Shown one piece after another: positions 1-64,000 of a stretch of 64,000 nucleotides of DNA (positions within the stretch are counted from its first letter, which is position 1; each line of letters begins with the position of its first letter). The stretch comes from Streptantibioticus rubrisoli. GTDB taxonomy: Bacteria; Actinomycetota; Actinomycetes; Streptomycetales; Streptomycetaceae. The translations under genes and the position numbers were made by a program. The notes under the pieces were generated by a model. The model ran no database searches. It was not told where the DNA came from and saw only the letters and a list, made by a program, of their open reading frames with translations. Where the stretch lies: positions 1 through 64,000 of the forward strand of contig NZ_JANFNH010000032.1 of the NCBI RefSeq assembly GCF_024436055.1, read 5' to 3'.

Positions 1-137
1 TTCATCGCGACCAGCACCGCCGCGAGCACCGCCGCGATCGCGAAGGCCCAGCCCAGCGCTGACCCCAACAGCTCGTCCACGAAGGCACCAGCCACCGGCA
101 GCGCCAACGCCAGCAGGACGATCCCGCCAGTCGGCAT
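1..137 (-). CDS. N-terminal part of a small membrane protein, DUF6542-like (cut by window edge)
   Basis: The reading frame starts at an ATG at 137 and runs off the left edge after 45 codons. It shows two hydrophobic helices separated by the segment VDELLGSALGWAF, which resembles the signature I remember for actinobacterial DUF6542 membrane proteins (a helix, a D-ELLG-LGW turn, then a second helix). An AGGAAG lies about 15 nt upstream of the ATG, which is far for a Shine-Dalgarno. The gene is divergent from the ArsR gene. No function is known for the family, and the C-terminus cannot be seen. Confidence 0.5.
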   Translation of the reverse strand, partial: MPTGGIVLLALALPVAGAFVDELLGSALGWAFAIAAVLAAVLVAM

Positions 138-548
138 TGCGCCGCGTTCGTTCTTCCTGGACCGTGAGGCGCGGCCGGAAGCCTCCCCCACGCCCGCTCT
201 GCGCGAGCCTTCCGCCGCTCGGCCGCGCGGACCCGGCACGCGGCGTGATCGCCGCGCCGTGTCGCGCGAGAGGTACGTGGACCCACTGGGGGCTTCGGCG
301 CTGTGGCCTGTCATTCGCGTTCCTCGTCCGTGGGCCGACGCGTCGGTCCGGCATCGCTTGTCCTGCCCCGCGGGGGGTGTAGGGCCTCGTCCCCCGGCCG
401 TGAAGACACCGCACACCGACCTCTGGTTGCATGCTTGCGCAATGTAGCAAGCATGGAGGCTAAGCTGTCCAGGCGCCTGGAGGCAATGCCGGGCACAGCG
501 TCACGGGGAACGGTGACGTGAACAAAGCCGGGGAAGGGGCCCACAGCG
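138..548. other. Divergent intergenic region; no gene seen
   Basis: About 410 bp between the divergent DUF6542-like gene and the arsR-type gene. Short frames here have no convincing start or family match. Its clearest signal is the palindrome at 430-455, annotated separately. Confidence 0.5.
430..455. promoter_or_regulatory. Palindromic operator candidate for the ArsR regulator
   Basis: A perfect 9-bp inverted repeat, CATGCTTGC at 430-438 and GCAAGCATG at 447-455, separated by 8 nt, lies about 95 bp upstream of the ArsR-family start. ArsR/SmtB dimers typically bind such dyads and autoregulate, so this is the obvious operator candidate. That it binds this protein is inference. Confidence 0.5.
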
Positions 549-887
549 ATGGCGGCGGGGACGGGGCGCGAAGATCCCTCGGCGCGGACGATGAGTCTGG
601 CGGCTCAGACGTTCGGCCTTCTCGCCTCCCCCCTGCGGCTGCACATCGTCTTGGTCCTCGCCGAGCGTGAAAGCGACGTCTCGCAGTTGGCGCTGCGCGT
701 GGGCGCGACGCCGCAGGCCGTCAGCCAGCACCTGGCCAAGCTCAAACTCGCCGGAGCGGTACGCGTTCGCACCGAAGGCCGCTACCACGTCTACGCGGTG
801 GCCGATTCCACTTTGGGCACAGCGGCCCGGATGATGCTGGACAAGGCCACTCCGGAACTGGCTGGCAGAACCTCCCTGCTCGGTTGA
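549..887 (+). CDS. ArsR/SmtB-family winged-helix transcriptional regulator
   Basis: 112 residues, the usual size for ArsR repressors. The N-terminal helix LASPLRLHIVLVLAE is followed by a helix-turn-helix (DVSQLALRVGATPQAVSQHLAKLKLAG, about residues 43-69) and a beta-wing (VRVRTEGRYHVYAV). No classic cysteine metal site such as ELCVCDL is visible, so the effector cannot be named. Start chosen at ATG 549 because GGAAGGGG lies about 10 nt upstream; ATG 591 is a fallback. The palindrome at 430-455 may be its operator. Magnesium-related genes follow, but a functional link is not shown. Confidence 0.85.
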   Translation: MAAGTGREDPSARTMSLAAQTFGLLASPLRLHIVLVLAERESDVSQLALRVGATPQAVSQHLAKLKLAGAVRVRTEGRYHVYAVADSTLGTAARMMLDKATPELAGRTSLLG

Positions 888-900
888 CGCGTCTTGATGA

Positions 901-1018
901 GTTCGTCGGCCAGGCTGCTCAGCCATGGGTGTGTCTTCTTCTCCGCGCGTCCCGCATCGTGGCTTCCCGCCCAACCCGGGTGGGGATACGCCGTGCAGTG
1001 CCGAAGCTCTTACGTGGG
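901..1018 (+). promoter_or_regulatory. Decayed M-box (Mg2+) riboswitch, copy 1
   Basis: The 3' half keeps the M-box signature: GATACGCCGTGCAGTGCCGA followed by AGCTCTTACG (about 986-1014), closely matching the same region of the two complete copies, and GTGGCTTCCCGC is identical to copy 3. The 5' half is reduced to a weak match around CGTCGGCCAGGCT, and the central helix carrying the CGTCGAGAGACGC motif is missing. It precedes the truncated NRAMP pseudogene, so it is probably a dead or altered duplicate. Confidence 0.6.
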
Positions 1019-1102
1019 GGGTGTCCGTACCAAGGGTGGCGTGGTCCGCGCTGCCCTTGTGCGGAGCGCACCGGCGTGCGCTGAGTCGGGGGAGGTGGTC
1101 AG

Positions 1103-1165
1103 ATGAGTTCTGGCAGTAGTAGGCGCCCCCACGATCTTTCCACCTGTTTCGGCGTGCGCGCCTGA
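1103..1165 (+). CDS. Leader peptide ORF downstream of M-box copy 1 (20 aa)
   Basis: A 20-codon frame starting MSSGSSRRPHDLS, with GGGGGAGG 7-8 nt before the ATG. It occupies the same place relative to the M-box as the 26- and 25-codon frames after copies 2 and 3, and shares a Ser-rich start followed by Pro/His. It could be a translated regulatory leader for the transporter downstream, now a pseudogene. Coding status rests on position, ribosome site and recurrence, not on a known family. Confidence 0.45.
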   Translation: MSSGSSRRPHDLSTCFGVRA

Positions 1166-1327
1166 CCCCACTCGGTACCACGCGCTCACTCGATGCGCAC
1201 GGGTGCGTGAACTGACCGCTGACTTCTGGGAGTTGGCGAGGTAGCCACACCGTACTTCGTGCTGCTCGCAGGCTCCCTGCGCGCCTTGACGAACCACGCT
1301 CACCGGCCCTGCGGCCGTCCTCGGCAT

Positions 1328-2082
1328 GCCCGCTCCTGCTGGACGCCGCCCTCGTGGGCGCGAACGCCGTTGCCCTCGCCACCACCTACACCCTCGGCGA
1401 CACGGTCAAGAAGCGTCACTCGCTGCACTGGAAGATCTCCGAGGCCCCGGTGTTCTACGTCGGCTACGCCGCCTTGATCGGCATCTCCGCCACTATCACC
1501 CTCGTCTCCAACGACCACGTACAGGGGCTCATCACACAGGGCGTCCAGGCATTGGCAGGCGTGTTGCTCCCGTCGGCGACCGTCTTCCTCGTCCTGCTGT
1601 GCAACGACCGCCCCGTACCGGGGCCGTGGGTGAACAGTGTCAGGCAGAACATCGTCGCCGGAATCATCGTCTGGGCTCTCGTGCTGCTCTCGCTCGCGTT
1701 GACCGCGGCCACGTTCTTCCCCGACCTGACCACCGCCCAGCTGGAACTCGGCTTCGGCATCGGCACGGTTGTCGGCATCGTCGGCGGAGCCTTCGTCGCC
1801 CTTCGGTCCCGCGCCACGACCAGGGCAGCCGCGGCGCGAGAGGGCACTTCGACGGACGCCTCGGATGCGACCGGGCTCGCCGGACCGGACCGGGGGCGGC
1901 CGAACGCAAGGCGAAGCTCGACGCCGACCGCATGGTCTGGCGCACGCCCAACCTGGCCACGCTGGAGCGGCCGAAGTTCTCCCCCGCTGCGCAAGGCGGG
2001 CCTGATCACCCTGCGCGGCTACCTGCTCCTGGCCGTGATCCTGGTCATCGTCAAGATCGCCCAACTGGCGGCGGGCAGCTGA
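1328..2082 (+). pseudogene. Truncated, frameshifted NRAMP-related transporter
   Basis: From LLDAALVGANAV onward this matches the last 40% of the intact transporter at 4195-5838 (TYTLGD, LITQGVQALAGVLLPSA, LLCNDRP, GPWVN, LRGYLLLAVILVIVKIAQLA). The first roughly 320 residues are absent. Two compensating frame changes are needed: the segment AERKAKLDADRMVWRTPNL lies in another frame, entered near a G5 run (1892-1896) and left near a C5 run (1981-1985). A GTG at 1354 could start a 242-aa open frame, but it lacks the metal-binding helices. A degraded M-box and leader ORF lie upstream. The frameshifts could also be sequencing errors; the 5' truncation cannot. Confidence 0.75.
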
Positions 2083-2090
2083 TCAATCGT

Positions 2091-2125
2091 GGTGCGGTGG
2101 CCGGAAACGGACCGGCCACCGCACC
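2091..2125 (+). terminator. Strong hairpin after the NRAMP pseudogene
   Basis: A perfect 14-bp inverted repeat, GGTGCGGTGGCCGG at 2091-2104 and its complement at 2112-2125, with a 7-nt loop, 8 bp past the stop. There is no long T-run, as is common for high-GC actinobacteria. Confidence 0.7.
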
Positions 2126-2259
2126 AGGTGGAGGCCGGTTGGCGAAGCCTTGGGAGAATCAACTCGTCGACGCCTAGGCCGAGTTGGCGGCGACGCTGGT
2201 GATGGCGACAGCGACGGCCCTCCGCTCCCCCGCACCGCATCACGTAGGGAGGTAAACCC

Positions 2260-2667
2260 ATGGTCGATCACGCCCCGCTCATCCTGGTCGGGTACAACGG
2301 CACCCCGCACGGCGACCGCGCACTCGCCTACGCCGTCGGCCAGGCCACACGCATGGGTGCCGAACTACTGCTCATGGTCGCGGGCGAAGACCCGGCCCTG
2401 TGGCCCACCCACGCGGCCCGTCGGACACGCCGCATACGCGCCCTGTTAGCCCGCGCCGAAGAGCAGCTCGCCGGTTTGGGAACCCGGTGGCGGCTGGGAA
2501 TCAGCGACGCGGAACCCACCCAGGCACTGTCCGACTCGGCCCACCGCTACCACGCCGACCTCATCGTCGTCGGATCCTCGGGGAAGGGCTGGCACCGCCT
2601 GTTCTCCGACCGCGTCGGCTGCTCCCTCGCCCGCACCACCCACACGCCCTTCCTCATCGCCCCCTGA
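2260..2667 (+). CDS. Universal stress protein (UspA family), single domain
   Basis: 135 residues, one USP fold. It begins with ILVGYNGTPHGDRALAYA and ends with LIVVGSSGKGWHRLFSDRVG followed by TPFLIAP. The G-S-G-K-G...S-D-R-V pattern matches the phosphate-binding loop of ATP-binding USPs (usually G-2x-G-9x-G-S/T). AGGGAGG lies 7 nt before the ATG, giving a secure start. It follows the NRAMP pseudogene and its terminator, so it probably has its own promoter. Its partner or signal is not evident. Confidence 0.85.
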   Translation: MVDHAPLILVGYNGTPHGDRALAYAVGQATRMGAELLLMVAGEDPALWPTHAARRTRRIRALLARAEEQLAGLGTRWRLGISDAEPTQALSDSAHRYHADLIVVGSSGKGWHRLFSDRVGCSLARTTHTPFLIAP

Positions 2668-2894
2668 GCCCACGAACGAAGTCAGCCACCCCCGCGCCTG
2701 TGCGCTGCCGCCGTCACCATTGCTCCCGAGTGCCGAAGTCTCGCCAACCCCTCCCCGAGCGGGTCCGGCGCTTTCCGCAGGCGTCGTCCGCGACAGCCGC
2801 AGAGGGCCACCGCGAATGTGGCCGGTTTCACCCCTCTCGCACGGATTCGCAGTTTGACGGAACAGGGCGGGTGCGTGACCGTTGAGTGTGTCAG

Positions 2895-3058
2895 CACCTC
2901 GTTAGGCGAGGCTTCTGCGTGGACACAGGCCACTGACCTCGAACGTCGAGAGACGCCCCAGGTCAGGACAGCTCACCTCGGCACAAGGGGTGAGCCCAAG
3001 TGGCTCTCCGGCCGCCAGGCCGGGAGTACGCCGCGCAGTGCTGAAGCCCGGACGAGAG
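2895..3058 (+). promoter_or_regulatory. M-box (Mg2+) riboswitch, copy 2, complete
   Basis: All conserved M-box blocks appear in order: CTCGTTAGGCGAGGCT (from about 2899), the central ACGTCGAGAGACGCC (2943-2957) with GGTCAGGACAG after it, and the 3' block GTACGCCGCGCAGTGCTGAA (about 3026-3045). M-box RNAs fold around Mg2+ and switch off Mg transport genes when Mg2+ is plentiful. No intrinsic terminator is obvious after it. The next frames are a 26-codon leader and an unrecognised 93-residue protein. A TTGACG at 2854 is a possible -35 element. Confidence 0.85.
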
Positions 3059-3138
3059 AGGTGCCCTCCCATGGCGGGGGCTCCTCGGCCCTGTTCGATG
3101 ACACCCGTGTGTGTCCTGGCCGCGAGGAGGTGAGGGAC

Positions 3139-3219
3139 ATGAGTCCTTGGTCCAGTCCAGAGCCCGACTCCGGGCATGCTCATCCGTCCCCGCTTGATCG
3201 CGGCCCGCGCGCCCGCTGA
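3139..3219 (+). CDS. Proline-rich leader peptide ORF after M-box copy 2 (26 aa)
   Basis: Starts MSPWSSPEPDSGHAH; GAGGAGGTGAGG lies just upstream of the ATG at 3139. Six of 26 codons are proline. Proline-rich leader peptides of enterobacterial mgtA/mgtCBR sense Mg2+ through translation, so an analogous role is plausible here, but this is inference. The same arrangement follows M-box copies 1 and 3. Confidence 0.5.
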   Translation: MSPWSSPEPDSGHAHPSPLDRGPRAR

Positions 3220-3331
3220 ACCCACCGGCTCACCCCCCTTCGGCTCCTCGCCGGGGCGAGGGTGGTGGTGGGCGCTGAGGCGATACCAACCGTGGTCCCG
3301 CGATCAGGCTCTCCTCGCGAAGGAGTCAGCC

Positions 3332-3613
3332 ATGCGCATCGAACTGACCTGGCCGCGCCACGGCGCCGCCGACCGGACGCTGACCGTCCCCGTGCCCGCC
3401 CTTCCCGCTCGCGAGCTGCTGCGGCCCGCGCTCCGTCACGCGCACCAGGCGTGGACGCCCGCGGTCGCGCGGCGCGCACTGGCCTACGCGGAGCCCGTGG
3501 CGAGCAGCGCCGCCAGTGCCGCAGGCGCTGGAGCGCTCGCGCAGCTGACCCTGCCGTTCGTCATCGGCCGGGTCCAGCAGGCACTGTGCGACGCCTCGGG
3601 CCAGACCGCCTGA
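3332..3613 (+). CDS. Uncharacterised 93-aa protein downstream of an M-box
   Basis: Not recognised. Start at ATG 3332 is set by GAAGGAG 6 nt upstream. The N-terminal half (MRIELTWPRHGAADRTLTVP) looks like beta-strands; the rest is Ala-rich and helical, with a weakly hydrophobic C-terminal stretch (ALAQLTLPFVIGRVQQAL). There is no signal peptide or cysteine motif. Its only strong clue is the complete M-box plus leader ORF about 270-440 bp upstream, which implies induction at low Mg2+. It lies between the NRAMP pseudogene and the intact transporter. Confidence 0.6.
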   Translation: MRIELTWPRHGAADRTLTVPVPALPARELLRPALRHAHQAWTPAVARRALAYAEPVASSAASAAGAGALAQLTLPFVIGRVQQALCDASGQTA

Positions 3614-3716
3614 GCCACCCGCCGGGCACGGAGCACGGAGCACGGAGCACGGTCAAGAATCGGCAATACGGTCGTGAGCACATGCGTGCCAGGGCTACAG
3701 TTAATAGGGTTTTTGA

Positions 3717-3880
3717 AAGGCACCTCGTTCGGTGAGGCGTCTTCACGGACACAGGCCACTGATCCCACCCGTCGAGAGACGCTCCGGATCAGGACAGGTC
3801 TCCCCGGGCTAAGGGGTGACCCCAAGTGGCTTCCCGCTTCTGGCGGGACACGCCGTGGAGTGCCAAAGCTCTGACGAGTT
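3717..3880 (+). promoter_or_regulatory. M-box (Mg2+) riboswitch, copy 3, upstream of the NRAMP-related transporter
   Basis: Complete M-box: CTCGTTCGGTGAGGCGTC (from about 3724), the central CCGTCGAGAGACGCTCC (3769-3785) followed by GGATCAGGACAG, and the 3' block ACACGCCGTGGAGTGCCAAA with GCTCTGACG (about 3848-3876). M-boxes upstream of NRAMP-like Mg2+ transporters are established in bacteria. The RNA is followed by a 25-codon leader ORF and then, about 315 bp after the aptamer, the transporter. The long platform, without a clear terminator, suggests translation- or Rho-linked control. Confidence 0.88.
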
Positions 3881-3974
3881 GGGGTGAACCGGCCGCTTGT
3901 GCGGGCTGGTCCGCTCCTTGCCGAGTCGACGCTGACGCGACCGATCGCGTCCCGGCCGGAAGGAGGCGAGAGAC

Positions 3975-4052
3975 ATGGATTGCAGTAGCAGTAGTCCGGG
4001 CCACAGTCGGCCCTTCATCCCCGTGTTCTCGCATTCTTCCGGCACGCGGTAA
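3975..4052 (+). CDS. Ser-rich leader peptide ORF after M-box copy 3 (25 aa)
   Basis: Starts MDCSSSSPGHSRPFIPVF; GGAAGGAGGCGAGAG precedes the ATG at 3975, one of the strongest ribosome sites in the window. It ends 142 bp before the transporter start. Its Ser-run then Pro/His pattern resembles the leader frames after M-box copies 1 and 2. It is likely translated, and its translation may set the fate of the downstream mRNA. Confidence 0.5.
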   Translation: MDCSSSSPGHSRPFIPVFSHSSGTR

Positions 4053-4160
4053 CCACCTTCCCTGCGCGGCCCCGACCGCGCGATGCCCTGGTGTGGTACG
4101 CCTACCGGCGGCACACCGTGCGCGCCTGCGCGCAGGGCGGATGACTGCCGCGTGCCCCTG

Positions 4161-4189
4161 ACCTCCCCGATGAGGGGGGATTGGGAGGT
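4161..4189 (+). promoter_or_regulatory. Hairpin that can mask the transporter's ribosome binding site
   Basis: ACCTCCC (4161-4167) is a perfect 7-nt complement of GGGAGGT (4183-4189), the Shine-Dalgarno 5 nt before the ATG at 4195. Pairing would hide the ribosome site. An alternative CCCC/GGGG pairing within the loop is possible. This suggests translational control as the M-box output. Confidence 0.45.
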
Positions 4190-4194
4190 ACGTC

Positions 4195-5838
4195 ATGACC
4201 AACACCACCGTTGAGGCGACCGTCGCCCCTGCGCGTGCCGCGGTGCTGGACGACGCGCACGTCGGTGACATCCGTGGTGCGCTCGGCACGATCAGGCTGG
4301 ATGACACCGCGCCGCGCACCGGCCTGTCGGCCAAGCTGAAGACGCTGTTGGCGATCGTCGGTCCCGGCCTGATCGTGATGGTCGGCGACAACGACGCCGG
4401 TGCCTTCGCCACCTACGGGCAGGCCGGGCAGAACTACGGCACCAAGCTGCTGTGGACGCTGCTGCTGCTCATCCCCGTGCTGTACGTCAACCAGGAGATG
4501 GTGCTGCGGCTCGGCGCGGTCACCGGTGTCGGGCACGCCCGGCTGATCCTTGAGCGGTTCGGCAAGTTCTGGGGCGCGTTCTCCGTCATCGACCTTTTCC
4601 TGCTCAACGGCCTGACGCTGGTGACGGAGTTCATCGGCATCACGCTGGCCGCCGGATACCTGGGGCTGCCCAAGGCGGCATCCGTCGTGCTGGCCGCGGC
4701 GATCATCATCGCCTCGGCGTTCACCGGCTCCTTCCAGCGCTTCGAGCGGATCGCGATCGCGCTGTGCGCGGCCTCGCTGCTGCTGGTGCCGATCTACTTC
4801 ATGGTCCACCCGGCCACCTCGCAGATGGCCCACGACTTCGTGGTGCCCACCATGCCTGGTGGTTCGGGCGAGTTGGCCACCGTCATGCTGCTGATCATCG
4901 GCATCGTCGGCACCACGGTGGCGCCCTGGCAGCTGTTCTTCCAGCAGTCGTACGTCATCGACAAGCGGATCACCCCGCGGTTCATGAAGTACGAGAAGGT
5001 CGACCTGTGGATCGGCATCGCCGTGGTGGTCATCGGTGCCGCCGCCATGATGGGTTTCACCGCCGCCGCGTTCGCCGGGACCAAGGGCTTCGGCAACTTC
5101 GGTGACGCGGGCGGGATCGCCACCGGCCTTGAGGCCCACGCGGGCAAGCTCGTCGGGGTGCTGTTCGCCGTCGCGTTGCTGGACGCCTCGATCATCGGCG
5201 CGTTCGCGGTCTCGCTGTCCACCGCCTACGCCATCGGCGACGTCTTCGGGATGAAGCACTCGCTGCACCGCGGGGTCAAGGGCGCCAAGGGCTTCTACGC
5301 CGTCTACGCCGGACTGGTGGCCGCCGCTGCCGCGATCGTGCTGCTCCCGGGCTCGCCGCTGGGGCTGCTGACCGAGGGCGTGCAGACCCTCGCCGGTGTG
5401 CTGCTGCCGTCCGCGTCGGTCTTCCTGCTGCTGCTGTGCAACGACAAGGCCGTCCTCGGTCCGTGGGTCAACGGGCCGAAGACCAATGCCTTCACCACCG
5501 CGGTCGTCGGTGTGCTGGTGATGCTCTCGATCATCCTCACCGCCTCGGTCCTCTTCCCGAACATCACCGCGAACGCGATCCTCGACATCATGGCCGCCTG
5601 CGGCGTGGTGGGAGTCCTGGCCGTCGGCTGGGCCCTGACCCGCCGCCGCACCGCAACCAAGGAAGACCCCATCGACCGCACCGGACGCGACACCTGGCGG
5701 ATGCCCCCGCTGGAGACGCTCACCCAGCCGACCATGTCCACCGCCCGCAAGGTCGGCATGGGCGCGCTGCGCGGATACCTCCTGGTCGCCATGGTCCTGG
5801 TCGTCCTCAAGATCGTGGAAGTCGCCCTCGGTCACTGA
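4195..5838 (+). CDS. NRAMP-related divalent metal transporter, probably Mg2+ type (NRMT)
   Basis: 547 residues with about 11 membrane helices and polar ends. NRAMP fold features: GPGLIVMVGDNDAGAFATYG in helix 1 and GIVGTTVAPWQLFFQQSYV in helix 6. Classical Mn/Fe NRAMPs carry DPGN in helix 1 and MPH in helix 6; here they read DAGA and APW. Loss of the helix-6 methionine, which selects against Mg2+ and Ca2+, is the hallmark reported for NRAMP-related Mg2+ transporters. The M-box upstream independently points to Mg2+. GGGAGG sits 6 nt before the ATG. The C-terminal tail after residue 480 is cytosolic apart from a last helix (LRGYLLVAMVLVVLKIV). Substrate is inferred, not shown. Confidence 0.85.
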   Translation: MTNTTVEATVAPARAAVLDDAHVGDIRGALGTIRLDDTAPRTGLSAKLKTLLAIVGPGLIVMVGDNDAGAFATYGQAGQNYGTKLLWTLLLLIPVLYVNQEMVLRLGAVTGVGHARLILERFGKFWGAFSVIDLFLLNGLTLVTEFIGITLAAGYLGLPKAASVVLAAAIIIASAFTGSFQRFERIAIALCAASLLLVPIYFMVHPATSQMAHDFVVPTMPGGSGELATVMLLIIGIVGTTVAPWQLFFQQSYVIDKRITPRFMKYEKVDLWIGIAVVVIGAAAMMGFTAAAFAGTKGFGNFGDAGGIATGLEAHAGKLVGVLFAVALLDASIIGAFAVSLSTAYAIGDVFGMKHSLHRGVKGAKGFYAVYAGLVAAAAAIVLLPGSPLGLLTEGVQTLAGVLLPSASVFLLLLCNDKAVLGPWVNGPKTNAFTTAVVGVLVMLSIILTASVLFPNITANAILDIMAACGVVGVLAVGWALTRRRTATKEDPIDRTGRDTWRMPPLETLTQPTMSTARKVGMGALRGYLLVAMVLVVLKIVEVALGH

Positions 5839-5846
5839 GCACCAGC

Positions 5847-5881
5847 GCTGTCCGGGGCGCCGCCCCGGTACCCCGGACAGC
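5847..5881 (+). terminator. Hairpin after the NRMT gene
   Basis: Perfect 11-bp arms, GCTGTCCGGGG at 5847-5857 and CCCCGGACAGC at 5871-5881, starting 8 bp after the stop. It probably separates the transporter from the VOC gene. Confidence 0.65.
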
Positions 5882-5927
5882 CTTCGGATCACAGACCACG
5901 CCACCTCTCGACGGAGGCACGTCCGCC

Positions 5928-6296
5928 ATGCTCGCCGCACTCGACCACGTACAACTCGCCACCCCGCCCGGCAGCGAGGAACTCCTGCGCGCCTTCTACA
6001 TCGGCGCGTTGGGCATGACCGAGATCCCCAAGCCACCGGTACTGGCCGCTCGCGGCGGCTGCTGGTTCGCCACCCCCGACGGCACAGTCCAGCTCCACCT
6101 CGGCGTCGAAGACCCCTTCCGCCCGGCGCTCAAAGCCCACCCCGGGCTGCGCGTCACCGGCATCGACGCCTTCGCCGAACGCATCGCCTCGCACGGCGCC
6201 CCGGTGGTGTGGGACGACAACCTGCCCGGCCACCGCCGCTTCTACAGCACCGACCCGGTCGGCAACCGCCTCGAATTCCTCCAACCCCTCGCCTGA
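5928..6296 (+). CDS. VOC (glyoxalase/bleomycin-resistance fold) family protein
   Basis: 122 residues, one VOC unit of two beta-alpha-beta-beta-beta repeats. The N-terminal LDHVQLATPPGSEELLRAFY and C-terminal HRRFYSTDPVGNRLEFLQP are typical; candidate metal ligands are His in LDHVQL, His in VQLHLGV and Glu in RLEFLQ. Start at ATG 5928 with GGAGG about 11 nt upstream. It could be a small-molecule enzyme or binding protein; the substrate is unknown. It sits between the NRMT gene and a MgtC-like domain gene. Confidence 0.75.
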   Translation: MLAALDHVQLATPPGSEELLRAFYIGALGMTEIPKPPVLAARGGCWFATPDGTVQLHLGVEDPFRPALKAHPGLRVTGIDAFAERIASHGAPVVWDDNLPGHRRFYSTDPVGNRLEFLQPLA

Positions 6297-6348
6297 CCAA
6301 CTCACCACACCGGCTCGGGCTTCACCAGCGCCACGAAGGGAGGTACCC

Positions 6349-6684
6349 ATGTACGTACTCGACCGCCTGCTGCTGGGCTCCGTGGAGCGCCTGGTCGACC
6401 GCACCCCTTCAGCCTCCGCCGACTTCCCCGTGCAGGTCACGGTGCACACCGTCTGCGACGCCCAGGCAGAGGCCCACGTACGCACCCTGCTCACCCAAGC
6501 CCTCAGCGGCCCTGGCGTGCCAGTGCCCATCAACTCCCGTACGACGATGGATGGTTCGGCCACACTGGAGGCGAGCGTCACCGTCAACGGCCCGGCCGCC
6601 GCACCAATGGCCCGGGTGCTCACCCACGTATGGCTCGAACCCGGCGTACAGGCCGTCCGCTGGGAGCTGTCACCAACGGGCTGA
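6349..6684 (+). CDS. Stand-alone MgtC/SapB C-terminal (ACT-like) domain protein
   Basis: 111 residues. Residues about 25-110 resemble the soluble C-terminal domain of MgtC proteins: VQVTVHTVCDAQAEAHVRTL, then a beta-rich middle, then ARVLTHVWLEPGVQAVRWEL. The membrane part of MgtC is absent, and the first 22 residues resemble the linker that normally joins the two. Start is secure (GGGAGG 5 nt before the ATG). MgtC is a Mg2+-limitation virulence and ATPase-modulating factor, so the location after an M-box-controlled NRMT fits. Whether this is a free regulatory domain or a remnant is undecided. Confidence 0.55.
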   Translation: MYVLDRLLLGSVERLVDRTPSASADFPVQVTVHTVCDAQAEAHVRTLLTQALSGPGVPVPINSRTTMDGSATLEASVTVNGPAAAPMARVLTHVWLEPGVQAVRWELSPTG

Positions 6685-6754
6685 GAGCGTGATCCGCGAG
6701 CGGTGCCCGTTTCGCCATCGGGGTTGGTGCCGCCCGGTATGCCTGTCTCATCGC

Positions 6755-9232
6755 TCAGCGGTGCGCCGAGGTCGGGAAGGTCAGCGTCACCGAGAAGGCG
6801 GAGCCGTTCATGGTGTGTTCCAGGGTGCCGCCCATCGCCTCCGCGAGGTCACGCGACAGCCGCAACTCCAGGCTGTCTGGTCGCGAGTCAGGGACCGTGC
6901 CCGGGGACGTGGTGTCCGCCGTGCCGTCGGTGAGCCGGACCAGCAGCCGGTCGGGCAGCACCTCGGCGGTCAGGGTGGGGGGCCGGTCCTGCGGGCTGTG
7001 CCGTAGGGCGTCCGCGCTGAGCGCGGTGAGGATGCGGGTCAGCGCGGCCGCGTCGGCGATGACGTCGGGCATCCGCGGCGGCAGCCGGAGCAGGATGGTG
7101 TGCCCGCCGGGACCCAGGTCGTCCAGGGTCGCGGCCAGCACCTCGTCCAGGTCGACCGGGCGCATGTACAGGTCCAGCGCTCCGGCGTGCAGTCGGCCCA
7201 ACCGGTCCAGGTCGGCGACGAGTTGAACGGCCCGACGCACCGCCGTGCGGGCGGAGTTGAGCCACCGGTCCCGCTCCTGGGCCGAGGTGCCGGGCTGCCG
7301 TAGCCGATCCAGCGCCGCCTCCGCCGAGTGCAGCGGGGCGCGCAGATCGCGCCCCGCGGTCAGCAGCAGCGAGGCGCGGGTGCGTTCGGCGGCGGCGAGG
7401 CTGTCCGTCTCGGCGGCGCGCCGGGCCAGTCGGCCGTGCGCGTGCGCCAGCCCCAACTGGGCCGCGCACGCGGTGAGCACCCGCTGGTCATCGGCGCTCA
7501 GCGCCCGGCCGCGGGCGGCCAGTGTGAGGTCGTCGTCGATCGGGCTCTCCACGTCCGCCTCGTAGGGCCGCTCAGGGGGGAGTTCGCCCGCGCTGGCGAT
7601 GACATACCAGTGGGGTCGCGAGCCCTGTGCCCGGTCGCGTTCCAGGAGGCTGACCGCGGCCAGGCCGAAGTACTCCCGTACCAGTTCCAGCAGGGCGGGC
7701 AGGTTCTGCCCGTGCATCATGGCGGTCGCCAGCCGGGTCAGGGCGCGCGCCTCCGTGGTCGCTCGCAGGGCCTGGTAGGTACGCCGGGCGGCGGTCCCGG
7801 CCGCGGTGCCGACGAGGACAGCGGTGGCGATGAAGACCACCAGCGCCAGGATGTCGCTGAGGTGCTCGATGTTCAGCGAGTGAAGGGGTCGGGTGAAGAA
7901 GTAGTCGGTCAGCAGCCCGGCGGCGACCGCGACGACCAGCGCCGGGTACACGCCGCCGACAAGGGCGATCACCACGATCGCCAGCATGTAGAGCACGAGG
8001 TCGCTGGCGAGGCCGAGGTGGCCGCGCAGCACTACCAGCACGGCGGTCAGCGCGGGCAGCAGCAGCGCCGCGGCGGCCATCGCCGACCAGTACCGGCGCG
8101 AGCCGATGCCGCGAATCGGGTGCGGCAACCGCAGCAGCGGGGTAGCGGCACCCGCGGCCTGCTCATGGGTGACGATGTGCACGTCGATGGGGCCCGAACC
8201 ATCGATGGTGCGCTTGCCCACGCCCGCCCGCAGCAGTGAGCGCAGCCGCCCCCGGCGGCTGGCGCCCAGCACGATCTGGGTGACGTTCTCCGCCTCCGCG
8301 AACTGCAACAGCGCCTCGACGACGTCCTCGCCCGTGGTCTGGTGGTAGCTGCCGCCCAGCGCCTCGACCAGCGTCCGCTGCTGGTCCAGCGCCGCCGGGT
8401 CGGCGTCGGCCAGACCGTCGCTGGGGACGACGTGCACGGCCAGCAGTTCGCTGCCCGGCGTTTTGGCGGTGATCCGGGCGGCGCGGCGGATCAGCGTCTC
8501 GCTCTCCGGGCCGCCCGTCAGACCGACCAGGATCCGCTCCCGGGTCTCCCAGGGCGCGGCGATCCCGTGCTCCGCTCGATACCGCTGCAACCCCTCCTCC
8601 ACCCGGTCGGCCAGCCACAGCAGTGCCAGCTCGCGCAGCGCGGTGAGGTTGCCGACCCGGAAGTAGTGGGTGAGCGCGGCCTCGATGCGGTCCGGCGGGT
8701 AGATGTCCCCGTGTGCCAACCGGCGGCGCACCACCTCGGGCGGCAGGTCCACCAACTCGATCTGGTCGGCCCGCCGGGCCACCTCGTCCGGCAGCGTCTC
8801 CTGCTGCCTGACTCCGGTGATCTGCTCGACCACGTCGTTGAGGGACTCCAGGTGTTGCACGTTCAGCGTGGTGACCACGTCGATGCCCGCCGCCAGCAGT
8901 TCCTCCACGTCCTGCCACCGCTTGGCGTTGCGCGATCCCGGCACGTTGGTGTGGGCCAGCTCGTCGACCAGGGCGACCTGCGGACGGCGGGCCAGCACCG
9001 CGTCCAGGTCCATCTCGGTGAAGTGCGAGCCCCGGTAGGCCAGGGGGCGGCGGGGTACGGTCTCCAGGCCCTCGGCCAGGACCATCGTCGGCCGTCGGCC
9101 GTGCGGTTCGAACAGTCCGATCACCACGTCGGTGCCCTGGGAGCGCAGCCGCTGGCCCTCCTTGAGCATGGCGTAGGTCTTGCCGACCCCGGGTGCGGCC
9201 CCGAGGTAGATGCGCAACCGCCCACGCGCCAT
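6755..9232 (-). CDS. kdpD: KdpD-type sensor with degenerate kinase core (pseudokinase)
   Basis: 825 residues. N-terminal KdpD domain with intact Walker A (MARGRLRIYLGAAPGVGKT), then DELAHTNVPGSRNAKRW, a USP domain (about 225-350), four membrane helices (about 380-480) and a GAF-like region. The kinase core is damaged: where KdpD has SHDLRTPL this has GRDLRAPL, with Arg628 replacing the phosphorylated His; the N-box reads LSADALRHSP without Asn, and no DxGxG box is found. Start at ATG 9232 matches the MARG start of the second KdpD; ATG 9271 is possible. No response regulator is adjacent. It is divergent from kdp operon 1 and likely regulates K+ uptake non-enzymatically or via the other KdpD. 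Confidence 0.85.
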   Translation of the reverse strand: MARGRLRIYLGAAPGVGKTYAMLKEGQRLRSQGTDVVIGLFEPHGRRPTMVLAEGLETVPRRPLAYRGSHFTEMDLDAVLARRPQVALVDELAHTNVPGSRNAKRWQDVEELLAAGIDVVTTLNVQHLESLNDVVEQITGVRQQETLPDEVARRADQIELVDLPPEVVRRRLAHGDIYPPDRIEAALTHYFRVGNLTALRELALLWLADRVEEGLQRYRAEHGIAAPWETRERILVGLTGGPESETLIRRAARITAKTPGSELLAVHVVPSDGLADADPAALDQQRTLVEALGGSYHQTTGEDVVEALLQFAEAENVTQIVLGASRRGRLRSLLRAGVGKRTIDGSGPIDVHIVTHEQAAGAATPLLRLPHPIRGIGSRRYWSAMAAAALLLPALTAVLVVLRGHLGLASDLVLYMLAIVVIALVGGVYPALVVAVAAGLLTDYFFTRPLHSLNIEHLSDILALVVFIATAVLVGTAAGTAARRTYQALRATTEARALTRLATAMMHGQNLPALLELVREYFGLAAVSLLERDRAQGSRPHWYVIASAGELPPERPYEADVESPIDDDLTLAARGRALSADDQRVLTACAAQLGLAHAHGRLARRAAETDSLAAAERTRASLLLTAGRDLRAPLHSAEAALDRLRQPGTSAQERDRWLNSARTAVRRAVQLVADLDRLGRLHAGALDLYMRPVDLDEVLAATLDDLGPGGHTILLRLPPRMPDVIADAAALTRILTALSADALRHSPQDRPPTLTAEVLPDRLLVRLTDGTADTTSPGTVPDSRPDSLELRLSRDLAEAMGGTLEHTMNGSAFSVTLTFPTSAHR

Positions 9233-9590
9233 TGGCGTCGCTCCCGCCGACTCGTCACGCCCCACTCCCATGGTGCCCCGAGGCCGCTACGAGGCGGTGT
9301 TCGAGCCATGCCGCGTGTCCGTAAGCCACAGGATCGCCTCAGCCGTCGAACAGCGTGGTCAGTCTCCTTTCGTCGGCCCGGACCACTCATTTGGCCGCGG
9401 CGTGTCAAACGCTCATCCATGCGCTGCTCGATAACGTCAGAACTCCGCTGACGGGGGTCGTCGGCGGGGACTGGTAGCCCTTGTCCGCGAGGGCCGGTTT
9501 GAGTCGGCACCGCCCTCGGCTTGAGCGCCCCACGTCTTCACGCCGCGGCCGAGCGGTCCCTTCCGTCGTCTGCTCCGCGGGGTGTCGCGC
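9233..9590. other. Divergent promoter region of kdpD and kdp operon 1
   Basis: About 360 bp with no gene seen. It must carry promoters for kdpD (left) and the kdp operon (right). A small dyad CGTCAG/CTGACG (9435-9453) is a weak regulator-site candidate. Confidence 0.4.
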
Positions 9591-9674
9591 ATGTCGGACC
9601 TTGTCTACGTCGCCCTCACCATCGTGGTCTTCGCCCTCATCGGGCTGGCCGCCAAGGGAGTGCGGCGACTGTGA
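9591..9674 (+). CDS. 27-aa membrane peptide preceding kdpF (operon 1)
   Basis: Starts MSDLVYVALTIVVFALIG and ends AAKGVRRL: one membrane helix and a basic C-terminus. Its stop TGA lies inside the GTGAG that starts kdpF, giving a 4-nt overlap. Operon 2 has an equivalent peptide in exactly the same overlap (32347-32430), sharing M-DL, FAL, AKGV and the final Leu. Two independent copies with the same length and junction argue that it is a real, unnamed Kdp accessory peptide. The ribosome site here (GCGGGG) is weak. Confidence 0.65.
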   Translation: MSDLVYVALTIVVFALIGLAAKGVRRL

Positions 9675-9760
9675 GCGTCGAGAACATCGTGGGGCTGGTC
9701 GTCGCCATCGGCCTGGTCCTCTATCTGGTGCTCTGCCTGATCTTCCCCGAGAAGTTCTAG
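9671..9760 (+). CDS. kdpF: KdpF, small subunit of the K+-transporting ATPase (operon 1)
   Basis: 29 residues: [20 protein letters not shown] followed by [10 protein letters not shown] single helix ending in the FPE[KR]F motif typical of KdpF, which stabilises the KdpABC complex in the membrane. GTG start at 9671, overlapping the stop of the preceding 27-aa peptide. kdpA follows after 28 bp. Confidence 0.9.
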
Positions 9761-9788
9761 CCGGCTCCCGCAACCGGAGATGTTCCCC

Positions 9789-11452
9789 ATGAACGAAACT
9801 CTGGCGGGCTGGCTGCAGATCCTCGCCCTGGTGGGCGCGCTGGCCCTGTCCTTCCGGCCGCTGGGCGACTACCTGGCCCATGTCCTTACCTGCCCGCGGC
9901 ACTGGCGGGTGGAGCGGCTGGTCTACCGGGTCGGTGGTGTGCGGGGGGACGCCGACCAGCCCTGGCCCGCCTATCTACGCGGCCTACTGGCGTTCTCCGC
10001 GGTGTCGGTGCTGTTCCTGTACGCCTTCCAGCGGTTGCAGAACCATCTGCTGCTCTCGGTCGGCACGAAGCCGGTGGCCCCGGACCTCGCCTTCAACACG
10101 GCGGCGTCGTTCGTCACCAACACCAACTGGCAGAGCTACTCCGGCGAGTCGGCCATGGGCCATCTGGTACAGATGGCGGGTCTGGCGGTACAGAACTTCG
10201 TCTCCGCCGCCGTGGGCATCGCCGTGGTGGCCGCCCTGATTCGCGGCTTCACCCGGAAGAAGACCGACCGGGTCGGCAACTTCTGGGTGGACCTCACCAG
10301 GATCGTGCTGCGGGTGCTGCTGCCGATCTCCTTCGTGATGGCGATCGTGCTGGTCGCCGGTGGCACGATCCAGAACTTCCACGGCATCCAGTCGATCACG
10401 ACGATCGCGGGCGACCACCAGAGCATCACCGGCGGACCGGTCGCCTCACAGGAGGCCATCAAGGAACTGGGCACCAACGGCGGCGGCTTCTACAACGCCA
10501 ACTCCACGCACCCCTTCGAGAACCCCAACCCGTTCACCAACTGGCTGGAGATCTACCTGCTGTTGGTGATCGGATTCTCACTACCGCGCACCTTCGGAAG
10601 GATGGTCGGCGACAACCGTCAGGGCTACGCGATCGTCGCCGTGATGGGGCTTGTCTGGGCGGCCTCGGTGGCGATCGTCACTGCCAACGAACTGCACAGC
10701 GTGAGCAGTTCGGCCGGGCACGCGGCGGGCGGAATGATGGAGGGCAAGGAGCAGCGGTTCGGCATCTGGGCCTCCGCGCTGTTCGCCGTGTCCACCACGC
10801 TCACCTCCTGCGGTGCGGTCAACTCCTTCCACGACTCGTACACGCCGGGCGGCGGCGGGATGACCATCTTCAACATGATGCTGGGCGAGATCGCACCCGG
10901 CGGCACCGGCTCCGGGCTCTACGGCATCCTGATCCTTGCCATCGTCACCGTCTTCGTCGCCGGGCTGATGGTGGGCCGCACCCCCGAGTACCTGGGTAAG
11001 AAGCTCGGCGCGCGGGAGATGAAGTTCGCCTCGCTGTACATCCTCACCACTCCGGGGCTGGTGCTGGTGGGGGCAGGCCTCGCGATGGCGCTGCCGGGAG
11101 AGCGGGCCGCGATGCTCAACTCGGGCCAGCACGGCTTCTCCGAGGTGCTGTACGCGTTCACCTCGGCCGCCAACAACAACGGTTCGGCGTTCGCGGGGCT
11201 TTCTGCCAACACCGCCTGGTACAACACCGCACTCGGCCTGGTGATGATCCTGGGCCGCTTCCTGCCCATGGTCTTCGTCCTCGCACTGTCCGGATCGCTC
11301 GCCCGGCAGCAGCCGGTGCCGGTCACCGCGGGCACCCTGCCCACCCACCGGCCGCAGTTCGTCGGCCTGCTCACGGGCGTGCTCCTCATCGTCGTCGGCC
11401 TCACCTACTTCCCCGCCCTCGCACTCGGGCCACTCGCGGAAGGGTTGCGCTG

Positions 11453-11453
<1 letters not shown>
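9789..11453 (+). CDS. kdpA: KdpA, K+-binding and translocating subunit (operon 1)
   Basis: 554 residues, about 10 membrane helices. The four selectivity-filter-like regions are present: [46 protein letters not shown] and [13 protein letters not shown]. KdpA takes K+ from outside and passes it to KdpB through an intramembrane tunnel. ATG 9789 is preferred over ATG 9780 because GGAG lies 10 nt before the former and abuts the latter. The stop overlaps the kdpB start by one base (TGATG). Confidence 0.95.
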
Positions 11454-13579
<2,126 letters not shown>

Positions 13580-13597
13580 CCAAGGAAGGCGATTCCC

Positions 13598-14233
13598 TTG
13601 GCTGGCTCCCTCACCCGGCTGCTCCGCCACCACCTGGCGGCGCTGCGGATGCTGCTGGTGTTCACGGTCATCACAGGCATCGCCTATCCCCTGGTGGTGA
13701 CCGGAATCGCCCAGGCCGTCTTCCCACACCAGGCCAACGGGTCGTTGGTCAAGGACGGCGGAGGGCCGGTCGCCTCCTCGCTCATCGGCCAGAGGTTCAA
13801 CCTGCCGTCCCAGAAGGGCCAGCCCTCCGGCTCTCCCGACCCGAAGTGGTTCCAGCCCCGTCCCTCCGCGGCCGGCCCCGCGGGCTACGATCCGAAAAGC
13901 TCCGGCGCCTCCAACCTCGGCCCCAACAACGCTGGACTGGTCAAGGCCGTCAGGGACCGGCGGACCGCGGTCGCCGCCTTCGACCGCGTGCCGCCGAGCA
14001 GCGTCCCACCCGACGCGCTCACCGCCTCCGGCTCCGGCCTCGACCCGGACATCTCACCCGCGTACGCCTACGAGCAGGTCAACCGGGTGGCCAAGGCCCG
14101 CAGCCTGGACCCGGCAGCGGTACGGAAGCTGGTCGCCGAGCACGTCCAAGGCCGCACCCTCGGGTTCCTGGGTCAAGGACGCGTCAATGTCATCGTGCTC
14201 AACCACGATCTCGCCGCACTGAAGCGACGATGA
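13598..14233 (+). CDS. kdpC: KdpC, accessory subunit (operon 1)
   Basis: 211 residues. One N-terminal membrane helix (LLVFTVITGIAYPLVVTGIA) then a periplasmic-type domain with the family motifs FNLP, DPKWFQPRPSA, SGASNLGPNN, ASGSGLDPDISPAYA and LGFLGQ. It starts at TTG 13598 with AGGAAGG 8 nt upstream; ATG 13649 would delete most of the anchor. It is the last gene of operon 1, followed by a hairpin. Confidence 0.93.
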   Translation: MAGSLTRLLRHHLAALRMLLVFTVITGIAYPLVVTGIAQAVFPHQANGSLVKDGGGPVASSLIGQRFNLPSQKGQPSGSPDPKWFQPRPSAAGPAGYDPKSSGASNLGPNNAGLVKAVRDRRTAVAAFDRVPPSSVPPDALTASGSGLDPDISPAYAYEQVNRVAKARSLDPAAVRKLVAEHVQGRTLGFLGQGRVNVIVLNHDLAALKRR

Positions 14234-14255
14234 GACTGAACCCGATCCCACACCG

Positions 14256-14290
14256 CGCCGCCCGGGTGAGCTCCCCCTCACCGGGCGGCG
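14256..14290 (+). terminator. Imperfect hairpin after kdpC (operon 1)
   Basis: CGCCGCCCGGGTGA (14256-14269) pairs with TCACCGGGCGGCG (14278-14290) with one bulged base and an 8-nt loop. It lies between convergent kdp operon 1 and the methyltransferase gene. Confidence 0.55.
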
Positions 14291-14432
14291 TGCGGACCCG
14301 CCAGGGAGCGGAGCAGCGGCCACAAACGCGCCTGGCGCGCCATCAGAAAGGGCGTCAGGAGCGCCACTTCAGCGTCAAGGCACCGCCCATACCGCCCACC
14401 CCAGCCATAATGCGCCCGCGCAAAACCGCAGG

Positions 14433-15791
14433 TCACGAGCCCTTAGCGACAGGCTCCAAAATCGCCACGCACTCCACATGATGCGTCATCGGAAACAGGT
14501 CGAACGCCCGTAGGGACACCGGGCGGTAGCCCTCGGTCGCGAAGTAGGACAGGTCGCGGGCGAGGGCCGCGGGGTCGCAGGCGACGTAGGCGATGCGGCG
14601 GGGGGCCAGCGAGGCGAGGTGGCGGACGGTGGGCTTGCCTGCGCCTACCCGGGGCGGGTCGAGGACGACGAGGTCGGTCTCGGTGATGCCGGTGCGGGGC
14701 AGGACCTGTTCGACCTTGCCGTGTTCGATGCGTACCCGGTCCAGGTCGGCGAGGTTGTGGCGGGCGTCCTCCACCGCGCGCTTGTTGGACTCGATGGCGA
14801 GCACCGCACCGCGGTCGCCGAGGCGTTCGCGCAGCGCGCCCGCGAACAGGCCGACGCCGCAGTACAGGTCGAGCGCGGTCTCCCCCTTGCGCGGCTTCAG
14901 TGCGTCCAGTACCGCGCCCACCAGGATGTCCGCGGCCTGCGGGTGGACCTGCCAGAAGCCGCCGGAGCCGACCCGCCAGGTGCGGCCGATCGCCCGCTCG
15001 CGGACGAAGCCGCGGCCGTGCACCCGGTGCACCCCGCCCTGCTCGTCCACCCGCATCACGGAGACCGGGCGGTCGAGTTCCACGATGGGCAGCCGACCGC
15101 CGGGGGCCGGGGTGACGATCACCTGGCGGTCCGAGGAGCCGGTCGCCGCGATGGCCTCGACGGCGGAGACCCCGGTCCAGTCGCGGGACTCGATGCCGAG
15201 TTCGGTGACGCCCGGGGCGGCGATCAGACAGCGGTCGATCGGCTCGACCTCGTGCGAGCGGTGCCGCCGCAGTCCGGCCCGGCCCTCGGCGTCCACCGCG
15301 TACTGCACCCGGGTGCGCCACGCCGGGACCTGGCCCTTGGCCACCTTGTCGCCGGGGGCGGGCTCGACGGTGCCGTCCCAGCCCGCCTCCTCGGGGGTGA
15401 GCCCGGCGAGCCGCGACAACTGCTCGGTGATGACGGCGACCTTCAGCCGCCGTTGCGCGCCGGGCGCCACGTGCTGCCAGTCGCAGCCGCCGCACCTGCC
15501 GGGGCCGGAGAACGGGCAGGGCGCCGCCACCCGGTCGTTGGCGGCGTGCAGCACCTCGACCGCGTCGGCCCGCAGGAACCGCGACTCCTCGCCGCCCTCG
15601 GTGACCTCGGCGATCACCCGCTCACCGGGAAGCGCGTGCCGTACGAACAGCACCCGGCCCTCGTGGCGGGCGATGCAGTGCCCGCCGTGCGCGACCGGGC
15701 CGACCTCGACCTCGTACCGCTCGCCCACCAGCGAGCCGCCGCCCGCGGTGTCCTGGTCCTGCGTACGGTTGGTACGGGTGCGGTTCTTCAC
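14433..15791 (-). CDS. TRAM-domain class I SAM-dependent RNA methyltransferase (TrmA/RlmD-like)
   Basis: 452 residues. An N-terminal TRAM-like RNA-binding domain (EVEVGPVAHGGHCIARHEGR) is followed by cysteines of an Fe-S site (CPFSGPGRCGGCDWQH), the SAM motif LDLYCGVGLFAGAL, VVLDPPRVGAG, and the catalytic cysteine in RIAYVACDPAALARDL. The family makes 5-methyluridine in tRNA or 23S rRNA; the exact target is not decidable here. GTG 15791 is chosen because AGGAG lies 9 nt before it; GTG 15812 is an alternative. It is next to the KimA gene, an order I recall from M. tuberculosis Rv2689c/Rv2690c. Confidence 0.9.
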   Translation of the reverse strand: MKNRTRTNRTQDQDTAGGGSLVGERYEVEVGPVAHGGHCIARHEGRVLFVRHALPGERVIAEVTEGGEESRFLRADAVEVLHAANDRVAAPCPFSGPGRCGGCDWQHVAPGAQRRLKVAVITEQLSRLAGLTPEEAGWDGTVEPAPGDKVAKGQVPAWRTRVQYAVDAEGRAGLRRHRSHEVEPIDRCLIAAPGVTELGIESRDWTGVSAVEAIAATGSSDRQVIVTPAPGGRLPIVELDRPVSVMRVDEQGGVHRVHGRGFVRERAIGRTWRVGSGGFWQVHPQAADILVGAVLDALKPRKGETALDLYCGVGLFAGALRERLGDRGAVLAIESNKRAVEDARHNLADLDRVRIEHGKVEQVLPRTGITETDLVVLDPPRVGAGKPTVRHLASLAPRRIAYVACDPAALARDLSYFATEGYRPVSLRAFDLFPMTHHVECVAILEPVAKGS

Positions 15792-15848
15792 GGTGCGGGG
15801 GCTCCTGAGCACGGTCCATGCCTGCCGTTGAGGCGACAGCCCCTCAGT

Positions 15849-17909
15849 CTACGTCCCGCTGCGCTCGCCGCTGACCGGCCGCTGCTCGTCTGGCCTGCGG
15901 GGGGCGGTCAGCTGGCCGCGGCGCACCGAACCGGGGGCGCTCCAGCCGCGCGAGGGGTTCTTCGCCCGGACGCTGGAGTCGAGCTGCCACGGTACGGAGG
16001 TGACCATCACGCCGGGGGTGAACAGCAGCCGTCCCTTGAGCCGCAGCGCGCTCTGGTTGTGCAGCAGGTGCTCGTACCAGCGGCCGACGACGTACTCGGG
16101 GATGTAGACGCTCACCACGTCGCACGGGCTGTCGCGGCGCACGTCGCGCACGTACTCCACGATCGGCCGCGTTATCTCGCGGTACGGCGAGTCGAGGACC
16201 TTCAGCGGTACGTCGAGGCCGCGCCGCTCCCACTCCCGCTGGAGGGCTTCGGTCTCGGCGGGGTCGACGTTGATGCTGAGCGCTTCGAGGGTGTCGCAGC
16301 GGAACAGCCTGGCGTAGGACAAGGCGCGCAGCGTCGGCTTGTGCAGCTTGGAGACCAGGATGATGGAGTGCACCCGGGACGGCGCCTGGTCGTCGTCCGG
16401 CTCCTCGGCGGCCGACAGTTCCTCGGCCACGCTGTCGTAGTGCCGCCGGATGCCGGTCATGAGCAGGTAGAACATGGCCATGCCGACCGCCGCGACCCAG
16501 GCGCCGTGGGTGAACTTGGTGAGCAGCACGATGGCCAGGACCAGGGCGGTCAGGCACGCGCCGAAGGCGTTGATCGCCCGGGAGCGGATCATCCGGCGGC
16601 GCTTCGCCGGGTCGGTCTCGGTGGCCAGATGGCGGTTCCAGTGCCGGACCATGCCGGTCTGGCTGAGGGTGAACGAGACGAAGACGCCGACGATGTAGAG
16701 CTGGAGCAGCCGGGTGGAGTCGGCGCCGTACAGGTAGACCAGCAGCCCGGCGAACAGGGCCAGTGCCACGATGCCGTTGCTGAACGCCAGCCGGTCGCCG
16801 CGGGTGTGCAACTGGCGCGGCAGATAGCGGTCCTGGGCGAGGATCGAGCCGAGCACGGGGAAGCCGTTGTACGCGGTGTTGGCGGCGAGGAACAGCACCA
16901 GCGCGGTGACCGCGGACAGGAAGACGAACGGGATCGAGCCGTCGCCGAACACTGCCGCGGCGACCTGGGTGATCACCGGGTTCTGGGTGAAGCCGGAACC
17001 GACCGGGTGTCCGTCGCGCAGCAGGTCGGTGGCCGGGTTCTCCGCCATCCGCACATGGGTGGTGAGCGCCAGGGTGATGATGCCGACGAACATCACCACC
17101 GCCAGGCCGCCCATCAGCGCCAGTGTCGTGGCGGCGTTGCGGCTCTTGGGCTTGCGGAAGGCGGGTACGCCGTTGCTGATCGCCTCGACGCCGGTGAGCG
17201 CGGCGCAGCCGGAGGAGAAGGCGCGCAGCATCAGGAAGACCATCGCGAACCCGGCGATGCCCTTGGTCTCGGCGTGGATGGTGAGGTCGGCGGTGGGCGC
17301 CTTCATGTGCGCGCCGAGGAGCAGCGCCCGTACCGCGCCCCAGATGATCATGAGGCAGACGCCGCCGACGAAGGCGTAGGTCGGGATGGCGAACACCGTG
17401 CCGGACTCGCGGACCCCGCGCAGGTTCATCAGGGTCAGCAGGGCGATCACCGCGAGCGCGCAGAGCACCTTGTGCTCTATGACGAACGGTACGGCGGAGC
17501 CCAGGTTCTCGATGCCCGAGGAGATCGAGACGGCCACCGTCATCACGTAGTCGACCAGCAGTGCGCTGGCGACGGTGAGCCCGGCGCGCTGGCCCAGGTT
17601 GGTGGTGGCCACCTCGTAGTCACCGCCGCCGCTGGGGTAGGCGTGCACGTTCTGCCGGTAGGAGGCGACGACCGTGAACATCAGCACCACGATGGCCGCG
17701 GTGATCCACGGGCTGAGGTGGTAAGCCGACAGGCCCGCCATGGACAGGACGATCAGCACCTCACCGGGCGCGTAGGCCACGGAGGACAGCGGGTCGGAGG
17801 CGAAGACCGGCAGGGCGATGCGCTTGGGGAGCAGTGTCTCGCCCAGTCGGTCGCTGCGCAGCGCCCGGCCGATCAGGATCCGTTTCGGCAGGTCGGTCAG
17901 ATTGGACAC
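15849..17909 (-). CDS. kimA: KimA-type K+ importer (APC superfamily), copy 1
   Basis: 686 residues. About 12 membrane helices up to residue 460, then a cytosolic domain. The N-terminus (LIGRALRSDRLGETLLPKRI, DPLSSVAYAPGEVLIVLS, SYRQNVHAYPSGGGDYEVA, LLVDYVMTVAVSISSGIENL) closely follows Bacillus subtilis KimA (YdaO), a high-affinity K+/H+ symporter regulated by c-di-AMP. It is often annotated as an amino acid permease. Divergent from the RCK genes ceoB/ceoC, which fits potassium transport. The GTG start has no Shine-Dalgarno; a -10-like box 6 nt upstream suggests a leaderless mRNA. The C-terminus is Ser/Arg-rich and variable. Confidence 0.8.
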   Translation of the reverse strand: MSNLTDLPKRILIGRALRSDRLGETLLPKRIALPVFASDPLSSVAYAPGEVLIVLSMAGLSAYHLSPWITAAIVVLMFTVVASYRQNVHAYPSGGGDYEVATTNLGQRAGLTVASALLVDYVMTVAVSISSGIENLGSAVPFVIEHKVLCALAVIALLTLMNLRGVRESGTVFAIPTYAFVGGVCLMIIWGAVRALLLGAHMKAPTADLTIHAETKGIAGFAMVFLMLRAFSSGCAALTGVEAISNGVPAFRKPKSRNAATTLALMGGLAVVMFVGIITLALTTHVRMAENPATDLLRDGHPVGSGFTQNPVITQVAAAVFGDGSIPFVFLSAVTALVLFLAANTAYNGFPVLGSILAQDRYLPRQLHTRGDRLAFSNGIVALALFAGLLVYLYGADSTRLLQLYIVGVFVSFTLSQTGMVRHWNRHLATETDPAKRRRMIRSRAINAFGACLTALVLAIVLLTKFTHGAWVAAVGMAMFYLLMTGIRRHYDSVAEELSAAEEPDDDQAPSRVHSIILVSKLHKPTLRALSYARLFRCDTLEALSINVDPAETEALQREWERRGLDVPLKVLDSPYREITRPIVEYVRDVRRDSPCDVVSVYIPEYVVGRWYEHLLHNQSALRLKGRLLFTPGVMVTSVPWQLDSSVRAKNPSRGWSAPGSVRRGQLTAPRRPDEQRPVSGERSGT

Positions 17910-17946
17910 CCCAGGATGTTAAAGGTTCGTCAAGATTGCTCGACAA
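17909..17946 (-). promoter_or_regulatory. Candidate leaderless promoter of kimA copy 1
   Basis: On the minus strand TAACAT (17921-17916) ends 6 nt before the GTG at 17909, with TTGTCG (17946-17941) 19 nt further upstream as a -35 candidate. No Shine-Dalgarno fits between, so transcription would start at or next to the start codon. Confidence 0.35.
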
Positions 17947-18089
17947 CCGCCGTCCCCGTGTGCCGAGCAGGAACGCTTCCGAGCCGTGGGTGGCCTCCCC
18001 GCGGGGACCGTCCGTGTGTAGCTTTGGCCCCGGTCTGAGACGCTGGGACGGTCTCGGACGAGATGAACACAGCCGGAAGGACAGGCGGC

Positions 18090-18758
18090 GTGCACGTCGT
18101 AATCATGGGCTGCGGACGAGTGGGGTCCACGCTCGCCCAGACCCTCGAACAGCAGGGTCATACGGTCGCCGTGGTCGACCAGGACCCGACGGCGTTCCGC
18201 CGTCTCGGGTCCGGGTTCGCGGGGCGCCGGGTGACCGGGGTCGGATTCGACCAGGACACCTTGCGCGAGGCCGGGATCGAGGAGGCCGGGGCGTTCGCCG
18301 CGGTCAGCAGCGGCGACAACTCCAACATCATCGCCGCCCGTGTGGCCCGCGAGATGTTCGGCGTGGAGAACGTCGCGGCCCGCATCTACGATCCCCGGCG
18401 GGCCGAGGTCTACCAGCGGCTGGGCATTCCCACGGTGGCCACGGTGCGGTGGACCGCGGACCAGATGTTGCGGCGTCTGCTGCCGTCGGGCGCCGAGCCG
18501 CTGTGGCGCGACCCCAGCGGCGCAGTGCAGTTGGCGGAGGTGCCCACCTCCGCCAAGTGGGTGGGCCAGCGGATCAGCAAGCTCCAGGAGGAGACCGGGG
18601 TGCGGGTGGCGTTCCTCACCCGGCTGGGCGAGGCGATGCTGCCGACCGCGTCCACGGTGTTGCAGGAAGGCGACCTGGTGCAGGTGATGATGCGCACCGA
18701 CGAGGTCGAGAAGGTCGAGGCGGCGTTCGCCGAGGGGCCCAAGGAGGGTCGTTCATGA
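18090..18758 (+). CDS. ceoB: CeoB/TrkA-type RCK K+ regulatory protein
   Basis: 222 residues. Rossmann NAD-binding RCK-N domain (HVVIMGCGRVGSTLAQTLEQ, acidic VVDQDP, then GDNSNIIAARVAREMFGVEN) and an RCK-C domain (EVPTSAKWVGQRISKLQEET). GTG 18090 is chosen over ATG 18063 since GGAAGGA sits 9 nt before it and the Rossmann fold begins there. RCK proteins gate K+ channels or transporters in response to nucleotides. It overlaps ceoC by ATGA and is divergent from kimA, so it may regulate that transporter. No Trk or Ktr membrane subunit is in view. Confidence 0.9.
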   Translation: MHVVIMGCGRVGSTLAQTLEQQGHTVAVVDQDPTAFRRLGSGFAGRRVTGVGFDQDTLREAGIEEAGAFAAVSSGDNSNIIAARVAREMFGVENVAARIYDPRRAEVYQRLGIPTVATVRWTADQMLRRLLPSGAEPLWRDPSGAVQLAEVPTSAKWVGQRISKLQEETGVRVAFLTRLGEAMLPTASTVLQEGDLVQVMMRTDEVEKVEAAFAEGPKEGRS

Positions 18759-19432
18759 GGGTCGCGATCGCCGGAGCCGGCGCGGTGGGGCGTTCCATCG
18801 CCGGGGAGCTCCTGGAGAACGGCCACGAGGTGCTGCTCGTGGACAAGAACCCGTCGTCCATCTCGGTGGAGCGGGTGCCGCAGGCCGAGTGGCTGCTGGC
18901 AGACGCCTGCGAGATCACCTCGCTGGACGAGGCGGCACTGCAGCGGTGCAACGTGGTCATCGCGGCCACCGGTGACGACAAGGTCAACCTGGTCGTCTCA
19001 CTGCTGGCCAAGACCGAGTACGGGGTGCCGCGGGTGGTGGCCCGGGTCAACAACCCCAAGAACGAGTGGCTGTTCAACGAGGCGTGGGGCGTGGATGTCG
19101 CCGTCTCCACGCCGCGGCTGATGTCGGCGCTCGTCGAGGAGGCGGTCAGCGTCGGCGACCTGGTGCGGCTGCTGCGCTTCAGCCAGGGCGACGCCAACCT
19201 GGTGGAGCTGACGCTTCCGCCGGACGCGGCGCTGGTGGGCACCCGGGTGGGCGATGTCGACTGGCCCACCGACACCTCGCTGGTGACGATCATCCGCGGC
19301 CACCGGGTACTCACTCCCGCCAGGGACGACGCGCTGGAGGCCGGTGACGAGCTGCTGTTCGTGGCCGCGCAGGACCGCGAGGAGCAGTTGGAGCAGTTGC
19401 TGTCGGTCTCCCGCACGGACACCGCGGGCTGA
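18755..19432 (+). CDS. ceoC: CeoC/TrkA-type RCK K+ regulatory protein, second copy
   Basis: 225 residues. RCK-N begins MRVAIAGAGAVGRSIAGELL with VLLVDKNP, and ATGDDKVNLVVSLLAKTEYG lines the nucleotide pocket. RCK-C is about residues 140-218, with EAGDELLFVAAQ near its end. AAGGAGGG precedes the ATG, and the start overlaps the ceoB stop by 4 nt, so the two are translationally coupled and probably form a hetero-oligomer. In M. tuberculosis CeoB and CeoC are likewise paired. Confidence 0.9.
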   Translation: MRVAIAGAGAVGRSIAGELLENGHEVLLVDKNPSSISVERVPQAEWLLADACEITSLDEAALQRCNVVIAATGDDKVNLVVSLLAKTEYGVPRVVARVNNPKNEWLFNEAWGVDVAVSTPRLMSALVEEAVSVGDLVRLLRFSQGDANLVELTLPPDAALVGTRVGDVDWPTDTSLVTIIRGHRVLTPARDDALEAGDELLFVAAQDREEQLEQLLSVSRTDTAG

Positions 19433-19448
19433 GCCCACAGACGGCGAC

Positions 19449-19478
19449 GGGGTCCGGAACCACTCGGTTCCGGACCCC
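19449..19478. terminator. Bidirectional hairpin between ceoC and the DUF3159 gene
   Basis: Perfect 12-bp arms, GGGGTCCGGAAC at 19449-19460 and its complement at 19467-19478, with a 6-nt loop between convergent genes. Confidence 0.7.
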
Positions 19479-19577
19479 CTTCGTGCTGGGCGCGGGCGCT
19501 TCGGCCGTCGGCGTTCTGGGCGGTGGGCCGCTGCGGGGCCGGTGCCGTTGCGGGCCGTTCGCTCTCGGGGCGCCGAG

Positions 19578-20321
19578 TCAGGCGGCCCTGCCCTCCCGCT
19601 TGGCGCGCTCGGCGGCCTCTTCCGCCTCCAGTTCGGCGATCACGTCGATCGGCGGCGGCGCCTTGGCCAGGAAGATCCAGGTCAGGTAGACCGCGAGCAG
19701 GAACGGCGGGATACCGAGGGCGACCTTGACCCAGCCGAGCTGGGTGGCGTTGCCCCACCAGTACAGCGGGAAGAGGATCGCCGACTTGGCCAGCAGGATG
19801 CCGCCCCACGCCCAGCTGGCCTTGGTGTACGCCCGGAAGCGGCCGGGGTTGCGGGTCCGCCAGGACAGGTTCTCCCGCAGGATCGGGCCGAGCAGCACGC
19901 CGATCAGCGGGAAGCGGACCAGCGCCGAGACCACGTACGCCACCGCCAGGCCGAGCGTGTAGAGCATGCCCGGCAGGTAGAAGTTCTTGGCGTCGCCGGA
20001 GAGCATCGCGAAGAACGCGCCGAACGCGACCCCGAACACCCCGCTCAGCGCGTGCTTGAGGGTCTGCTTGCGGACCAGCCGGGCGATGGCCAGCACCAGG
20101 GTGAGCCCGAGGGCCGCGACCGCGGAGGCGGTGATGTCGTGCCGGACGGTGTAGACCGCCACGAAGACCAGGCCGGGGACGGTGGTGTCCACCATGCCCC
20201 ACACGCCGCCGAACGCCTCCAGCAGCGCCGCGTCGGCCGCCGCCTTGGACGCTGCGGCGTCGTCGTGCGGACGCTGCCCTTGGTCTACCTGCTGGTCGGT
20301 CCGCTTGTTGGTGAACGCCAC
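19578..20321 (-). CDS. DUF3159 integral membrane protein
   Basis: 247 residues, with roughly five to six membrane helices between 40 and 215 and a charged C-terminal tail (ELEAEEAAERAKREGRAA). It matches the actinobacterial DUF3159 family by LLEAFGGVWGMVDTTVPGLVF near the N-terminus and FLPGMLYT-like and WRTRNPGRFRAYTKASWAWG segments. Function unknown. GTG start with a GGAG 7 nt upstream. It follows the OB-fold gene after 3 bp and sits beside ceoBC, a conserved actinobacterial neighbourhood, which hints at envelope or ion homeostasis. Confidence 0.8.
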   Translation of the reverse strand: MAFTNKRTDQQVDQGQRPHDDAAASKAAADAALLEAFGGVWGMVDTTVPGLVFVAVYTVRHDITASAVAALGLTLVLAIARLVRKQTLKHALSGVFGVAFGAFFAMLSGDAKNFYLPGMLYTLGLAVAYVVSALVRFPLIGVLLGPILRENLSWRTRNPGRFRAYTKASWAWGGILLAKSAILFPLYWWGNATQLGWVKVALGIPPFLLAVYLTWIFLAKAPPPIDVIAELEAEEAAERAKREGRAA

Positions 20322-20324
20322 CGG

Positions 20325-20723
20325 CTACTCCTGTCCGACGGGACGCAGCTCGTACTTGGGGTTGAACAGCACCAGCCGACCGCGGTTCTGGGCGATCCGG
20401 CCGGAGGCGATGATCTTGCGCCCCGGTTCTATCCCGGCGATGCTGCGGCGGCCCAGCCACACCACATCGAGCGGGGCGGTGCCGTCGAACAGCTCCGCCT
20501 CCAGCGCGGGCACACCGGCCCGCGGTCGCAGCGTGACCGTCCGCAGCGTACCGGCCACGGTGACGATCTGGCGGTCCTGACAGTCCCTTATCCGGGTGCA
20601 TTCGGTCGGCGGCGTGTCCTTGCGCAGGTCCTCGGCGTGCTCGTCCTCCTGGGAGGCGGCGAGACGACCGAAGATCCGGCGCAGGCGACCGGCCGGCCGG
20701 TCCGGACGAGTGGCTCCACTCAT
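20325..20723 (-). CDS. OB-fold nucleic-acid-binding-like protein
   Basis: 132 residues. The C-terminal two thirds form an OB-fold: RQIVTVAGTLRTVTLRP, LEAELFDGTAPLDVVWLGRRS, IEPGRKIIASGRIAQNRGRLVLFNPKYEL. This resembles the tRNA-anti/OB domain. The N-terminus is basic and probably disordered. The ATG at 20723 has no clear Shine-Dalgarno and may be leaderless. It is in a tight operon with the DUF3159 gene. The partner nucleic acid or protein is unknown. Confidence 0.75.
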   Translation of the reverse strand: MSGATRPDRPAGRLRRIFGRLAASQEDEHAEDLRKDTPPTECTRIRDCQDRQIVTVAGTLRTVTLRPRAGVPALEAELFDGTAPLDVVWLGRRSIAGIEPGRKIIASGRIAQNRGRLVLFNPKYELRPVGQE

Positions 20724-20806
20724 ACAGGAAGGGTACCGGTCGCCACCTGGATACCGGCCACGGCTCGAAGCGGCAGCCGGTCTTCCGGGGGGACGCCGGT
20801 GCGGAC

Positions 20807-21559
20807 TCACGGCTCGAAGCGGTAGCCCATCCCAGGTTCCGTGATGAAGTGCTTGGGGTGGGCCGGGTCGGCCTCCAGCTTGCGGCGCAGCTGCGCCATG
20901 TAGACCCGCAGGTAGTTGGTCTCGGTGCCGTAGGCCGGTCCCCACACCTCCTGGAGCAGCTGCTTCTGGCTGACCAGCCGCCCGGTGCTGCGCACCAGGA
21001 CCTCCAGCAGGTGCCACTCGGTCGGGGTGAGGCGTACGTCGACGCCGTCCCGGTTGACCTTCTTCGCGGCCAGGTCGACGGTGAACGAGTCGGTCTCGAC
21101 CAGCACCGCCTCGTCCCCGTCGCCGGTGGGCTGGGAGCGGCGGACCGCGGCGCGCAACCGGGCCAGCAGCTCGTCCATGCCGAACGGCTTGGTGACGTAG
21201 TCGTCCGCACCGGCGTCCAGCGCCTCGACCTTCTCGTCGGAGGCCTGCCGCGCGGAGAGCACGATGATCGGCACCCGGGTCCAGCCGCGCAGGCCCTTGA
21301 TGACCTCGGCGCCGTCCATGTCGGGCAGACCGAGGTCGAGCACGATCACGTCGGGATGGCGGGCCGCCGCCAGTTGCAGCGCGGTAGCGCCGTCGGGTGC
21401 GGCGTCCACTTCGTACTTGCGGGCCCGCAGGTTGATCACGAGCGCACGGACGATCTGCGGCTCGTCGTCAACCACGAGCACCCTGACGGGGGGCCGGGTC
21501 TGCCCGCCGGAGGGCTGCGGCATGGAACCTGCCTTTCGGGTCATGAGGCGGCCACTCAT
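20807..21559 (-). CDS. kdpE: KdpE, OmpR-family response regulator of kdp expression
   Basis: 250 residues. Receiver domain with acidic DDEP, phospho-acceptor Asp in VIVLDLGLPDMDG, Ser/Ala switch LSARQ and Lys in YVTKPFGMDEL. A C-terminal winged helix follows (LTPTEWHLLEVLVRSTGRLV, YLRVYMAQLRRKLE, GMGYRFEP). It overlaps the end of the canonical kdpD by 4 nt with GGAGG 7 nt before the ATG; a second start at 21523 would drop 12 residues. It is the only response regulator near either kdp operon, so it probably drives both. Confidence 0.93.
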   Translation of the reverse strand: MSGRLMTRKAGSMPQPSGGQTRPPVRVLVVDDEPQIVRALVINLRARKYEVDAAPDGATALQLAAARHPDVIVLDLGLPDMDGAEVIKGLRGWTRVPIIVLSARQASDEKVEALDAGADDYVTKPFGMDELLARLRAAVRRSQPTGDGDEAVLVETDSFTVDLAAKKVNRDGVDVRLTPTEWHLLEVLVRSTGRLVSQKQLLQEVWGPAYGTETNYLRVYMAQLRRKLEADPAHPKHFITEPGMGYRFEP

Positions 21560-24099
21560 GAGGTGGCCTCCGCCGGAAGCTGGGGGGCGGTCGGCTGCGC
21601 GGTGGCCGCCGCCTGGAGGGTGAGGACCATGGTCAGGCCGCCACCGGGAGTGTCGTCGGCGACGAGCGTGCCGCCCATCGCCTCGGCGAAGCCGCGGGCC
21701 ACCGCGAGGCCGAGGCCCACTCCGGCGCCGCGCGGAGCGTCACCGTACCGCTGGAAGGGCGCGAAGATCCTGTCCTTGGCGTGTTCCGGAACGCCGGGCC
21801 CCCGGTCGACGACGCGCAGTTCGACCCGGCCGCCGAGGGCGCTGGCCGCGACCAGTACGCGCTCGTCGGGCGGGCTGTACTTGACCGCGTTCTCCACCAC
21901 GTTGGCGACCACCCGCTCCAGCAGCCCGGGGTCGGCGAAGATCATCGGAAGCGTCTCGGGGATGTCCAGGGTGACCGACTCCGGCGGTACGCCGCCGAGC
22001 GCCATCGGGACGACCTCGTCCAGGTCGACCTCGTGCATCAGCGGGGTGACGGTGCCGGTCTGCAGCCGGGACATGTCCAGCAGGTTGCCGACCAGGTGGT
22101 CGAGTTTGTCGGCGCCGTCCTCGATGCCTTCGAGGAGTTCGGCCTCGTCCTCGGGCGACCAGGCCACGTCGTCGGAGCGCAGCGAGGAGACGGCGGCCTT
22201 GATGGCGGCCAGCGGGGTGCGCAGGTCGTGGGAGACGGCGGCGAGCAGCGCGGTGCGGATCCGGTTGCCCTCGGCGAGCTCCCTGGCCTGCTCGGCCTCG
22301 CCCAGCAGGCGCTGGCGGTCCAGGATGCCCGCGGCCTGCGCGGCGAACGCGGAGAGAAGTCGGCGGTCCTCGGCGGGCAGCACCCGGCCGGTGAGCGCCA
22401 GCGACATGTGGTCGCCGACCGGCACCTCGACGTCGGCGTCGTCCGGTCGGCCGCACGGGGTCGGGCCGACGCTGCCCGCGCAGGTCCACGGCCCGTACTC
22501 GTCGGCCCGCTCCAGCAGTGCCACCGACTCCATGGCGAAGGTCTCCCTGACCCGCTCCAGCAGCGCGTCCAGCGAGGACTCGCCGCGCAGCACGCTGCCC
22601 GCGAGCAGCGACAGTATCTCCGCCTCCGCGCGCAGCCGGGCCGCCTGGTGGGTGCGGCGGGCGGCCAGGTCGACCACCGAGGCGACCGATATGGCCACCG
22701 CGACGAAGACCACCTCGGCGACGATGTTGTGCGGGTCGTTGATGGTCAGGGTGTGGATCGGCGGCGTGAAGTAGTAGTTCAGCAGCAGCGATCCGCTCGC
22801 CGCCGAGGCCAGTGCCGGGAGCATGCCGCCGATCAGCGCCGCCGCCACGGTCAGGGACAGGTACAGCAGCATGTCGTTGGCGAGTCCGAGGCCGGGGTGG
22901 ACCATGTTCAGCAGCAGCGTCAGCAGTACCGCGCCGCCGCAGCCGACCAGCCAGCCCAGTGCCTTGCGGCCCTTGCCCAGCCGGGCGCCGCGCGCCATCG
23001 GCAGGCCGCGGCCCTTGGCGACCTCTTCGTGGGTGACGATGTGCACGTCGAGGTCGGGACCGGAGTCGCGGGCCACGGTGGCGCCGACGCCGGGGCCGAA
23101 GATGTACTGCCAGCTCTTGCGGCGGCTGGAGCCGAGCACGATCTGGGTGGCGTTGACGCCTCGGGCGAAGTCGAGCAGCGCGGTGGGGATGTCGTCGCCC
23201 ACCACGTGGTGGAACGATCCGCCGAGGTCTTCCACGAGGGTGCGCTGTACCGCCAGCTCCTTGGGCGAGCCAGCCGCCAGGCCGTCGCTCCGGGCGACGT
23301 ACACCGCCAGGATCTCGCCGCCGGAGCCCTTGGCGGCCATCCGGGCGGCCCGGCGTATCAGCGTGCGGCCCTCGGGGCCGCCGGTCAGACCGACGACGAT
23401 GCGCTCACGGGCCTGCCAGATGGAGGAGACCCGGTGCTCGGCGCGGTACTGCCGCAGGTACTCGTCCACCCGGTCGGCGACCCACAGCAGCGCCAGTTCG
23501 CGCAGCGCGGTGAGGTTGCCAGGCCGGAAGTAGTTCGACAGGGCCGCGTCGACCTTGTCCGGCTTGTAGACGTTGCCGTGCGCCATGCGGCGGCGCAGCG
23601 CCTGCGGCGACATGTCGACCAGTTCGATCTGGTCGGCCCTGCGCACCACCTCGTCGGGCAGCGTCTCCTGCTGGCGCACCCCGGTGATGGACTCCACGAC
23701 ATCGCCGAGTGATTCCAGGTGCTGGATGTTCACGGTGGAGACGACGTCGATGCCCGCCTCCAGCAGCTCCTCGATGTCCTGCCACCGCTTGGCGTTTCGG
23801 CTGCCGGGGATGTTGGTGTGCGCCATCTCGTCGACGAGGGCGACCTTCGGCCGCCGGGCCAGCACCGCGTCCACGTCCATCTCGGTGAACGTGGCGCCGC
23901 GGTACTCGATCTCGCGGCGCGGCACGAACTCCAGGCCGTGCAGCATCACCTCGGTGCGCGGGCGGTCGTGGTGCTCGACGAGGCCGACCACGACGTCCGT
24001 GCCCCGCTCCAGGCGCCGGTGCGCCTCGGAGAGCATCGCGTAGGTCTTGCCCACACCGGGGGCCGCCCCCAGGTAGATGCGCAGTTTGCCGCGTGCCAT
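21556..24099 (-). CDS. kdpD: KdpD, canonical K+/turgor sensor histidine kinase
   Basis: 847 residues. KdpD domain with Walker A (MARGKLRIYLGAAPGVGKT), USP domain (about 230-360), four membrane helices (about 395-490), GAF-like region, then a complete kinase: H-box LLAAVSHDLRTPLAA, N-box VVENAVKYSPP, G1 VDRGPGVPEH, G2 GVGLGLAVARGFAEAMGG. KdpD kinases respond to K+ and ionic strength, and in some bacteria the USP domain binds c-di-AMP. ATG 24099 is chosen because it aligns with the start of the other KdpD; a GTG at 24135 is an alternative. It is coupled to kdpE, but both kdp structural operons are kilobases away. Confidence 0.93.
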   Translation of the reverse strand: MARGKLRIYLGAAPGVGKTYAMLSEAHRRLERGTDVVVGLVEHHDRPRTEVMLHGLEFVPRREIEYRGATFTEMDVDAVLARRPKVALVDEMAHTNIPGSRNAKRWQDIEELLEAGIDVVSTVNIQHLESLGDVVESITGVRQQETLPDEVVRRADQIELVDMSPQALRRRMAHGNVYKPDKVDAALSNYFRPGNLTALRELALLWVADRVDEYLRQYRAEHRVSSIWQARERIVVGLTGGPEGRTLIRRAARMAAKGSGGEILAVYVARSDGLAAGSPKELAVQRTLVEDLGGSFHHVVGDDIPTALLDFARGVNATQIVLGSSRRKSWQYIFGPGVGATVARDSGPDLDVHIVTHEEVAKGRGLPMARGARLGKGRKALGWLVGCGGAVLLTLLLNMVHPGLGLANDMLLYLSLTVAAALIGGMLPALASAASGSLLLNYYFTPPIHTLTINDPHNIVAEVVFVAVAISVASVVDLAARRTHQAARLRAEAEILSLLAGSVLRGESSLDALLERVRETFAMESVALLERADEYGPWTCAGSVGPTPCGRPDDADVEVPVGDHMSLALTGRVLPAEDRRLLSAFAAQAAGILDRQRLLGEAEQARELAEGNRIRTALLAAVSHDLRTPLAAIKAAVSSLRSDDVAWSPEDEAELLEGIEDGADKLDHLVGNLLDMSRLQTGTVTPLMHEVDLDEVVPMALGGVPPESVTLDIPETLPMIFADPGLLERVVANVVENAVKYSPPDERVLVAASALGGRVELRVVDRGPGVPEHAKDRIFAPFQRYGDAPRGAGVGLGLAVARGFAEAMGGTLVADDTPGGGLTMVLTLQAAATAQPTAPQLPAEATS

Positions 24100-24240
24100 G
24101 GCTCCATCTTCGTATGCGGTGAACTGGTCTGGCACCTGACCTTACGGCTGGGGTTCACCACATAACGGACAGGTGGGGGCGTCCGGCACGGTATTGACGC
24201 GATTCTGACGACGCGCGCCGACCGGCCGCCCCCTGTCCGC

Positions 24241-26217
24241 TCAGACGCTGGTCAGCGACTCCCCCGCAGCCGGTTCACCGGCGGCGGTGCGGCCGAACCG
24301 CTCCTCCCGGCGCAGGGCCGAGTCCAGCAGGTAGGGAACGCTGATCACCATCACGCCGGAGGTGAACAGCAGCCGCGCCTTGAGGCGCAGCGCGCTCTGG
24401 TTGTGCAGGATGTGCTCCCACCAGCGGCCCAGCACGTACTCCGGGATCAGCACGGTGACCACGTCGCGCGGGCTCTCCCGGCGCAGGCCGCGTACGTACT
24501 CCATCACCGGCCTGGTGATCTCCCGGTACGGGGACTCCAGCACCTTCAGCGGTACGCCCATCTCGTGCGCCGACCACTTCTCGTTCAGCCGCTCCGCCGC
24601 TGCCGGGTCGACGGCCACGGTGACCGCCTCCAGGGTGTCCGGGCGCATCGACTGGGCGTAGCCCACCGCCCGCAGTGTGGGGGCGTGGATGGTGGAGACC
24701 AGCACCACGGCGTGGTTGCGGGACGGGCGCTCGGGGCGGGCGTCGGGAGTCACCTTCAACTCCTCGGCGACCCGCTCGTAGTGCCTGCGCACCGCCTTCA
24801 TGGCCAGGAACAGCGCGGGCATCGCGATGCAGACGATCCAGGCGCCATGCGCGAACTTGGTGATCAGCACGATCACCAGGACCAGCGCGGTGAGCGCGGC
24901 GCCCAGCGCGTTGATCGCCTGGGACCTGCGGATCCGGCGGCGGCCCGGGCCGTCGGTGGCGTCGGTGAGCTTGCTGCCCCAGTGCCGCACCATGCCCGCC
25001 TGGGACAGGGTGAAGGAGACGAAGACGCCGATGATGTAGAGCTGGATGATCTCGCTGAGGTCGGCGTCGAAGGCCACGATCAGACCCGCGGCGGCCAGTG
25101 CCAGCAGCACCACGCCGTTGGAGAAGACCAGGCGGTCGCCCCGGTTGTGCAACTGCCGCGGCAGGTACCGGTCCTGGGCGAGGATCGAGGCGAGCATCGG
25201 GAAGCCGTTGAACGCGGTGTTCGCGGCCAGGATCAGCACCGCGGCGGTGGCGGCCTGGACGAAGTAGAACAGCACGGTGACGTTGCCGAACGCCGCCTTG
25301 GCGATCTGCGCCAGCGCGGTCGGCGTGGACGTGCCCGCGGGCAGGCCGAGTTGGGTCGGGTCATCGGCGACGTGCACCTGGAAGACCATCGCCAGGATGG
25401 TGATGCCGACGAACATGGTGATCGCCAGCACGCCCATGACGAGCAGCGTCATGGCGGCGTTGCGGCTCTTGGGCTTCTTGAACGCCGGGACGCCGTTGCT
25501 GATCGCCTCGACACCGGTGAGCGCGGTACAGCCGGAGGCGAAGGCCCGAAGTCCCAGCAGGAGCAGGCCGATTCCGGCGTAGGTGCCGGTGGCGTGGATG
25601 GAAAGGTGCGCCGACTCCGCGCGGATGGTGTGCCCCATGAGCATGCGGGCGGCGGCGAACGCGAACATCACGTAGATGCTCAGCACGAAGGCGTACGTGG
25701 GTATCGCGAAGGCGCGCCCCGACTCCTTCATACCGCGCAGGTTCATCACGGTGAGCAGGGCGACGAAGGCGAGCGGGAGCAGCACCGCGTGCTTGCTCAA
25801 CCCCGGGAAGGCGGAGGTGATGGCGGCCACACCGGCCACCACCGACACCGCGACGGTCAGCACGTAGTCGACCATCAGCGCGCTGGCCGCGGTCAACGCC
25901 GCCGTGGGGCCGAGGTTCTCCGAGCTGACGACGTAGGCGCCGCCACCGCCTGGGTACGCGTAGCAGGTCTGCCGGTACGAGGCGACGACCACGACCAGCA
26001 GCAGGACGATCGCGGCACCCACCCACCAGGCGAGGTGGAGCAGGGCGGCGCCGCCGAGCGCCAGCACCATCAGGATCTCCTCGGTGGCGTACGCGACGGA
26101 GGAGAGCGGGTCGCTGCAGAAGACCGGAAGGGCCAGCCGCTTCGCCAGAAGCGTCTCTCCCATCTGCGCGGTGCGCAGCGGGCGGCCCAGCAGGAACTGC
26201 TTGGGGAGCATTGTCAC
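24241..26217 (-). CDS. kimA: KimA-type K+ importer (APC superfamily), copy 2
   Basis: 658 residues from the GTG at 26217. About 12 membrane helices, then a cytosolic C-terminal domain. It shares the KimA signature with copy 1: LPKQFLLGRPLRTAQMGETL, DPLSSVAYATEEILMVLA, SYRQTCYAYPGGGGAYVVS, VDYVLTVAVSVVAGVAAITS. Start chosen because AGGATC lies about 8 nt before GTG 26217; ATG 26211 and an upstream start are alternatives. It lies upstream of kdpDE on the same strand but with its own spacing. Substrate K+ is inferred from KimA similarity and from neighbours. Confidence 0.78.
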   Translation of the reverse strand: MTMLPKQFLLGRPLRTAQMGETLLAKRLALPVFCSDPLSSVAYATEEILMVLALGGAALLHLAWWVGAAIVLLLVVVVASYRQTCYAYPGGGGAYVVSSENLGPTAALTAASALMVDYVLTVAVSVVAGVAAITSAFPGLSKHAVLLPLAFVALLTVMNLRGMKESGRAFAIPTYAFVLSIYVMFAFAAARMLMGHTIRAESAHLSIHATGTYAGIGLLLLGLRAFASGCTALTGVEAISNGVPAFKKPKSRNAAMTLLVMGVLAITMFVGITILAMVFQVHVADDPTQLGLPAGTSTPTALAQIAKAAFGNVTVLFYFVQAATAAVLILAANTAFNGFPMLASILAQDRYLPRQLHNRGDRLVFSNGVVLLALAAAGLIVAFDADLSEIIQLYIIGVFVSFTLSQAGMVRHWGSKLTDATDGPGRRRIRRSQAINALGAALTALVLVIVLITKFAHGAWIVCIAMPALFLAMKAVRRHYERVAEELKVTPDARPERPSRNHAVVLVSTIHAPTLRAVGYAQSMRPDTLEAVTVAVDPAAAERLNEKWSAHEMGVPLKVLESPYREITRPVMEYVRGLRRESPRDVVTVLIPEYVLGRWWEHILHNQSALRLKARLLFTSGVMVISVPYLLDSALRREERFGRTAAGEPAAGESLTSV

Positions 26218-26373
26218 GGCCAGCGATCCTAGGCATGAATTCGGCCATGTGGTCACCCGAAAGAGGGATAAGCGCGTTAGGGATGCGTAAAGTTTTGGCC
26301 GATCTATGTATTCGTTACGTCAAACCTCTTGTGAGCGAAGTCTCATTCGGATAGTCATCCCCGCATGACGAAA

Positions 26374-26409
26374 GCCCCGGAGGCGCCGTGGTACCGGCGC
26401 CTCCGGGGC
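26374..26409 (-). terminator. Hairpin after the small ribosomal-protein-like gene
   Basis: Perfect 14-bp arms (GCCCCGGAGGCGCC at 26374-26387 and its complement at 26396-26409) with an 8-nt loop, about 20 bp beyond the stop of the 25-aa gene on the minus strand. Confidence 0.7.
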
Positions 26410-26429
26410 CTTGCCGTCGGCCTCGCCGG

Positions 26430-26507
26430 TCAGCGCTGACCGGCCTTCTTGCCGTGGTTGGCGGCTTTCTTCCTACGGGCCTTCCTCTTACGGGCTCGCT
26501 TGGACAT
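26430..26507 (-). CDS. 25-aa basic ribosomal peptide, bL37-like
   Basis: MSKRARKRKARRKKAANHGK plus five residues. It is extremely basic, with an ANHGK ending like the small actinobacterial ribosomal protein bL37 found in mycobacterial 50S structures, as I remember it. AGGAG lies 5 nt before the ATG and a strong terminator follows, so it is a genuine gene despite its size. It follows the SDR gene by 11 bp. Family assignment is from memory. Confidence 0.6.
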   Translation of the reverse strand: MSKRARKRKARRKKAANHGKKAGQR

Positions 26508-26518
26508 GCCTCTCCTGT

Positions 26519-27334
26519 TCAGGTGTGGGCGCCGACAAGCTGGTCGGCGAGCTTGTTCAGGCGCTTGACGGTGCGCTCCTCGGTGGCGGCCGAGGCGGGC
26601 TCGACGCGCTCGGAGCGGTCGTAGTAGGCGCCGTTGACGATCTCGGTGTCCGGGTCGCACAGCCGCACCACGTGCGCCGCGCCCTCGGCCGCGGGGACGC
26701 CCTCGTGCGCGTACAGCGGCAGCAGCGCGGTGTCGCAGTTGCCCGGGTGCACGCTGACCGCCTTGACCGCCGAGTCGGCGGCGAAGACGGTGAGCGCGAG
26801 CTGCGACTGGGCGTAGGCGGCCAGCCGGGAGTAGCGGCGGGCCCGGTTGGGGTCGCTCCAGGAGATCGACGCGGTGCGGTGCAGCGCGGAGGAGACGTTG
26901 ACCACCCTGCCGTTGGGAGAGGCGTTGAGCGGCCCTTCGAGTCGCCGGGTGAGCAGGTAGGCGGCGAGGAAGTTGACCTGGAAGGCGATCTCGTTGCCGT
27001 CGGCGGTGAGGGTGTGCCGTTCGGGGGCGGCCACCGCCGCGTTGTTGACCAGCACGTCCAGCCGCGGGTGGCTGTCGCGGATCCGGCGGGCCATCGCCTC
27101 CACCTCTTCTAGGCGGGTGAAGTCGGCGACGGCCGGGCAGAGCCGGGGCGGTTCGGCGCCCGCCGCGACCAGCCGGTCGATCGCCTCGCTGGCGGACTCG
27201 GCCGTGGGGGCGTGCACGATGACGGTGCAGCCCTGTTCGGCGAGCGACCGCGCGGTCTCCCAGCCGATCCCGGAGGTCGCTCCGGTGACGAGGGCCGTGC
27301 GGCCGGTGAACGGCGTGCTTGCGGTTTCGGACAT
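26519..27334 (-). CDS. Short-chain dehydrogenase/reductase
   Basis: 271 residues from ATG 27334 (MSETASTPFTGRTALVTGAT). Rossmann motif TGATSGIG, then NNAA (VLVNNAAVAAPE), the serine in VVNVSSALH and a YAQSQLA segment standing where SDRs normally have YxxxK. The usual lysine is Gln here, so classical catalysis is doubtful. It resembles retinol-dehydrogenase-like SDRs (HPGNCDTALLP). The start is set by domain boundaries; a longer frame back to 27436 is open, and the ribosome site is weak. Substrate unknown. Confidence 0.8.
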   Translation of the reverse strand: MSETASTPFTGRTALVTGATSGIGWETARSLAEQGCTVIVHAPTAESASEAIDRLVAAGAEPPRLCPAVADFTRLEEVEAMARRIRDSHPRLDVLVNNAAVAAPERHTLTADGNEIAFQVNFLAAYLLTRRLEGPLNASPNGRVVNVSSALHRTASISWSDPNRARRYSRLAAYAQSQLALTVFAADSAVKAVSVHPGNCDTALLPLYAHEGVPAAEGAAHVVRLCDPDTEIVNGAYYDRSERVEPASAATEERTVKRLNKLADQLVGAHT

Positions 27335-27752
27335 GGTCCAATCCATGGGCAGGGCACACCAACACAGCGCGCGGATCCACGCGCCACGACGGCATGCGTA
27401 CGGGAAAGCACCGCCGCGGTAACGGGCGGCGGTCACGAAAGGGAAAGGCGACGCCTCATCAGGGCGCCTTGAGGACGCGTCAGCGCGTCACATGCGAACG
27501 GAGCGCGACCGACGCAGCCCCGGTACTCGGGGGTCGGTCATCATGGCGCATTCCGCTGTTCACAACGTCCATCCAATCGGCATGCGCCGCCCCGCACAAC
27601 AAGCGCCGCATGTCCCATACGCCGCGATAACAGGCTACTGACACGCCATTAACGAACGCCTCCGCGCTAAACACCGGTTCGGCACAGAAAAAGCGAACCA
27701 CCCGGTGGCCGACGCGAGTTCGGCACACGGGTGGTTCGGGTGAAACGGGTGG
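27335..27752. other. Intergenic region between kdp operon 2 and the SDR gene
   Basis: About 420 bp without a supported gene. The right end holds the kdp operon 2 terminator (27688-27738); the left end should hold the SDR promoter. Confidence 0.5.
27688..27738 (-). terminator. Intrinsic terminator of kdp operon 2
   Basis: Perfect 11-bp arms, CGAACCACCCG at 27694-27704 and CGGGTGGTTCG at 27728-27738. Read on the minus strand the hairpin is followed by CTTTTTCTG, a real U-tract, 15 bp after the kdpC stop. Confidence 0.8.
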
Positions 27753-28394
27753 TCAGCCCGCGAGTTGCTGGAGGGCGATGTTCAGTTCCAGCACGTTGAC
27801 CGTCGGCTCGCCGAGGAAGCCGAGTTGGCGGCCGTCGGTGTGGTCGGCGACCAGCTTGGCCACCTTGGCCGGGTCCAGGTGGCGGGCCTTGGCGACCCGG
27901 TCGACCTGGAGCTTGGCGTATTCTGGCGAGATGTCCGGATCCAGACCCGAACCGCTGGCGGTCACCGCGTCGACCGGAACCTGGGACGGCGAGACCCCGT
28001 TGAACTCGGCGACCTGCTTGCGCCGGTCGTTGACCGTCTGCACCAACTTCGGGTTGCTCGGACCGAGGTTGGAGGCACCGGAGGCGGTGGTGTCGTAGCC
28101 GTCGGTGCCGGCCGCCGAGGGCCGTGGCTGGAACCACTTGGGGTCCGGCTGGGCGGTCTCGTTGGCGTCGCTGGGGTTCTTCTTCGGCAGGTTGAAGTTC
28201 TGGCCGAGCAGGCTGGAGCCGACGACCTTGCCGTCGACCTTCACCTGGGAGCCGTTGGCCTTGCCGTTGAAGGCGGCCTGGGCGACGCCCCACACGGCGA
28301 GCGGGTAGATCACACCGGTCACCACGGTCAGTACGAGCAGCGCGCGCAGCGCGGCCCATGCCAACCGGGCGCTGTTACGGAAGGAGTTGTTCAT
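27753..28394 (-). CDS. kdpC: KdpC, accessory subunit (operon 2)
   Basis: 213 residues. N-terminal membrane helix (LLVLTVVTGVIYPLAVWGVA), then FNLPKKN, DPKWFQPRPSA, SGASNLGPSN, ASGSGLDPDISPEYA and LGFLGE, the standard KdpC order. It lies 7 bp after kdpB and ends before a terminator with a T-run. It is clearly diverged from the operon 1 copy. Confidence 0.94.
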   Translation of the reverse strand: MNNSFRNSARLAWAALRALLVLTVVTGVIYPLAVWGVAQAAFNGKANGSQVKVDGKVVGSSLLGQNFNLPKKNPSDANETAQPDPKWFQPRPSAAGTDGYDTTASGASNLGPSNPKLVQTVNDRRKQVAEFNGVSPSQVPVDAVTASGSGLDPDISPEYAKLQVDRVAKARHLDPAKVAKLVADHTDGRQLGFLGEPTVNVLELNIALQQLAG

Positions 28395-28401
28395 GGCGGG
28401 G

Positions 28402-30590
<2,189 letters not shown>

Positions 30591-30594
<4 letters not shown>

Positions 30595-32252
30595 GACAGC
30601 CCCTCAGCGATCGGGCCCAGCGCCAGCGCCGGGAAGTACGTCAGACCGGTGACGATGATCACCGTGCCCACCAGCAGCCCGGCGAACAGCGGCTTCTCGG
30701 TGCGCAGGGTGCCAGCGGTCTCCGGGACCGGACGCTGCTCGGCGAGCGAGCCGGCCAGCGCCAGGACGAACACCATCGGCAGGAAGCGGCCCAGGATGAC
30801 CGCGAGGCCGGTCGTGGTGTTGTACCAGTCGGTGTTGGCGTTCAGGCCCGCGAAGGCCGAACCGTTGTTGTTGGCCGCGGAGGTGTACGCGTACAGCACC
30901 TCGGAGAAACCGTGCGGGCCCGGGTTGGCCGCCGAGTGGATGGGGGTCGGCAGGGCCATCGCCAGCGCGGTGAAGATCAGTGCCACCGCGGGGGTGATCA
31001 GGATGTAGCACGCGGCGAACTTGATCTCACGGCCGCCGATCTTCTTCCCCAGGTACTCGGGGGTGCGGCCGACCATCAGACCGGCGATGAACACCGCGAT
31101 GATCGCCATGATCAGCATGCCGTAGAGGCCGGAACCGGTACCGCCCGGCGCGATCTCGCCCAGCATCATGCTCAGCAGCGCGATACCGCCGCCGAAGGCG
31201 CTGAACGAGGAGTGGAAGGAGTCCACCGCACCGGTCGAGGTCAGCGTCGTGCTGACGGCGAACAGCGAGGAGCCGCCGACGCCGAAGCGCTGCTCCTTGC
31301 CCTCCATCGCACCGCCCGCGGCATGCAGCGCGGCGCCCGGGTGGGCGAACTCCGACCAGGTCATCAGCACCACGAAGCCCAGCCAGATCACGAACATCGC
31401 GGCCAGGATCGCGTAGCCCTGCTTCACACTGCCGACCAGCTTGCCGAAGGTGCGGGTGAGCGCGAACGGGATGACCAGGATCAGGAAGATCTCGAAGAGG
31501 TTGGTGAAGGCGTTCGGGTTCTCGAACGGGTGGGCCGAGTTGGCGTTGAAGAAGCCACCGCCGTTGGTGCCCAGTTCCTTGATCGCCTCCTGCGAGGCGA
31601 CCTGGCCGACCGGCATGCCCTGGGAGCCACCGGTGAGGGTGGTCATGGCGTGCCAGTTGCCGAAGTCCTGGATGGCACCGCAGGCAACCAGCACGATCGC
31701 GGCGATGAACGCACCCGGCAGCAGGATCCGCACGGTGGTGCGCACCAGGTCGGACCAGAAGTTGCCCAGTTCACCGGTGCGCGACCGGGCGAAGCCCCGG
31801 ACCAGCGCGACGGCCACCGCGATGCCGACGGCCGCGGACACGAAGTTCTGCACCGCCAGACCACCGGTCTGCACGACGTGGCCCATCGTGGTCTCGCCGG
31901 AGTACGACTGCCAGTTGGTGTTGGTGACGAAGGAGGCGGCGGTGTTGAACGCCTGCTGCGGGGTGACGGCGGCGAAGCCGAGCGACCCGGGCAGGTGGTT
32001 CTGGACCCGCTGCAGCAGGTAGAGGAACAGGACGCTGACCAGCGAGAACGCCAGGACGCCGCGCAGATAGGCGGGCCAGCGCATCTCGGTGTCGGGGTTG
32101 GCGCCGATGGAGCGGTAGATCCAGCGCTCCACGCGCAGGTGCTTCTTGGAGCTGTAGACCCCGGCCATGTAGTCGCCGAGGGGCACATACACCAGGGCGA
32201 GCGCCGCGATCAGCGCGGAGACCTGGAGCACGTCTGCGAGTATCGGGCTCAT
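30591..32252 (-). CDS. kdpA: KdpA, K+-binding and translocating subunit (operon 2)
   Basis: 553 residues from ATG 32252 ([20 protein letters not shown]). The open frame continues upstream, but homology starts here. Filter regions [44 protein letters not shown] and [13 protein letters not shown] are all present. It starts 8 bp after kdpF and overlaps kdpB by 4 nt. Confidence 0.95.
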
Positions 32253-32260
32253 ATGGACGC

Positions 32261-32350
32261 TCAGAACCTCTCCGGGTAGATGAGGGCGAGGACCAGGTAA
32301 CCCAGCAGGGCGACGGCCACGATGAGGCCGGTGATGTTCTCGGCGCTCAC
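32261..32350 (-). CDS. kdpF: KdpF, small subunit (operon 2)
   Basis: 29 residues: [20 protein letters not shown] followed by LALIYPERF, with the P-E-[KR]-F ending of KdpF. The GTG start at 32350 overlaps the stop of the 27-aa peptide before it, exactly as in operon 1. Confidence 0.9.
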
Positions 32351-32430
32351 AGCTTCGTAACCCCCTTGGCGACCAGAGCCACCAGCGCGAAGGTCGCGAG
32401 AGTGGTGAGGACGAAGGCCAAGTCGGCCAT
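32347..32430 (-). CDS. 27-aa membrane peptide preceding kdpF (operon 2)
   Basis: Starts [18 protein letters not shown] and ends AKGVTKL. One membrane helix with a basic tail. AGGAG lies 8 nt before the ATG, so this is the first gene of operon 2. Same length, residue pattern and TGTGAG overlap with kdpF as the operon 1 peptide. Not assigned to any named Kdp subunit that I know; likely an additional small Kdp component or a translational feeder for kdpF. Confidence 0.7.
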
Positions 32431-32555
32431 CGCGTGCTCCTATTTCGGGATCGGATTTCGGACAACGTCGAGTGAAACCGCGGATCCCTCGAACGCGAGC
32501 CTCGTTGACGTCTCCCTTACGCCCTTCGTCGCGCCCTTGACGACTTCCATACGCA

Positions 32556-32611
32556 CAAGAAAAACCGGTGGTCCGGACCTGTTTTCACAGGTCGTACCAC
32601 CGGTTTTCTTG
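32556..32611 (-). terminator. Terminator after the DUF3710 gene
   Basis: Arms AAGAAAAACCGGTGGT (32557-32572) and ACCACCGGTTTTCTT (32596-32610), with a one-base bulge and an inner ACCTG/CAGGT stem. T-rich flanks on both strands suggest it can work both ways. It separates the thioesterase-dut-DUF3710 operon from kdp operon 2. Confidence 0.75.
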
Positions 32612-32718
32612 CGTTTTGAAGGCGTTACCCAACCGCGTCTGAATCGCGATCCTCAGCGGCCTCGCGGCCGCAGGCGGGGGTGCCTCTTCCTCGGGGCAAG
32701 CCCCCGAACGCCCCCTGG

Positions 32719-33495
32719 CTACCGGACTTCCGTGATCTCCGGACCGCGCCGCATCGGGTCGATGCCGTCGGAGAACTTGCCCTGGGCCGCGTGGTCCTGG
32801 AGCCCCTCCGGCATCATCTGGGCGTCGTCGGGCAGCTTCAGCACGACGGGGTCGCGCGGCGCCATCGGCGAGTCGCCGCGGTTGACCACGGTGTCCCGGA
32901 AGATCTGCTCCAGCACACCGGCGGCCTGCGGGTGCACCGCGCCCTGACCGGAGATCACACCGCGCAGGAACCAGCGCGGACCGTCACAGCCGACGAAGCG
33001 CACCAACTGCACACCGTTGGTGCCGTCCGGCAACTGCACCGGGACCTGCGCCCGCAGCTCCCAGCCGAGCGGACCCTCGACCTCGTCGATGACCCCGCCC
33101 TGCTGGGTGATCCCGGAAGCGATCTCATCGCGCACCTCGCCCCAGATCCCCTCGGACTTGGGCGCGGCGAACGCCTGCAGTTGGATGGCGCTGTCCTGGA
33201 GCACGACGGTCGCGGCGACGATCGCGTCGCCCGCCACCTCCACCCGCAGCTCCATGCCCTCCACGCCGGGCACGAACAGCCCGCCGAGGTCGACCCTGCC
33301 CTCGGCGGGGTTGCTGACCTCGCTGATGTCCCACGGTCCGTCCGGACGCGGGGCTGGCGGCAGGTTGTAGCGCCGGGACTCCTCCGGCTCCTCTGACGCG
33401 TCGGCGTCCTGTGTCGTCTCGTCCGGACCCGCCTCTTCGGCGAGCCCGTCGAGGGCGTCTTCGCGCTCCTTGCGGCGACGACGGAACACGGTCAC
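32719..33495 (-). CDS. DUF3710 protein
   Basis: 258 residues. An acidic, disordered start (DETTQDADASEEPEESRRYN) precedes a compact alpha/beta domain with DLGGLFVPGVEGMELRVEV, IWGEVRDEIASGI and FVGCDGPRWFLRGVISG. This is the actinobacterial DUF3710 family, which regularly follows dut. Function unknown; no signal peptide or membrane helix. The GTG start overlaps the dut stop by 4 nt, so the two are translated together. Confidence 0.85.
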   Translation of the reverse strand: MTVFRRRRKEREDALDGLAEEAGPDETTQDADASEEPEESRRYNLPPAPRPDGPWDISEVSNPAEGRVDLGGLFVPGVEGMELRVEVAGDAIVAATVVLQDSAIQLQAFAAPKSEGIWGEVRDEIASGITQQGGVIDEVEGPLGWELRAQVPVQLPDGTNGVQLVRFVGCDGPRWFLRGVISGQGAVHPQAAGVLEQIFRDTVVNRGDSPMAPRDPVVLKLPDDAQMMPEGLQDHAAQGKFSDGIDPMRRGPEITEVR

Positions 33496-34037
33496 TGTCC
33501 TTCCCGGTCTGCGGCGACCGAAGCGTAGCCCTTACCGATCGTTGAACCCGTCGTGCGAGCCGCCGACCCCGCCACCGAGGCATGTCCCCCAGTGGAACCG
33601 AAGCCCCCATCGGCCCTCGCAGAGCCGGGCAGCTCCGCGACCTCGTGGAAGCGGACCTTCTCGACCTGCTGGACGACCAGCTGGGCGATCCGGTCGAACC
33701 GCTCGAACCGTACGCTCTCGCGCGGGTCCAGGTTGACCACAATCACCTTGATCTCCCCACGGTACCCGGCATCCACCGTCCCGGGCGTATTCACCATGGA
33801 GACACCACATCGGGCGGCGAGGCCCGAACGCGGGTGGACGAACGCGGCGTACCCGTCGGGCAGCGCGATGGCGATGCCGGTGGGCAGCACCATCCGCTCG
33901 CCGGGGGCCAGTTCGGCGGCCTCGGTGGTCACCAGGTCGACGCCCGCGTCGCCTGGGTGGCCGTAGGACGGGATCGGTACCTCGGGGTCGACGCGGCGGA
34001 TCAGTACGTCCACCGGCTGGCGTGCGGCGGCGCTCAC
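33492..34037 (-). CDS. dut: dUTP diphosphatase (dUTPase)
   Basis: 181 residues. The five trimeric-dUTPase motifs appear in order: GDAGVDL, HPRSGLA, GTVDAGYRGEIKV (catalytic Asp), RIAQLVV, and C-terminal GGFGSTGG. It hydrolyses dUTP to dUMP, keeping uracil out of DNA and feeding dTMP synthesis. The tail after the glycine motif is about 30 residues longer than the E. coli enzyme. GTG start overlapping the thioesterase stop; part of a three-gene coupled operon. Confidence 0.95.
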   Translation of the reverse strand: MSAAARQPVDVLIRRVDPEVPIPSYGHPGDAGVDLVTTEAAELAPGERMVLPTGIAIALPDGYAAFVHPRSGLAARCGVSMVNTPGTVDAGYRGEIKVIVVNLDPRESVRFERFDRIAQLVVQQVEKVRFHEVAELPGSARADGGFGSTGGHASVAGSAARTTGSTIGKGYASVAADREGQ

Positions 34038-34639
34038 GGGTTCACCTCGAAGGCGCGGGCGACCTTGACCTGGTCGGGGTCGGCGAGGGCGGCGTTGATC
34101 TCCTGGGGGCGGCCGTGCTTGGTGAAGTGCTCGAGCTTCACCTCTACGAAGACGGCGTCGGCGCGTACCGCCACCGGCCCGTCGGGGCCGCCTATCCGGC
34201 CGACGGCGGAACCGTAGATCTTGCGGCCCGCCACACCCGTGCAGTGCGCCTGCAGGTGCAGCGTGGCGCCGACCGGAACAGGACGCAGGAAGTCGGTCTC
34301 CAGGCGGCCGGTGACCGCGATGACCCGCAGCAGCCAGTTCAGCGAGCCCAGCGTCTCGTCCAGCGCCAGCGTCAGCACCCCGCCGTGCGCGAGCCCGGGC
34401 GCGCCCTGGTGGGCGGGGCGCACGGTGAACTCGGCGGTGACGGTGACCCCCTCACCGGCCCGTGCCTGAAGGTGCAGTCCGTGCGGCTGGTCCTCGCCGC
34501 AGCCGAAGCACTGGTCGTAGTGCGCCCCGAGCAGCGTGCCCGGTGCGGGGGCCTCGGGGTGGCGGACCGGTGGGGTCGCGTCGGGCGGTGGCGCCAGCGC
34601 GGCGGCGACGCCGCGGTCGGATCCTGTAGCTGCACTCAC
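34034..34639 (-). CDS. PaaI-type hotdog-fold thioesterase
   Basis: 201 residues. Hotdog domain over about residues 45-170: CFGCGEDQPHGLHLQARAGE, AHQGAPGLAHGGVLTLALDE (the H-G-G-x-x-x-x-x-D/E motif of acyl-CoA thioesterases), and a strand LETDFLRPVPVGATLHLQA. GTG 34639 is used because AGGAGGG lies upstream and homology begins after it. It overlaps dut by 4 nt. Acyl substrate unknown. Confidence 0.8.
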   Translation of the reverse strand: MSAATGSDRGVAAALAPPPDATPPVRHPEAPAPGTLLGAHYDQCFGCGEDQPHGLHLQARAGEGVTVTAEFTVRPAHQGAPGLAHGGVLTLALDETLGSLNWLLRVIAVTGRLETDFLRPVPVGATLHLQAHCTGVAGRKIYGSAVGRIGGPDGPVAVRADAVFVEVKLEHFTKHGRPQEINAALADPDQVKVARAFEVNP

Positions 34640-34788
34640 GGCCCGAACCCTACCCTCCTGCGGGTGCGGAATCCGTACAGTGCGCACAGCAGATCGAATC
34701 GCCCATCGCGTACCGGAGCGGAGCGTTCCCGTCCGCGGTGGCAAGAGTGGCCGAACGCGTTCATAGCCGCGCATGTCAAGCTGTTGCC

Positions 34789-35235
34789 ATGCAGCCTTAC
34801 GACGAACGCCTCACCGTGCCGCGCTCCTGGTGGTTCCTCGCCGTGGTCGGCGGGATCGGAGCCGCGCTGATCGCGCTGCCGTTCGGGACGCTGCCGCTGC
34901 TCGGTGTCTTCGTCGGGGCGACGGCGCTGTTCCTGGCGTTGGTCAGTTCCTACGGTTCGGCGCGGATCCGGGTGGTGGCCGGTTCGCTGGTGGCTGGGGA
35001 TGCCAGGATTCCGGTGGAGGCGCTGGGCGAGGCCGTGGCGCTGGACGCCGAGGAGGCCCGGGCGTGGCGCACGTACAAGGCCGACATGCGGGCCTTCATG
35101 CTGCTGCGCAGCTATGTGCCGACCGCGTTGAAGGTCGAGGTCACCGATCCGCAGGACCCGACGCCGTACCTGTATCTGTCCACCCGGTCGCCGGAGCGGC
35201 TGGCCGCGGCGCTGGAGGCGGTCAGGGCCCGCTAG
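34789..35235 (+). CDS. DUF3093 membrane protein
   Basis: 148 residues. It starts MQPYDERLTVPRSWWFLAVV and has two adjacent helices (about 14-57), then a soluble domain (IRVVAGSLVAGDARIPVEAL, RAFMLLRSYVPTALKVEV, DPTPYLYLSTRSPERLAAAL). The DERLTVP start and RPWV/LLRSYV-like core match DUF3093, which neighbours dut in actinobacteria. No Shine-Dalgarno is evident. Its 3' end overlaps the convergent gene at 35222 by 14 bp. Confidence 0.8.
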   Translation: MQPYDERLTVPRSWWFLAVVGGIGAALIALPFGTLPLLGVFVGATALFLALVSSYGSARIRVVAGSLVAGDARIPVEALGEAVALDAEEARAWRTYKADMRAFMLLRSYVPTALKVEVTDPQDPTPYLYLSTRSPERLAAALEAVRAR

Positions 35236-35989
35236 GCGTGTCCATGGCGTCCCAGGGGATCTGCCGTTGCCGTAGGTCGGCGCGGACCCGCTGGGCGAGC
35301 CTGCCGGTGTCGCGACGGTTCAGGACGGCGCCCACCGTCGCGCCGATCATGAAGGGCGTGATCGCAGGCAGGTGGCGCGCGGTGCGCTTGACGATCCGCT
35401 GGCGCAACTCGCGCTTCATCTGGCCGCTGAGCGCGACATTGACCGAGGACGGTCTGGTGATCTCTATGCCGCGCTGCGTGGTCCACGCGCCGAGGTAGGC
35501 GGCGGCGCGCTGGCGGACCGTACCGGTCGCGGGCACGCCGTAGACCTCGTGCAACTCGGCGATGAGCTTGAACTCCACGACCGCCACCGCCAGCGTCTCG
35601 GCCGCCAGCTCGGCGGTCACGGCGGGCGGCACCGGGAGCATCGCAGCGGCGCCGACGCCCGCGCCGACGGCGGCGGTACCGGTGGTCGCCCCGACGACCA
35701 GCCGGTCGGCGATCTCCTCCGGGCCTAGGCCGGGGAACTGGGCCCGCAGCGTGGCCAGGTCACGTACCGGGATCCGTGGCGCGACGTCGATCAGCCGCTC
35801 GGCGAGCAGTGTGGCGCCAGCCCGCGCGCCGCTGCCCACGCGACGCACGAGCGAGGCCTCGCGCCGGGCGCTCACCGCCGCCCTGTCGGGTGGCACGGCG
35901 CGCCGCCGGTCAGCGAAGCCTCGCTCGCCGTCATGTGCCGCCGGAGCGCCGACCTTGCCCTTCTTCCGGAACGGTACGGGGCCCGCCAC
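35222..35989 (-). CDS. Conserved actinobacterial protein of unknown function
   Basis: 255 residues, not assigned. The first 55 residues are basic and Ala-rich. The middle has a Gly/Ala-rich hydrophobic hairpin (VVGATTGTAAVGAGVGAAAM), followed by AAETLAVAVVEFKLIAELHE and, near the end, ITPFMIGATVGAVLNRRDTG. The layout is reminiscent of EcsC-like membrane-associated proteins, but similarity is too weak to name it. It ends inside the convergent DUF3093 gene. Confidence 0.6.
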   Translation of the reverse strand: MAGPVPFRKKGKVGAPAAHDGERGFADRRRAVPPDRAAVSARREASLVRRVGSGARAGATLLAERLIDVAPRIPVRDLATLRAQFPGLGPEEIADRLVVGATTGTAAVGAGVGAAAMLPVPPAVTAELAAETLAVAVVEFKLIAELHEVYGVPATGTVRQRAAAYLGAWTTQRGIEITRPSSVNVALSGQMKRELRQRIVKRTARHLPAITPFMIGATVGAVLNRRDTGRLAQRVRADLRQRQIPWDAMDTPSGP

Positions 35990-36003
35990 GGCTACCCCGG
36001 CCG

Positions 36004-36303
36004 TCAGGCCGCGCAGTCGCGGCAGATCGGCTGGCCGTTCTTCTCCTCGGCCAGCTGGCTGCGGTGGTGCACCAGGAAGCAGCTCATGCAGGTGAACTCG
36101 TCCGCCTGGCGCGGCAGCACCCGCACCGAGAGCTCCTCGTTGGAGAGGTCAGCGCCGGGCAGTTCAAGGCCCTCGGCCTGCTCGAACTCGTCGATGTCCA
36201 CGGTGGACGTCGACTTGTCGTTCCGCCGGGCCTTCAGTTCCTCGATGCTGTCTTCGTTGACGTCGTCATCGGTCTTGCGTGGCGTGTCGTAGTCGGTTGC
36301 CAT
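36004..36303 (-). CDS. DUF4193 zinc-ribbon-like protein
   Basis: 99 residues. It starts MATDYDTPRKTDDDVNEDSI and is highly acidic through the middle. The C-terminus carries FTCMSCFLVHHRSQLA and ICRDCAA, two CxxC pairs that would bind Zn2+. This is the DUF4193 family, strongly conserved in actinobacteria beside dut and the inositol phosphatase; the role is unknown, probably in transcription or translation. ATG 36303 is chosen for the GGGGGAGAG 6 nt upstream. Confidence 0.85.
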   Translation of the reverse strand: MATDYDTPRKTDDDVNEDSIEELKARRNDKSTSTVDIDEFEQAEGLELPGADLSNEELSVRVLPRQADEFTCMSCFLVHHRSQLAEEKNGQPICRDCAA

Positions 36304-36721
36304 GGCGCTCTCCCCCTCTGGGTGTTTGCGGTATCTCCAGCGCACGTAACGCGCGAGGGGCCGGTCTTGTGCCCGACCCGAGGCGGAGATTTTGCCTCAC
36401 ATCAAGGCCTGTTACTCAATCGACACCCAACCGCACCCCCGAAGAGGTGATCGGGTGGGCTGTCTATCAGGACCGAACACGGTCCGAATGTCGCACTTCA
36501 GTCACGCCGTCACGTGTACTTCCCGTGATCATGACCTGCGGAAACATGGATTTTTCGGCTTTTTACGCAGGTGAAGTGATCACTCAGCGTATACATGACC
36601 GAAATCGCATGTGCGATCGGTCACAGGGGCCCAAACGGCCGGACAGATCAGAAAATTCCGCCCGAAGCGAACGGGTTCCGGGCGCGTCGCACAGTACCGC
36701 CCGAACGGGTTACCCCGCAGG
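36304..36721. other. Intergenic region with an AT-richer core; no gene seen
   Basis: About 420 bp between the DUF4193 gene and cutS. The part from roughly 36390 to 36620 is distinctly AT-richer than its surroundings. No frame has both a ribosome site and a family match. The DUF4193 promoter should lie at its left end. Confidence 0.4.
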
Positions 36722-37993
36722 TCACCCGGCAGATCCCAGCGGGATGGCGACCCGCATCACCAGCCCGCCGCCGTCCCGGGGCGTGGCGGTGATCGCGCCG
36801 CCGTGCGCCCGGGCCACCGAGCGGACGATCGACAGGCCGAGACCGACGCCCTTGTCGCTGTGGGTGCGCTCGGTGCGCAGCCTGCGGAACGGCTCGAAGA
36901 TGTTGTCCAGCTCGTAGGCCGGGACCACCGGGCCGGTGTTGGCGACCGTCAGCACGGCCTGACCGTCCTCGGTGCCCGTGGTGACCTCCACCCAGCCGTC
37001 CGGCACGTTGTAGCGCACCGCGTTCTGCACCAGGTTCAGCGCGATCCGCTCCAGCAGCACGCCGCTGCCGCGCACCACCGCGGCCTCCAGGTGCTCGCTG
37101 CGCAGGGTCACGCCCTTGGTGACGGCCTCGGCGCGGGTCTGGTCGACCGCCTGGGAGGCCGCCTCGGCCAGATCGACTGGTTTGCGCTCCACCACCTCGT
37201 TGTCGCTGCGGGCGAGCAGCAAGAGCCCTTCCACCAGTTGCTCGCTGCGCAGATTGGTGGCCAGCAGCGTCTTGCCCAGCTGTTGCAGATCGGGCGAGGC
37301 GTCGGGGTCGGCGAGCTGCACCTCCAGCAGGGTGCGGTTGATCGCCAGCGGGGTGCGCAGCTCGTGGGAGGCGTTGGAGACGAAGCGGCGCTGTGACTCG
37401 AAGGACCGCTCAAGCCGCTGGAGCATGTCGTCGAAGGTGTCGGCCAGTTCCTTGAGCTCGTCGTCCGGGCCGTCCAGCTCGATCCGCCGGGACAGGTCGG
37501 AGCCGGCCACCGCGCGGGCGGTACGCATGATCCGGCCGAGCGGCGCCAGCACCCGCCCGGCCATCACATAGCCGAAGGCGAACGCGACCACGGTCAGGCC
37601 CAGCAGCGCCAGCAGCGACTGCCGCAGCAGATGGGTCAGGGCCAGCTCGCGCTGCTGCCGCATGCAGTCGTTGAGCGCGTTGGTGAACTCGTCGGGCCCC
37701 GCGTTGACGGGCAGGTTGGGACAGGCGTCCGTGGTCACCCGCAGGGTTCCGGCGGTGATCCGGAACGGCAGCGAGCTGGCCTGGTGCATCGCCTCGGCGT
37801 CGAGCAGATAGTTGATCAGCAGCAGCAGGATGCCCGCGATCAGGAACATCCCGCCGTACAGCACCGTGAGCCGGATGCGGATGGTCGGGCGCAGCCAGGG
37901 CGGCCTGTGCTGCTCGGGCGGACGGGGGGCCCACGTCGGCTTGGGCGGAGCCGCGGGCGCAGGCCCCGGTGCGGGGGAGGAGGAGACGGCCAT
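36722..37993 (-). CDS. cutS: CutS sensor histidine kinase
   Basis: 423 residues. Pro-rich cytosolic start, membrane helix 40-62, a short extracytoplasmic domain with two cysteines (Cys91, Cys110), second helix about 125-147, HAMP, then a full kinase: H-box FVSNASHELRTPLA, N-box LVQNAVRYN, G1 VANTGP, G2 SDKGVGLGLSIVRSVARAHGG. G1 has Asn-Thr-Gly instead of Asp-x-Gly. CutRS was first described in S. lividans as affecting antibiotic and tyrosinase production. Paired extracellular cysteines suggest a redox- or disulfide-sensing role. It follows cutR by 6 bp. Confidence 0.88.
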   Translation of the reverse strand: MAVSSSPAPGPAPAAPPKPTWAPRPPEQHRPPWLRPTIRIRLTVLYGGMFLIAGILLLLINYLLDAEAMHQASSLPFRITAGTLRVTTDACPNLPVNAGPDEFTNALNDCMRQQRELALTHLLRQSLLALLGLTVVAFAFGYVMAGRVLAPLGRIMRTARAVAGSDLSRRIELDGPDDELKELADTFDDMLQRLERSFESQRRFVSNASHELRTPLAINRTLLEVQLADPDASPDLQQLGKTLLATNLRSEQLVEGLLLLARSDNEVVERKPVDLAEAASQAVDQTRAEAVTKGVTLRSEHLEAAVVRGSGVLLERIALNLVQNAVRYNVPDGWVEVTTGTEDGQAVLTVANTGPVVPAYELDNIFEPFRRLRTERTHSDKGVGLGLSIVRSVARAHGGAITATPRDGGGLVMRVAIPLGSAG

Positions 37994-37999
37994 GGTTGA

Positions 38000-38653
38000 T
38001 CAGATCCGGTATCCGGAGCCGGGCACCGTCACGATGACGGCGGGCTCGCCGAGTTTGCGGCGCAGCGTCATCACCGTCACCCGCACCACATTGGTGAACG
38101 GGTCGGTGTTCTCGTCCCACGCCTTCTCCAGCAGCTGCTCGGCCGAGACCACCGAGCCCTCGCTGCGCAGCAGCACCTCCAGCACCGCGAATTCCTTGGG
38201 CGCCAGGTGCACCTCCTTGCCGTCCCGGAAGACCTCGCGCCGGTTCGGGTCCAGCTTGATCCCGGCCCGCTCCAGCACCGGCGGCAGCGGCACGCTGGTG
38301 CGGCGGCCCAGGGCGCGCACCCGTGCGGTCAGCTCGCTGAACGCGAACGGCTTGGGCAGGTAGTCGTCGGCGCCGAGCTCCAGGCCCTCCACCCGGTCGC
38401 TGACGTCGCCCGCGGCGGTCAGCATCAGGACCCGGGTGGGCAGCCCGAGGCCGACCAGCTTGCGGCACACCTCGTCGCCGTGGACCACGGGCAGGTCGCG
38501 GTCGAGCACCACCACGTCGTAGTCGTTGACCCCGATGCGCTCAAGGGCGGCGGCGCCGTCGTAGACGACATCGACGGCCATGGCCTCCCGGCGCAGGCCG
38601 GTGGCCACGGCATCGGCGAGCAGCTGCTCGTCCTCGACGACGAGTACGCGCAC
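38000..38653 (-). CDS. cutR: CutR response regulator (OmpR family)
   Basis: 217 residues, the expected CutR size. Receiver with DEQ acidic pocket, phospho-Asp in VVVLDRDLPVVHGDE, LTAAG and DDYLPKPFAFSEL; a winged-helix DNA-binding domain with LAPKEFAVLEVLLRSEGSVV and VRVTVMTLRRKLG. Starts at GTG 38653 with GGAAGGAA 8 nt upstream. Transcribed with cutS. Confidence 0.93.
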   Translation of the reverse strand: MRVLVVEDEQLLADAVATGLRREAMAVDVVYDGAAALERIGVNDYDVVVLDRDLPVVHGDEVCRKLVGLGLPTRVLMLTAAGDVSDRVEGLELGADDYLPKPFAFSELTARVRALGRRTSVPLPPVLERAGIKLDPNRREVFRDGKEVHLAPKEFAVLEVLLRSEGSVVSAEQLLEKAWDENTDPFTNVVRVTVMTLRRKLGEPAVIVTVPGSGYRI

Positions 38654-38948
38654 GGGGCAGGTTCCTTCCACGAAAACAGACTGGGTGTCCCTCCATCCTG
38701 CCTTGGATGCCCATAAAACACCGGTAAGCGGCCATGGCGGGAGCGCGGGAGAAGGCCCGGCGGGGCGGCCGTGAGGCCTTCGGCAAATTTCTCCGACATG
38801 AGGAGGTTTCCGTTCCGCCGAGGCAGGGGAAGACGAGGGCAACCCCGCGGTCACGACCCACACCTCGCGCGTACCCGTTCGCGCTCACAGTGATCGCCCA
38901 GAGCAGACAGACCACCTTGTGCCACCGACGACGACGAGGGGGCGCCTC

Positions 38949-39122
38949 ATGGACGCATTCACCACCGGAATCATGCAGCGCATACGGAATGCCGAGTCCG
39001 ACCTGCACCGTGCCCTGGAGACCGGAGACGAGTTCCTGGCCGAGGTGGAGCAGGGCGAGCTGGACGACCTGCACCGCCTCGCCGCCGAGCACGGTGTCGT
39101 GGTCGACCGCCAGGTGGCCTGA
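38949..39122 (+). CDS. 57-aa helical protein of unknown function
   Basis: It starts MDAFTTGIMQRIRNAESDLH and is almost entirely alpha-helical and acidic (ALETGDEFLAEVEQGELDDL). No hydrophobic helix or cysteine. GAGGGGG lies 6 nt before the ATG, and a clean hairpin with a T-run follows the stop, so it is a complete monocistronic gene. Divergent from cutR. It may be a small partner protein; no family was recognised. Confidence 0.7.
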   Translation: MDAFTTGIMQRIRNAESDLHRALETGDEFLAEVEQGELDDLHRLAAEHGVVVDRQVA

Positions 39123-39134
39123 TTCCGCCAGGCG

Positions 39135-39158
39135 AAGGCGCGGCTTCGCGCCTTTTTT
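39135..39158 (+). terminator. Intrinsic terminator of the 57-aa gene
   Basis: AAGGCGCG (39135-39142) and CGCGCCTT (39147-39154) with a GCTT loop and a T-run (TTTTTTGTTTT) directly after. Confidence 0.9.
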
Positions 39159-39245
39159 GTTTTAGGGACCGGATCACCTACAGGCCGCGCCCCGGACGCC
39201 TCACCGAGGAGTCCGGGGCGCGGTCGCGCTACGGCCCGGCGCGGG

Positions 39246-40043
39246 TCAGTCGCGCCAGGCGCCGAGCTCGTCCAGCAGCCCCTGGAGCGGTTCGAACAGC
39301 CCCGGCGGCGCGGCCACCGTCAACTCGGTGGCCGCCGGCTGGCCCGGCCTGCCCCCGGTGAGCGCTCCGGCCTCCCGGGCGAACAACTCGCCCGCCGCGT
39401 AGTCCCAGGCGTTCAGCCCTCGCTCGTAGTAGCCGTCGAGCCGACCGCAGCCCACGTCGCACAGGTCGATCGCGGCCGACCCGCCCCGGCGGATGTCCCG
39501 CACCCGCGGCAGCAGGGCGCGCACCACCTCCGCCTGGGCGGCCCGGCGCTCGGTGAGGTAGCCGAAACCGGTGCCGATCAGCGCCTGCTCGAACCCGGGC
39601 GCGGGACGACACCGCACCGGCGCGCCGTTGACCTGGGCGCCGCCGCCCAGCACCGCCTGGTACGTCTCCCGGCGCATCGGCGCGGCCACCACGCCGACGA
39701 CGGTACGCCCGTCGCGCTGCGCCGCGATGCTCACCGCCCAAGAGGGAAGCCCGTAAAGGTAGTTGACGGTGCCGTCGAGCGGATCGATGACCCAGCGCAC
39801 CCCGCTGCGGCCCTCGACGCTGGCGCCCTCCTCCCCCAACAGGCCGTCGTCCGGGCGCCGTTCGGCGATGATGCCGGTGATCAGTTTCTCCGCGGCGATG
39901 TCCATCTCGGTCACCACGTCGATCGGGCTGGTCTTGGTGGCGGCCACCCCGAGGTCGCCGGGCCTGCCGTCGCGCAGCAGCGCGCCCGCGCGCTCGGCGG
40001 CCTCCAGCGCGATCGACAGCAGTTCACGGTCCAGGTCTGTCAC
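39246..40043 (-). CDS. suhB: Inositol monophosphatase family phosphatase
   Basis: 265 residues. Metal-binding motifs of the family: GEEGAS, WVIDPLDGTVNYLYGLPSWA, and C-terminal GLNAWDYAAGELFAREAGA. It dephosphorylates inositol-1-phosphate or related sugar phosphates with Mg2+. GTG 40043 is preferred (GAGAGGA 5 nt upstream) over ATG 40064. It may be the orthologue of the SuhB-like gene that follows this block in mycobacteria. Confidence 0.9.
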   Translation of the reverse strand: MTDLDRELLSIALEAAERAGALLRDGRPGDLGVAATKTSPIDVVTEMDIAAEKLITGIIAERRPDDGLLGEEGASVEGRSGVRWVIDPLDGTVNYLYGLPSWAVSIAAQRDGRTVVGVVAAPMRRETYQAVLGGGAQVNGAPVRCRPAPGFEQALIGTGFGYLTERRAAQAEVVRALLPRVRDIRRGGSAAIDLCDVGCGRLDGYYERGLNAWDYAAGELFAREAGALTGGRPGQPAATELTVAAPPGLFEPLQGLLDELGAWRD

Positions 40044-40078
40044 GACGGTCCTCTCGTACGGCATCGGGCCGGGTGGTC

Positions 40079-41194
40079 TCAGTCAAGGCCCGCGGCGGCC
40101 GGGCGCGGGCTGCGGGCCGGGCAGCAGCCGATCGGGCAGACGTCGTGGCTGGGCCCCAACTCGCCCAGCGCGCACCGCTGTACGGTCTCGCCGCACTCCA
40201 CCGCGGCCCGCTCCAGCACCAGTTCGCGCACCGCGGCGGCGAACCGGGGATCGGCGCCCACGGTGGCCGCGCGGGCGACCGGCAGGCCCAACTCGGCCGC
40301 CTTGGCGGCGGCTTCGGTGTCCAGGTCGTACTTGACCTCCATGTGATCGGAGACGAACCCGATCGGCACCATCACCACCGCGGGCGCGCCCGCGGCGTGT
40401 TCGGCCTCCAGGTGGTCGCAGATGTCCGGCTCCAGCCACGGGATGTGCGGGGCGCCGCTGCGCGACTGGTAGACGAGCCGCCAGGGCCGCTCCACACCCG
40501 TCGCCTCCCGTACCGCGTCGGCGACCACCTTCGCGGTGTCCAGGTGCTCGGCGACATAGGCGCCGCCGTCGCCGTGGGCCTCGACCGGGCCCGAGGTGTC
40601 GGCGGCGGCGGTCGGGATGGAGTGCGTGGTGAACGCCAGGTGGGCGCCGGGCCGTACGTCGTAGGGCAGTTCGGCGAGGGCGGCGAGCACGGCGTCGATC
40701 ATCGGCCGTACGAAACCGGGGTGGTTGAAGTAGTGCCGCAGCTTGTCCACCCGGGGCGGCTCGCGGCCCTCCGCGGCCAGTGCGGCGAGCGCGTCGGCGA
40801 GGTTCTCGCGGTACTGGCGGCAGCCGGAGTACGAGGCGTAGGCGCTGGTGGCCAGTACCAGGACGCGCCGGTGGCCGTCGTCCGCCATGGTGCGCAGGGT
40901 GTCGGTCAGATAGGGCGCCCAGTTGCGGTTGCCCCAGTAGACCGGAAGGTCCAGGCCGTGCTCGGCGAAGTCCTTGCGCAGCGCCTGCAGCAGCTCGCGG
41001 TTCTGCGCGTTGATCGGGCTGACCCCGCCGAACAGGTAGTAGTGCTGCCCGACCTCCTTCAGCCGCTCGCGCGGGATGCCGCGCCCGGCGGTGACGTTCT
41101 CCAGGAACGGCACCACGTCGTCGGGGCCCTCGGGGCCGCCGAAGGACAGCAGCAGCAGGGCGTCGTAGGGACTGGGGTCCAGCTGATCGGCCAT
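40079..41194 (-). CDS. hemH: Ferrochelatase (coproporphyrin-type, actinobacterial)
   Basis: 371 residues. It starts [20 protein letters not shown]. Key features: [25 protein letters not shown] (active-site His), and [18 protein letters not shown] (metal-site Glu region). The C-terminus has a cluster of cysteines ([18 protein letters not shown]) that fits the [2Fe-2S] cluster of actinobacterial ferrochelatases. In these bacteria the enzyme inserts iron into coproporphyrin III (CpfC). ATG 41194 is chosen by homology and AGGATCGGAG upstream. Confidence 0.93.
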
Positions 41195-41347
41195 GGCTCC
41201 GATCCTGCCATCCGGCACTGACAGCCGAGACGTCAGGCGGGCGCCGATCGTGCCGGAAAACCCCTTGCGCGCAGTTCGTAAGCTGTATAAGCCATCTACG
41301 CGCCTTACGCCGTCCGTCCCTCAGCTCACTGAGCCGCTGGAGAACCC

Positions 41348-42592
41348 GTGCTCACCCCCTACCGTGCGATATTCGCCGCCCCTGGCACCAAGGGGTTCTC
41401 GGCCGCCGGGTTCCTCGGCCGGATGCCGCTGTCCATGCTCGGCATCGGCATCGTGACGATGATCTCCCAGGTCAACGGCCGCTATGGGCTGGCGGGCGGG
41501 CTGACGGCGACGCTCGCGCTGGCCGCCGCGGCCATCGGCCCGCAGATATCCCGGCTCGTCGACCGGTACGGGCAGCGCGCGGTGCTGCGGCCCGCCGCCG
41601 CGGTGACGGTTCTCGCGGTGGCCGCGCTGCTGCTGTGCGTCCGGCTCGGGGCGCCGGACTGGGCGCTGTTCGTGTGCGTGACGGCGGCGGGCGGCACACC
41701 GAGCCTGGGGGCGATGGTGCGGGCGCGCTGGGCGGCGATCCACCGCGACGCCTCCCAACTGCACGCCGCCTACTCATTCGAGTCGGTGCTCGACGAGGTC
41801 TGCTTCATCTTCGGGCCGATCCTGTCCATCGGGCTGAGCACCTCCTGGTTCCCGGAGGCCGGTCCACTGCTGGCCGCGCTCTTCCTGGCGATCGGGGTCT
41901 GCTGGCTGACCGCCCAGCGGGGCACCGAGCCGGTGCCGCAACCGGGTGAGCACCGCACCGGCGGCTCGGCGTTGCGCTCGCCCGGGCTCCAGGTGCTGGT
42001 GGCGACCTTCACCGCCACCGGCGCGATCTTCGGCGCGGTGGACGTGGTCACGGTGGCGTTCGCCCAGGAGCAGGGCAACAAGGCGGCGGCGAGCGTGGTG
42101 CTGGCGGTGTACGCGCTGGGCTCGTGTTGCGCCGGGGCGGTTTTCGGGCTGCTGCGGCCCAAGGGCAGCGCTTCGCACCGCTTCCTTTTGGGGGTGTGCG
42201 CGATGGCCGTGAGTATGATCCCCCTCCAACTGGTCGGGAACCTGCCCGTCCTGGCCGTGGCGCTGTTCGTCGCCGGGCTGTCAGTCGCCCCGACGATGGT
42301 GACCACCATGGCGCTGGTCGAGCAGTTGGTGCCGCGCGCGCAGCTGACCGAGGGCATGACCTGGACGGGCACCGGGCTCGCTGTCGGGGTGGCCCTCGGC
42401 TCCTCCGCCGCCGGGTCGGTCGTGGACGCGTCCGGCGCCGGAGCGGGGTACGCGGTACCGGCCGCCGCCGGGGCACTGGCCGCGGCGACGGCGTTCCTCG
42501 GGCACCGCCGGCTGCGTCCGGCGCCGGAGCGGGAGGGGCCGCAGCGTGACGAGCACGACGAGCACCACCAGCGAGACGACTACGTGGCGTAA
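41348..42592 (+). CDS. Major facilitator superfamily transporter
   Basis: 414 residues, 12 predicted helices. N-terminal FLGRMPLSMLGIGIVTMISQ, then RLVDRYGQRAVLRPAA (the loop 2-3 MFS motif) and a His/Asp-rich tail (DEHDEHHQRDDYVA). GTG start with GGAG 6 nt upstream. Substrate unknown; this subgroup is usually annotated as an efflux protein. The last 47 bp overlap the start of the flavoenzyme gene in another frame, so the two are co-expressed. Confidence 0.85.
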   Translation: MLTPYRAIFAAPGTKGFSAAGFLGRMPLSMLGIGIVTMISQVNGRYGLAGGLTATLALAAAAIGPQISRLVDRYGQRAVLRPAAAVTVLAVAALLLCVRLGAPDWALFVCVTAAGGTPSLGAMVRARWAAIHRDASQLHAAYSFESVLDEVCFIFGPILSIGLSTSWFPEAGPLLAALFLAIGVCWLTAQRGTEPVPQPGEHRTGGSALRSPGLQVLVATFTATGAIFGAVDVVTVAFAQEQGNKAAASVVLAVYALGSCCAGAVFGLLRPKGSASHRFLLGVCAMAVSMIPLQLVGNLPVLAVALFVAGLSVAPTMVTTMALVEQLVPRAQLTEGMTWTGTGLAVGVALGSSAAGSVVDASGAGAGYAVPAAAGALAAATAFLGHRRLRPAPEREGPQRDEHDEHHQRDDYVA

Positions 42593-43871
42593 CTGGGCCG
42601 GGAACGTGACCGCGCGACCGCGCAGGATCGTTTCTCCGGCCTCGGTGGACGAGCTCGCCGCCGCCGTGCGCCAAGCCGGTGAGGACGGACTGACCGTCAA
42701 GGCGGTGGGCACCGGGCACTCCTTCACCTCGGTGGCCGCCACCGACGGGCTGCTGATCCGTCCCGAACGGCTGACCGCGGTGCGCGCGGTGGACCGTGCG
42801 GCGGGCACGGTCACGGTCGAAGCGGGCCTGCCGCTGCACCGGTTGAACCGGCTGCTGGACTCCGCGGGGTTGTCGCTGACCAACATGGGAGACATCCAGC
42901 AGCAGACCGTCGCTGGCGCCACCAGCACCGGAACCCATGGCACCGGACGCGACTCGGCGTCGATATCCGCCCAGATCAAGGGAGTTGAGCTGGTCCTCGC
43001 GGACGGCTCGGTGCTGACCTGTTCAGCCGACGAGAACCCCGAGGTGTTCGCCGCCGCCCGGGTCGGCCTGGGCGCGCTCGGCGTGGTCAGCGCGATCACC
43101 TTCGGGGTGGAGCCGTCGTTCCTGCTCACCGCGCGCGAGGAACCGATGCCGTTCGACGCGGTGTTGAACTCGTTCGACCAACTCGTGGCCGAGAACGAGC
43201 ACTTCGAGTTCTACTGGTTCCCGCACACCGACAACTGCAACACCAAGCGCAACAACCGCAGTCTTGGCCCGGCCGCCCCGCTGCATCCGGTACGCGGCTG
43301 GCTGGACGACGAGTTGCTCTCCAACGGCGTCTTCCAAGCGGTCTGCGCACTGGGCAAGGCCGTTCCGGCGACCATCCCGACCATCGCCAGGGTCTCCAGC
43401 CGCGCGCTGTCCGCGCGGACCTACACCGACACCGCGTACAAGGTGTTCACCAGCCCGCGCAGGGTGCGCTTCATAGAGATGGAGTACGCGATTCCGCGGG
43501 AGGCGGCCACCAGCGCGCTGCGCGAACTGAAGGCCATGGTCGAACGCTCCGCGCTGCGGATCAGCTTCCCCGTGGAGGTACGGGTGGCCCCCGCTGACGA
43601 CATCGCGCTGTCCACCGCCTCCGGCCGCGACACCGCCTACGTCGCGGTGCACATGTACCGGGGCAGCCGCCACCAGGAGTACTTCACCGCGGTGGAGCGG
43701 ATCATGACCGCCCATGAGGGGCGCCCGCACTGGGGCAAGCTGCACTCGCGCGACGCGGAGTACCTCGCGGGCGTCTACCCGCGGTTCGCCGAGTTCCAGG
43801 CGCTGCGGGACCGGCTGGACCCGCGGCGCCTGTTCGCCAACGACTACCTGCGCAGGGTGCTGGGCGAGTGA
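42546..43871 (+). CDS. FAD-linked sugar-1,4-lactone oxidase (D-arabinono-1,4-lactone oxidase family)
   Basis: 441 residues. FAD-binding domain with VKAVGTGHSFTSVAATDG, where the His of GHSF is the site of covalent flavin attachment in this family, and GATSTGTHGTG. The C-terminal ALO domain ends with HWGKLHSRDAEYLAGVYPRF and LFANDYLRRVL. Related Streptomyces enzymes include alditol oxidase and lactone oxidases. GTG 42546 is supported by GGGAGGGG 7 nt upstream. Natural substrate unknown. Confidence 0.9.
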   Translation: MTSTTSTTSETTTWRNWAGNVTARPRRIVSPASVDELAAAVRQAGEDGLTVKAVGTGHSFTSVAATDGLLIRPERLTAVRAVDRAAGTVTVEAGLPLHRLNRLLDSAGLSLTNMGDIQQQTVAGATSTGTHGTGRDSASISAQIKGVELVLADGSVLTCSADENPEVFAAARVGLGALGVVSAITFGVEPSFLLTAREEPMPFDAVLNSFDQLVAENEHFEFYWFPHTDNCNTKRNNRSLGPAAPLHPVRGWLDDELLSNGVFQAVCALGKAVPATIPTIARVSSRALSARTYTDTAYKVFTSPRRVRFIEMEYAIPREAATSALRELKAMVERSALRISFPVEVRVAPADDIALSTASGRDTAYVAVHMYRGSRHQEYFTAVERIMTAHEGRPHWGKLHSRDAEYLAGVYPRFAEFQALRDRLDPRRLFANDYLRRVLGE

Positions 43872-43890
43872 ACGCCCATGGAGCAGCGGC

Positions 43891-44808
43891 TCATTGGGCG
43901 CCGGTACCCGAGCCGCCGCCCGGGGCCTGCTGGGCAGCGCCCGGCCGGGCCGAACCGCCGCCCGCGCCCTGACCGGCGCCGCCGCTGTCGCCGGTGCCCG
44001 AGCCGGGGCCGTGCGACGGTCCCGGCGACGGGGCCTGCGACGGCGAGGCGCTGGGGCCGACCGCGCCGCCGCCCTGGGACGGGGTGGCGCTCGGTCGTTC
44101 CGACGGCGTCGAGCCACTGGTTCCGGTTCCGGCCGTCGGGTCGTGCGACGGGATCGAACCGCTGTTTGCCCCGGGCTCGCTGGAGTCGGCGCTGGGCACC
44201 GTGCTCTGCTGGTGGCCGGGGGTGGACGGCGCATGGCGCGTGCCGCCGCCCTGGACCGCCTGGCCGACCGCGGTGTGCGACAGCGAGGTCCCGGTGGCCA
44301 GTTCGATCCCGGTGAACACTCCCATGGCCAACCCGAAGACGGCACCGGCCGCCAGCAGCGAGCGGCGCCAGCCGCGCCAGCGGGTGCCGTGCAGGGTCGA
44401 CTCGTTGTACGACTCGTCGTGCGGCAGCCTCGGCATCAGCAGCGCGGTGTCCGGCTCGGCCCTCGGCACCACGGCGGTCGAGTCATCCGCCCGCGTCCTG
44501 GCGTACGCGGGGAGCACCGTGGTGGCGTCGTCCGCGGGGTTCGTGCGCCGGTTCTGCGACCGGGCCAATGGGGCGGTCGCGTCGCGCAGTTGTTCACCGG
44601 TGCGGCGGAAGAGGTGCTGGAAGATCGCGCCGCCGGTGGTGGCGAGCACGCTGACCACGGCCGCGCCGAGGATCGTTCCGTAGACACCCAGAAAGGACGC
44701 GAGGTAGGCAGCCACCAGGGCGGCGGCGCCACTTCCGGCTACTTGGGGCAGGCTGAGATCGATGCGCTTGTTGCCAGGTTCTGTACCGGTTTTCGCCTTG
44801 ACATCCAT
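43891..44808 (-). CDS. Membrane protein with Ser/Pro/Gly-rich C-terminal tail
   Basis: 305 residues from ATG 44808 (MDVKAKTGTEPGNKRIDLSL). Two membrane segments (about 25-65 and 155-180) flank a cytosolic loop rich in charged residues. The last about 120 residues are a low-complexity Ser/Pro/Gly tail, presumably outside the cell. No catalytic domain is recognised. Such proteins are common in Streptomyces envelopes. Convergent with the lactone oxidase gene. Confidence 0.7.
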   Translation of the reverse strand: MDVKAKTGTEPGNKRIDLSLPQVAGSGAAALVAAYLASFLGVYGTILGAAVVSVLATTGGAIFQHLFRRTGEQLRDATAPLARSQNRRTNPADDATTVLPAYARTRADDSTAVVPRAEPDTALLMPRLPHDESYNESTLHGTRWRGWRRSLLAAGAVFGLAMGVFTGIELATGTSLSHTAVGQAVQGGGTRHAPSTPGHQQSTVPSADSSEPGANSGSIPSHDPTAGTGTSGSTPSERPSATPSQGGGAVGPSASPSQAPSPGPSHGPGSGTGDSGGAGQGAGGGSARPGAAQQAPGGGSGTGAQ

Positions 44809-45313
44809 CCCCGTCCCTTGTTTGTCGGTCTCATCCACCTTGCACACAGGAGGGACAGCCAAGCAAAGCCGTCAGTTCCATTTCTGAAGATTGTGTGAAC
44901 ATCACCACCCGAAAAGCGGACGCCCACCCGGAGTCCAGCCCAACTCCCGCCACTCCCCCGGAACATCGGCGGCGCGGTGCTGCACCGAAGTGGCCCGAAT
45001 GGAGTACCGTTGCCAGCCCGTGCACCGGTTTCCCGTCCGGCTGCCCGGATCCTGCGGGAGGGGTCCCGAAGGTGCCATCGACCAGGCGCCGCCCAGCAGG
45101 ACCGGCATCCGCGACAGTTCGTAACGCGGAGTGATGAAGCTCGTCACTTTCAGTTGCGAATAGGTAACCGTGCCATAACGGCGCGTTGGGGAAGGTGCCC
45201 GACACGCCGGGTAAGTCGGCAAGGTTGTGGCAGGCCGGAGTCGGGCAGGCCACACTCGTTCATCGGGAGCAGCGACGCACGTGACGTCGGCAGGCACCAC
45301 CCGGGAGGTCCCC
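44809..45313. other. Divergent promoter region of the tail protein and sepH
   Basis: About 500 bp; no supported gene. Frames present lack ribosome sites or family resemblance. Confidence 0.4.
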
Positions 45314-46372
45314 ATGCCCGATCTGCGTGTCGTGGCCGTCAGCAACGACGGCACACGACTGGTGCTCAAAGCTGCGGACAACACGGAGTACACCCTCCCC
45401 ATCGATGAGCGGCTGCGCGCCGCCGTGCGCAACGACAGGGCCCGCCTCGGTCAGATCGAGATCGAGGTCGAGAGCCATCTGCGCCCGCGTGACATCCAGG
45501 CCCGCATACGAGCGGGCGCCTCCGCGGAGGAGGTGGCGCAGCTCGCCGGTATCCCCGTCGAACGCGTTCGGCGGTTCGAGGGACCGGTGCTGGCCGAGCG
45601 GGCGTTCATGGCCGAGCGGGCCCGCAAGACACCGGTACGGCGACAGGGCGAGAGCACCGGACCGCAGTTGGGCGAGGCGGTGGCCGAACGACTGCTGCTG
45701 CGCGGCGCGGAGAAGGACAGCGCACAGTGGGACTCCTGGCGGCGCGACGACGGCACCTGGGAGGTGCTGCTGGTCTACCGGGTGGCGGGTGAACCGCACT
45801 CGGCTACCTGGACATACGATCCGCCCCGCCGACTGGTTCAGGCCGTTGACGACGAGGCGCGGGCGCTGATCGGCGAGACGGTGCAGGAGCAGCCGGAGCC
45901 GAGCTTCCCGTTCGTCCCGCGCATCGCCCGGCTGCCCCGGGACCGGCCGCTGGACCGCGCCACACCGCGCATCGACCGCGCCGACCGGGCGGCGGAGCGC
46001 GCCGAGCAGTCCGAGGAGCACCCCGAGGACGGCAAGGACTCGCTGACCAGCCTGCTGGAGGCGGTGCCGAGCTTCCGCGGCGACATGGTGGTGCCGGGCG
46101 TGTCCACCGGTTCCGAGGCGGCGTCCGCCTCCGGGCAGGAGGACGAGCCCGCGGCCGAGGAGGAGGCGCCGCCCGCACCGGCGGCCAGCGCGGGCGCCGG
46201 TTCCGCCTACGCGGACGTGCTGATGCCGCGTTCGGTGGCCGGTCACCGCGAGCGGCTGGTCGGCACCACCGACCGCCAGGCAGAGGCGGACGGGGTGCGT
46301 CCGGGACGGCGGGCCACGGTGCCGAGTTGGGACGAGATCGTCTTCGGCAGTCGGCGCAAGAAGCAGGACTAG
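45314..46372 (+). CDS. sepH: SepH, FtsZ-regulating cell division protein (DUF3071)
   Basis: 352 residues. Conserved N-terminal DUF3071 domain: MPDLRVVAVSNDGTRLVLKA, EYTLPIDERLRAAVRNDRAR, and a helix-turn-helix-like SHLRPRDIQARIRAGASAEE followed by VAQLAGIPVERVRRFEGPVL. WRRDDGTWEVLLVYRVAGEP is also typical. The C-terminal 150 residues are acidic and disordered. In Streptomyces SepH binds FtsZ and stimulates its assembly during sporulation septation. Start set by GGGAGG 6 nt before ATG. A hairpin overlaps the stop codon. Confidence 0.92.
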   Translation: MPDLRVVAVSNDGTRLVLKAADNTEYTLPIDERLRAAVRNDRARLGQIEIEVESHLRPRDIQARIRAGASAEEVAQLAGIPVERVRRFEGPVLAERAFMAERARKTPVRRQGESTGPQLGEAVAERLLLRGAEKDSAQWDSWRRDDGTWEVLLVYRVAGEPHSATWTYDPPRRLVQAVDDEARALIGETVQEQPEPSFPFVPRIARLPRDRPLDRATPRIDRADRAAERAEQSEEHPEDGKDSLTSLLEAVPSFRGDMVVPGVSTGSEAASASGQEDEPAAEEEAPPAPAASAGAGSAYADVLMPRSVAGHRERLVGTTDRQAEADGVRPGRRATVPSWDEIVFGSRRKKQD

Positions 46373-46395
46373 CGCGCGCCTTGCGCGCGCTAGTC
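46367..46395 (+). terminator. Hairpin overlapping the sepH stop codon
   Basis: Perfect 13-bp arms GACTAGCGCGCGC (46367-46379) and GCGCGCGCTAGTC (46383-46395) with a CTT loop; the TAG stop is in the left arm. Confidence 0.7.
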
Positions 46396-46404
46396 ACCGG
46401 GTGC

Positions 46405-46780
46405 CGGTTGCGTGCCGCGTGGCGGCTTCCGTTGGGCTGCGGGTAGTTCGGCTTGCCGGACAGGTCGCGTCTGGTTGCGCGGCAGCCCCGGCGGCATAGG
46501 CGGTATCGGGCCGGTTGCGTGCCGTCGTGGTGGCTTCCGTTGGGCTGCGGGTAGTTCAAGACCGCCGAGCACGTTTGTGTGTGGTTGCGCGCCGTCGCGG
46601 CGGGATCGGGGCATGACATCGGCCCCGTTACCCGCCACGGCGGCGGATCTTCCGTTGCGTTGCGGATAGTTCGATACCGCCGGGCACATTTGTGTGTGGC
46701 TGCGCGCCGTCGCGGCGGAGCAGGGGGACAACGCGCCGCCGTGGCCGGACAGGACGAGGGGCGGTCGATTGCGTGCCGCC
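46405..46780. repeat. Three-plus imperfect direct repeats, about 110 bp each, noncoding
   Basis: The core CTTCCGTTGGGCTGCGGGTA followed by GTTC occurs at 46426-46449 and 46534-46557 and, with changes, at 46649-46672. A second core TTTGTGTGTGG[TC]TGCGCGCC plus GTCGCGGCGG occurs at about 46573-46603 and 46689-46718. A further partial GTGCCGCCGTGGCGG lies near 46773. Spacings are about 108 and 115 bp. This fills the convergent gap between sepH and the sulfurtransferase gene. Confidence 0.75.
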
Positions 46781-46800
46781 GTGGCGGTGACTGGGGGCCG

Positions 46801-47616
46801 CTACGGCGTGGGGCCCGTGGATACCGGGCGGGTGGGGTCGTGGCACCACTCGCTCCAGGAGCCCACGTACAGGGCCGCCGGAATGCCCGCTACCGCCAGG
46901 GCCAGTACCTGCTGGGCGGCTGAGACGCCCGAGCCGCAGTAGACGCCCACCTCGGTGCCCTGCTCGACGCCCAGGGCGGCGAAGCGCTTGACCAGCTCGT
47001 CGGGTGAGCGGAACCGGCCGTCCTCGGCGATGTTCTCGGCCGTGGGGGCGCTCACCGCCCCCGGGATGTGCCCCGCCACCGGGTCGATCGGCTCGACCTC
47101 ACCCCGGTACCGCTCCGCCGCCCGGGCGTCGAGCAGCACGCCGGTGCTGGCCAGCGCCGCGGCGTCCTCGGCGGTCAGCAGCGGCAGCGCGCCCGGCCGG
47201 GCGGTGAAGTCGCCCCCGGCGGGCCGGGATTCGCCGGTCTCCAGCGGACCGGTCCAGGCGGGCAGACCGCCGTCCAGCACCCGTACGTCCCGGTGCCCGG
47301 CCCAACGCAGCATCCACCAGGCGCGGGCCGCCGCCCAGCCCTGCCCACCGTCGTAGACCACGACCGGCCGGTCGTCCGACACCCCGGCACGGCGCATCGC
47401 GGTGGTGAAGACCTCCAGGTCCGGCAGCGGGTGGCGGCCGTGCGCCCCGGGCGGACCGGCGAGTTCGGCGTCCAGGTCGACATAGCGGGCGCCGGGGATG
47501 TGCCCCGCCTCGTACTGCGGCCGTCCGGGCGGGCCGCCGAGCTGGTAGCGCACATCGAGGATCGTCAGGTCGTCGAGGGCGCTGAGCAGCTCCGCCGCTG
47601 AGATGATGGCATCCAT
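46801..47616 (-). CDS. Tandem-rhodanese sulfurtransferase (3-mercaptopyruvate type)
   Basis: 271 residues from ATG 47616. Two rhodanese domains: an inactive N-terminal one (LDVRYQLGGPPGRPQYEAGH, HIPGARYVDLD) and a catalytic C-terminal one with the active-site loop VGVYCGSGVSAAQQ. A CG[ST]GV[ST]A loop is more typical of mercaptopyruvate than thiosulfate sulfurtransferases (CRKGVTA). It would transfer sulfur from 3-mercaptopyruvate or thiosulfate to acceptors such as cyanide or thioredoxin. Confidence 0.88.
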   Translation of the reverse strand: MDAIISAAELLSALDDLTILDVRYQLGGPPGRPQYEAGHIPGARYVDLDAELAGPPGAHGRHPLPDLEVFTTAMRRAGVSDDRPVVVYDGGQGWAAARAWWMLRWAGHRDVRVLDGGLPAWTGPLETGESRPAGGDFTARPGALPLLTAEDAAALASTGVLLDARAAERYRGEVEPIDPVAGHIPGAVSAPTAENIAEDGRFRSPDELVKRFAALGVEQGTEVGVYCGSGVSAAQQVLALAVAGIPAALYVGSWSEWCHDPTRPVSTGPTP

Positions 47617-47820
47617 GCCGCCATTGTCCCCGGCCCGCGGCCGGGGCGCCCAACCGTCGAACGGCGGCAACGGTCGCGCCTCGTACAAGAGATGACCAAT
47701 CGGTCATTCTCCGTGCGGCACGGCGCGGTAGCGGCGCGGTGGGGGCGCGCAACGGGCCCAGTGGTGACAGCATCTTCTCTGGCTCGTCCCCCGCTAACCG
47801 TCGCGCGAGGAGAGAATCCG

Positions 47821-48600
47821 ATGACCGACGTATCGGCCCGGCGCCCCCAGGGCACGCCCTGCTGGGTCAGCCTGTTGGTGCGCAGCCTGCCCGTGGCCGA
47901 GGAGTTCTACGGCAGTCTGTTCGACTGGGAGTTCCAGCCCGGCCCCAAGCACTTCGGGCCGTACGTCCGGGCGGTACGGGAGGGCCGCCTGGTCGCCGGG
48001 ATCGGTGAGGGTCCCGTCGGCCGTGACCTGCCCGTCGCCTGGACCACCTACCTGTGCTCGCGGGACACCGACGCCACCTGCGAACTGATCCGCGGCTGCG
48101 GGGGCACCGTCGCCGTCGGGCCGTTGGACGCCGACGACGAGGCGGGGCGGATGGCGATCGCCGCGGACCCGAGCGGCGCGGTGTTCGGGGTCTGGCAGCC
48201 CAACACCCACCTGGGCGTCGGGGTGGTGGGCGAGCCGGGGACGCTGGCCTGGAACGAGCTGATCACCCGCGAGTCGTCCACCGTCGGCAAGTTCTACGCC
48301 GCGGTCTTCGGCTACGAGTCGCGAACCCTGGTCTCCGCCGACCTGGACCGGTCGACACTGTTGCTGGAAGGCCGTCCGGTGGCCGGGATCCACGGCGTCG
48401 GCCAGGCGGTGCCACGCGACCGCGGACCGCACTGGATGACCTACTTCGCGGTGGCGGACACCGACGAGGCGGCGCGCCGCGTGGTGGAGTTGGGCGGACG
48501 GGTGCTGCGCGGCCCGCACGACGCGGCGTACGGCCGCCTGGCCACCGTCGAGGACCCGCAGGGCGCGTGGTTCTCGGTGGTGAGGACCACCGAACCGTAA
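47821..48600 (+). CDS. Two-domain VOC family protein
   Basis: 259 residues, two VOC units. Unit 1 starts PCWVSLLVRSLPVAEEFYGS with WEFQPGPKHFGPYV; unit 2 has AWNELITRESSTVGKFYAAV with FGYESRTL and ends LATVEDPQGAWFSVV. The WxEL and PxGA-FxV patterns resemble hydroxylase-like VOC proteins often annotated as glyoxalase/antibiotic-resistance family. GAGGAGAG lies 6-7 nt before the ATG. Ligand unknown. Confidence 0.85.
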   Translation: MTDVSARRPQGTPCWVSLLVRSLPVAEEFYGSLFDWEFQPGPKHFGPYVRAVREGRLVAGIGEGPVGRDLPVAWTTYLCSRDTDATCELIRGCGGTVAVGPLDADDEAGRMAIAADPSGAVFGVWQPNTHLGVGVVGEPGTLAWNELITRESSTVGKFYAAVFGYESRTLVSADLDRSTLLLEGRPVAGIHGVGQAVPRDRGPHWMTYFAVADTDEAARRVVELGGRVLRGPHDAAYGRLATVEDPQGAWFSVVRTTEP

Positions 48601-48661
48601 GGCTGGCCCGTGTCGTGTACTGCGGCACCGAGCCCGCCGCGCCCGCCAACGCCGAGGTCTG

Positions 48662-49312
48662 CTACGCCTGTTCCACGGGCAGCACGTCCGGCGACAACGC
48701 CGCCGCGCGGGCCGTGGCGGCCGTCATCCGGCGAATGTGGTGACGGCGGCACAGCACCTCGTAACCCACCTCGCCGCACGCCTGGTTGACATCGCCCACC
48801 ACGACCTGGGCGCCCTCCACCACCATCCGGCCGTCCACGGTGCGGGCGTTGTGGGTGGCCCGGGCGCCGCACCAGCACAGCGCCTCGACCTGGAGCACCT
48901 CGATCCGGTCGGCGAGCTCCATCAACCGCTGCGATCCCGGGAAGAGCCGGGTGCGGAAGTCGGTGGCGATGCCGAACGCGTAGACGTCCAGCTCCAAGTC
49001 GTCCACCACCCGGGCGAGTTGGTCGACCTGCTCGGGGGTGAAGAACTGCGCCTCGTCGGCTATCACGTAGTCGACGCGCCCGCCGCCGGACAGCCGACCC
49101 ACCACGTAGCCGTAGAAATCGAGGTCGTCGGTGGCCTCAACCGCCTTGGTGGACAGCCCCAGACGGGAGGAGAGCACCCCTGCGCCCGCGCGGTCGTCAC
49201 GGGTGAAGATCAGTCCCTCAAGACCGCGCGCCGAGCGGTTGTGCTCGATCTGCAGCGCGAGCGTGCTCTTGCCGCAGTCCATGGTCCCGCAGAAATACAC
49301 CAGTTCGGACAT
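48662..49312 (-). CDS. tdk: Thymidine kinase (type II, TK1-like)
   Basis: 216 residues. P-loop FCGTMDCGKSTLALQ, catalytic Glu in VIADEAQFFTPEQV, lasso region, and zinc cysteines/His in CWCGARATHNAR and CRRHH. It phosphorylates thymidine to dTMP for salvage. Start at ATG 49312 with the P-loop immediately after, as normal. Confidence 0.95.
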   Translation of the reverse strand: MSELVYFCGTMDCGKSTLALQIEHNRSARGLEGLIFTRDDRAGAGVLSSRLGLSTKAVEATDDLDFYGYVVGRLSGGGRVDYVIADEAQFFTPEQVDQLARVVDDLELDVYAFGIATDFRTRLFPGSQRLMELADRIEVLQVEALCWCGARATHNARTVDGRMVVEGAQVVVGDVNQACGEVGYEVLCRRHHIRRMTAATARAAALSPDVLPVEQA

Positions 49313-49426
49313 GGAGCAGCCACGAGCCTTTCGAGAAGAGGAGGTTGGCAGGGGTCGGCGGAGCCTGGGCAGGAGGCCTGGCGGGAAGCCGACCCGGCCC
49401 CCGTCCGCGTGGTGGGAGGCGCCGGA

Positions 49427-50626
49427 TCAGGAGCGGACTTCGAGGAGCGGTACGAGCTGTTCCACCGGCGCGAGCGAGCCGTGCAGGCCGACCATCGAGG
49501 ACTCCCCGGGCTCGTTGCGGGTGGCGACCACCGCGATGTCGTCCCGGGCCACCGCCACCACGTCGCCGATCCGGCCGTGCACCCGCTCGTCGACGCGCGG
49601 CCCGAACCACCCGGCGGCGATGGCCTGTTCACGGGTGGCCACCCACATCCGGTCGCCGAGCACCTCGCTCCACACCGCGTGCACATCGGCGGCGGCGCCC
49701 GGCACCGCGTAGACATGGCGGGCGCGTGCCTCGCCGCCGAGCAGCTCGACGCCCGCGCGCAGCTCCCAGTCCTCGTCGAAGTCGATCCGCGACTCGGGGT
49801 CGAAGGGGATGTCGACCATTCCGTGGTCGGCGGTGATGTACAGCGCGGAGCGCGGCGGGAGTTGCTCGGCGAGCCGCTGCGCCAGGCGGTCGACCATCAT
49901 CAACTGGCCGCGCCAGGCGTCGGAGTCGACACCGTGCCGGTGCCCCATGCCGTCGAGTTCGCTGTAGTACGTGTAGACCAGCGCACGGTCCGCGGCGGCC
50001 AGCCGGTCGGCGGCGAGGTCCATCCGCTCCTCACCGGTGAGCCTGCCGTGGAACGTTCCGCCGGACAGCGCGATCTGGGTCAGCGGGGTGTGCTCAAACG
50101 CCGGTGCGGAGACCTGGCAGGTGGCGACCCCGGCGGCGTCGCTGAGCTGGAAGACCGTGGGGTACGGCTGCCACTGGTACGGGTCGGTCCACGGCTGCCA
50201 GCGCAACTGGTTCATCAGCTGGTGCTGTCCGGGTACGGCGACCGTGTACCCGGCCAGGCCGTGGGCGCCCGGGGGCAGTCCGGTGCCCACCGACGCCAGC
50301 GAGGTGGCGGTGGTGGACGGGAAACCGGCGGTGAGCGGCGTTCCGGAGCCGCCCAGCGAGGTGCCGAGCAGCGAGGTCAGGAAGGGCGCCTCGTCCGGGT
50401 GGGCCTTCAGCAGCTCCCAGCCCATGCCGTCCACCAGGAAGACGCACACCCGGTCGGCGGGCGTCAGCTCCAGGGCGGTGGCCGGGACGCCGGGCACCGA
50501 AAGGCCGCGGGCCAGTGCGGGCAGCAGGTCGGCGAGGGCGGCCGTGCCGTAACGGGGTGCGGGGGCGGTACGGATGTCGAGCGGCGCGGGGTAACCGTGC
50601 TGGCCGGTCGCGGCGGGCTGCGCCAT
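49427..50626 (-). CDS. Alkaline-phosphatase-superfamily phosphodiesterase/nucleotide pyrophosphatase
   Basis: 399 residues. Metal and nucleophile motifs of the superfamily: CVFLVDGMGWELLK, nucleophile Thr in TAGFPSTTATSLASVGTGLP, HGLAGYTV, YYSELDGMGHRHG (Asp/His ligands), and ITADHGMVDIPFD. It is probably a soluble or membrane-attached NPP-type enzyme hydrolysing nucleotide diesters or phosphonate-like substrates. No signal peptide is evident. It starts at ATG 50626, overlapping the DUF5998 stop by one base. Confidence 0.85.
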   Translation of the reverse strand: MAQPAATGQHGYPAPLDIRTAPAPRYGTAALADLLPALARGLSVPGVPATALELTPADRVCVFLVDGMGWELLKAHPDEAPFLTSLLGTSLGGSGTPLTAGFPSTTATSLASVGTGLPPGAHGLAGYTVAVPGQHQLMNQLRWQPWTDPYQWQPYPTVFQLSDAAGVATCQVSAPAFEHTPLTQIALSGGTFHGRLTGEERMDLAADRLAAADRALVYTYYSELDGMGHRHGVDSDAWRGQLMMVDRLAQRLAEQLPPRSALYITADHGMVDIPFDPESRIDFDEDWELRAGVELLGGEARARHVYAVPGAAADVHAVWSEVLGDRMWVATREQAIAAGWFGPRVDERVHGRIGDVVAVARDDIAVVATRNEPGESSMVGLHGSLAPVEQLVPLLEVRS

Positions 50627-51222
50627 CAGCGCTGCGCCGCACTGGTGGCGGCGGTGGCCTCGGAAAGCGCCTGGGCGAAGGCGAGCGTCTGGCGCACCGC
50701 CTCCGGTCCGTCGCCCGCCTCGCTGACCCGCAGCGAGAGGTCGTCGGCGGTGGAGGACCCGGTGAAGCCGTGGTCCGCGTCGCAGTTGGGGTCGCCGCAG
50801 GCGGCGGGCTCCAGATCCAGACGGCTGACGGCGCCCCACCCTATGGTGAGCACCACCTCGCGTGGCAGCGTGCCGGGGGTGTACGACTCGGGGTTGGCCA
50901 CCACCCGGCTGACCACCACGGACGAGATCCGGCCTATCTTCACCGACTCGGTGGAGGTGGTGGCGTACGGGGTGGGCGAGCTGTCGTCGGCGCCCTGTTC
51001 GTCGGTGTGGCTGACCAGGAAGCGGGTGGGGGTCAGGACGAGGACGGTGACGTGGCGTCGCACCTCGTTGGCGTCGAACGTGGTTTCCTGGTTGACCAGG
51101 TACGCCACCACCGGTTCCCCGCCGACCGAGGCCTCCACGGCCTCCGCCACGAGCGCCGGGTAGTAGCCGCTGCGCTCGATCGCCGCGCGCAGCCCCTGAG
51201 TCGTCGTACCGGTCTTCGCCAT
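50626..51222 (-). CDS. DUF5998 protein
   Basis: 198 residues. It starts MAKTGTTTQGLRAAIERSGY. Conserved features are VVAYLVNQETTFDANEVRRH, LTPTRFLVSHTDEQ, ESVKIGRISSVVVSRVVANP and CGDPNCDADHGFTG (a possible CxxxxC/H metal site). It belongs to an actinobacterial family without known function. It is coupled to the phosphodiesterase gene by TGATG, which suggests a shared role. Confidence 0.8.
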   Translation of the reverse strand: MAKTGTTTQGLRAAIERSGYYPALVAEAVEASVGGEPVVAYLVNQETTFDANEVRRHVTVLVLTPTRFLVSHTDEQGADDSSPTPYATTSTESVKIGRISSVVVSRVVANPESYTPGTLPREVVLTIGWGAVSRLDLEPAACGDPNCDADHGFTGSSTADDLSLRVSEAGDGPEAVRQTLAFAQALSEATAATSAAQR

Positions 51223-51250
51223 GGCCACCATCTTAGTGTCGGCCGCACCG

Positions 51251-53998
51251 TCACAGAGACGACAGTGCGCGCGGCCCCAGGTCGGTACGGGCCGGGGGGT
51301 GCGCCAGCCGTACCGTCGCGCCGAGCACGCTGACCCCGAGCCCGCGGCTGGCCACGACGACGGGTTCGAGGTGTACCGAGACCACCTCGGGCAGGTCGTC
51401 GACCAGCCGGGAGACCCGCAGCAGCGTCTCCTCCAGGGCGGCGGTGTCGGCGGGCTCCGCGCCGCGCCAGCCGAACAGCATGGGCGCCGCCTTGATGCCG
51501 CGCACCAGCTGAGCGGCGTCCCGGTCGGTGACCGGCACCAGATGGTGCGCGAGGTCACCGAGCAGCTCGGAGGCGGCGCCCGCGAGGCCGAAGGAGAGCA
51601 CCGAACCAGCGGCCGGGTCCACGGCGGCCCGCACCACGGTGTCGACGCCGCGCGGCGCCATGGACTGCACCACCGGCAGCACCTCCTCGGGTCGTCCCAG
51701 CCGCCGGGTCAACTCCTGGTAGGCGCGCCGCAGTTCGCCCTCCCCGGCGAGGTCGAGCCGGACCCCGCCGAGGTCGGCGCGGTGCCGCAGGTGGGGGGCG
51801 GTGGCCTTGAGCGCCACCGGGTAGCCCAGCAGCCGGGCCGCCTCGACCGCGCCGTCGGCGTCGGGGGCGGGCAGCGCGGCCCGTACCTCGATGCCGTACC
51901 GGCCGAGCAGCGCGCGCCCGACCGCGTCGTCCAGGGTGACGCCCCGGCCGCCCGCGGGCTCGGTGGCATCCAGCAGCCGGTCGACGTCCGCCCTGGCCGC
52001 CGCCTCGTCGATGCCGTCGAGTTCGGGCACCCGGCCGGGGATCGCGTCCTCCCGGCGCCAGCGTGCGTAGCGCACCGCCTCGGCCAGTGCCCGTACCGCC
52101 CGCTCGGCGGCCGGGTAGGCGGGGATCCGGGGTGCGGCGGGTGTGCCCTGGGGCGCTGCCCCGCCCAGCCGGTCGGCGAGCCGGTCCAGGGCGAGCTGGA
52201 CCACGGCCACCGGCTTGCCCGCGCCCCCTGCGGCGGTGCGCAGCGCCGCCGCCAGCGCCGGGTCGTCGCCCGAGTCCGGGTCGTCGGCGTCGACCGCGCC
52301 GACCCGTGGGATGGCGGTGACCACGACGGCGTCCACGTCGTCGGCGGCCAGGGCCTGGGTCAGTGCGCCGTGGAAGTCCCCGGGTGCGGCGGCGGTGGTC
52401 AGGTCGCGCGGTGGCGCCGGGCGCAGTCCGGCGCTCAGGCAGGCGTCGTAGGCGAGCAGGCCCAGCGACTCGGAGTTGCCGAGGATGGCGACCCGGTCGC
52501 CCGCTGGCAGCGGCTGGTGCGCCAACAGCACTCCGGTGTCCAGGAGTTCGGTCACCGTGTCGACCCGGATGATCCCGGCCTGCCGCAGCAGCGCTGAGAC
52601 GGTGGTGTCCGGGATGCGGGTGACGGGGACGGTGTGGCCGGACGGAAGGGCGCCGGAGTGCCGGGCGCCCTTGACCACGACGACGGGTTTGACGGCGGCG
52701 GTGCGGCGCGCCAGCCGGGTGAACTTGCGCGGGTTGCCGATGGATTCCAGGTACATCAGCGCCACGTCGGTGTCCGGGTCGTCGTGCCAGTACTGGAGCA
52801 GGTCGTTTCCGGACACGTCGGCGCGGTTGCCCGCCGAGACGAAGGTGGAGACGCCGCCGAGTCCGGCGCCGCGCCGGTGCAGTCCGGACAGCAGGGCGAT
52901 GCCGATGGCGCCGGACTGGGTGAACAGCCCCAGCCGCCCGGCGGCGGGCGCCTCCGGTGACAGGGTCGCGTTCAGCCGTACCGCGGGGGCGGTGTTGAGC
53001 AGGCCGAACGCGTTCGGCCCGATGACCCGCATCCCGTAGGAGCGGGCCTGGCGGACCAGGGCGCGCTGCCGGTCCCGTCCCTCGGGGCCGGACTCGGCGT
53101 AGCCGCCTGCCACCACCAGCAGTCCCTGCACTCCGCGTACCCCGCAGTCCGCCACGGCCTCCGGCACCGCCTGGGCGGGCACCGCCAGGACCGCCAGGTC
53201 CACCGGCTGGCCGATGGCGGCCACCGAGCGGTACGCGGGGACGCCTTCCGGTTCCAGGGTGTCCATGCCCTGCGGGAAGTTGCGGTTGACGGCGTACAGG
53301 CGGCCGGTGAAGCCCGCGGCGAGCAGGTTGCGCAACAGGCCGCGGCCGACCCCGCCCTCGGCCCGCCCGGTGCCGACCACGGCGACCGCGCGGGGGGCCA
53401 GCAGCCGCTGCACGGAGCGGGCCTCGGCGCGCTGCTCGCGGGCGCGCATCACCGCGACCGACGCCTCGGTGGGCTCCAGGTCGAGTTCCAGGCGGACCAC
53501 GCCGTCGGTGAAGCTGCGCTCGGCGGTGTAGCCCGCGTCCGTGAAGACTTTGATCATCTTCCGGTTGGCGGGCAGCACTTCGGCGTCGAAGCGGCGGATG
53601 CCGTTCTCCCGGGCGACCGCCGCGATGTGCTCCAGCAGCGCGGAGGCGACGCCTCGGCCCTGGTGGGCGTCCTGGACCAGGAACGCCACCTCGGCCACGC
53701 CGTCGTCCAGCCGGTCGTAGCGGACGGTGGCGATGAACTCGCCGCCCACCGTGGCCGCCAGGCCCACCCGGTCGACGTAGTCGTGGTGGGTGAAGCGGTG
53801 CACGTCCCGGTCGGAAAGCCGGGGGTAGGGGGCGAAGAAGCGGTAGTACTTCGACTCGTCGGAAACCTGCTCGTAGAAGCTGACCAGCCGCTGTGCGTCG
53901 TCGGGTGTGATGGGCCGGATGTGGGCGATCCCCCCGTCGCGCAGCACCACGTCCGCCTCCCAGTGGACGGGGTAGGCCGGGGTGTGCGAGGTCTCCAT
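51251..53998 (-). CDS. PatA-type protein acetyltransferase: GNAT plus NDP-forming acyl-CoA-synthetase-like domains
   Basis: 915 residues. The GNAT domain comes first (about 20-175: HIRPITPDDAQRLVSFYEQ; acetyl-CoA loop QDAHQGRGVASALLEH), then a CoA-binding Rossmann domain (RAVAVVGTGRAEGGVGRGLL), a ligase-CoA domain (FTQSGAIGIALLSGLHRRG) and a C-terminal ATP-grasp (ALLGRYGIEV, LGYPVALKATAPHLRHRADL). Enterobacterial Pat has the opposite order with GNAT last; GNAT-first enzymes are known from Streptomyces and acetylate acetyl-CoA synthetases. ATG 53998 is chosen since homology begins there. Confidence 0.88.
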   Translation of the reverse strand: METSHTPAYPVHWEADVVLRDGGIAHIRPITPDDAQRLVSFYEQVSDESKYYRFFAPYPRLSDRDVHRFTHHDYVDRVGLAATVGGEFIATVRYDRLDDGVAEVAFLVQDAHQGRGVASALLEHIAAVARENGIRRFDAEVLPANRKMIKVFTDAGYTAERSFTDGVVRLELDLEPTEASVAVMRAREQRAEARSVQRLLAPRAVAVVGTGRAEGGVGRGLLRNLLAAGFTGRLYAVNRNFPQGMDTLEPEGVPAYRSVAAIGQPVDLAVLAVPAQAVPEAVADCGVRGVQGLLVVAGGYAESGPEGRDRQRALVRQARSYGMRVIGPNAFGLLNTAPAVRLNATLSPEAPAAGRLGLFTQSGAIGIALLSGLHRRGAGLGGVSTFVSAGNRADVSGNDLLQYWHDDPDTDVALMYLESIGNPRKFTRLARRTAAVKPVVVVKGARHSGALPSGHTVPVTRIPDTTVSALLRQAGIIRVDTVTELLDTGVLLAHQPLPAGDRVAILGNSESLGLLAYDACLSAGLRPAPPRDLTTAAAPGDFHGALTQALAADDVDAVVVTAIPRVGAVDADDPDSGDDPALAAALRTAAGGAGKPVAVVQLALDRLADRLGGAAPQGTPAAPRIPAYPAAERAVRALAEAVRYARWRREDAIPGRVPELDGIDEAAARADVDRLLDATEPAGGRGVTLDDAVGRALLGRYGIEVRAALPAPDADGAVEAARLLGYPVALKATAPHLRHRADLGGVRLDLAGEGELRRAYQELTRRLGRPEEVLPVVQSMAPRGVDTVVRAAVDPAAGSVLSFGLAGAASELLGDLAHHLVPVTDRDAAQLVRGIKAAPMLFGWRGAEPADTAALEETLLRVSRLVDDLPEVVSVHLEPVVVASRGLGVSVLGATVRLAHPPARTDLGPRALSSL

Positions 53999-54140
53999 GG
54001 GCGCAAGGGTAGGCCGATCGGCCCGGTTCGGCGCCGCCGCGGCCGGCGATCGGGAAGACGGCGCGCCGGGGAGGCGTCCGGCATCCGCACGGCCGTGGTT
54101 AACTGGTCTAGACAACCGGAGTCATCAGAAGGGTTGAACC

Positions 54141-54422
54141 ATGGCTGAGCGCCGCGTCAACGTCGGTTGGGCCGAGGGCCTGCACGCCCGCCCCGCGTCG
54201 ATCTTCGTCCGCGCCGCGACCGCCGCCGGCGTGCCGATCACGATCGCCAAGGCCGACGGCACCCCGGTCAACGCCGCCTCCATGCTCGCCGTGCTCGGGC
54301 TGGGCGCGCAGGGCGGCGAGGAGATCGTGCTGGCCTCCGACGCCGAGGGCGCGGAGGCGGCGTTGGACCGGTTGTCCAAGCTGGTCGCCGAGGGCCTGGA
54401 CGAGCTGCCGGAAACCGTCTGA
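54141..54422 (+). CDS. ptsH: HPr, phosphocarrier of the PTS
   Basis: 93 residues. Active-site His15 in GLHARPASIF, and Ser47 in VNAASMLAVLGLGAQ at the position of the regulatory serine. It takes phosphate from enzyme I and passes it to EIIA domains, and in Streptomyces supports GlcNAc and fructose uptake. No ptsI or EII gene is adjacent. It is followed by one of the longest hairpins in the window. Confidence 0.95.
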   Translation: MAERRVNVGWAEGLHARPASIFVRAATAAGVPITIAKADGTPVNAASMLAVLGLGAQGGEEIVLASDAEGAEAALDRLSKLVAEGLDELPETV

Positions 54423-54448
54423 GATTTTCCCCGCCCAATGCGCGGCGC

Positions 54449-54486
54449 GGCGGTGCCGGGTATCCGTTCGGATACCCGGCACCGCC
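54449..54486 (+). terminator. Long perfect hairpin after ptsH
   Basis: Arms of 18 bp (54449-54466 and 54469-54486) with only a TT between them; the core reads GGTGCCGGGTATCCG and its complement. It lies between convergent ptsH and the gntR-type gene. Confidence 0.8.
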
Positions 54487-54569
54487 CTTCGCATATCCAC
54501 GGGGAAACCGGAAAGCAGCCGGAAACCATCGGTCGCGCAATTCCCCAGAAGTTGTATACGGGACGATTG

Positions 54570-55271
54570 TTAAATGCGATCGCGTCCTGTGTGTACAGCG
54601 CGTTTCAGCCGGAGCGCGGCGGCCGCCCCGGCCACGTGCGCGGCGGCCGTCTCGCGCGCCCGCGCCGCGTCGCGACGGGCCACCGCGTCGGTGATCGCCG
54701 CGTGCTCCTCCCAACCGGAGGCGGCCCGCCCGGCCTGCTCCACCGCGTACATCCAGGAGATCTTCCGCCGTAACTGGGTGAGCAGCGAGGCGAGTCCAGG
54801 GCTGCCGGAGGCCTGGGCCAGCGTCTCGTGGAACCAGCCGTCCAGCGCGGGCAGATCCGACAACTGCCCTTCCCTGCAACGCTCCTGCCCCAGCCGCACC
54901 AGCCCACTCAGCACCCGCAGTTGCTGCTGGGTACGCCGCTGAGCGGCCCGCGCGGCGCCCAACGGCTCAAGCAGCGCCCGCATTTCCAGCAGGTCGCCCG
55001 CCTCCTGCTCGGTGGGCTCGGCCACGGTGGCGCCCACATGCCTGCGGGTGCGCACGAAGCCCTCCGACTCCAGGGTGCGCAGCGCCTCGCGCACCGGCAC
55101 CCGGGACACCCCGTACCGCTTGGCCAGCAACTCCTCGGTCAGCCGGCCGCCGGGAGCGAAGAACCCGCTGACGATGTCGTCCCGGATCGCGGAGCACACC
55201 GTGCGCGCGGAAATACGCCGCACCGCCTCACCGGTACCGTCCACTTCCGATCGCGTTTTGCCGGTCACCAT
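54570..55271 (-). CDS. GntR-family regulator, FadR/VanR (FCD) type
   Basis: 233 residues from ATG 55271. Winged helix AIRDDIVSGFFAPGGRLTEE, LAKRYGVSRVPVREALRTLE, SEGFVRTRRHVGATVAEPT, then an all-helical FCD effector domain (MRALLEPLGAARAAQ, LDGWFHETLAQASGSP, EEHAAITDAVARRDAARA). The FCD domain normally binds a carboxylate through Asp/His residues (WFHETL and HAAI His are candidates). Convergent with ptsH; target and effector unknown. Confidence 0.88.
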   Translation of the reverse strand: MVTGKTRSEVDGTGEAVRRISARTVCSAIRDDIVSGFFAPGGRLTEELLAKRYGVSRVPVREALRTLESEGFVRTRRHVGATVAEPTEQEAGDLLEMRALLEPLGAARAAQRRTQQQLRVLSGLVRLGQERCREGQLSDLPALDGWFHETLAQASGSPGLASLLTQLRRKISWMYAVEQAGRAASGWEEHAAITDAVARRDAARARETAAAHVAGAAAALRLKRAVHTGRDRI

Positions 55272-55389
55272 TCCCAAACTGTATTCCACAGTGGCGGCGG
55301 CACCGGCGGCCGGGATGAATTCGGCGAATTCTCGCACCCGCCGTCCCGCACCCTCGGGGCAGGTCGGACGGCGGGTGCGCCAAGCGGCG

Positions 55390-56781
55390 CTAGCCGCGGA
55401 TCACGCAGACCGGGCCGATGCCCAACTCCCGTACCGGAGCCTCGATCACCGAAGCGTCGCCGACCAGCACCACCACCAGGCGGTCCGGTGCGAAGGCGTT
55501 GACCGCGGCGGCCGTCGCCTCCACCGTGCCGGTCGCGGCCAGCCGCTCGTACAGCCGGGCCTGGAAGTCGTCCGGCAGGTACTGCTCGACCTGGTCCGCG
55601 AGGGTGTCGGCGACCGCGGCGGCGGTCTCGTACTTCAACGGCGCCACCCCGACCAGGTTCTGCACCGCCACGTCCCGCTCCTCGTCGGTCAGCCCGTCCT
55701 TGGCGAGGGTGCGCAGCACCTGCCAGGTGTCGGCGAGCGCCGGAGCCGTCACATCGGTGGCGACCGAACCACTGATCGCCAGCAGCGAGGCGCCCGATCC
55801 GTCCGGCGCCGAGCGCAGCACCTGGCCGAAAGCCCGCACCCCGTAGGTGTAGCCCTTCTCCTCGCGCAGCACCCGGTCGAGCCGCGAGGTCAACGTGCCG
55901 CCCAGGCAGTACGTGCCGAGCACCTGCGCGGGCCACACCATGTCGTGCCGGTCCGGTCCGATGCGGCCGATGAGCATCTGGGTCTGCACCGCGCCCGGCC
56001 GGTCCACGATCACCACCCGGGCGGTGTCGTCCGCGGTGATCGGCGGCATCCGGCGGAGCGCCGCGGCGGCACCGCTCCAGGCGCCGAGTGTCCTGGCGAG
56101 CACCGCGTCAAGATCGATTCCGGTCAGATCGCCGACGATGACGGCGGTCGCGGTGGCCGGGCGGACGTGTGCGGTGTAAAAGGCGCGCACCGCCGCGGAG
56201 TCGATGTTGGCCACCGTCTCCTCGGTGCCCTGCCGTGGACGGGACATCCGGGAGTCGGCCGGGAACAGCTCGCCGGACAGCGCGACCGCGGCGCGGCGGG
56301 CCGGGTTGGCCATCTCGTGCGGGATCTCGTCCAGCCGGTTCTTCACCAGCCGGTCGACCTCGCTGTCGGGGAAGGCGGGCGCGCGCAGCGCGTCGGCCAG
56401 CAGGCCGAGCGCCTTCTCCAGCCGGGACGCCGGTACTTCGAGCTGTACCCGTACCCCCGGGTGGTCGGCGTGCGCGTCCAACGTGGCGCCGCAGCGCTCC
56501 AGTTCGGCCGCGAACTCCTCCGCGGTGAGGGTGTCGGTGCCCTCGGAGAACGCCCTGGCCATGATGGTGGCCACGCCGTCCAGACCGGCGGGCTCGGCGT
56601 CCAGCGGGGCGTCCAGCAGCACCTCGACCGCGATCACCTTCTGGCCGGGCCGGTGGCAGTGCAGCACCGTCAGGCCGTTGGGCAGCGCGCCGCGCTCGGG
56701 GGCCGGGAAGGCCCACGGCTTGGCCTGGCCGCCCTGCGGCTGCGGGTGGAACGTCATGGTGGACTGGGTGGCGTTGGTCAT
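55390..56781 (-). CDS. M16 peptidase family protein, non-catalytic partner
   Basis: 463 residues. Both M16 halves are recognisable (LLDAPLDAEPAGLDGVATIM; LGTYCLGGTLTSRLDRVLRE; EEKGYTYGVRAF), but the HxxEH zinc motif is missing: the position where it should lie reads GVATIMARAFSEGT. It resembles the regulatory subunit of two-gene M16B peptidases. It overlaps the catalytic gene by ATGA, so the two are made in equal amounts. Confidence 0.88.
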   Translation of the reverse strand: MTNATQSTMTFHPQPQGGQAKPWAFPAPERGALPNGLTVLHCHRPGQKVIAVEVLLDAPLDAEPAGLDGVATIMARAFSEGTDTLTAEEFAAELERCGATLDAHADHPGVRVQLEVPASRLEKALGLLADALRAPAFPDSEVDRLVKNRLDEIPHEMANPARRAAVALSGELFPADSRMSRPRQGTEETVANIDSAAVRAFYTAHVRPATATAVIVGDLTGIDLDAVLARTLGAWSGAAAALRRMPPITADDTARVVIVDRPGAVQTQMLIGRIGPDRHDMVWPAQVLGTYCLGGTLTSRLDRVLREEKGYTYGVRAFGQVLRSAPDGSGASLLAISGSVATDVTAPALADTWQVLRTLAKDGLTDEERDVAVQNLVGVAPLKYETAAAVADTLADQVEQYLPDDFQARLYERLAATGTVEATAAAVNAFAPDRLVVVLVGDASVIEAPVRELGIGPVCVIRG

Positions 56782-58148
56782 CGGGCTTCCTCGCCGTCTT
56801 CCTCGACGGGACCGACGGTCGGGCCCTCGGGTCCCTCCGGGGCGCCCTCGCGCCCGGTCGGTTCGTAGATCAGTACCGCCCGGTTGTCCGGGCGCAGCCG
56901 CGCCGCGGCCACCGCCTTGACCTCCTCGGGGGTCACCTCGAGCACCCGCCGCACAGCGGTCAGTGCCAGTTGCGGATCACCGAACAGCACGGCGTAGCGG
57001 CACAGTTCGTCGGCGCGACCGCCGACGGTGGCCAGCCGGTCCAGCCATTCGCGCTCCAGTTGCGCCTGGGCGCGCTCCATCTCCTCGGGCGTCGGCCCCT
57101 GTTCGGCGAACCGGGCCAGCTCCTCGTCGACGGCGGCCTCGATGTCGGCCACCTCGGCGCCGCTGGACGCCTTCACGTCCAGCCAGCCGAGCGAGGGTGC
57201 ACCGGCCAGCCGCAGCAGGCCGAAGCCCGCACCGACCGCGGTGCGGTCGTGCCGCACCAGCCGGTTGTGCAGCCGGGAGGACTCGCCGCCACCGAGGACG
57301 GTCAGCGCCAGGTCGGCGGCGTCCGCCTCACGGGTGCCGTCGTGCGGCAGCCGGTAGGCGGCCATCAGGGCGCGGGACGGCACGTCCTCCTGGACCACTT
57401 CGCGCAGTTCCCCGCCGATCAGGTGGGGCAGCGAGCCGTCGCGCGGGGCGGGCTTGCCGTCGTGCGCCGGGATGGATCCGAAGTACTTCTCGATCCAGCG
57501 CAGCGTCTGCTCCGGGTCGATGTCGCCGACGACGGCCAGCACCGCGTTGTTCGGCGCGTAGTAGGTGCGGAAGAACTGCTGGGCGTCCTCCAGCGAGGCC
57601 GCGTCCAGGTCCGCCATCGAGCCGATCGGCGTGTGGTGGTACGGGTGGCCCTCCGGGTAGGACATGGCCGTCAGCCGCTCGAACGCGGTGCCGTAGGGGA
57701 CGTTGTCGTACCGCTGGCGGCGCTCGTTCTTGACCACGTCGCGCTGGTTGTCCAGGCTCTGCTGGTCGAGCGCGGTGAGCAGGCTGCCCATCCGGTCGGC
57801 CTCCAGCCACAGCGCCAGCTCCACCTGGTGGGCGGGCATGGTCTCGAAGTAGTTGGTGCGCTCGAAGCTGGTGGTGCCGTTGAGCGAGCCCCCCGCGCCC
57901 TGCACCAGCTCGAAGTGGCCGTTGCCCGGCACCTGGGCGGAGCCCTGGAACATCAAGTGCTCGAAGAGATGGGCGAGTCCGGTGCGGCCCGCGACCTCGT
58001 GGCGCGAGCCGACGTCGTACCAGAGGCAGATCGCGGCGACCGGCGTGAGGTGGTCCTCGGAGAGCACCACGCGCAGCCCGTTGGCCAGGCGGTGCTCCGT
58101 CGCTGTCAGGCCGCCGGGTTGTGCCTCCGGCGAGGCCGTGTGAGCCAT
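56778..58148 (-). CDS. M16 family zinc peptidase, catalytic subunit
   Basis: 456 residues. Zinc motif HLFEHLMF (HxxEH) near residue 64, followed about 75 residues on by the second Glu region. The C-terminal half has GGGESSRLHNRLVRHDRTAV. No signal peptide, so probably cytosolic. GGAAGGA precedes the ATG at 58148. Pairs with the downstream non-catalytic gene. Confidence 0.92.
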   Translation of the reverse strand: MAHTASPEAQPGGLTATEHRLANGLRVVLSEDHLTPVAAICLWYDVGSRHEVAGRTGLAHLFEHLMFQGSAQVPGNGHFELVQGAGGSLNGTTSFERTNYFETMPAHQVELALWLEADRMGSLLTALDQQSLDNQRDVVKNERRQRYDNVPYGTAFERLTAMSYPEGHPYHHTPIGSMADLDAASLEDAQQFFRTYYAPNNAVLAVVGDIDPEQTLRWIEKYFGSIPAHDGKPAPRDGSLPHLIGGELREVVQEDVPSRALMAAYRLPHDGTREADAADLALTVLGGGESSRLHNRLVRHDRTAVGAGFGLLRLAGAPSLGWLDVKASSGAEVADIEAAVDEELARFAEQGPTPEEMERAQAQLEREWLDRLATVGGRADELCRYAVLFGDPQLALTAVRRVLEVTPEEVKAVAAARLRPDNRAVLIYEPTGREGAPEGPEGPTVGPVEEDGEEAR

Positions 58149-58354
58149 GGGCGAGAAGTCCTTCCGGTCGCGTTGTCGATCGTCCCCACTCTAGGCAAGC
58201 GCACGGACAGGGGGCGAAGTTCCCGGCCTTCCCGCTGGGGTGTCGTGGGGCTGGCGGAGGCGGTCGGGACGGGTCCTGGTCCGCGCTGTCAGTGGGGCGG
58301 TCCACAATGGAGCCGACAGAACCCGACCAGGTCCGCCCAAGGAGCAGCCGCGCG

Positions 58355-60805
58355 ATGGCCCGCCGCAGCACGAAGACCACGCCTCCGGACGATTTCGAGG
58401 AGCGCATCCTCGACATCGACGTCGTCGACGAGATGCAGGGCTCCTACCTGGAGTACGCGTACTCGGTCATCTACTCACGCGCACTGCCGGACGCCCGGGA
58501 CGGGCTCAAGCCGGTGCAGCGCCGGATCATCTACCAGATGAACGAGATGGGCCTGCGCCCCGAGCGCGGGTACGTCAAGTGCGCGCGGGTCGTCGGCGAG
58601 GTGATGGGAAAGCTGCACCCGCACGGTGACGCCTCCATCTACGACGCGCTGGTCCGCATGGCGCAGGACTTCTCCATGCGGATGCCGATGGTCGACGGCC
58701 ACGGCAACTTCGGCTCGCTGGGCAACGACGACCCGCCCGCCGCGATGCGGTACACCGAGTCGCGGATGGACCCGGCCGCGGTGCTGATGACCGAGTCCAT
58801 CGACGAGGACACGGTCGACTTCGCGCCCAACTACGACGGGCAGGAGCGAGAGCCCGTCGCGCTGCCCGCCGCGTTCCCCAACCTGCTGGTCAACGGCGCC
58901 TCCGGGATCGCCGTCGGCATGGCCACCAACATGCCGCCGCACAACCTCGGCGAGGTGATCGCCGCCGCCCGCCACCTGATCAAGCACCCGAACGCGGACC
59001 TCGAAACCCTGATGCGGTTCGTCCCCGGTCCCGATCTGCCCACCGGCGGCCGGGTGGTGGGCCTGTCCGGCATCCGTGACGCGTACGAGACCGGACGCGG
59101 CACGTTCAAGATCCGCTCCACGGCCACGATCGAGAACGTCACGGCGCGCCGCAAGGGCATCGTCGTCACCGAACTGCCCTTCACCGTCGGCCCGGAGAAG
59201 GTGATCGCCAAGATCAAGGACCTGGTCGGCGCGAAGAAGCTCCAGGGCATCGCCGACGTGAAGGACCTCACCGACCGGCAGCACGGACTGCGCCTGGTCA
59301 TCGAGGTGAAGAACGGATTCAACCCGGAAGCGGTACTCGAGCAGCTCTACAAGTTGACGCCGATGGAGGACTCCTTCGGCATCAACAACGTGGCGCTGGT
59401 CGACGGCCAGCCGCTCACCCTGGGCCTGAAGGAGCTGCTGGAGGTCTACGTCGACCACCGCTTCGACGTGGTCCGGCGGCGCAGCGAGTTCCGCCGCACC
59501 AAGCGCAGGGACCGGCTGCACCTGGTCGAGGGCCTGCTGGTGGCGCTGGTCGACATCGACGAGGTGATCCAGCTCATCCGCTCCAGTGAGAACTCCGCGG
59601 AGGCCAAGCAGCGTCTGATGGAGCGCTTCTCGCTGTCCGAGACGCAGACCCAGTACATCCTGGACACCCCGCTGCGCCGCCTGACCAAGTTCGACCGGCT
59701 GGAGCTGGAGGCCGAGCGGGACAAACTGACCGCCGAGATCGCGGAGTTGACGCGGATCCTGGAATCGGACACGGAACTGCGCAAGCTGGTCTCCACCGAA
59801 CTGGCCGCGGTCGCCAAGAAGTACGGCACCCCGCGGCGCACGGTGCTCGAGGAGTCGGCGGGCGCCCCGGTCTCGGCGATGCCGCTGGAGGTCTCCGACG
59901 ACCCGTGCCGGGTGCTGCTGTCCGCCACCGGGCTGCTGGCCCGTACGGCGGGCGGCGAGCCGCTGGCGGTCGGGGACGGAAAGCGCGCCAAGCACGACGT
60001 GATCGTCTCCGCGGTGCCCGCCACCACCCGTGGCGACGTGGGCGTGGTGACCTCGGCGGGACGGCTGCTGAGACTGTCCGTGGTCGACCTTCCGGCGCTG
60101 CCGGAAGGCTCCTCGGCACCCAACCTGGCGGGCGGGGCGGCCGTTTCCGAGTTCGTGTCGCTCGCGGAGGACGAGCGCGTGCTGTGTCTGTCGACGCTGG
60201 ACGAGTCCTCGCCCGGGCTGGCGCTCGGTACCGAGCAGGGCATCGTCAAGCGGGTCGTTCCCGACTTCCCAGCGAACAAGGACGAGTTCGAGGTCATCGG
60301 GCTGAAGGACGGCGACCGCGTGGTCGGCGCCGCCGAGCTGCGCACCGGTGAGGAGGATCTGGTCTTCATCACCGACGACGCGCAGTTGCTGCGCTACCCG
60401 GCCGGTCAGGTGCGGCCGCAGGGCCGCCCGGCGGGCGGTATGGCCGGGATCAAGCTGTCGGCGGGCGCGAAGGTGGTCTCGTTCACCGCGGTGGATCCGG
60501 CGGTCGACGCGCTGGTACTCACGGTGGCCCGCGCCGAGGGCACACTGGCCGGGGCCGCCCAGACCACGGCCAAGCTGACCCCGTTCGACCAGTATCCGCG
60601 CAAGGGCCGGGCCACCGGCGGTGTGCGCTGCCAGCGGTTCCTGCGCGGCGAGAACGGCTTGGCGCTGGCCTGGGCGGGCCCGGCCCCGGCGCGCGCCTGC
60701 GCGGCGGACGGCTCCCCGGTGGAGCTGCCCGAGCCGGACCCGCGCCGTGACGGCTCGGGCACGCCGGTGAAGAAGCCGGTGGCGGCGGTCGCGGGTCCCG
60801 CGTAG
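58355..60805 (+). CDS. parC: DNA topoisomerase IV / gyrase-like subunit A
   Basis: 816 residues. Catalytic Tyr133 in [12 protein letters not shown]; breakage-reunion domain with [20 protein letters not shown] and [20 protein letters not shown]; then a C-terminal beta-pinwheel with degenerate repeats. The Ser of the quinolone-binding GDS motif is Ala93 here. It lacks the standard gyrase box and neighbours of gyrA, so ParC (chromosome decatenation) is the better call. AAGGAG lies 10 nt before ATG 58355. parE is not in the window. Confidence 0.9.
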
Positions 60806-60817
60806 GCCCACACGGGG

Positions 60818-60898
60818 CGGCGGCGGTTTCGGCGGGGCCGCGGCGGTTTCGGCGGGGCGGCGGCTGTTTCGACTGGCCGCGGCTGTTTCGGCGGGGCG
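60818..60898. repeat. About 20-bp imperfect tandem repeats after parC
   Basis: Four adjacent variants of CGGCGG[TC]TGTTTCGGCGGGGC (two as CGGCGGTTTCGGCGGGGC, one with GACTGG). No gene spans them. Confidence 0.6.
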
Positions 60899-61019
60899 CG
60901 GGCCGCGGGTCGCCAGGCGCGGGCCGCGGGCGCCGGGCGCGGATCCGGCGGGCCGCGGCTTGTCCGGCGGCGTCGGGCTCACCGTCGGGGTTGCAGCCGT
61001 GCGTGCGGCGGGAGCGCCC

Positions 61020-61130
61020 GTCCGCCGCACGGCGGGAGTGCCTGTCCGCCGCACGGCGGGAGTGCCTGTCCGCCGCACGGCGGGAGTGCCTGTCCGCCGC
61101 ACGGCGGGAGTGCCTGTCCGCCGCACGGCG
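61020..61130. repeat. 24-bp minisatellite, 4.6 copies
   Basis: Perfect tandem copies at 61020-61043, 61044-61067, 61068-61091 and 61092-61115, then 15 bp of a fifth. Each unit contains TCCGCCGCACGGCGGGA, which is itself a small dyad (CCGCC/GGCGG). The unit is 8 codons long so no frame is interrupted, but no convincing gene covers it; it lies between parC and the next start. Confidence 0.9.
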
Positions 61131-61244
61131 ACCGACCCGGCGACCGAACCGGCCGCACACCCACGAAGCCCCACCGCGGGCGCACCGGGCGCGGGGCCGT
61201 ACCCGAACGCCCCCGCGCCGGGGCGTCCGGTTTAGGCTCACCAT

Positions 61245-62156
61245 GTGATCACCTGTGCGACCGCCTCCCGGGAGCTGGCCGAACCGTGCGCGGCGACGGC
61301 GGCCAACGCCCAGACTTGGCTGCTGCTGGAGCAGCCGGGCCCCTGGGGCGCCAAGGCCCTCACCTCCAGCCACCTCGATCCGCGCATCGGCCGAGAGCTG
61401 GAGGCTGCGGCCGTGGGAACGGGCGTACGGGTGGCACTGATCCGCCGACCGGGTCCGCACGCCGACCGGCACCATCCGCAGCGCAGACAGGTGTTCGTGG
61501 CGCATACGCTGCCCGGCACGGGTTGGCTGCGCGCCGCCGAAGTGGCCGACCCGGCCGAGTTGTTGGCGCTGGACTTCGCCCGCCTGGGCCGCGGCGACGG
61601 CTGTGGCTTCGGCGCGCCCCACCAGGGCGAGCCGCTGGCGCTGGTGTGCACCAACGCCAAGCGGGACCGTTGCTGCGCCCTGCGCGGACGGCCGCTCGCC
61701 ACCGAGCTGGCCACCTCGGGGGTCGGCGAGGTGTGGGAGGTCACCCACCTCGGCGGCCACCGTTTCGCCCCCACGATGCTCGTGCTGCCGTACGGCTACG
61801 CCTACGCGCATCTGGACGCTGCGCGCGCCAAGGGGATCGTGGCGGCGGTGCGTGACGGCCGCATGGTGCTGGACCACTGCCGCGGCCGCTCAGCTTTCGA
61901 ACGGCCAGCTCAGGCCGCCGAGTTGGCGGTGCGCTCGCTGACCGCCGAGGACCGGGCGGAGGCGCTGACCGCCGCCACGACCGTGGAGGCGCCGGGCCGT
62001 TGGTCGGTGCGCGTGACGCACACCGACGGGCGGTCGTGGCGCGCCCTGGTCAAGCAGGTGACCCTGGCACCGCCGCGCCCGGAGAGCTGCGGAGCCGAGC
62101 CCGGCACCCCGGTGCGCATGGAGGTCGACTCGGTGGAGGAACTTCCGTCACACTGA
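61245..62156 (+). CDS. Sucrase/ferredoxin-like family protein
   Basis: 303 residues. The thioredoxin-like ferredoxin fold is visible in LVCTNAKRDRCCALRGRPLA and VWEVTHLGGHRFAPTMLVLP followed by YGYAY, the hallmark of this family. Cysteines in CTNAKRDRCC and the two His of HLGGH may hold a [2Fe-2S] cluster. A second part (residues 215-300) is variable. GTG/ATG start near 61245 is reasonable but without a strong ribosome site. Role unknown. Confidence 0.82.
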   Translation: MITCATASRELAEPCAATAANAQTWLLLEQPGPWGAKALTSSHLDPRIGRELEAAAVGTGVRVALIRRPGPHADRHHPQRRQVFVAHTLPGTGWLRAAEVADPAELLALDFARLGRGDGCGFGAPHQGEPLALVCTNAKRDRCCALRGRPLATELATSGVGEVWEVTHLGGHRFAPTMLVLPYGYAYAHLDAARAKGIVAAVRDGRMVLDHCRGRSAFERPAQAAELAVRSLTAEDRAEALTAATTVEAPGRWSVRVTHTDGRSWRALVKQVTLAPPRPESCGAEPGTPVRMEVDSVEELPSH

Positions 62157-62633
62157 CGGGAGTTGTCCACTCCCACGGTTACCGCGTCTCGTGGGTCGCC
62201 TTGCCGTCGCCCGCGTAATGGTCGACGGGCGGCTTGTCGGCGATCTGCGCCGCGCTCCGCCCGTTGGCAACTTCAGGGTCTCGACGAAGGCGCGGGCCGG
62301 GCCAGCTTCCGCACCACGTGGAGGTTCGCGGGCCAGCTTGCGCGGGCTCACCGACGCGCTGGGCGCGCAGCAGCACGAGGTCTCCAACCGCGTGCACACC
62401 CTGCTCGGCGCCGCCCGGCCGAACGCGCTCCCGCCACTGCCGGTCACGGCGCACTTGCCGCCGTCCCTCTCGGTGGTGCGGGACTCGCTCCGCTCGCAGA
62501 AGCGCACGGCCTGTCGGCGACCGATACGTCTCCGAGGCCACCGGTACGGGAGGCGCAGGCACGGCTGGAGTCGCGATACCGGGCGACGGGACGGCCGGAA
62601 CACCGGGAACCGGCCGGGAGTTGAGCCGGTCGG
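62157..62633. other. Intergenic gap, no supported gene
   Basis: About 480 bp with several open frames but no consistent ribosome site, start or family resemblance. A decayed gene is possible but not demonstrable. Confidence 0.4.
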
Positions 62634-64000
62634 CTAGGCAGCGCCCGCGCCGGTAAGGGAGCGCACCTCCACTTCGGCGTGGCGGCCGGGGTCGGCGGGC
62701 ACCGGGGAGAGCACGGTGCCCAGCCAACCGGCCAGGAAGCCCAGCGGGATGGAGACGATCCCCGGGTTCTGCAACGGGAACCAGGCGAAGTCGATCCGGG
62801 GGAAGATCGCGCCAGGACCGCCGGAGACCACGGGTGAGAGGACCACCAGCGCCACCGACGGCAAAAGCCCGCCGTAGACCGCCCACACCGCGCCCCGGGT
62901 GGTGAAGCGGTGCCAGAACAGCGTGAGCAGCAGGACGGGCAGATTGGCCGAGGCGGCGACGGCGAACGCCACCCCCACCACAACCGCGACGTTCAACTCC
63001 TGGGCATACAGCGTCAGTACGATCGCCACCACCCCGATGGCCGCCGCCGCCAACCTGGCCACCGCCACTTCCCGGGCGTCCGGGGTGCCCGACGGCGCGT
63101 AGTGCCGCCGCACGCTGCCGTACAGGTCGTGGGCGACACTGGCCGAGGAAGCCAGCGTCAGACCGGCGACCACCGCGAGGATCGTTGCGAAGGCGACCGA
63201 GCCGACCACGGCGAACAGCACCGTTCCGCCCGTCGAGCCCGCACCCCCTCCCAGGTGCAGGGCGAGCAGCGGAACCGCCGTGTTCCCCGCCGCGTTGGAC
63301 GCCCGTACCGCGCCGGAGCCCACCAGTGCCGCGGCGCCGAGCCCCAGCACCATCGTCATCAGGTAGAAGGCGCCGATCAGCGCCACCGCCCACACCACCG
63401 AACGGCGCGCGGCGCGGGCGGTGGGCACGGTGTAGAAGCGGACCAGGATGTGCGGCAGTCCCGCCGTGCCGAGCACCAGCGCGAGGCCGAGGCTGACGAA
63501 GTCCAGCCGGGCGAGGGGGGATCCGCCGTACTTCAGCCCGGGCCGCAGATAGGCCGCGCCATGGCCGCTGCCGTGTGCGGCGGCCCGCAGCAGGGCGCCG
63601 ACATCGCCGTGGAAGCGGGCGAGCACCAAGAACGCCAGCACCGCCGAACCGCCCAGCAGCAACGCCGTCTTGACCACCTGGATCCATGTGGTGGCGCGCA
63701 TTCCGCCGAAGACCACGTAGAACACCATCAGGGCGCCCACGCCGACCACCGTCCACGTCCTGGCGTGCGCCGCCTCACCGTCGAGCAGCAGCGACACCAG
63801 GCTGCCCGCGCCGACCAGTTGCGCCACCAGGTAGAGCACCGCCACCGTGATCGACGAGATTCCCGCGGCGATCCGCACCGGCCGCTCGCTCATCCGGGCG
63901 GAGAGCACATCGGCGAGGGTGAACCGGCCGCAGTTGCGCACCAGTTCCGCCACCAGCATCAGCACACCGAGCCATGCCACGAAGAACCCGACGAGATAGA
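62634..64000 (-). CDS. Sodium:solute symporter (SSS family), C-terminal part, cut by window edge
   Basis: At least 455 residues, continuing past the right end (the frame upstream of GTG 63980 reads YLVGFF and stays open). It has about 12 helices. ELVRNCGRFTLADVLSARMS, FGGMRATTWIQVVKTALLLG and GTAGLPHILVRFYTVPTARA match the cation/acetate symporter (ActP) branch of the SSS family. The C-terminus is short and soluble. The complete start and any small partner protein are outside the window. Confidence 0.88.
   Translation of the reverse strand, partial: YLVGFFVAWLGVLMLVAELVRNCGRFTLADVLSARMSERPVRIAAGISSITVAVLYLVAQLVGAGSLVSLLLDGEAAHARTWTVVGVGALMVFYVVFGGMRATTWIQVVKTALLLGGSAVLAFLVLARFHGDVGALLRAAAHGSGHGAAYLRPGLKYGGSPLARLDFVSLGLALVLGTAGLPHILVRFYTVPTARAARRSVVWAVALIGAFYLMTMVLGLGAAALVGSGAVRASNAAGNTAVPLLALHLGGGAGSTGGTVLFAVVGSVAFATILAVVAGLTLASSASVAHDLYGSVRRHYAPSGTPDAREVAVARLAAAAIGVVAIVLTLYAQELNVAVVVGVAFAVAASANLPVLLLTLFWHRFTTRGAVWAVYGGLLPSVALVVLSPVVSGGPGAIFPRIDFAWFPLQNPGIVSIPLGFLAGWLGTVLSPVPADPGRHAEVEVRSLTGAGAA

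Follow-up and report, generated by a model that had tools for sequence, protein, structure and literature searches.

We analyzed the leader of an NRAMP-related gene in a 64,000-nucleotide stretch of Streptantibioticus rubrisoli DNA, hereafter called the window. This leader is probably (at a probability of about 0.58) a tandem Mg2+ element, in which a riboswitch would gate initiation at a short upstream open reading frame (uORF) and the uORF would encode a cis-acting leader peptide. What is new is a uORF family that appears to be common to Mg2+-related leaders with and without an M-box, with seemingly related leaders in Streptosporangiaceae and Amycolatopsis.

The box B leader and its masked ribosome sites

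The Rfam M-box model (RF00380, gathering score 44) matched positions 3717 to 3890 of the forward strand, on which all features described here lie, with 135.4 bits and an E value of 2.5e-30. The match covers model positions 1 to 169, so that the aptamer (box B) is complete, as originally predicted. It is followed by a 25-codon uORF, MDCSSSSPGHSRPFIPVFSHSSGTR (3975 to 4052), with the Shine-Dalgarno sequence (SD) AAGGAGG at 3960 to 3966, by a masked ribosome site and by the NRAMP-related gene (4195 to 5838). The leader ORF had also been predicted, and 76 related leaders preserve its start, stop, and core (starts ATG 71, GTG 4, TTG 1; stop TAA in 72 of 76). Directly after the uORF stop, a C-rich tract, CCACCTTCCCTGCGCG (4053 to 4068), is a candidate Rho entry site by its column conservation. 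A scan for intrinsic terminators, which requires a T run, found none in the leader, compared with 0.8 expected in shuffles, in agreement with the claim that no clear terminator is present.

The NRAMP product (547 amino acids) belongs to Pfam PF01566 (E 3.9e-77). Its closest solved structure is 7qia, that of EleNRMT (E 1.3e-46; runner-up 3.5e-18), in agreement with the predicted Mg2+-type (NRMT) assignment. The available part of the EleNRMT report gives the NRMT signature as DxxG in TM1 and TxxA/T in TM6 (PMC8806188). The window protein shares TxxA in TM6 (TTVA), whereas its TM1 reads DAGA, with Ala replacing the Gly of DxxG.

Between the aptamer and the uORF lies anti-SD 1, CGCTCCTTGCCGAGTC (3912 to 3927), which is predicted to mask the uORF start region by pairing with the ribosome site at 3953 to 3968. 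This helix is paired in 92.3% of cells across the 76 leaders, with changes on both sides in only 2 of its 15 pairs. The hairpin that follows the aptamer (3889 to 3909) is paired in 91.8% of cells, and both sides have changed in six of its seven pairs. Taken together, the three helices around the uORF SD show double-sided changes in 122 cells (39 in shuffles), and their covariation is 0.250, compared with 0.167 in shuffles and at most 0.082 in slid controls. Predicted accessibility agrees: the probability that the uORF SD is unpaired was 0.191, compared with 0.370 when the upstream sequence was shuffled, and was lower in 65 of 75 cases (p 5e-12; an SD was recognised in 75 of 77 rows). The 3' strand of P1, GGGGTG (3881 to 3886), is a candidate anti-anti-SD. 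It complements the anti-SD segment CGCUCC in 430 of 456 cells from the 76 leaders (57 to 80% in slid controls); since the aptamer fixes this strand, its pairing with anti-SD 1 does not covary. Thus, the best-supported helix would mask the SD of the uORF itself, and the end of the aptamer complements the masking strand, which suggests a translational M-box.

A second masked SD precedes the NRAMP gene. The original prediction had assigned the masking to ACCTCCC (4161 to 4167). This segment is indeed complementary to GGGAGGT (4183 to 4189), with a duplex of -13.5 kcal/mol in the window, but the specific pair is not conserved, as 1,712 of 2,000 shuffles were equally good. The conserved partner is anti-SD 2, GCGTGCCCC (4150 to 4158), whose cognate duplex scored -11.07 versus -10.51 for non-cognate duplexes, with 0 of 2,000 shuffles as good (61 of 74 rows, the 13 without a pattern match being excluded). 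In the minimum-energy fold of the window, the SD region GGGAGGTACG (4183 to 4192) is paired with 4151 to 4161, and ACCTCCC is held mostly within an inner hairpin, CTCCCC GATGA GGGGGG (4163 to 4179; cognate -12.33 versus -10.78, 0 of 2,000 shuffles). The proposal that control acts through leader translation and ribosome-site access therefore gains from the covarying uORF-SD helices and from the NRAMP-SD complementarity, although the anti-SD that it named is not the conserved one.

Two further candidates were rejected at this site. The conserved G-rich strand GCAGGGCGG (4132 to 4140) might have served as an anti-anti-SD 2, but its cognate pairing with anti-SD 2 was not significant (141 of 2,000 shuffles). 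A third ORF starting with GTG or ATG at the motif GCRTGCCC before the NRAMP gene was discarded on the composition of the triplet (GTG 47, ATG 10, GCG 11, ACG 1 in 74 rows, of which 5 did not match the pattern).

The uORF and its occurrence with and without an M-box

The uORF peptides share the core S-P-G-(H/R)-x-x-P, the codons of which are near-fixed. In the window, the core region reads AGT-CCG-GGC-CAC-AGT-CGG-CCC (3993 to 4013). AGT is found at its two positions in 131 and 97 of 139 sequences and is the sole Ser codon used there, while CCG is found in 132 of 139. In six ORFs of the window, by comparison, only 1 of 81 Ser codons is AGT. Third positions are likewise fixed in CCG (75/76), CCC (75/76), and CGG (73/76); others vary freely, as in Asp2 (GAC/GAT) and His (CAC/CAT). 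Hairpins within the ORF are possible (GGGCC at 3998 to 4002 with GGCCC at 4009 to 4013; GGATT at 3977 to 3981 with AGTCC at 3993 to 3997). These helices are 93% paired and barely covary (8 double-change cells versus 1.5), and a simpler stem test was scarcely above shuffles (618 versus 612, standard deviation 2.9). They are not the whole cause of the AGT codons: in CorA-type uORFs with GAG or GAA as codon 2 (loci L204, L217, L229, and L232), the GGAY:GUCC helix is cut to three pairs and AGT is kept.

Model R1 matches the box B uORF with an E value of 7.7e-16, this sequence being part of its training set. Across 297 genomes of the family, an R1 uORF follows 110 of 137 M-boxes; the 27 M-boxes without a match include the other one in the window, box A. 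Among the 150 R1 matches listed, 40 lack an M-box in the 250 nt that precede them. An Rfam search of the 39 loci holding these uORFs found no M-box up to an E value of 0.1, and the control locus L324 was detected. The genes that follow the 40 listed copies were assigned to classes by motif, with Pfam run on representatives, as CorA (18), MgtE_N-CBS (9), NRAMP (5), MgtC (3), glyoxalase (1), and unassigned (4). In the last group, a Trans_reg_C protein lies downstream of the uORF at L322, and the proteins downstream at L286 and L318 have no Pfam family. Since 35 of the 40 precede CorA, MgtE_N-CBS, MgtC, or NRAMP genes, the most likely role of the uORF is to act by itself on Mg2+-related genes, and not as a mere riboswitch accessory. 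The 18 CorA cases are not independent, as 17 belong to one genus group (g14). At the CorA loci of Streptomyces sensu stricto (g10), R1 found the uORF in 0 of 30, and three of the 30 carry another short uORF with EPP.

Two assignments of downstream genes were revised. The protein recognized by MSDWRVRAVRAS, considered as a P-type ATPase, is CorA according to Pfam. The MgtE-like genes do not encode full MgtE transporters: Pfam shows MgtE_N and CBS and no MgtE membrane domain, so these proteins need not be transporters.

A model built from Streptomycetaceae only matched leaders from Streptosporangiaceae (3.1e-10) and Amycolatopsis (9.7e-7). Its matches to putative mycobacteria, meaning the M-box loci of a PPE-bearing genus group, were weak (best 2.3e-3, the rest 0.039 to 0.85); Rv1805A was compared by description. 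All 26 listed matches of this model fall at the uORF.

Known systems, proposed mechanism, and rival explanations

A translational M-box was reported in 2026 for Mycobacterium tuberculosis pe20, in the order M-box, platform, and uORF, with reporter evidence and Rho (PMC12810186). Both platform features of that leader are present in the window, namely an anti-SD between the aptamer and the uORF that would mask the uORF SD, and a strand at the aptamer end (SD1 in pe20/rv1535) that complements this anti-SD, here without covariation. Shared with pe20/rv1535 as well are a conserved uORF, which is well translated in M. tuberculosis, and the lack of an intrinsic terminator; Pro at residue 7 of pe20 uORF2 recurs in the uORFs of L119 to L125. 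The window differs in its target genes and in that the SD of the main gene is masked as well. Moreover, whereas uORF2 (Rv1805A) was termed mycobacteria-specific (PMC12810186), similar leaders are found in Streptomycetaceae and elsewhere, also at loci that lack an M-box. The claim that the unit departs from the classic Bacillus M-box holds in part. The ykoK M-box of B. subtilis belongs to the same aptamer family (RF00380) and, in the available text of PMC12810186 and PMC4072509, forms an intrinsic terminator of the kind that we did not find in the window leader, but the architecture itself had already been described for pe20. According to the accessible portion of PMC4072509, Clostridium NrmT/NRMT genes also place an M-box before an NRAMP-related Mg2+ transporter; the window leader apparently works by a different platform.

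We propose that, with Mg2+ bound, the M-box would close P1 and anti-SD 1 would pair with the uORF SD, so that the uORF would not be started. At low Mg2+, the 3' strand of P1 would take up anti-SD 1 and free the uORF; these pairings are conserved, and the switch between them is what we infer. Translation of the uORF and passage of the ribosome through the S-P-G-(H/R) core would then set downstream transcription and the opening of the masked NRAMP SD. Rho, demonstrated for pe20, may be the transcription gate by that precedent. Because the main termination site of the pe20 leader lies 5' of the uORF (PMC12810186), Rho may not depend on uORF translation. Against our preferred explanation, 142 nt separate the uORF stop from the NRAMP start in the window, which is too long for simple coupling.

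The uORF may also sense Mg2+. In the parts of PMC11552253 and PMC8092293 that were available, mgtL, corL, and mgtQ of Salmonella and E. coli are short uORFs before Mg2+ transport genes with alternative stems. Masking of the ribosome binding site (RBS) in mgtQ resembles that at the window NRAMP gene, and mgtL and corL involve Rho in Salmonella. Those uORFs have no M-box partner in these accounts, and the likeness is one of layout and residue types; in our leaders, a single peptide family is shared by several classes of genes. It is possible, at less than even odds, that the uORF is an autonomous sensor, in which an acidic residue 2 (or 5) and early prolines destabilize or pause ribosomes at low Mg2+, as described for Salmonella MgtL and MgtQ; the M-box would then be an optional second layer. 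Acidic and/or proline residues do lie near the N terminus. Among the 38 of 40 M-box-less uORFs covered by the residue counts (2 were not read), residue 2 is acidic in 37 (Asp 19, Glu 18, the latter mainly upstream of CorA), versus 137 of 186 M-box uORFs; an acidic residue within positions 2 to 6 is found in 37 of 38 and 163 of 186, and Pro within residues 4 to 12 in all 38 and in 180 of 186, respectively. The rare AGT fixed at the core and the occurrence of the same targets without an aptamer point the same way, as does MgtQ, which, in the available text, requires Asp2 and Glu5 and unmasks the RBS of an Mg2+ transporter (PMC8092293). However, most of our uORFs carry just one acidic residue and lack an E/D-P run, 23 of the 186 M-box uORFs, box A types included, have none in positions 2 to 6, and the polarity has to suit both leader types.

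Alternatively, the product could be a small protein with Mg2+ transporters as its targets in trans, the role suggested for Rv1805A, and its position in the leader would provide co-expression. Conservation of the peptide and of its start and stop codons would fit, as would the M-box-free copies in the family genomes and Rv0115A in M. tuberculosis (PMC12810186). We consider this unlikely, given that many third positions are fixed (though some vary), unlike under ordinary coding constraint, that the C-terminal halves of the peptides differ according to the target gene, that their longest hydrophobic run is 5 residues, and that 36 of the 40 listed M-box-less copies precede an Mg2+-related gene or glyoxalase. 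A transcriptional M-box whose terminator escaped recognition, with an incidental uORF, is more improbable still. Terminators of Actinobacteria may often have no T run, but the scan found no terminator-like site, the uORF recurs without M-boxes besides following most of them, and the strongest helix after the aptamer masks the uORF SD.

Riboswitch-gated initiation with a cis-acting peptide remains our preferred reading, and a similar fixed-codon leader before four Mg2+-related gene classes, with or without an aptamer, argues for its cis-acting part. The pe20 work left the role of the mycobacterial M-box uORF unsettled (PMC12810186), and harmless soil bacteria with this leader offer hosts for testing it. 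If the uORF senses Mg2+, the principle of a ribosome that reads Mg2+ by way of a leader peptide, known from Salmonella MgtL and MgtQ, would extend to Actinobacteria, and the leader would combine two tandem elements for the same ion, a riboswitch and a peptide, with natural variants from which the riboswitch has been lost. More tentatively, a single cis-acting peptide with near-fixed rare codons, M-(D/E)-(x)n-S-S-P-G-(H/R)-x-x-P, could be common to Actinobacteria as a ribosome-based Mg2+ sensor in the leaders of CorA, MgtE_N-CBS, MgtC, and NRAMP genes. The M-box would have been added to it at some loci and would have disappeared again from others, where the 3' strand of P1 alone is left, and Rv1805A, Rv1535A, and Rv0115A would belong to the sensor family and not be PE/PPE accessory proteins.

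A twin unit under box A

Just upstream of the box B unit, a second M-box (box A, 2891 to 3067) matches RF00380 with 144.9 bits over model positions 1 to 169. The original prediction had overlooked this unit, as well as the masking of the uORF SD and the membership of the leader ORF in a widespread family. Box A has its own uORF, MSPWSSPEPDSGHAHPSPLDRGPRAR (3139 to 3219), which R1 matches weakly (E 0.14) and which has a paralog in the same genome, MSPWSSPEPAPGHAHPSPLDRGARIR, likewise behind an M-box. Its ribosome site, GGCCGCGAGGAGGTG (3118 to 3132), would be masked by the anti-SD GGCTCCTCGGCC (3079 to 3090), with a single-sequence duplex of -17.0 kcal/mol. Further downstream, the single-sequence fold predicts a hairpin, CTCCT-CGCGA-AGGAG (3311 to 3325), that masks the SD of a gene for a 93-amino-acid protein (3332 to 3613). 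This protein has no match in Pfam or NCBIfam, and its homologs lie behind M-boxes at loci L002, L006, L007, and L011.

Two M-box units and the genes they precede

The 7.26 Mb genome carrying the window contains five M-boxes, including box A (2891-3067; RF00380, 144.9 bits) and box B (3717-3890; RF00380, 135.4 bits). Behind both, the order is the same: an anti-Shine-Dalgarno (anti-SD) strand comes first, then a strong SD with its short ORF, then another SD, also masked, and finally the gene. For box A, the folds of the surroundings are based on single sequences. The upstream ORF (uORF) of box A (3139-3219) precedes a 93-aa protein with no assigned family (3332-3613), and that of box B (3975-4052) precedes an NRAMP transporter of 547 aa (4195-5838). 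The original prediction of an M-box, a 25-codon leader ORF and a masked ribosome-binding site was confirmed, with corrections.

Among named organisms, the transporter has its nearest relatives mostly in Streptomyces, Kitasatospora and Streptacidiphilus. Its best structure match was 7qia, EleNRMT (E 1.3e-46; runner-up 3.5e-18). PMC8806188 gives the NRMT signature as DxxG-TxxA/T; the window protein has DAGA and TTVA at these positions. An NRAMP gene fragment lies at 1354-2082, 5' of box A; its Pfam match is confined to the C-terminal end of the domain (272-356 of 357). After the transporter come a glyoxalase-like gene (5931-6296) and an MgtC_SapB_C domain protein (6349-6684). Since the glyoxalase gene of relatives has a leader uORF of its own, with (L239) or without (L303) an M-box, it may be part of the Mg2+ gene set.

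Small proteins recur in such units. One family, of 90 to 104 aa (MRIELTW...) and with no assigned function, follows an M-box and an SPEPxPGH-type uORF in the window (3332-3613) and at leader loci L002, L006, L007, L011 and L243. At L003, L008 and L010, an M-box is followed by a uORF of 40 to 43 codons and an 84- to 85-aa protein (LTLRRTxTVRLAL...); one copy of this unit (C65) comes from the genome that carries the window. Divergent M-box pairs separated by a few hundred bases were seen at G077:C15, G194:C4 and G228:C1.

Codon conservation and pairing of the leader ORF

Removal of near-duplicates and short stretches reduced 216 M-box matches to 195 leaders. An SD-led ORF lay 40 to 190 nt 3' of the aptamer in 186 of the 190 leaders of sufficient score, and 138 of these ORFs contained the core (S/R/T/G)-P-G-(H/R). 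Of the 99 NRAMP leaders, 85 contained the core and had a well-scoring aptamer; 77 of these were left without near-duplicates, and 76 once L019 was excluded for its long ORF. These uORFs start with ATG (71), GTG (4) or TTG (1), have an acidic second residue (Asp or Glu) in 74/76 and stop with TAA in 72/76; the six counted window ORFs all end in TGA. The codons CCG (75/76), CCC (75/76) and CGG (73/76) are nearly fixed, and the remaining third positions vary freely. AGT, the only Ser codon seen at either of two core positions (131/139 and 97/139), accounts for 1 of 81 Ser codons across the six window ORFs. The near-fixed codons and the AGT at the core argue that the uORF is under more than coding constraint and that the identity of its RNA or codons matters.

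In the alignment of 76 leaders, the helix 3912-3927:3953-3968, which masks the uORF SD, was paired in 92.3% of cells. Together with its two neighbors, it gave a covariation of 0.250, compared to 0.167 in shuffles and at most 0.082 in slides, and 122 cells with both sides changed, compared to 39 in shuffles; the masking helix alone had both-side changes in 2 of 15 pairs. The probability that the uORF SD is unpaired was 0.191, compared to 0.370 with shuffled upstream sequence, and was lower in 65/75 leaders. The 3' strand of P1 (3881-3886) was complementary to the anti-SD in 430/456 cells (57 to 80% in slides). Three more helices within the uORF were 93% paired with little covariation (8 double-change cells versus 1.5), and a further stretch complementary to the uORF SD lies in the ORF's 3' half. 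The leader thus allows several mutually exclusive folds; we make no claim as to when each forms.

The NRAMP SD, masked by a second anti-SD (4150-4158), was unpaired with a probability of 0.225 versus 0.287 (P = 0.001; lower in 54/76). A second alignment held 74 of the 77 leaders (L013, L066 and L067 excluded). The conserved partner of this SD, the second anti-SD GCGUGCCCC, was found in 61/74 rows, the 13 rows without a pattern match being left out, and none of 2,000 shuffles was as good; the same held for the inner hairpin (0/2,000). ACCTCCC (ACCUCCC in the RNA), originally proposed to pair with this SD, was ruled out as its conserved partner, as 1,712 of 2,000 shuffles did as well. What the leaders show is sequence, conservation, association and pairing potential; translation, switching, Rho involvement and Mg2+ sensing by the uORF are what we infer.

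Leader ORFs without an M-box

A model of the uORF SD and core (R1), built from 54 sequences, matched 105 of 297 family genomes at E 0.01, some marginally; M-box matches occurred in 88 of the 297. Among the 150 R1 matches listed (the total is higher), 110 had an M-box within 250 nt upstream and 40, spread over 35 genomes, had none. Ten genomes with a listed uORF had no M-box in the 297-genome M-box search, whose filters drop weak matches. Counted from the aptamer, an R1 match lay behind 110 of 137 M-boxes; the 27 without one include box A (R1 E 0.14). Rfam at E 0.1 detected no M-box in the 39 loci containing the 40 M-box-less uORFs and detected the control, L324; the M-box 3' end was retained in 7/40. 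At nine loci of named genomes (L041, L043, L045, L055, L064, L073, L076, L078 and L080), no M-box was found at E 0.5, and NRAMP is still preceded by a short uORF that has an SD and contains SPG or PGH.

By motif, the genes 3' of the 40 uORFs encode CorA (18), MgtE_N-CBS (9), NRAMP (5), MgtC/SapB (3) and glyoxalase (1), with 4 unassigned. Pfam searches of representatives confirmed these classes and found the MgtE_N proteins to be without the MgtE membrane domain. The ORF 3' of L322 is Trans_reg_C, and Pfam gave no family for those 3' of L286 and L318. What is new is the leader peptide itself, widespread and codon-fixed, which accompanies Mg2+-related genes whether or not a riboswitch is present. 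Two results count against its independence from the M-box: 17 of the 18 M-box-less CorA cases come from one genus group, and an R1 uORF was found in 0/30 Streptomyces sensu stricto CorA loci.

Of the 18 CorA cases, 14 have TAGACT or TACACT 42 to 55 nt upstream of the R1 match. An upstream anti-SD-like string is missing from 13 of the 18; these features suggest a uORF close to the 5' end of the transcript. In L285, L287, L288, L289 and L043, the M-box is truncated, leaving the 3' end GACGAGTTGGGGTG with the edge TAAGCT or TAGGCT, which could be usable as a -10 box. These loci look like natural aptamer-loss variants that retain the uORF.

Relation to mycobacterial and enteric leaders

The M. tuberculosis pe20 leader, in which a translational M-box controls a conserved uORF and Rho-dependent termination also acts (PMC12810186, RNA 2026), has the same layout, and the peptides are similar. 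The proposed control through leader translation and ribosome-site access was partly right and, for M. tuberculosis, partly published already. That uORF peptide was called specific for mycobacteria, with an unclear role (PMC12810186). A model of 48 Streptomycetaceae-only uORFs matched Streptosporangiaceae (3.1e-10 to 4.5e-9), Amycolatopsis (9.7e-7), a Nocardiopsaceae MAG (1.5e-5) and, weakly, uORFs of genus group g20 (2.3e-3, 0.039, 0.051 and lower-ranked), and all 26 matches listed fell at the uORF. We take g20 to be Mycobacterium because a PPE protein follows one of its M-boxes (PF00823, E 8e-64); in the comparison, g20 uORFs stood in for Rv1805A. R1, whose training set included two g20 sequences, matched 21 of 394 genomes class-wide, several at E 0.004 to 0.01 and perhaps by chance; nine of the 21 are in g20. 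L120 of g20 carries AGT CCG GGC CGA AGT, as Streptomycetaceae CorA leaders do. Homology of the uORF to mycobacterial ones is likely, not proven. No actinobacterial Mg2+ leader peptide outside mycobacteria was found among the listed results of the literature searches, several of the lists being capped and subscription papers mostly beyond reach; the accessible part of PMC11109978 gives an mgtE motif for Thioalkalivibrio only.

In enterics, leader ORFs of Mg2+ genes are described in PMC11552253, PMC3641672 and PMC8092293, the last reporting that Asp2 and Glu5 of MgtQ are required for unmasking the mgtB ribosome-binding site. Residue 2 of the present family is mostly acidic too: 37/38 M-box-less uORFs (38 of 40 peptides were read at this residue) versus 137/186 M-box uORFs. 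A different short uORF, MSxEPPSR or MDSEPPSR, precedes CorA in the Streptomyces sensu stricto leaders L331, L333 and L346, and its acidic-Pro-Pro start recalls MgtL.
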